DNA from: a virus
DNA: 20,771 nucleotides
Strand: one strand, 5' to 3'
IMG/VR virus record: IMGVR_UViG_3300027861_000234
Span: 1-20,771 of that record
How positions within the stretch are numbered: the first letter of the stretch is position 1; the number at the start of each line of letters is the position of its first letter. Shown here piece by piece: positions 1 to 20,771 of the stretch. The translations under genes were made by a program, and so were the position numbers. The notes beneath the pieces are model-generated. The model was not told where the DNA came from and did not search any database. It worked only from the letters and a program-made list of their open reading frames with translations.

Positions 1-1
1 A

Positions 2-136
2 GGTGGAAAGCAAGAAGCTGCTAGAGAAAGAAGAGAGTTTTACTGTGATAATGGCACAATAAAATTAAGACCATCAGACGATGCTGATGTTCCCAAGACT
101 GACAAACAGATTGAAACTGAGAAAAAAAATAAGTAA
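2..136 (+). CDS. Unknown protein, C-terminal fragment (5' end outside window)
   Basis: Only the last 44 codons of this gene are inside the window, read in the frame that ends with TAA at 134-136. The visible tail is very hydrophilic and charged, with an Arg/Glu-rich start (AARERREF), one Cys, an acidic middle (PSDDADVPK) and a Lys-rich end (TEKKNK). No motif allows a functional call. The stop overlaps the start of the next gene as TAATG, so the two are probably translationally coupled and in one operon. That it is coding rests on the open frame running off the window edge and on this coupling. Confidence 0.6.
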   Translation, partial: GGKQEAARERREFYCDNGTIKLRPSDDADVPKTDKQIETEKKNK

Positions 137-1119
137 TGGGTTTTAAACTTAAAGGAGCACCATACGAAAAAGATGATATGAACATTGCTGTATATAGAAA
201 AGATATAGGCGATGGTTCTGCAGCTAAGTCTAACCATACTGGTATAATTCTTCAAACAGGAATAAGTCCTGAAGAGGAAAGTGCTGCTATAGCTCATGAA
301 AAAGTTCACCAATACCAACAGCGTAGTGGTGATTTAGACTACGATGAAAATAATTTTTATTGGAAAGGTAAAACATATCCAAGAGAGAATTTAAATGAGC
401 ACAATGAGAAATTGCCTTGGGAAATTGAAGCTTATAAAGAAAGTAACAAATTATTAAAAGGTAAACAAAACACTACGGACATGAAAAATAAATTTGAATT
501 AAGAAACGGCAAGGGAAATGGGGCTTCATTTAAAAACTTGACAAGTAAAGGATTAATGGGCGCTTCTTTAGATACTGATCCTTTAAAAATTAAAGCTAAA
601 TCTAATGCTACTTGGAGTGACTGGACGCCTAACGATAGCGGCGGCGAATCTAGAACTGCTATAGGTACTGCTACTGAGACAACTACATTACCTGGCCGTA
701 CTTTGAAAGAAAGAGGAACTATTACTAATAAGTTTAAAGGTACAGATAATCAATACATAACCGGATTAGTAAGTAGAGGTGATTACAAGGGTGTAAGTGG
801 TGAAGAAATGGTTAAAAAAGGTATTATAAGTGGAAAATTTAAAGATGAATGGAATAGTAGATCTGGTTATAAACCTAAAACTACAACAAGAACTGAAACA
901 TTTAAAGATGTTCAAACTAGAGCAATAAAAATACCACCACCAACAAAAACAACGCCAGATCCAAAACCAACTCCAACTCCTGAAATTACTACTACTAAAA
1001 GAAAAAAGACTCCTATAAAAAATCTTATTAATAAAATAAAAAATAGAGAGAAAAAAGTTAAATACAAGCCTATTACTTTTAAAAAGTATGATGGAAGTTG
1101 TAAAAATCCAGGTTCTTGA
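136..1119 (+). CDS. Putative zincin-like (HEXXH) virion or lysis-associated protein
   Basis: A 327-residue protein. Residues 54-58 read HEKVH, preceded by the small hydrophobic stretch AAIA, as in the zinc-binding helix of HEXXH metallopeptidases. About 38 residues on, PWEIEAY (94-100) supplies Glu96 and Glu98 as candidate third ligands, the gluzincin-like arrangement. Residues 60-92 are rich in Tyr, Asp and Asn. The rest looks disordered: Gly/Ser/Thr-rich from about 120 to 260, Pro/Thr-rich at 266-283, then very basic to the end, with one Cys near the C-terminus. No signal peptide or membrane segment is visible. It sits just before a holin-like gene and starts in a TAATG overlap. Motif and neighbours suggest a protease acting on virion proteins or on the host envelope, but neither substrate nor activity can be read from the sequence. 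It could equally be a structural protein keeping a relic fold. Confidence 0.6.
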   Translation: MGFKLKGAPYEKDDMNIAVYRKDIGDGSAAKSNHTGIILQTGISPEEESAAIAHEKVHQYQQRSGDLDYDENNFYWKGKTYPRENLNEHNEKLPWEIEAYKESNKLLKGKQNTTDMKNKFELRNGKGNGASFKNLTSKGLMGASLDTDPLKIKAKSNATWSDWTPNDSGGESRTAIGTATETTTLPGRTLKERGTITNKFKGTDNQYITGLVSRGDYKGVSGEEMVKKGIISGKFKDEWNSRSGYKPKTTTRTETFKDVQTRAIKIPPPTKTTPDPKPTPTPEITTTKRKKTPIKNLINKIKNREKKVKYKPITFKKYDGSCKNPGS

Positions 1120-1568
1120 TGAGTAAGAAAAAATTAAATGAAACTAAGATAGGTGCTTTTCTAGCTAGTAAAGCGCCTAAAGTTTTAGCGGCTATAGGAA
1201 ACGTATTACCTAATCAAGGAACTCTTGGTGTAGTAAAAAATATTATATCAAGTGATAATAAGATTAAGGCAGTTGATAAAGAGCAAGCTATGAAACTTAT
1301 AGAGCAAGACATAGCTGAAATGAAGCAAATATCTGATAGATGGGGTAGCGATATGAAGAGTGACTCATGGCTTTCTAAAAATACAAGACCTTTAGCCTTG
1401 GCTTTCTTAACGGTGTCTGCAGTTTTTATGATGGCTGTAGATTCTTTTCATTTACAATTTGACGTAGATGAATCGTGGATAAACTTATTAAAAACATTAC
1501 TAGTAACAGTTTATGTAGCATACTTCGGAAGTCGTGGTGCTGAAAAAATAACAAAAATAAATAAATAA
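1119..1568 (+). CDS. Holin-like protein (GTA 3TM holin type)
   Basis: A 149-residue protein. The ATG at 1119 is chosen over the in-frame TTG three bases upstream because it forms a TGATG overlap with the preceding stop. The N-terminal half is hydrophilic and partly helical. A conserved-looking stretch RWGSDMKSDSWLSKNTRP (74-91) leads into two hydrophobic segments, about 91-109 and 122-137, followed by a short basic tail (SRGAEKITKINK). The pattern of RW..DM.SDSWLSKN.RP ahead of the membrane segments is what I recall from the GTA-type 3TM holin family of phages and gene transfer agents, which make the inner-membrane lesion at lysis. Only two membrane segments are clear, and a weaker one may lie near residues 20-40. 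No endolysin is recognisable in the window, so the rest of the lysis set must lie elsewhere. Confidence 0.68.
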   Translation: MSKKKLNETKIGAFLASKAPKVLAAIGNVLPNQGTLGVVKNIISSDNKIKAVDKEQAMKLIEQDIAEMKQISDRWGSDMKSDSWLSKNTRPLALAFLTVSAVFMMAVDSFHLQFDVDESWINLLKTLLVTVYVAYFGSRGAEKITKINK

Positions 1569-1572
1569 AAAA

Positions 1573-1929
1573 ATGGCAGCAGGAATAAATAAAACAGAAT
1601 TAAAAGGATTAGAAGGAAATGAAGCCGCTGAACCTAGAGTATTTGCTCATGATGCACATCTTATAATTTTTCCATCGGCTGAAGCGGATGGCTTTGGAAG
1701 TGTATTTCCAACAGCTCCAAATGACGCAATAATAACGTACCAGAGAGGAGCTTGCTTATATGTAGGTGAAGCTGGAGATGTAGATATAGAGCTTGAAAGT
1801 GGTAAAAGAATATTATTTAAAGGTGTAACAGCAGGATCTTTCTTACCTGTGCTAGCATTAAAGGTATATAAATATGATGATAATTCAGATGTTACAACTA
1901 CAGCTGGTAATATAATATCATTATTTTAA
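1573..1929 (+). CDS. Small spike-base-like virion protein (RcGTA GhsA-like)
   Basis: A 118-residue protein, probably all beta. The second half carries ACLYVGEAGDVDIEL, then LFKGVTAGSFLPV, then TTAGNIISLF at the very C-terminus. This matches my recollection of a small phage/GTA family, the spike base protein of Rhodobacter capsulatus GTA (rcc01079), with the pattern LYVG..GDV.....F.GV.AG..LPV...V....TTA..I..L. In that particle the base anchors a head fibre that binds host capsule. The next gene starts directly after the stop (TAA then ATG) and encodes a lectin-like protein, consistent with a base-plus-fibre pair. Family membership comes from pattern memory; attachment to the head rather than the tail is inference. 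Confidence 0.55.
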   Translation: MAAGINKTELKGLEGNEAAEPRVFAHDAHLIIFPSAEADGFGSVFPTAPNDAIITYQRGACLYVGEAGDVDIELESGKRILFKGVTAGSFLPVLALKVYKYDDNSDVTTTAGNIISLF

Positions 1930-2622
1930 ATGAATATCGGCATGGGATTAACTATCCCAAACATAAGTAATTTACCCGGTGTTTCAAGACCTGGAGGAGA
2001 TGGATTTATTAATAAGTTTTGTTTAGACTTTACTCCTGCAGCTGCTAAAGTAGTAATGGCAAACTTGTTTTTTCCTACGCAGTCTATTATATCAATGTGG
2101 TTTAATAATGATTCCGCATCGCCTAATGATATATTGCTTGGATCAGATTCTAACAGTGAACAAATAAGATTAATAACAAGCGGTGGAAATATACAAATAC
2201 TAGCTACTTCACATGGTAATTCAAAAACATTCAACACTACTGTTGCTTATAGTGCTAACACTTGGTATCATATTGCTTTTTACTTCACAAGTGGAACAGC
2301 ATTAACTATATATGTAAATGGCCAATTGTTTACAACTAGCGCTAGCTGGTTAACAGCTGTAGATTTTAAATCAATAGGTAATACAGTAACATCAAGCTCT
2401 CAAGGTTTTGATGGCACTATAGATGAAGTTTCATTTTTCAATAATAATACTATAGATATAAATGATCTATACAACAATGGCAAGCCTGGTGACTTAAGTA
2501 GTTTTTCTCCTTCAACATGGTATAGATTTGAAGAAGGAAGTGGCACTGTAGCTAACAACTCAGGGTCTGCTAATAATAATGGTGCTATAACAGCTGCTGT
2601 TTATAGCACTTTAGTACCTTAA
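1930..2622 (+). CDS. LamG/concanavalin A-like lectin domain protein, probable receptor-binding spike
   Basis: A 230-residue protein. After a short N-terminal segment rich in Gly, Pro and Asn (1-25), most of it is one laminin-G-like jelly roll. Diagnostic strands are NTWYHIAFYF, then LTIYVNGQLF, then FDGTIDEVSFFN, the usual Laminin_G_3 order, followed by a Leu-Tyr-Asn-Asn-Gly-Lys segment. The end repeats a second short motif, WYRFEEGSGT, then an Asn/Gly-rich stretch, as in many phage LamG proteins. Such domains bind glycans, so a role in recognising the host surface is likely. The gene begins on the base after the preceding stop, which supports co-translation with the spike-base-like protein. 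No signal peptide or chaperone domain is present. The lectin fold is well supported; its place on the virion is inferred. Confidence 0.75.
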   Translation: MNIGMGLTIPNISNLPGVSRPGGDGFINKFCLDFTPAAAKVVMANLFFPTQSIISMWFNNDSASPNDILLGSDSNSEQIRLITSGGNIQILATSHGNSKTFNTTVAYSANTWYHIAFYFTSGTALTIYVNGQLFTTSASWLTAVDFKSIGNTVTSSSQGFDGTIDEVSFFNNNTIDINDLYNNGKPGDLSSFSPSTWYRFEEGSGTVANNSGSANNNGAITAAVYSTLVP

Positions 2623-2651
2623 ACACAAACAATCAAATAAAATTAAATAAA

Positions 2652-2903
2652 ATGGCAAAAATAAAAAAACAAGAGTTAGATAAAATAATAAAACAACAAG
2701 ACGCTTTAGCTCGTATAACTCACAAAATAGGAAGTTTAGAATATGAAAAATTTATTTTAAATTCTGAATTAAATAAATTAAATGATATAGTTTCTAAATA
2801 TAAAAAAGAATTAGAAGATACTTACGGTGAAGTTAATATTGATTTAAAAGACGGAACTTATACAAAGATAGAAAAAGAAGATGTCAAAGATAAGGAAGAT
2901 TAG
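2652..2903 (+). CDS. Small coiled-coil protein of unknown function
   Basis: An 83-residue protein, strongly helical and charged. Residues 1-58 show heptad-like spacing of Leu and Ile (the ELDKIIKQQDAL, ITHKIGSL and LNSELNKL segments), suggesting a coiled coil. It then ends with YGEVNIDLKDGTYT and an acidic/basic tail. Proteins with this layout, a helical hairpin followed by YG.(V/I)NI.L.DGTY, recur in marine and crAss-like phages as far as I recall, with no known role. The start is preceded by an A/T-rich leader. The last 23 bases overlap the next gene in another frame. Confidence 0.7.
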   Translation: MAKIKKQELDKIIKQQDALARITHKIGSLEYEKFILNSELNKLNDIVSKYKKELEDTYGEVNIDLKDGTYTKIEKEDVKDKED

Positions 2904-3105
2904 TATAGGCTCTGACTATAAGAATGATGCTATGCATTATTCAACTGGTCAAGAGGTATATGGAGGACATATAATCAGCGATATACTTTTTGAAGACAAA
3001 GACCAATCATATAATATTTTTATAACTAAAAATAATGAAGTATTACCTTGGAAAAAGTTTAATGCTAATATGTCTGTGTCTGTAGAATATGATCTTAAAT
3101 ATTAA
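2881..3105 (+). CDS. Small conserved phage protein of unknown function
   Basis: A 74-residue protein, likely mostly beta. Recognisable patches are KISIGSDYKNDAMHYSTGQ, VYGGHIISDI and LPWKKFNANMSVSVEYDL. I recall similar short proteins upstream of terL in crAss-like phages, but no function is established. It overlaps the coiled-coil gene before it by 23 bases, and its stop overlaps the next start as TAATG. That places it in a tightly coupled string of small genes leading to the terminase. Confidence 0.7.
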   Translation: MSKIRKISIGSDYKNDAMHYSTGQEVYGGHIISDILFEDKDQSYNIFITKNNEVLPWKKFNANMSVSVEYDLKY

Positions 3106-3698
3106 TGAAAAGTTTATATCATTTTATTATTAAGCCAGTAGATGAAAGATACGAAAATATCAAAAAGGTTAATGATAAAGAATTAATAATTAATTCAAAT
3201 ATAGAAAATCATATTTTTGTAAGTAAGAAAGCAGTTGTAGTTTCTACTCCAGCTGCTTATACAACAGAAATAAATATTGGTGATCAAGTATATATTCATC
3301 ATAATATACTAAGAAGATATTACGATATTAAAGGCAAAGAAAAAAATAGTAGCACTTATTTTAAAGATAATCTTTACTTCGTAGCTCCAGGCCAAATATA
3401 TATGTATAATTTAAAACCTCATTTAGATTATTGCTTTGTAAAACCACTTAAAAACCAAAGCATCTTAGAGAACAGGAAAGAACAGCCTAATATTGGAATA
3501 GTAAAATATTCTAATAAGTGCTTAGAGACTCTAGGAATTACATCTGAAACACTTATTACGTTTACACCTAACTCTGAGTTTGAGTTTATTATAGATGGTG
3601 AACGACTTTATTGTATGAAATCTAATGATATAGCTTTAACTCATGAATACCAAGGAAACGAAAAAGAAAATAATCCAAGCTGGGCAAAAAGCAGTTGA
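3105..3698 (+). CDS. Tandem GroES-like protein, putative phage co-chaperonin
   Basis: A 197-residue protein with two repeats that each look like a GroES barrel. The first (about 5-101) has FIIKPVDE at the start, AVVVSTPA (43-50), INIGDQVYIHHNILRR (56-71) and a closing strand at QIYMYN. The second (about 108-180) repeats the plan: YCFVKPLK, then IGIVKYSN (130-137), ITFTPNSEFEFIIDGERLY and MKSNDIAL. Opening V.KP strand, G.V strand, GD turn and closing D-I strand are the GroES hallmarks. GroES itself has one such domain of about 97 residues, and phages such as T4 (gp31) carry their own co-chaperonin to fold the capsid protein. Its place just before the terminase and capsid genes fits a role in head assembly. 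The first domain's Tyr-rich 74-94 segment may replace the mobile loop. Function is inferred from fold and position. The C-terminus overlaps the next gene by 56 bases. Confidence 0.6.
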   Translation: MKSLYHFIIKPVDERYENIKKVNDKELIINSNIENHIFVSKKAVVVSTPAAYTTEINIGDQVYIHHNILRRYYDIKGKEKNSSTYFKDNLYFVAPGQIYMYNLKPHLDYCFVKPLKNQSILENRKEQPNIGIVKYSNKCLETLGITSETLITFTPNSEFEFIIDGERLYCMKSNDIALTHEYQGNEKENNPSWAKSS

Positions 3699-3918
3699 GG
3701 AGCTTATTAAGGTAGCAAAAGAAAAGATTGTTGACTCAGACGACGATGTAAGCGCTGACAGATTAAAGAATGCTGCCGCTACTAAAAAACTAGCTATATT
3801 CGACGCTTTTGAAATACTAAACCGTATACAAGAAGAAGAAGACATGTTAAATGAAAAACCTAAAGAAGTTAAAGAACAAAAAACTTTTAAAGGTTTCGCG
3901 GAAGGGAGGAGTAAGTGA
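3643..3918 (+). CDS. Putative terminase small subunit
   Basis: A 91-residue, almost wholly helical protein. Helical stretches include QAGQKAVEELIKVAKEKIV, LKNAAATKKLAIFDAFEILNRI and a Glu-rich tail ending in KGFAEGRSK. It lies directly upstream of terL with a 4-base GTGA overlap, the usual position of terS, and its size suits a short DNA-recognition and oligomerisation subunit. No classical helix-turn-helix can be asserted. The first 56 bases lie inside the GroES-like gene in the +1 frame, so one stretch codes for two protein ends. The ATG at 3643 is the start used here. A later start is possible but would remove the IIQAGQKAVEEL helix. The call rests mainly on position and helical character. 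Confidence 0.5.
   Translation: MNTKETKKKIIQAGQKAVEELIKVAKEKIVDSDDDVSADRLKNAAATKKLAIFDAFEILNRIQEEEDMLNEKPKEVKEQKTFKGFAEGRSK
3904..3911 (+). promoter_or_regulatory. Shine-Dalgarno-like site for the terL GTG start
   Basis: GGGAGGAG ends three bases before the GTG start of terL. It is the clearest purine-rich, anti-16S-complementary stretch in front of any gene here; the other genes start with ATG after A/T-rich sequence. An in-frame TAA at 3912-3914 sits immediately before the GTG and the next in-frame Met is about 140 residues into the protein, so GTG 3915 is effectively forced as the start. The site also codes for Gly-Arg-Ser near the end of the preceding gene. Confidence 0.55.
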
Positions 3919-6140
3919 GTTATGAACAAGCACTCTATAAAGAGTTAAAGGATATTGTTAATCCTAAAATACTGAAGAAACAAAATCGTTTCAAAAAGTG
4001 GGAATATGGTTATAATTCCGACTATGATTTTATAGTAATAAGTAAAACTGGAAAAATTGGACAAATCATTGAAATACAGAATCTCAGGATTGCTTTACCA
4101 ACAGCAGATGAACCGTTTAAACGAAGCGAAAGCAAGATTGAACAAAGATGGCAAAAGCAAGATTATCCAAAAGAACTAAGTAAAATTAAAAGTAGATTTG
4201 ACTGGGAGGAATACTCAGCTGAATTTAAAGAAAAGTGGTACGATTATATAGATGAAGAATTTAAAAGAAGAGAACAAGGTTACTGGTTCTATAATTACGG
4301 TACTCCTACTTATATTACTGGTACTCATTACATGTACTTACAATGGTCAAAGATCGACGTTGGAGCGCCAGATTACAGAGAAGCAAATAGATTATTCTTT
4401 ATATTTTGGGAAGCTTGCAAAGCAGATAACAGATGTTACGGGATGTGCTACCTTAAAAACAGACGATCTGGATTTTCATTTATGTCCTCGGCCGAACTTG
4501 TTAACCAAGCAACAATATCTAGTGATGCCAGATTCGGTATACTCTCTAAATCTGGATCAGATGCTAAAAAAATGTTTACAGATAAAGTCGTGCCAATATC
4601 CGTTAACTATCCGTTTTTCTTCAAACCGATCCAGGACGGTATGGATCGTCCTAAAACAGAACTCGCATACAGAGTTCCAGCTTCAAAGCTTACTAGAAGG
4701 AAGCTTGAGAGCAATGAACAATTAAGAGAATTAGACGGGCTTGATACAACTATTGACTGGAAAAATACTGGCGACAACTCTTACGATGGTGAAAAGCTAA
4801 AGCTATTAGCTCATGATGAAAGTGGTAAATGGGAAAGACCTGATAATATATTAAACAACTGGAGAGTTACAAAAACAACACTAAGGCTAGGATCAAGAAT
4901 CGTAGGCAAGTGTATGATGGGCTCAACTTCAAACGCATTAGATAAAGGTGGGAACAACTTCAAAAAGTTATACTATAATTCAGACGTTACAAAAAGAAAT
5001 CGTAACGGACAAACATCTTCTGGACTCTATTCTTTGTTCATCCCTATGGAATGGAACTACGAAGGATTCATGGATTCTTACGGATCACCTGTTTTCATTG
5101 GAAAAAAAGATCCTATCAAAGGAGTCGACGGTTTTGAAATTACAACAGGCGTTATCGAACACTGGCAAAACGAAGTTGACGGATTAAAAGATGACTCTGA
5201 TAGTTTAAATGAATACTATAGACAGTTTCCCAGAACTGAACAACATGCATTTCGAGACGAAGCTAAAAATAGCTTGTTCAATTTAACTAAAATATACCAG
5301 CAGATAGATTTTAACGAGGAAATGGCTAATGATAAAGTTGTAACTAAAGGTAATTTTGTTTGGCAAAACGGTGTGAAAGACACTAAAGTATACTTTATGC
5401 CAAATAAAGATGGTAGATTTTTAATATCATGGATACCTCCAGAAGCTTTACAAAATAAAATTATATTAAAAAATAATTTAAAATGGCCTGCTAATGAACA
5501 TATTGGAGCTTTTGGTTGCGATAGCTATGACATATCAGGAACAGTTGATGGTAAAGGGTCTAATGGATCTTTACATGGATTGACTAAGTTTTCAATGGAA
5601 GATGCGCCACCTAACCATTTTTTTTTAGAATATATATCAAGGCCTCAAACAGCTGAAATATTCTTTGAAGATGTTTTAATGGCTTGTGTATTTTATGGCA
5701 TGCCAATACTTGCTGAGAATAACAAACCTAGATTATTGTATTATTTTAAACGTAGAGGTTACAGAGGTTTTTCAATTAATCGTCCTGATAAAATTTGGAA
5801 TAAACTTTCTACAACAGAAAAAGAAATAGGTGGAATACCTAACTCAAGTGAAGATATAAAACAAGCCCACGCTGCTGCTATAGAAAGTTATATAGAAGAA
5901 AACGTTGGGTATCTAAAAGATAAAACTGGTGATATGTATTTTCAAAAAACACTAGAAGACTGGGCTAGATTTGACATAAATAATAGAACTAAACATGATG
6001 CATCGATAAGCTCTGGTTTAGCTATTATGGCCTGTAATAAAAATAAGTATAGACCAAATCAAATAGTTTTAAAAAATAAAATTAATCTAGGTATTAAAAA
6101 GTACAATAACGAAGATATTATCTCTAAAATTAATAAATAA
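3915..6140 (+). CDS. terL: Terminase large subunit (packaging ATPase and nuclease)
   Basis: A 741-residue motor protein that drives DNA into the head and cuts it. The ATPase domain has an N-terminal conserved patch NYGTPTYITGTHYMYLQWS (127-145), a P-loop-like KNRRSGFS (181-188), Walker B LLAHDE (297-302) with Asp301 and catalytic Glu302, and a GST coupling motif (336-338). The P-loop lacks the usual GK[ST]; instead Lys181 leads, as in lambda gpA (K-x-x-R-x-G-Y-S). The RNase H-like nuclease domain shows CDSYD (535-539, Asp536), a Glu near 572 in LEYISRP and Asp695 in KHDASISSG. Length and motifs match, from memory, crAss-like TerL proteins. It starts at GTG with a strong ribosome site, overlaps the putative terS by 4 bases and abuts the portal gene. 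The ATPase half is clearly richer in G+C than the nuclease half. Confidence 0.92.
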   Translation: MSYEQALYKELKDIVNPKILKKQNRFKKWEYGYNSDYDFIVISKTGKIGQIIEIQNLRIALPTADEPFKRSESKIEQRWQKQDYPKELSKIKSRFDWEEYSAEFKEKWYDYIDEEFKRREQGYWFYNYGTPTYITGTHYMYLQWSKIDVGAPDYREANRLFFIFWEACKADNRCYGMCYLKNRRSGFSFMSSAELVNQATISSDARFGILSKSGSDAKKMFTDKVVPISVNYPFFFKPIQDGMDRPKTELAYRVPASKLTRRKLESNEQLRELDGLDTTIDWKNTGDNSYDGEKLKLLAHDESGKWERPDNILNNWRVTKTTLRLGSRIVGKCMMGSTSNALDKGGNNFKKLYYNSDVTKRNRNGQTSSGLYSLFIPMEWNYEGFMDSYGSPVFIGKKDPIKGVDGFEITTGVIEHWQNEVDGLKDDSDSLNEYYRQFPRTEQHAFRDEAKNSLFNLTKIYQQIDFNEEMANDKVVTKGNFVWQNGVKDTKVYFMPNKDGRFLISWIPPEALQNKIILKNNLKWPANEHIGAFGCDSYDISGTVDGKGSNGSLHGLTKFSMEDAPPNHFFLEYISRPQTAEIFFEDVLMACVFYGMPILAENNKPRLLYYFKRRGYRGFSINRPDKIWNKLSTTEKEIGGIPNSSEDIKQAHAAAIESYIEENVGYLKDKTGDMYFQKTLEDWARFDINNRTKHDASISSGLAIMACNKNKYRPNQIVLKNKINLGIKKYNNEDIISKINK

Positions 6141-8588
6141 ATGCAAATACAAACTTATAACGGCAGTTCTTTTCCTGATCAGGTAGTACCTGATGATGTT
6201 AAAGCTTCTATAGATTACGGTAGGCAAGTTGGTAGGGCTATCGAGGGTGATTGGTTTTCTGGAACTAGAACTGGTGTACAAGGTAGATACAATACTAATT
6301 ATAATAATTTTAGGAACTTAAGGCTTTACGCTAGAGGAGAACAATCTGTTCAAAAATATAAAGATGAATTAGCAATAAATGGTGACTTATCTTATTTAAA
6401 CTTAGACTGGAAACCTGTACCTATTATACCTAAGTTTGTAGATATTGTAGTAAATGGTATGGACAGTAAGCTTTATGAAGTAAAAGCTTTTGCACAAGAT
6501 CCAGATTCTTTAAAGAAAAGAACAAACTACGCTGAAACTATAATGAGAGACATGCAAGCGCAAGAGCTTATAAATAAGATTAAAAGTGTTACAGGTATGG
6601 ATATGTATTCTACATCTAATCCAGAAGATTTACCGCAAAGCAAAGAAGAACTTGATGTTCACATGCAGTTGACCTATAAGCAGTCTATAGAAATAGCAGA
6701 AGAAGAAGCCATAAATAATACTTTAGAATTTAATAAATACGATCTAACAAAAAGAAGAATATGTGAAGATTTAGTTGTTTTAGGTATTGGTGCTGTTAAA
6801 ACTAGTTTTAATCTTTCGGAAGGTGTTAAAATAAACTATGTTGATCCAGCTAATTTAGTTTACTCTTATACTCAAGATCCTAATTTTCAAGATATATGGT
6901 ACGTTGGAGAGGTTAAATACATAAGTTTAAATGAATTAAAAAAAGAATTTCCAGCTTTAACTAAAGATGAATTAAAAACCATACAAGAATATCCAGGAAG
7001 CTCTAGTTATAATTATCAATTTAATGGTAGAAATGATGGTAATAATATAGCTGTATTATACTTTGAGTATAAGACTTACCAAGATCAAGTATTTAAAATA
7101 AAGCAAACAGCTACTGGACTAGAAAAAGCATTACAAAAACCAGATACTTTTAATCCGCCTAAAAATGATAACTTTGATGTTGTTTCAAGATCTATAGAAG
7201 TTCTATATTCTGGAGCTAAAATACTTGGACATGAGATGATGTTAAGGTGGGAAATGTCTAGAAATATGACTAGACCAGATTCTAATTTAGTAAAAGTAAA
7301 TATGAGCTACAGTATATGTGCTCCTAAGATGTACAAAGGTCGTATAGAATCTTTAGTTAGTAGAATGACTGGGTTTGCTGACATGATACAATTAACACAC
7401 TTAAAACTACAGCAAGTTTTAGCTAGAACAGTTCCTGATGGTGTTTTCTTAGATGTAGATGGATTAGCTGAGGTAGACTTAGGTAATGGTACTAATTATA
7501 ATCCAGCTGAGGCACTTAATATGTATTTTCAAACTGGTAGTATATTAGGTAGATCTATGACTCAAGACGGCGGCATGAATCCAGGTAAAGTTCCAATACA
7601 AGAACTTCAAACAGGTAGTGGTGGTAGTAAGATGAACGCTTTAATACAGACTTATCAATATTATTTACAAATGATAAGAGACGTGACGGGACTTAATGAG
7701 GCGAGAGATGGAAGTGCTCCTGATAAAAATGCTTTAGTAGGTTTACAAAAGTTAGCTGTAAATGCTTCTAACACTGCTACTAAACATATACTACAAGCTA
7801 GCTTATATTTGTCAGCTAAGACTTGTGAAGATATATCATTAAGAATATCTGATGCGTTAGAATATCCTCTAACAAAAGAAGCTCTTAGATCTAGTATAAG
7901 CGCATATAATGTAGGTACATTAGAAGACATGTATAGACTAAACATGTTTGAGTTTGGTATATATTTAGAAATGGTACCTGATGAAGAAGAAAAACAAGTA
8001 CTAGAACAAAATATACAAATAGCTTTAAAATCACAGTCTATAAATCTTGAAGACGCTATAGAGATAAGGGACATAAGAAACCTTAAACTAGCTAATCAAG
8101 TTCTTAAAATAAAAAGACGTAAAAAAGCAGAGCAAGATCAAGCAGCATCTCAAGCTAATATTCAAGCTCAGGCAAACGCCAATGCAGAAGCTTCTGAAAG
8201 ATCAGCTTTAGCTGAAATGCAGAAACAACAAGCATTAGCCGAAACAACTCTTCAAATAGAAAAAGGTAAGTCTGAATTTGATATAAACAAAGCCAGACAA
8301 GAAGGTCAAATAAAAAGAGAATTAATGCAAGTTCAGTTTGAGTTTGATAGGCAGTTAAAGCAAATGGAGATTGATAAATTGATGAGCAAAGAGCAACTAA
8401 TAGAAGATAGAAAAGATAAAAGAGTTAGATTAGAAGGTCAGCAACAAAGTCAAATGATCTCACAAAGACAACAAGATGGCATGCCTATTAACTTCGCTAG
8501 TGATGCAGCTGCTGCTAATAGAGGCGTAGAAAAAACTTCAGCAGACAATCAAGAAATGATTGCCAATGAACAACAACAAATAAGCTAA
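6141..8588 (+). CDS. Portal protein
   Basis: An 815-residue protein directly after terL (TAA then ATG), the standard place for the portal, the dodecameric ring through which DNA enters and leaves the head. The pattern IPKFVDIVVNGMDSKLYEV near residues 93-111 is what I recall from crAss-like portals. A long mixed alpha/beta body follows to about residue 600. A helical region includes SSISAYNVGTLEDMYRLNMFE. From about 617 to 765 the protein is predicted to be helical and highly charged, with Gln/Ala/Lys-rich coiled coil (for example the QANIQAQANANAEASERSAL stretch). The last 40 residues are Gln/Asn-rich and probably flexible. It is long for a portal, but large portals are usual in this phage group. 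The C-terminal coiled coil probably forms the crown/barrel inside the head. Confidence 0.85.
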   Translation: MQIQTYNGSSFPDQVVPDDVKASIDYGRQVGRAIEGDWFSGTRTGVQGRYNTNYNNFRNLRLYARGEQSVQKYKDELAINGDLSYLNLDWKPVPIIPKFVDIVVNGMDSKLYEVKAFAQDPDSLKKRTNYAETIMRDMQAQELINKIKSVTGMDMYSTSNPEDLPQSKEELDVHMQLTYKQSIEIAEEEAINNTLEFNKYDLTKRRICEDLVVLGIGAVKTSFNLSEGVKINYVDPANLVYSYTQDPNFQDIWYVGEVKYISLNELKKEFPALTKDELKTIQEYPGSSSYNYQFNGRNDGNNIAVLYFEYKTYQDQVFKIKQTATGLEKALQKPDTFNPPKNDNFDVVSRSIEVLYSGAKILGHEMMLRWEMSRNMTRPDSNLVKVNMSYSICAPKMYKGRIESLVSRMTGFADMIQLTHLKLQQVLARTVPDGVFLDVDGLAEVDLGNGTNYNPAEALNMYFQTGSILGRSMTQDGGMNPGKVPIQELQTGSGGSKMNALIQTYQYYLQMIRDVTGLNEARDGSAPDKNALVGLQKLAVNASNTATKHILQASLYLSAKTCEDISLRISDALEYPLTKEALRSSISAYNVGTLEDMYRLNMFEFGIYLEMVPDEEEKQVLEQNIQIALKSQSINLEDAIEIRDIRNLKLANQVLKIKRRKKAEQDQAASQANIQAQANANAEASERSALAEMQKQQALAETTLQIEKGKSEFDINKARQEGQIKRELMQVQFEFDRQLKQMEIDKLMSKEQLIEDRKDKRVRLEGQQQSQMISQRQQDGMPINFASDAAAANRGVEKTSADNQEMIANEQQQIS

Positions 8589-8600
8589 GCTTATATTATT

Positions 8601-8619
8601 AATTATTATATTATATTAT
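8601..8619 (+). repeat. A/T-rich leader repeat, copy 1, with two TTATA units
   Basis: AATTATTATATTATATTAT runs into the scaffold ATG at 8618. It reads AATTA, then two TTATA units (8606-8615), then TTATG. The same element with one more TTATA unit lies before the gene at 11613. It fills a 29-base gap after the portal stop and could serve as an unstructured translation leader or part of an AT-rich promoter. Confidence 0.7.
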
Positions 8620-9748
8620 GTCAGAAGAAATAAAAGAAACAGCTGGCGGTGAGTTAACTCAAGGTGAATTTAAAATTAAAAAATCACCTAAAAAATTAAC
8701 AGACAAAGAACCAATAGCTAAAATAGATTTAAGTAAACCTAAAGAAGTAGTTGAAGAAACTATTACTAAAGTTTACTTAACACCAAAAGATGAAGAAAAA
8801 CCTTTAGAAGAAGAAAAAGCTCCTATAATACAAGAGATTAAAGAAGAAGAAATAAAAGAAGAGGTTAAAGAAACAACAAAAAAACTTAAAGAGGCAGTAC
8901 GAGATGAAGCTGTAGTAGGAAAACAACTACCTGAAAACATAGAGAAATTAGTTTCATTTATGGAAGAAACAGGTGGCAATGTAGAAGACTACGTTAGATT
9001 AAATACTGATTACTCTAAAATTGATGATAATTCTTTATTAAGAGAATATTATAAAAATACTAAACCACATCTTGATCATGAAGAAATATCTTTTATAATG
9101 GAAGATAATTTTAAAATTGATGAAGACTTGGATGAAGAGCGAGACATAAAGAAAAAGAAACTCGCCTTCAAAGAAGAAATTGCAAAAGCCAAAAGCTTTT
9201 TGGAAGAAACAAAGAGTAAATATTACGACGAGATCAAGTTGAGACCGGGCGTTACTCAGGAACAACAAAAGGCTATGGATTTTTTCAATAGATACAACAA
9301 GAACAAAGAGCTCGCAGCTAACAAGCACAAGCAGTTTGTTAACACTACTAGAGATTATTTTACTAAGGATTTCAAAGGTTTTGAGTTTAACTTAGGAGAT
9401 ACTAAATTTAGTTATAAGATTAACAATACTGAAGAGGTAATCGATCAACAGTCTGACTTAGAAAAATTTGTAGGGAAGTTCCTGAATGACGAGGGAAGGA
9501 TAGAAGATCATGTAGGTTATCACAAAGCTATGTATGCTGCTAGAAATGCTGACAATATAGCTAAACATTTTTACGAGCAAGGCAAAGCTGACGCAACTAA
9601 AAATATAGTTAATAAATCAAAAAATATAGAAACAGCTTCACGTCCACAAAACAATGAAGATCTTTTTATAAATGGATTTAAAGTAAAAGCAATTTCAGGA
9701 GTTGATAGTTCAAAGTTGAAAATAAAAACAAATAAAAACAAAAACTAA
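8618..9748 (+). CDS. Probable scaffolding protein
   Basis: A 376-residue, very charged protein between portal and major capsid genes, where scaffolds normally lie. Residues 1-110 are low-complexity Lys/Glu-rich with repeated EE, KEEE and EEVKE runs. A conserved-looking block follows: EETGGNVEDYVRLNTDYS, then DDNSLLREYYKNTKPHLD, then an acidic EDNFKIDEDLDEERD. Next comes a coiled-coil stretch (KKLAFKEEIAKAKSFLEE, about residues 181-205) and a less charged core up to 320. The tail, GFKVKAISGVDSSKLKIK, is basic and may be the capsid-binding end, as scaffold C-termini often are. No protease motif is seen. Bases about 9121-9350 use more C/G-ending codons than the flanks. Scaffold identity comes from position and composition. 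Confidence 0.6.
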   Translation: MSEEIKETAGGELTQGEFKIKKSPKKLTDKEPIAKIDLSKPKEVVEETITKVYLTPKDEEKPLEEEKAPIIQEIKEEEIKEEVKETTKKLKEAVRDEAVVGKQLPENIEKLVSFMEETGGNVEDYVRLNTDYSKIDDNSLLREYYKNTKPHLDHEEISFIMEDNFKIDEDLDEERDIKKKKLAFKEEIAKAKSFLEETKSKYYDEIKLRPGVTQEQQKAMDFFNRYNKNKELAANKHKQFVNTTRDYFTKDFKGFEFNLGDTKFSYKINNTEEVIDQQSDLEKFVGKFLNDEGRIEDHVGYHKAMYAARNADNIAKHFYEQGKADATKNIVNKSKNIETASRPQNNEDLFINGFKVKAISGVDSSKLKIKTNKNKN

Positions 9749-9759
9749 AAACTATAAAA

Positions 9760-11229
9760 ATGAGTTTATCTGGAGGGAGTTTTCCCGCATCGATTGTTCC
9801 TGCTCAAAAGAAAATGACGTTAGAATCTAACTTCTTATCTTTTAATGGCGAAAGCACAGGAGCTAATCAAAACATGAATAACTTCGCTCAGCAATACCTA
9901 CCGGAATTGTATGAAGCGGAAGTTGAAAGATACGGAAACAGGACGTTGTCTGGTTTCTTGAGAATGGTTGGAGCTGAAATGCCTATGACTTCTGATCAAG
10001 TAATTTGGTCTGAACAAAATAGATTACATGTAGCTTATAAAGGTTTAGCCGATGCTATTGGTGCGCCAACTAATAATGTTTATACTATTGAGCCGAACTT
10101 GACTGGCACGTCTACTACTAAAATAGCTATAAGAGCAGGACAAACTGTTCTTTTATCTGATGAAGCTACTGGATTAGTAACTGCTAAAGTTTATGTAGTC
10201 ACAGCTGGTGATACAACATTTACTGCTAAAGTTTATGGGTCTAATACACTGCCTTCTACTTTAACATCTGGTACAGGAGTCAATATGTTTGTTTACGGTT
10301 CTGAATTTAAAAAAGGTACTAATGGAATGCTAGGTTCAATTGAGCCTTCTTTCACTCAGTATGCTAACAGACCTGTAATTATCAAAGATAAGTATGAAAT
10401 CAATGGTTCTGATACTGCTCAAATTGGGTGGGTTGAAGTTGCTACTGAAGACGGAACATCTGGATACTTATGGTATCTAAAAGCTGAGTCTGAAACTAGA
10501 TTGCGTTTTGAAGATTATCTTGAAATGATGATGGTTGAAGGTGTTGAAGCAAAACTAGCTAATGGTAGCGCTTCTTCATTAAGTACAGACAATATACTAG
10601 GTACTGAAGGTATGTTTGAGGCTATTGAACAAAGAGGTAATATATACTCTGGTTTTGCTGGACCTGCTGCTCCTGGTGCTGGTGCTTTAGGTGATTTCGA
10701 TGAGATCCTTAAAAATCTAGACAAGCAAGGTGCTATTGAAGAAAACATGTTATTCTTATCAAGATCTACTGCTCTTGATTTTGATGATATGATTGCTGCT
10801 ATGGCAGGTGGAGGTTATGCTTCTACTGCTTCTGCTTCTTACGGTCTTTTTGACAACGAAGCTGAAATGGCGCTTAACTTTGGATTTTCTGGTTTCAGAA
10901 GAGGTTCTTATGACTTCTACAAAACTGATTGGAAATATCTAAACGATGCATCTACAAGAGGATTAGATAAAGCTATTGATGGTGTGCTTGTTCCTGCTGG
11001 AACTTCTACAGTATATGATCAAATGTTAGGATCTAATATCAGACGACCATTCTTACACGTAAGATATAGAGCTTCTGAAACTGAAGATAGAAGATTTAAA
11101 AACTGGATTACTGGTTCAGTTGGAGGAGCTTACACTTCTGATTTAGATGCAATGTCTGTACACTTCTTATCTGAAAGATGTTTAGTAACTCAAGCTGCTA
11201 ATAACTTCGTGTTATTCAAAGGAGCTTAA
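9760..11229 (+). CDS. Major capsid protein
   Basis: A 489-residue protein that presumably builds the icosahedral shell through an HK97-type fold. The N-terminus carries the segments QNMNNFAQQYLPELYEAEV and LSGFLRMVGAEMPMT. A Thr/Gly/Val-rich beta segment at about 102-185 looks like an inserted domain. The middle has EDYLEMMMVEGVEAKLANG and a Gly/Ala-rich loop near 295-310. The C-terminal part contains FGFSGFRRGSYDFYKTDW, RRPFLHVRYRASE, DRRFKNWITGSVGGAY and FLSERCLVTQAANNFVLF, which I recall from marine and crAss-like MCPs of similar length. Codons are richer in C-ending and other favoured forms (AACTTC, TTCTTA) than in neighbours, as expected for the most abundant virion protein. It starts after an A-rich leader. 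A terminator lies one gene downstream. Confidence 0.85.
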   Translation: MSLSGGSFPASIVPAQKKMTLESNFLSFNGESTGANQNMNNFAQQYLPELYEAEVERYGNRTLSGFLRMVGAEMPMTSDQVIWSEQNRLHVAYKGLADAIGAPTNNVYTIEPNLTGTSTTKIAIRAGQTVLLSDEATGLVTAKVYVVTAGDTTFTAKVYGSNTLPSTLTSGTGVNMFVYGSEFKKGTNGMLGSIEPSFTQYANRPVIIKDKYEINGSDTAQIGWVEVATEDGTSGYLWYLKAESETRLRFEDYLEMMMVEGVEAKLANGSASSLSTDNILGTEGMFEAIEQRGNIYSGFAGPAAPGAGALGDFDEILKNLDKQGAIEENMLFLSRSTALDFDDMIAAMAGGGYASTASASYGLFDNEAEMALNFGFSGFRRGSYDFYKTDWKYLNDASTRGLDKAIDGVLVPAGTSTVYDQMLGSNIRRPFLHVRYRASETEDRRFKNWITGSVGGAYTSDLDAMSVHFLSERCLVTQAANNFVLFKGA

Positions 11230-11258
11230 TTAATTATTAACATTTAAAAAATAAGAAA

Positions 11259-11552
11259 ATGAGTTATATAAAACTACAAAAAACAGGTGCTGAATTTGAT
11301 TTAGTATCTGCTGATAATATCGGTGACATTAAGTTGGTTACTGGAGACGTGGTAATTAATTATCTTTCGGGATATAAGGTTACTATTACTGGTGGTGCTT
11401 CAGGATCAAATGATTTTGTTCAGAAAGATATTAACAAGATAGAAAACGCAGTTGATGTTATGAGTGGTGCCTCTGGGCCAGCTCCAATGACTGTACTTGG
11501 TTTTCCTGTTACTGGCGTTACTGCCGCAGTTGGACTTAATCCAGCTACTTAA
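11259..11552 (+). CDS. Small probable virion protein after the capsid gene
   Basis: A 97-residue protein of unknown family, Gly/Val/Thr-rich and probably beta. It begins MSYIKLQKTGAEFDLVS, then has VTGDVVINYLSGYKVTITGG and a Gly/Ala/Pro-rich end. It follows the MCP after a 29-base gap and is the last gene before a strong terminator, so it should be expressed at a level near that of MCP. That and its size suggest a head decoration or auxiliary protein, but no motif proves it. Confidence 0.6.
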   Translation: MSYIKLQKTGAEFDLVSADNIGDIKLVTGDVVINYLSGYKVTITGGASGSNDFVQKDINKIENAVDVMSGASGPAPMTVLGFPVTGVTAAVGLNPAT

Positions 11553-11562
11553 AAACAATAAT

Positions 11563-11590
11563 AAGATCCCGCTTCGGCGGGGTCTTTTTT
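11563..11590 (+). terminator. Intrinsic terminator with UUCG loop after the capsid operon
   Basis: A ten-base stem (11563-11572 with 11577-11586, including one T-G wobble) closes a TTCG tetraloop and is followed by a T run to 11590. The GC core CCCGC/GCGGG stands out in this AT-rich DNA. It ends the MCP plus small-protein unit and should reduce readthrough into the tail genes. Confidence 0.9.
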
Positions 11591-11609
11591 AATTATTATA
11601 TTATATTAT
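11591..11609 (+). repeat. A/T-rich leader repeat, copy 2, in a version with three TTATA units
   Basis: The 19 bases are identical to 8601-8619, but here one further TTATA unit follows before the ATG at 11613, giving three units (11596-11610) then TTATG. The element starts right at the T-run of the terminator. Any promoter for the next gene would have to lie in this 22-base leader or overlap the hairpin. Confidence 0.7.
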
Positions 11610-11612
11610 ATT

Positions 11613-12410
11613 ATGGAAACAAAAGAAAAGAAAAAGCCTGCAGCTAAAGCTGTAGCAAAACCTGAGGTAAAAAAAGATACTTGGGAATATAAAGATAGAA
11701 ATTATTATCTATTAGGAAACAAAGAACCTTTAACATACACTATAACTAGTAAGCATACTCAAAAATATCCTTTAGTTTGGTTTGATCCAGAAAAAGGCTA
11801 TGAAAGAGAATTAAGATATGCTACTAATCAAAAGTCAATATTTGTTGATGAACAAAAAGGTCAATCTACTTTAAAGCATATTGTTTTTAATAAAGGACAC
11901 TTATTTGTTCCTAAAGAAAAAAGAAATTTACAAGAGTTTTTAGATAAGCACACTCACAATGGTTTAATATTTTCAGAATATGATAATGTTGAAGTAGCCA
12001 CTGATGAAGTTGAAGATTTGAAATTAGAGGTCTTAGCGATGAACACCGCTATGGAAATGGATATAGACTTTGCCGAAGCAATACTTAGAGTAGAGATGGG
12101 ATCAAGTGTTTCTCAATTAAGTTCAAAAGAACTAAAAAGAGATTTACTATTGTTTGCAAGAAGAAACCCAGAACTATTTATTGATTTAGCTAATGATGAG
12201 AATGTTCAACTTAGAAATGTTGCTATTGTAGCTGTTGAACAAAAAATAATTAATTTATCATCAGATAATAGAACATTTACATGGGCTAGTAATGATAGAA
12301 AACTAATGAATGTTCCTTTTGATGAAAATCCATACTCAGCTATGGCTGCGTGGTTTAAAACAGATGAAGGGCTTGAGGTTTATAGATCTATAGAGAAAAA
12401 GTTCAAATAA
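11613..12410 (+). CDS. Conserved phage protein of unknown function in the head-tail module
   Basis: A 265-residue protein. It opens with a Lys/Ala/Pro-rich flexible tail (1-25) and then a beta-rich N-terminal domain (WEYKDRNYYLLG, YPLVWFDPEKG). A short HIVFNKGHLFVPKEKRNLQEFL segment leads to a helical C-terminal half. That half includes DVEDLKLEVL-type acidic helices, DIDFAEAILRVEMGS, LSSKELKRDLLLFARRNPELF and an NPYSAMAAWFKTDEGLEVY segment near the end. I recall this layout in crAss-like and marine phage proteins without assigned function. It is the only gene between two intrinsic terminators, so its expression may be set separately from the capsid and tail genes. A virion or assembly role is likely from position only. 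Confidence 0.65.
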   Translation: METKEKKKPAAKAVAKPEVKKDTWEYKDRNYYLLGNKEPLTYTITSKHTQKYPLVWFDPEKGYERELRYATNQKSIFVDEQKGQSTLKHIVFNKGHLFVPKEKRNLQEFLDKHTHNGLIFSEYDNVEVATDEVEDLKLEVLAMNTAMEMDIDFAEAILRVEMGSSVSQLSSKELKRDLLLFARRNPELFIDLANDENVQLRNVAIVAVEQKIINLSSDNRTFTWASNDRKLMNVPFDENPYSAMAAWFKTDEGLEVYRSIEKKFK

Positions 12411-12426
12411 CAAGTGATTATAATTT

Positions 12427-12455
12427 AGGGTGGTTTACGCCACCCTTTTTTTTTT
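12427..12455 (+). terminator. Intrinsic terminator
   Basis: AGGGTGG (12427-12433) pairs with CCACCCT (12440-12446) around a 6-base loop, followed by ten Ts (12446-12455, the first within the stem). It lies 17 bases after the stop of the preceding gene and 13 bases before the ATG of the next, so any readthrough is likely attenuation rather than a full stop of the late operon. Confidence 0.88.
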
Positions 12456-12468
12456 AAAAAATATTAAA

Positions 12469-13233
12469 ATGGCAATAAACGTAAATACCGTATATACAAC
12501 AGTATTAAGTATTCTTAATAAAGAACAACGTGGTTATTTAACTCCTTATGAGTTTAATCAAATAGCTACGCAAGTACAATTAGAAATATTTGAAAAGTTT
12601 TTTGAAGACTACAACCAGTACATACGTATGCCTAAAACAAGTGTGGAGTTTGCCTCTAGAATGGACCACATAATGGAAGAGTTTCAAGTATTTGAAAAAA
12701 GCGGTCCTTCAATAACTATTCCAGCTGGTACTGCTCAAACAGATAATGTGTATAATCAACCTAGTGATCTACATAGATTTGGTTCTGTAACATGGAATAA
12801 AGGACTTAATTCTCCACCTATAGAAATACTCAGTAATAAAGATTACAATCAAATAAAACTATCTCCTTTAACACAACCTACAGATAATTTTCCTGTTGCT
12901 AAATACCAGCAAGATAAAATAACAGTTTTTCCAAGTTCTGCACCTTATGCTAGTTCTGACGTTACCTTTAACTATATTAGAAAACCAAAAGATGTTGTTT
13001 GGGCTTATAAACTTGGCACTTTAGGTCAATACATATTTAATGATTCTTTTGATCCGGTTGACAGCGGTGTAGTACCAGCTAGTGGTTATGTTGATTTTGA
13101 AATAAGTGATAGCCAACAAACTGAAGTTATATTAGAAATATTAAAATACGCTGGAGTAGTAATAAGAGATCCACAAATAGTACAAGCCGCTGCGAACGAG
13201 TTGGCCCAAAATGAAGCTAACACTAAAAGATAA
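12469..13233 (+). CDS. Head-tail adaptor/ring protein, putative
   Basis: A 254-residue protein. The start is taken at ATG 12469, after AAATATTAAA. A GTG 39 bases upstream is in frame but would translate through the terminator hairpin and is rejected. The N-terminus is helical: TVLSILNKEQRGYLTPYEFNQ, followed by VQLEIFEKFFEDYNQYIR. A beta-rich part follows with PSDLHRFGSVTWN, DKITVFPSSA, then VTFNYIRKPKDVVW, and a final helical segment containing TEVILEILKYAGVVIRDPQ. Order and features match the small ring/adaptor proteins between MCP and nozzle in crAss-like phages, as recalled. Such proteins form rings under the portal. The specific ring is not assigned. Confidence 0.6.
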   Translation: MAINVNTVYTTVLSILNKEQRGYLTPYEFNQIATQVQLEIFEKFFEDYNQYIRMPKTSVEFASRMDHIMEEFQVFEKSGPSITIPAGTAQTDNVYNQPSDLHRFGSVTWNKGLNSPPIEILSNKDYNQIKLSPLTQPTDNFPVAKYQQDKITVFPSSAPYASSDVTFNYIRKPKDVVWAYKLGTLGQYIFNDSFDPVDSGVVPASGYVDFEISDSQQTEVILEILKYAGVVIRDPQIVQAAANELAQNEANTKR

Positions 13234-13239
13234 TAAAAA

Positions 13240-14406
13240 ATGGGATTAATAAACGAAACTAACGCACAATACTATGCTGGACAACAAGAGTTCAATATAA
13301 CAGCCAGTACAACAGATCCTACTTTTACGTGTACTTTTGATACTAAAGTTGTAAGTGCTTATAATGATAGTGGCACACAGGTAGATGCATTTTCTAATTA
13401 CACTATATACATTTATAATTCGTCGTCTAATGTTTACGAGGCTCAACCTGAAAACATATCGTATATATCAGATGTAGCAAATAATATAATAACACTAACT
13501 GGAACTTTTGGTGGACCTGCTTATGTTCAGTTAAAACAAGCTGCAATAGGTAACAACTATGGAAGTTATGAATACATAAGTTTAAAAGATATAGTAAACA
13601 ATTTTATAGTAGCTTACGTAGGTTTAGACAAGTTAATACCTAGAGTTAGTAGAACAGATGTAATATTTCACGCTAAAAGAGGCTTACAAGAATTTAGTTA
13701 TGACACATTGAAGAGTATAAAATCTCAAGAATTAACTATACCACCAAATCTCGGTGTTCCAATACCTCAAGACTACGTTAATTACGTTAGATGTTCTTGG
13801 ATTGATGAAGGTGGCGTTCAGCATATTATATATCCAGTAAACAATTTAACCACATCTCCTACACAGTTGCTGATACAAGACAGCAAAGGAGTTCCTACGC
13901 AAAATGCTTTTGGAGGTAATAATTTAGCAGAGCAGTCTTTAACTGAAGATAGATGGAATTCTATATCAACAGAAAAGATTGATGGAGTTGACACTAACAG
14001 TGCTAATGTTTATAGTAGAGCTTGGTGGAAGCTAAACTTTGGTCAAAGATACGGCTTAGACCCTCAATATTCTCAACAAAATGGATGGTTTCAAATAAAT
14101 GAAAGATTAGGCACTTTTGCTTTTTCTAGTAATTTAGTAAATAAATTAATAGTTATTGAATATATATCTGATGGTTTAGCTTACGATATGGATTCTAAGG
14201 TGCCTAAGATGGCCGAGGATGCATTATATGCTCATATTAGTCATTCTATATTAGCTTCAAAATCTAATGTACAAGAATACATTGTTCAAAGATATAAAAA
14301 AGAAAGATCAGCTAAGTTAAGAAATGCTAAAATAAGACTTTCAAACATAAAAATAGGAGAAATTACTCAAGTTATGAGAGGTAAATCTAAATGGATTAAA
14401 CATTAA
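13240..14406 (+). CDS. Tail ring protein, tail tubular A-like, putative
   Basis: A 388-residue protein. Residues about 12-100 are a Thr/Ser/Asn/Tyr-rich beta segment that looks inserted. The core contains YVGLDKLIPRVSRTDVIFHAKRG, LQEFSYDTLKSIKSQELTIP and PQDYVNYVRCSWIDEGG. The C-terminal third has YISDGLAYDMDSKVPKMAEDAL, a helical run (ILASKSNVQEYIVQRYKKE) and ends with RGKSKWIKH. From memory this combination marks a podovirus tail ring protein, functionally like T7 gp11, joining portal/adaptor to nozzle. It sits directly before the large nozzle gene, as gp11 precedes gp12 in T7. Fold similarity to gp11 is inferred, not shown. Confidence 0.6.
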   Translation: MGLINETNAQYYAGQQEFNITASTTDPTFTCTFDTKVVSAYNDSGTQVDAFSNYTIYIYNSSSNVYEAQPENISYISDVANNIITLTGTFGGPAYVQLKQAAIGNNYGSYEYISLKDIVNNFIVAYVGLDKLIPRVSRTDVIFHAKRGLQEFSYDTLKSIKSQELTIPPNLGVPIPQDYVNYVRCSWIDEGGVQHIIYPVNNLTTSPTQLLIQDSKGVPTQNAFGGNNLAEQSLTEDRWNSISTEKIDGVDTNSANVYSRAWWKLNFGQRYGLDPQYSQQNGWFQINERLGTFAFSSNLVNKLIVIEYISDGLAYDMDSKVPKMAEDALYAHISHSILASKSNVQEYIVQRYKKERSAKLRNAKIRLSNIKIGEITQVMRGKSKWIKH

Positions 14407-14408
14407 AT

Positions 14409-17400
14409 ATGGCTGAGGTAAGAAATAATTTTATAAAGTCTAAAATGAACAAAGACCTAGATGATAGGTTATTGTCTAATGGTGAATATAGAGACGCTCA
14501 AAATGTAAATGTCAATAGATCAGAAGGAGAAGACGTAGGCGCATTGGAGAATGTTTTAGGAAACAAATTAGTTACTGATTTTTCACTTGGCGATAATTCA
14601 AGTTTAGAGATAATAGGATACTTAAGTGATGATATAAATAATAGGGCTTTTCTTATAGCAACTGACTATACTGATACGTCTTCAAGTAAACTAAGTAATC
14701 CAGCGCCCCATGGCGCTTCTTGCTATATATTAATTAGTGACTTAACTACTGGTAATAGTCAAATCTTAGTTAGAGGTAGATTCTTAAACTTTTCAAAAAC
14801 ACATCCAGTTTTTGGTATTGATTTAATAGAAGATCTATTATTTTTTAGTGACAATAGAAATCAACCAAGAAAAATAAATGTAAAAACAGCTGCTTCAAAT
14901 TTAAGTTACTACACTACAGAAGATCAAATATCCGTAGCTAAGTATTACCCTTACACTGCTCCACATTTGTATGATACGGTAATTTTACCCAATGTAACCA
15001 CCAACTTTAGCTCAGTGAACTGCACAGCTGCTGCTGCTATACCAGACACTATAAGAATTGGAATGCAGATACTAACACCTACTAACTTTGCAGAAAGAGT
15101 ATCAAAGCCAGTATTTATAGTATCTATTGATTACTCTACTACTGGTAATACAGTAGGAAACTTTGTAGTTTCTCAACCATTAACTGCTGGCACTAATGAT
15201 TTTACTTTTATATACCCTACTTCTGAAAATAGGACTGATGAGTTTATAACTTTTAGCCAAACTGCTAAATTTCTTAGTATAGCATCAAGTGGTTCTAATT
15301 TTGATGTTACTTTTTTAGCGCCTTCTTCAAGTCAGTCTTTAATAGGTAACATGTTAGTTACTTGTCCAGGTAAAATAAATGAAAAAGTTTTAACAGTTAT
15401 ACAGCCTGGTAGTGCTACCATAACTGTAGATAAAAATATAACAACAGGAGATAACTCTGTAGTTTATGGTGATATACTACAATTCGCATATCCAAACCCT
15501 AATTATGAGAGCACTTGGCCTGGAGATAAAGAATTATTAACAGATAAATTTGTTAGATTTGCTTATAGGTTTAAGTTTGATGATGGTGAATATTCTTTAA
15601 TATCTCCATTTACTCAACCTGCTTTTATACCCAAGCAAGATGGTTATATAGTTTCAGAACCAACTGACAATGATCCTCAATCTTACTCTGATCAAGCTGA
15701 AGGTATTGGAGCATCTACTATAATAAGTTTTTTTGAAAATAAAGTAGATGATGTAGGTATAAATATAGAAATGCCATATAAGGTTAATGAGTTAAATATA
15801 AATTTAAAAATAGTAGAAATAGATATACTATATAAAGAGTCAGATGGATTAGCAATACAAGTTTTAGAAACTATACCTGTCACAGACTCTTCAATAACTA
15901 GTAATTCAACTACAACATATAAATACACTTATCAATCTAGGAAACCATTTAGAACTCTTCCATCAGCTGAAACAACTAGAGTTTTTGATAAAGTACCTAT
16001 AAGATCAATGTCTCAATCTACTTCTGGAAATAGATTAATATATGGTAACTTTATAGATAAGCACTCACCACCTCAAAATATTGACTATGCTGTAAGGGCT
16101 AGTCCTAAGTATAAAGTAAACTCTCTTGACACTATATATTCTACAGTTTCAACCCCAAATCACACATTAAAACAAAATAGAAATTATCAAGTAGGCATAG
16201 TTTTAGCAGACAGATATGGTAGACAGTCAGATGTTATATTATCTTCTTTAAACAGTTTTCAAATATCACAAACTGGTAGTAGTGAAAAATTTGATGGATC
16301 AACAGTTTTTCATCCATATTACTCAGAGTCTAGTTCTAAAAACGAGGCTGTTCCTATAACTACCTCACAAAGAGGGTGGTTTGGTGATTCTTTAAAAATA
16401 TTATTTAAAGAGAAAATACCAAGTGTAGCTACTGGGGAAAATGCAGCTGGTTATCCAGGCTTGTATAAAAGTGGTCACTACAATGCTATAGTTACTTCTG
16501 GAGTTGTAGATAGCGATACGGCAGTAGTAAATAGCATAGACCCAGACATTGCAATAGGAGATATAGTTGGTACTACACCTCCTGTAAGTATTATAGATAT
16601 AAATCAATTGACTAACACTTTAATGTTTTCTGGAAATATAACCGCTCAAGCTGGTAAGAAGATTACTATACATGGGCCTGAAAATAAATTAGGCTGGTAC
16701 TCTTATAAGATAGTAGTTAAACAGCAAGCACAAGAATATTACAATGCATACTTAGCAAACATATCATCAAGACCAAATGTTAACGGTTATCAAGCGACTT
16801 GGGCTGGATCTCTAGGTCAGTCAAACGTAACCCAAATACAAGTGACAAATGCTTCGGACATATCAACTATGCAAGTAGGCGATTTAGTTACGGGACCAAA
16901 CATAACTACACAACCTGGTAACGTTCTACCTGCAACTGTTACAGAAAAAGTTAATTCTACTACTTTTAAAATAGATTTTGGAATAAACATGGCGGCTAAT
17001 CAATCTTTAACGATAGCGACACCATATACAAGAACCTCATCTGCTTATGTAAATAATCAAGCTTTTTATACTACTTTAATAAGTGATAATATAAATAAAA
17101 TACCAGCAGATCTTGAAGAAGTTCAACCAGAGCAAACTCTATTTAGAACAAGTGATGCTGTGTTATATCCTAGGGTAACATCGCTCAATATAGGTGGGTA
17201 TCCTGGAAGCTCTCAAAGACATTTAGGTAGTAAGTTTGCTACTGCAAGTACCTTAGGTAAAATATCAGATTTAGGTGTTCAAGCGGTAAGAACCGATAGT
17301 AATGGTGACAAAGTAAATATTAATCCTATAACATCAATTGGCTTATTTCAAGCTGAAACAAATCCTATTACAGCTGTTTTACTTGCTGATGGAATTACTT

Positions 17401-17597
17401 TAGGTGGTCTAGCTAGTGACCCATTTAACTTTAGTTATTTAGAAGTAAAACCTGCAGATTCATTATTAGATATATTCTGGGAGACTTCTACTAGTGGCTT
17501 AATATCTCAGTTAAACATAGACATAGATGCTGGGCCTGGTACATCACCCGCGATACCAAATCCACCTTTGTCGTTTCCGCCAGTTTCATCAACTTAA
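14409..17597 (+). CDS. Tail nozzle/muzzle protein, N-terminal component (T7 gp12-like)
   Basis: A 1062-residue beta-rich protein. The N-terminus NNFIKSKMNKDLDDRLL followed by EYRDAQNVNVNRSEGEDVG and ENVLGNK is what I recall from crAss-like muzzle and tail tubular B proteins. FGIDLIEDLLFFSDNRNQPRKINV (135-158) is a typical propeller-strand motif. Later blocks include FVRFAYRFKFDDGEYSLISPF (381-401), an ILYKESDGLAIQV strand (473-485) and NRLIYGNFIDKHSPPQNI (541-558). At about 198-272, 296-362, 697-756 and 806-872 there are four short Gly/Thr-rich beta modules of one pattern that look inserted in the propeller. The C-terminus is Pro/Ser-rich. With the next gene it probably forms the closed tail tip that opens on host contact. 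A single ~1600-residue protein in relatives is possible but unverified. Confidence 0.72.
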   Translation: MAEVRNNFIKSKMNKDLDDRLLSNGEYRDAQNVNVNRSEGEDVGALENVLGNKLVTDFSLGDNSSLEIIGYLSDDINNRAFLIATDYTDTSSSKLSNPAPHGASCYILISDLTTGNSQILVRGRFLNFSKTHPVFGIDLIEDLLFFSDNRNQPRKINVKTAASNLSYYTTEDQISVAKYYPYTAPHLYDTVILPNVTTNFSSVNCTAAAAIPDTIRIGMQILTPTNFAERVSKPVFIVSIDYSTTGNTVGNFVVSQPLTAGTNDFTFIYPTSENRTDEFITFSQTAKFLSIASSGSNFDVTFLAPSSSQSLIGNMLVTCPGKINEKVLTVIQPGSATITVDKNITTGDNSVVYGDILQFAYPNPNYESTWPGDKELLTDKFVRFAYRFKFDDGEYSLISPFTQPAFIPKQDGYIVSEPTDNDPQSYSDQAEGIGASTIISFFENKVDDVGINIEMPYKVNELNINLKIVEIDILYKESDGLAIQVLETIPVTDSSITSNSTTTYKYTYQSRKPFRTLPSAETTRVFDKVPIRSMSQSTSGNRLIYGNFIDKHSPPQNIDYAVRASPKYKVNSLDTIYSTVSTPNHTLKQNRNYQVGIVLADRYGRQSDVILSSLNSFQISQTGSSEKFDGSTVFHPYYSESSSKNEAVPITTSQRGWFGDSLKILFKEKIPSVATGENAAGYPGLYKSGHYNAIVTSGVVDSDTAVVNSIDPDIAIGDIVGTTPPVSIIDINQLTNTLMFSGNITAQAGKKITIHGPENKLGWYSYKIVVKQQAQEYYNAYLANISSRPNVNGYQATWAGSLGQSNVTQIQVTNASDISTMQVGDLVTGPNITTQPGNVLPATVTEKVNSTTFKIDFGINMAANQSLTIATPYTRTSSAYVNNQAFYTTLISDNINKIPADLEEVQPEQTLFRTSDAVLYPRVTSLNIGGYPGSSQRHLGSKFATASTLGKISDLGVQAVRTDSNGDKVNINPITSIGLFQAETNPITAVLLADGITLGGLASDPFNFSYLEVKPADSLLDIFWETSTSGLISQLNIDIDAGPGTSPAIPNPPLSFPPVSST

Positions 17598-17608
17598 ATA
17601 TTAAAATA

Positions 17609-19282
17609 ATGTCAAAGATAATAGAAGTAAATTTTTTTAATGCTTATTGGTTAAAATCTATAAAGGCGTCTAATGCTGATACTATACCCGGCTTTCCTAA
17701 AGCTCATCCTGGTATAGCTTACCCAGGTGGCTTAGCTAGTGGATATAGTTTAAGAAACTATTATATAGAAGAAGGTAGAATAAGAGGTGGTTTTAATAAT
17801 ACTTTTACAGATAATGGTGTTAGAGCTTATTTAGATGAGCAATATCCATTACAACAAAACAGAATAAATACTCTAATATACTCAGGTGTTTATAATTCTA
17901 GAACTGGTATAAACCAAACAAATGTTTTCTCTGTTGCTGATGAACTAACAAGATCTTTGGACCCGGCTCACGGGTCAATACAAAAAACATATTCCGAAGA
18001 TACCAACTTAATAGTGTTTCAGGAGAATAAAATAAGCAGGGCTTTAATAGATAAAGATACTATATATACAACTGAAGGTGGTACACAAACTCAAGCTGCA
18101 GCTACAGTGATAGGTCAGTTCGTCCCTTATAAAGGCGAATATGGAATAAGTAAAAATCCCGAATCATTTGCAATATATAACTATAGGAAGTATTTTTCTG
18201 ATAAAAACAGAAACTCTATAATGAGACTGTCTAATGATGGTCTTACTGAAATCAGCATGTACGGCATGATGGATTACTTTAGAGATAACTTAGCAGAAAT
18301 ATCAGAAAACTTTAAAACACATAACGTTCCTGGTATTGTTGCTAATGGAGGTGGTATTGCAACTACCGCGGCAGAAATAACCATAAGTTCTTCAGGTATT
18401 AAACCTTCAGTAGGTATGACTATATCTGGACAATCAGGTGGTTATATTACTAACGTAATAGAGAACAGTGAAACAAGTATTACAATTTTTTATTCTAAGC
18501 TTTTTAGCCCTGCTATATCTGGATCTATTAATTTTCAATTTCAAACTAGAGGAAGAATAATAGGTGGTTTCGATATACATAATAAAAATTATGTTGTATC
18601 ATTACAGAAAACACCTAACCAAGTTTCTACTACTTCTGATTATCAGACATTAACTTTTGATGAGCAAATAAACGGTTGGGTTAGCTTTTTAACATTTAAA
18701 CCAAATTATTTATTTAGTGTGTTAAATAAAACTTATACTACTAGAAATATTGAATTATTTCAGCAATATGATACTAGCATCGTTAATAATAGAGGTATAT
18801 TTTACGGAGTTCAAAGTCCATCTAATATTACATTTGTTTTTAATCCAAATCCATCTGTAGTTAAAAATTTTAAAACAATGAGCTATGAGGGCAGCAATGG
18901 CTGGGAGGTTAAGTCTTTTGTATCTGGGTTTGAGGGCTTTGATCCAGATCCTCAAAACACAGGACAGTACATGCAAAATCAAGATACTACTATGCCAACT
19001 CCTCCTGGTATATCTGTTAAAAGTTATGAAGAAGGTCTTTATACAGACGTATACACTGGTCAACCTTTGAGAGCTGGGTTTAATAGAAGAGAAAATAAAT
19101 ATGTTTCTAACTTAATATCTAATTCAGCAGCTAGACCTGGTGAAATAATATTCGGAGCAGCAATGACAGGTATAAAAGGTTATTTTGCTACTGTTAAGAT
19201 AGAAACAGATGCAACAACACAACTTGGTGGTGCTAAAGAATTATGGTCAGCAGGATCTTCCTATGTAACATCATCATATTAA
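17609..19282 (+). CDS. Tail nozzle protein, second component (beta-propeller type)
   Basis: A 557-residue protein. Conserved-looking segments in order are RNYYIEEGRIRGGFNN (49-64), DNGVRAYLDEQYP (68-80), RINTLIYSGVYNSRTGIN (85-102), ELTRSLDPAHGSIQK (112-126), DTNLIVFQENKISRALIDKD (131-150) and YGISKNPESFA (178-188). Residues 316-333 (RIIGGFDIHNKNYVVSL) form a propeller-like blade. A small beta module at 244-312 resembles those in the preceding protein. From memory these motifs belong to the tail nozzle family of crAss-like and other marine podoviruses, and they complete the propeller begun in the 1062-residue protein. The gap to the previous gene is 11 bases. The leader of the next gene is a perfect ATTAA triplet repeat. 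Confidence 0.65.
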   Translation: MSKIIEVNFFNAYWLKSIKASNADTIPGFPKAHPGIAYPGGLASGYSLRNYYIEEGRIRGGFNNTFTDNGVRAYLDEQYPLQQNRINTLIYSGVYNSRTGINQTNVFSVADELTRSLDPAHGSIQKTYSEDTNLIVFQENKISRALIDKDTIYTTEGGTQTQAAATVIGQFVPYKGEYGISKNPESFAIYNYRKYFSDKNRNSIMRLSNDGLTEISMYGMMDYFRDNLAEISENFKTHNVPGIVANGGGIATTAAEITISSSGIKPSVGMTISGQSGGYITNVIENSETSITIFYSKLFSPAISGSINFQFQTRGRIIGGFDIHNKNYVVSLQKTPNQVSTTSDYQTLTFDEQINGWVSFLTFKPNYLFSVLNKTYTTRNIELFQQYDTSIVNNRGIFYGVQSPSNITFVFNPNPSVVKNFKTMSYEGSNGWEVKSFVSGFEGFDPDPQNTGQYMQNQDTTMPTPPGISVKSYEEGLYTDVYTGQPLRAGFNRRENKYVSNLISNSAARPGEIIFGAAMTGIKGYFATVKIETDATTQLGGAKELWSAGSSYVTSSY

Positions 19283-19292
19283 ATTAAATTAA
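19278..19292 (+). repeat. (ATTAA)x3 tandem repeat abutting a start codon
   Basis: Three perfect ATTAA units, the first overlapping the TAA stop of the nozzle gene, run directly into the ATG at 19293. They form the whole leader of the GNAT-like gene. Like the TTATA units at 8606 and 11596, this pentamer repeat touches a start codon. It may simply be an unstructured initiation region. Confidence 0.65.
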
Positions 19293-19697
19293 ATGGAATT
19301 AAACGTAAGAAATCTTACAGAAAAAGATTATAGTACATTAGTAGAATGGTGGAAAGACTGGGGCTGGGATCCAGTACCACAAGACATGTTACCTGACAAT
19401 GGGGTAGGTGGCGTTATGATTCAGCAAGGTGATAAGCCTATAATAGCTGGTTTTTTATTTTGGAGTAATTCAAATATAGTATGGTTTGACTGGATAGTTT
19501 CTAATAAAAAAGCTAGTAAAATAACTAGAGCTAAAGCATTAATGCATTTGATAAATGTAGTAGAAGAGATGGTGAAGTCTGCTGGTAAAAAATATATAAT
19601 AACTATCAGCGATAACAACAGCTTAATATCAACTTTTAAAAAGAAAAATTGGTACGTGGATAAAGATCCACTTAATAAAATAATTAAAACACTATAA
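19293..19697 (+). CDS. GNAT-fold protein, putative acetyltransferase or gp13-like virion protein
   Basis: A 134-residue protein. It has the GNAT layout: VRNLTEKDYSTLVEWWKDWGWD (5-26), MLPDNGVGGVMIQ strands, AGFLFWSNSNIVWFDWIVSN (52-71), a helix LMHLINVVEEMVKSAG (83-99) and KYIITISDNNSLISTFKKKNW. The usual acetyl-CoA loop (Q/RxxGxG/A) is not clear, so catalysis is uncertain. In position it lies between nozzle and a gp14-like gene, where T7 has gp13 (138 residues), and I recall gp13 being placed near the GNAT fold. It may therefore be a structural or assembly factor that keeps the fold rather than an enzyme. The alternative is a real acetyltransferase modifying host or virion protein. Confidence 0.62.
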   Translation: MELNVRNLTEKDYSTLVEWWKDWGWDPVPQDMLPDNGVGGVMIQQGDKPIIAGFLFWSNSNIVWFDWIVSNKKASKITRAKALMHLINVVEEMVKSAGKKYIITISDNNSLISTFKKKNWYVDKDPLNKIIKTL

Positions 19698-19699
19698 GT

Positions 19700-20266
19700 A
19701 TGGCGTGTGGAGACAACAACAAAAACAAACTTTATGCTGAAGAGCAAAAAGCAGAAGCAACACTTTTAGCAACAAAGGAAAACCAAGCATCAAAAGCTAG
19801 GAAAATTCAAGAAGATCAAATAAAGAATCTAATAAAAAATAGACAAGCTGCTATAAACCCGTATGCTGGCATGACTAATGAAATGGCTAATCTAGGTGTT
19901 GCTACTAAATCTGCTGAGTTTCAAGCTGAGCAATCAGATATAGCTTTAGCAAATACGCTAGACGCTATGAGAGCTAGTGGTGCTGGAGCTGGTGGAGCCA
20001 CTGCTTTAGCTCAAGCTGCTTTACAAAGTAAAAAAGGTATAGCCGCTTCATTGCAAACACAAGAAGCTGCTAATCAAAAACTAGCAGCTGAAGGCGCTCA
20101 AAATCTTGCTAAGATGAAAGCTGATGGCGAAAAAATTAAGTTTGATATTACAGAGTCTAGAGAAAATGCCGAAATAAACAGACAGTCAGCTTTGTTAGAT
20201 CAATACAACCAGCAAGTAGAAAGCAATTTTGATGCCTATACTCAAGCTGATTTGGCAGGATCATAA
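19700..20266 (+). CDS. Internal virion protein, T7 gp14-like
   Basis: A 188-residue Ala/Gln-rich helical protein. Helices at 12-50 and 112-180 flank a middle block NPYAGMTNEMANLGVATKSAEF (53-74), then DIALANTLDAMRASGAGAGGATALAQAAL (81-109). This central motif is what I recall from podovirus internal virion proteins of the gp14 type, which are ejected with the DNA and form part of the channel across the outer membrane. Cys3 in MACGDNN has no signal peptide before it, so it is not a lipoprotein. Length is close to T7 gp14 (196), and it follows the gp13-like gene as in T7. Confidence 0.65.
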   Translation: MACGDNNKNKLYAEEQKAEATLLATKENQASKARKIQEDQIKNLIKNRQAAINPYAGMTNEMANLGVATKSAEFQAEQSDIALANTLDAMRASGAGAGGATALAQAALQSKKGIAASLQTQEAANQKLAAEGAQNLAKMKADGEKIKFDITESRENAEINRQSALLDQYNQQVESNFDAYTQADLAGS

Positions 20267-20283
20267 TTTTAAAACGTATATAA

Positions 20284-20771
20284 ATGAGTTATCAAAATCC
20301 AACAGGACTAGGCAAAAGTAGTGGTTTATCAAGTATAATATCACAAGAGTTTAGTAAAGTACCAAGTGAACAAACTAATAGCAAGGCTGTGAACAGGGCT
20401 AACATAGCTTCTTTAGCTCAAGGTGTTTTAAACTCCATAACGCCTAAAAAAGAAGCTTTAAAAGAATTTACCGCTACACAAAAGCGTCAACAACAAAACT
20501 TGTATAACGATGTAGCTAGTTATAGTTTAGGTTATGAAGATTTCGATAAACAATCAGATACATTTTTCCACAACTTAATTGATAAGTATAGCGAGATACA
20601 AGGCCATTTAAATAATGGCACTCTAGTAGACGAGCAGTTAGGTAGAAAAGATTTAGCTAAAATAAACAACTTAGTAAATGTTTATGGAGATGCTATACCT
20701 AGAATGCTTAGCATTAGCCAAGCGATTGAGACTGCATCTAAAGATCCTAATAGTCCACAGCTTAGTGTTAC
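20284..20771 (+). CDS. Large internal virion/cargo protein, 5' part (open at window end)
   Basis: ATG at 20284 opens a frame that stays open to the last base: 162 codons and two bases are visible. It begins MSYQNPTGLGKSSGLSSII, has FSKVPSEQTNSKAVNRANIAS, then helical segments (EALKEFTATQKRQQQNLYNDV, FFHNLIDKYSEIQGHLNNG, KDLAKINNLVNVYGDAIPRM). No stop occurs in this frame, and the leader is A/T-rich. The place after a gp14-like gene and the helical character suggest the start of a large gp15/cargo-type ejection protein. The 3' part is outside the window, so the length is unknown. Confidence 0.65.
   Translation, partial: MSYQNPTGLGKSSGLSSIISQEFSKVPSEQTNSKAVNRANIASLAQGVLNSITPKKEALKEFTATQKRQQQNLYNDVASYSLGYEDFDKQSDTFFHNLIDKYSEIQGHLNNGTLVDEQLGRKDLAKINNLVNVYGDAIPRMLSISQAIETASKDPNSPQLSV

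Follow-up and report, generated by a model that had tools for sequence, protein, structure and literature searches.

Five probable copies of one accessory beta domain in a predicted crassvirus muzzle protein split between two open reading frames

Two adjacent genes in a 20,771-nucleotide stretch of viral DNA (IMG/VR record IMGVR_UViG_3300027861_000234, positions 1 to 20,771; hereafter, the window) encompass five segments that a preliminary description regarded as copies of a small beta module inserted in nozzle proteins. The question is whether these segments are regular propeller blades, unrelated small domains that look alike or copies of a single domain, and what a domain repeated in this manner might do on the virion. 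The two genes are:

ORF A, 14409..17597, + strand: 1062 aa; predicted N-terminal and central part of the muzzle (first propeller blades, IG2/crass-domain region); holds copies 1-4.
ORF B, 17609..19282, + strand: 557 aa; predicted C-terminal part of the muzzle (remaining propeller); holds copy 5.

In crassviruses, the muzzle is a gated nozzle, built as a hexamer, at the tip of the tail. Both ORFs matched phrog_14478 (E 5e-49 for A and 1e-40 for B). ORF B also matched the Pfam models crAss_MUZ_C (38.5 bits, cut-off 27) and, slightly below the cut-off of 27, crAss_MUZ (26.5 bits); the Pfam scan of ORF A gave no match. The AF2 models (pLDDT 81.6 and pTM 0.77 for A, 76.3 and 0.69 for B) both had the crAss001 muzzle, 7qol_P, as the highest-Z chain, at residues 54-934 for ORF A (Z 10.8, rmsd 6.1 over 474) and 1024-1371 for ORF B (Z 15.6, rmsd 3.5 over 316), with the propeller and the IG2/crass region ordered as in gp44. 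A BFVD search with model A retrieved uncharacterised and crass-like 'stabilization' proteins, all matched at the whole-protein level. By sequence and predicted fold, ORFs A and B together are the muzzle (nozzle-like) protein of crassviruses, split in the window, so that the original placement of the modules in nozzle proteins stands. The ORFs are separated by 11 bases and form no single continuous frame; the muzzle is a single ORF in crAss001, phi38:1, elemoF, Gundel_1 and ctfjg026 (n=5), and in Panino the match likewise spans two annotated ORFs. As the identification rests on sequence and modelled fold, the two-ORF arrangement appears to be a variation of coding.

The five segments, with limits set by alignment to relatives and strands taken from the AF2 models, are:

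Copy 1, 14985..15209, + strand: A residues 193-267; insert of at least 45 aa in 70/106 aligned proteins, <30 aa in 34/106; predicted strands 188-198, 204-207, 220-222, 236-241, 251-254, 261-270; pLDDT blocks 54-84, the lowest-certainty copy.
Copy 2, 15279..15491, + strand: A residues 291-361; insert in 63/106, <30 aa in 39/106; predicted strands 284-294, 297-303, 316-319, 323-326, 337-340, 356-360; pLDDT blocks 69-89.
Copy 3, 16467..16682, + strand: A residues 687-758; insert in 56/106, <30 aa in 50/106; predicted strands 690-695, 699-707, 719-720, 726-732, 737-746, 751-755; pLDDT blocks 88-94.
Copy 4, 16791..17039, + strand: A residues 795-877; insert in 9/106, <30 aa in 95/106; predicted strands 794-798, 804-812, 826-828, 842-849, 852-861, 866-870; pLDDT blocks 82-95, final block 59.
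Copy 5, 18305..18550, + strand: B residues 233-314; insert in 43/96, <30 aa in 53/96; predicted strands 236-247, 254-258, 271-272, 280-285, 290-295, 306-313; pLDDT blocks 86-97.

The segments are 71-83 residues long, and every limit falls within 35 bases of the one first proposed. The sequence plan is recognisable by eye in all five: an (I/V)G(M/D) turn, a middle V/I strand, a T-I/F-x-I/V strand and a closing (L/F)x(F/I), with IGNM in copy 2 and the final P absent from copy 5 as exceptions. In the AF2 models, each copy has about six strands in a similar order; as far as this order and the fold matches go, the segments are neither a set of different folds nor regular propeller blades.

Among the relatives, occupied sites alternate with empty ones between conserved flanks: each module site is occupied in 9-70 of 106 A proteins, or in 43/96 B proteins, and empty in others, which was the comparison initially suggested. 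Because the flanks are intact in relatives that have none of these segments, ordinary propeller blades can be ruled out. That the modules interrupt propeller motifs holds for copy 5, in the C-terminal propeller part, and for copies 1 and 2, near the junction of blades 2 and 3, but not for copies 3 and 4, in the large distal IG2/crass-domain part, all these positions being a rough mapping onto crAss001. The relatives were drawn from the best 80 of each related-locus search. The 157 (A) and 146 (B) BLAST matches were reduced to 144 and 140 without short ORFs (<880 aa for A, <430 aa for B) or those open at a contig end, and to 105 and 95 once near-identical sequences and the fused L069 ORF had been dropped; with the window included, the sets number 106 and 96. 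AF2 input comprised 62/106 sequences for A and 81/96 for B.

Are the five segments related to each other? In hhalign comparisons of the five site profiles, all ten pairs aligned with E-values from 5e-6 to 0.031 over 17-61 columns (7e-6 for copies 2 and 5; only 17-18 columns for copies 2 and 4), the weakest pairs being those with copy 3, pair 3/4 excepted. Five conserved muzzle stretches, used as controls against each module in both directions, gave E-values of at least 0.065, and the best control-to-control match had E 0.026 over 7 columns. Column shuffles never reached the observed score, in 0/40 for nine of the ten pairs and in 0/100 in each direction for pair 3/4. Leave-one-site-out HMMs, with 402 shuffled or reversed proteins as decoys, recovered copy 1 (15.9 bits, best decoy 6.6), copy 4 (10.3, 9.5) and copy 2 (8.2, 6.4); copy 5 did not beat the decoys (8.3 bits vs 8.4), and detection failed for copy 3 (2.8 bits vs 8.7), the weakest copy by sequence. 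The four window places found by the A3 profile at E <=0.001 did not include a copy-1-like module. Unrelated small beta domains made alike by convergence would fit the failure with copy 3, the low identity of copies 2, 3, 4 and 5 to copy 1 (26%, 25%, 13% and 16%, respectively) and pair 2/3, the match of which (E 0.029-0.031 over 44 columns) is by E-value no better than the best control pair. Such convergence is nevertheless highly improbable, given that the observed profile scores exceed all valid shuffles and that the identity between inserts from different sites in different phages rises to 50% (best E 3e-21, in a run without composition correction). Common ancestry is the likeliest reason for the common profile and strand plan, and the five segments are best regarded as predicted accessory virion beta domains of one family. 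At the DNA level, duplication was considered and rejected: a repeat search over both genes gave families of 18-48 bases with 60-95% identity and no pairing of whole copies.

The family extends beyond these sites. A five-site HMM, used un-iterated for the counts because the iterated version had absorbed flanking backbone, matched 208/241 inserts at the sites on which it was trained, and 25/41 inserts, compared with 16/820 shuffled inserts, at nine other muzzle sites, a count that covers the untrained sites with at least one match, two of which (A59 and A99) contribute one weak match each (9.2 and 8.1 bits). At 12 further untrained insert places, C-terminal tails and site 1046 included, it matched 0/174 inserts, so some muzzle inserts are other than this domain. 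Family members were also detected in putative ring proteins of two related loci (L070 and L050) and in the muzzle of the cultured Cellulophaga phage phi38:1 (residues 1208-1280, 16.8 bits). Among the proteins of the window, the best match after the five copies was MCP residues 85-186, the I-domain (9.8 bits, E 0.11; hhalign E 0.01-0.28); a sixth copy in this beta-barrel of the crassvirus/P22 type is suggestive only.

Database searches contributed little. Nine Pfam families matched the 64 copies at E <=0.05, with one member each and a best E of 0.01, and none was an Ig family; as no Pfam model recognised the module here, annotation is likely to miss it. Searching PDB sequences with the module profile gave 13 matches up to E 5, the best only 0.66, and tblastn with one relative's copy found nothing at E 0.05 among phage records. 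A PHROG search with the 64 copies yielded 14 families at E <=0.01. Seven of these come from L135:3595-3825 alone, a different, glycine-rich SGYxxGD repeat inside alignment A3 that we do not count as a module. The remaining matches are phrog_5838 (E 5e-8) and phrog_10467 (0.003) via L046, phrog_6005 (3e-6) via L068 and phrog_17105 (2e-4) via L043, all internal stretches of larger proteins, along with 17640, 17107 and 15312 (E 0.001-0.006). Phrog_6005 is common to L135:3595-3825 and L068.

Fold comparison pointed to tail proteins of siphophages. The propeller dominated the lists obtained with the ORF models, in which copies 1, 2 and 5 had no rows of their own. Copy 3 matched over its entire length the Chi tail-tip chain 8vjh_B at 231-309 (Z 9.0, rmsd 1.8 over 65 residues); by length (557 vs 562 aa) and the VGD/T-L-x-F motif, this chain is probably gp26 of Chi, in which the module HMM found no significant match. 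The likeness of copy 4 to the Mystique tail tube, 9n71_A at 103-180 (rmsd 2.8 over 71, 21% identity), is less sure, its Z of 7.9 falling in the range below 8 in which, with this tool, a match may reflect a common arrangement only. The five-site HMM also ranked this protein first of 170 sequences (residues 105-174, 9.2 bits, E 0.11; 500 shuffles reached at most 7.4), as did the copy-1 HMM, and hhalign gave E 0.03; the copy-3 HMM ranked it first, yet below its own shuffle maximum, and the HMMs of copies 2, 4 and 5 did not, that of copy 4 missing the stretch matched by fold. This stretch is probably D1, the external domain of the tail-tube protein named in PMC12013898. Residue numbers may not coincide between the PDB chain, of 264 residues, and the annotated gene, of 249. 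The Foldseek matches of model A included riboflavin synthase, the type of the RIFT barrel, at a probability of up to 0.90 (E 0.009-0.05, about 200 columns, with no residue-level placement).

How do the modules evolve? On an unrooted backbone tree, the A-protein module sites require 2 to 10 minimum changes each, which, together with the 50% cross-site identity, partly supports the suggestion that the modules are exchangeable. However, none of the 73 pairs with >70% backbone identity differs in the occupancy of six A-protein sites, and synonymous divergence in close pairs is similar to that of the backbone (median module/backbone ratio 1.00 for A and 1.28 for B). The modules are thus mostly inherited together with the backbone. 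For the modules, the median dN/dS is 0.222 in A and 0.297 in B, compared with 0.135 and 0.077 for the backbone, and the module value exceeds 1 in 0/49 close pairs (57 computed, 49 usable; the pairs are not independent). The modules evolve faster than the backbone, under purifying selection. The G+C contrast reported initially between one copy and the following sequence (24/60 vs 11/60) was counted correctly but is not notable: 19.4% of the 60-base intervals in both genes reach at least 24, and the five copies (0.31-0.39) bracket or resemble the remainder of the two genes (0.32), on which grounds we reject a foreign origin based on G+C.

We consider it rather probable that a single accessory virion domain of some 75 residues is present here in five copies, inserted on the outside of the muzzle, where it would add peripheral contacts. 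The module would be a small beta-sandwich or barrel with around six strands, each copy inserted at a beta-hairpin tip or loop of the muzzle and present six times per virion. We infer the outward placement from the first and last strands, which appear to prolong the backbone hairpin. The outer copies might add contacts with adjacent subunits, with fibres or with the host surface and leave the channel untouched; the family may spread by occasional insertion or deletion, followed by faster evolution than that of the backbone.

More specific roles can be weighed against the same data. The copies could be latches around neighbouring subunits that hold the hexameric muzzle together, for which tail-tube domain 2 of YSD1 is a precedent: PMC7385642 describes it as lying on the outside and fastening adjacent subunits to each other like a latch. 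The matches of copies 3 and 4 to stretches of siphophage tail proteins and the purifying selection on the modules are in line with this role, which we deem possible, if on the unlikely side. Interfaces usually evolve slowly, whereas the modules diverge faster than the backbone; moreover, many relatives have any given site empty (34-95 of 106; 53/96), and none of the copies therefore looks essential for assembly. YSD1 domain 2 is likened to the modules by analogy.

It is doubtful that the copies are host-surface binding domains that adhere to glycans or proteins of the capsule or outer membrane and have diversified in an arms race. The tail-tip location and the rapid amino acid divergence speak for it, as does the suggestion of the crAss001 authors (PMC10172136) that the distal crass domain is in contact with the cell surface and that surface properties can depend on insertions; against it stand the lack of any close pair with dN/dS >1, the single nearly invariant residue, a glycine, among the 64 copies and the sugar-binding Pfam models, with three single weak matches among these copies (E 0.026-0.031). 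Neutral bulk, in which the insertions are tolerated and do nothing except fold by themselves, would account for the scattered distribution and fast divergence but is quite unlikely in view of purifying selection (median dN/dS 0.22 and 0.30), the identical occupancy in 73/73 close pairs and the recurrence of a single domain family at five to fourteen muzzle sites. Outward-facing domains with peripheral contacts remain the favoured reading, in which both the outer location and the function are inferred.

The muzzle is thought to gate the ejection of DNA and protein in the crassviruses, a group that is abundant. A domain that recurs there, at sites filled in some relatives and empty in others, provides natural experiments on which of its parts touch the host. 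The module may also link the tails of short-tailed and long-tailed phages, and domain shuffling is known in phage tail proteins (PMC10684548). Speculatively, and probably not in this full form, one virion domain family could serve unrelated phages in their tails (tail tube and tip of siphophages, crassvirus-like muzzle, ring protein, perhaps the capsid I-domain) as a universal surface add-on, with the muzzle of these crass-like phages as a docking platform that carries a variable number of copies, at as many as 14 hairpin sites or more, and tunes tail-tip contacts with the host.

Among known systems, the modules behave like Ig-like (Big) domains, which Fraser et al. in 2006 reportedly found to be small and spread among phage virion proteins, but they lack a Pfam match to an Ig family. 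Chi gp26 shares, by eye, the VGD turn and T-L-x-F strand of the module plan in a different parent protein. The parent protein resembles gp44 of crAss001 (PDB 7QOK/7QOL), encoded there by one ORF and in the window by two; the module HMM found nothing above 1 bit in the crAss001 muzzle. According to PMC10172136, muzzles vary in length through insertions in the crass and IG2 regions, and gp44 has an Ig-like domain, IG1 (residues 163-292), between blades 2 and 3. By rough mapping, IG1 occupies about the position of copies 1 and 2 in the window, with 130 residues against about 75 in the modules.

The open reading frames A (14409–17597, 1062 aa) and B (17609–19282, 557 aa), separated by 11 bases, match different parts of a single 1474-position PHROG, 14478. 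B also exceeds the cut-off of the Pfam model for the C-terminal domain of the crassvirus muzzle, and the AlphaFold2 models of A and B resemble the crAss001 muzzle, residues 54–934 (Z 10.8, rmsd 6.1) and 1024–1371 (Z 15.6, rmsd 3.5), respectively. Thus, the muzzle is split in two in this window, whereas it is encoded by one ORF in crAss001, phi38:1, elemoF, Gundel_1, and ctfjg026; in Panino, the muzzle match likewise spans two annotated ORFs. Among the matches listed for the related contigs, a fused ORF of 1908 aa (contig L069) is the only one that matches both A and B. When B was folded alone, residues 1–112 were mostly of low confidence, as expected if folding requires A. A C-terminal tail of 156–845 residues is present in 82 of the 106 A proteins and is absent from the window and 23 others; the HMM of the modules described below has no match in any of the 82 tails.

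The alignments of 106 A and 96 B proteins (the window counted), from which variable regions were then excised, place five such regions where the preliminary description had seen five copies of a small beta module, and the comparison of relatives that it proposed finds both filled and empty sites at all five:

14985–15209: copy 1, in A; at least 45 aa in 70 of 106 proteins, fewer than 30 residues in 34
15279–15491: copy 2, in A; 63 and 39 of 106, by the same limits
16467–16682: copy 3, in A; 56 and 50 of 106
16791–17039: copy 4, in A; 9 and 95 of 106
18305–18550: copy 5, in B; 43 and 53 of 96

In the examples compared, empty sites are short loops with flanks common to filled sites, that is, the five segments are inserts. 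In the cultured Cellulophaga phage phi38:1, classified in Pervagoviridae, the A-family match ends at residue 186 and restarts at 190, skipping the HMM stretch with copies 1 and 2; the match to the B family leaves no space for copy 5. Within its muzzle, which is a single ORF, one module match lies in the C-terminal part (residues 1208–1280, 16.8 bits), and this phage is a handy experimental model.

Separately built profiles of the five regions match one another in hhalign with E values from 5e-6 to 0.031, pairs with copy 3 being the weakest. The modules do not match conserved muzzle stretches (E at least 0.065), and two pairs of such stretches match each other at 0.026–0.027 over 7–17 columns. 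None of 40 column shuffles reached the observed profile score for nine pairs and none of 100, in each of the two directions, for the tenth. With an HMM built leaving one site out, copies 1, 2, and 4 score above all 402 null proteins, copy 5 is level with the best of these, and copy 3 is not recovered. The models show a similar series of strands in all five copies: an entry strand and a second one, a short strand directly behind the G(M/D) turn, a middle pair, and a closing strand. Copy 2 is the least regular. Copies 3, 4, and 5 are modelled with high confidence, copy 2 with fair confidence, and copy 1 with low confidence. At nine muzzle sites outside the training set, the module HMM matches 25 of 41 inserts, compared with 16 of 820 shuffled ones, and at the other 12 such places none of 174. 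A muzzle homologue in a related locus (L135:3595–3825) contains a distinct glycine-rich repeat, of the SGYxxGD type, that matches structural PHROGs, among them those of baseplate wedge and tail fibre.

Outside the muzzle, the module HMM matches putative ring proteins of two related contigs (27.3 bits in L070 and 21.3 bits in L050) and has no significant match in the window's own version of that putative protein (13240–14406). Across the 20,771 bases of the window, a virus record, PHROGs name a terminase large subunit and a portal and label several products as virion structural proteins; the closest named phages (25–40% identity) infect marine or Baltic Flavobacteriia. The features concerned are:

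L070:3817–4062 and L050:3808–4038: modules close to the N-terminal end of the putative ring protein encoded before the muzzle gene
12430–14406: putative ring proteins, assigned by gene order
9760–11229: putative capsid protein, so called by us from gene order and a Pfam Crass_capsid match under the cut-off
1930–2622: protein of 230 aa, a possible surface-binding component of the virion, with a Laminin_G_3 domain of the concanavalin-like lectin type (63 bits)

Beyond the five copies, the top match to the module HMM in the window is residues 104–183 of the putative capsid protein (9.8 bits), approximately the position of the crassvirus I-domain; capsid proteins of two related loci, L010 and L042, score 16.6 and 15.3 bits. 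In hhalign, the likeness of capsid residues 104–183 to the module finds no confirmation.

Inserts from different sites and different phages can be as much as 50% identical (best E 3e-21, without composition correction); of the 250 inserts with any match, 22 match best to an insert at a different site. A backbone tree built with FastTree requires 2 to 10 changes at each of the six module sites of A, gains and losses pooled; none of the 73 pairs with over 70% backbone identity differs in A-site pattern. Among 49 usable close pairs (24 A and 25 B, not independent of each other), the median module-to-backbone ratio of synonymous divergence is 1.00 for A and 1.28 for B, and module dN exceeds backbone dN 1.9-fold and 4.3-fold. 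Median dN/dS is 0.222 (A) and 0.297 (B) in modules compared to 0.135 and 0.077 in the backbone; it is higher in the module in 23 of 24 A pairs and in all 25 B pairs, and never exceeds 1 there. The stable site pattern, the synonymous ratios, and dN/dS together indicate that modules are occasionally gained or lost and then inherited and functionally maintained, evolving faster than the backbone. Constant swapping would leave a different pattern, and so would strong positive selection. The description of the modules as exchangeable is thus only partly supported, by the repeated changes at each A site but not by the close relatives.

In the model of A, copy 3 (690–755) resembles residues 231–309 of phage Chi tail tip chain B (Z 9.0, rmsd 1.8 over 65). 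Copy 4 (792–874) resembles residues 103–180 of the Mystique tail-tube protein (rmsd 2.8 over 71, 21% identity) with a Z of 7.9, just below 8, under which the tool advises caution. According to excerpts of PMC12013898, the Mystique protein has an external and a core domain, and residues 103–180 are presumably the former. A five-site HMM ranks this protein first of 170 sequences (residues 105–174, E 0.11), at 9.2 bits compared with no more than 7.4 for shuffles, as does the copy-1 HMM (9.5 compared with 8.3 for shuffles); among the same 170, the copy-2, copy-4, and copy-5 HMMs do not place it first, and the copy-3 HMM scores it under the shuffle maximum. In the Chi tail tip, a VGD turn is visible, and sequence comparison with the module gives nothing significant. 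The Chi and Mystique matches put the module in the company of accessory domains from phage tail proteins. A RIFT-like barrel is another possible fold, as Foldseek also lists riboflavin synthase at probabilities of up to 0.90; RIFT-related domains are found in many tail and neck proteins (PMC10684548).

We think that each copy would be a self-standing domain extending a backbone hairpin on the outer face of the muzzle hexamer. By analogy with domain 2 of the YSD1 tail tube, a reported latch (PMC7385642), the copies could act as latches, although an essential latch fits poorly with their absence from many relatives; they could equally provide contacts to fibres or host. The purifying selection on the modules argues against pure filler, and the data favour neither latch nor contact.

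Phage structural proteins are known to carry inserted domains, both Ig-like and of other kinds. In the literature covered, mostly outside subscription journals and including parts of PMC10172136, PMC11945409, PMC12724387, PMC12893723, PMC12013898, PMC7385642, and PMC10684548, we found no account of a single domain family that occurs repeatedly at numerous muzzle sites, and, as far as this search extends, it is this recurrence that is new, not domain insertion itself. Crassvirus muzzle insertions are already mentioned in the sections consulted of the crAss001 paper (PMC10172136), according to which insertions vary muzzle length and can affect surface properties, the distal muzzle domain likely contacts the cell, and the IG1 domain lies between blades 2 and 3. 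By our own mapping, copies 1 and 2 are located approximately there.
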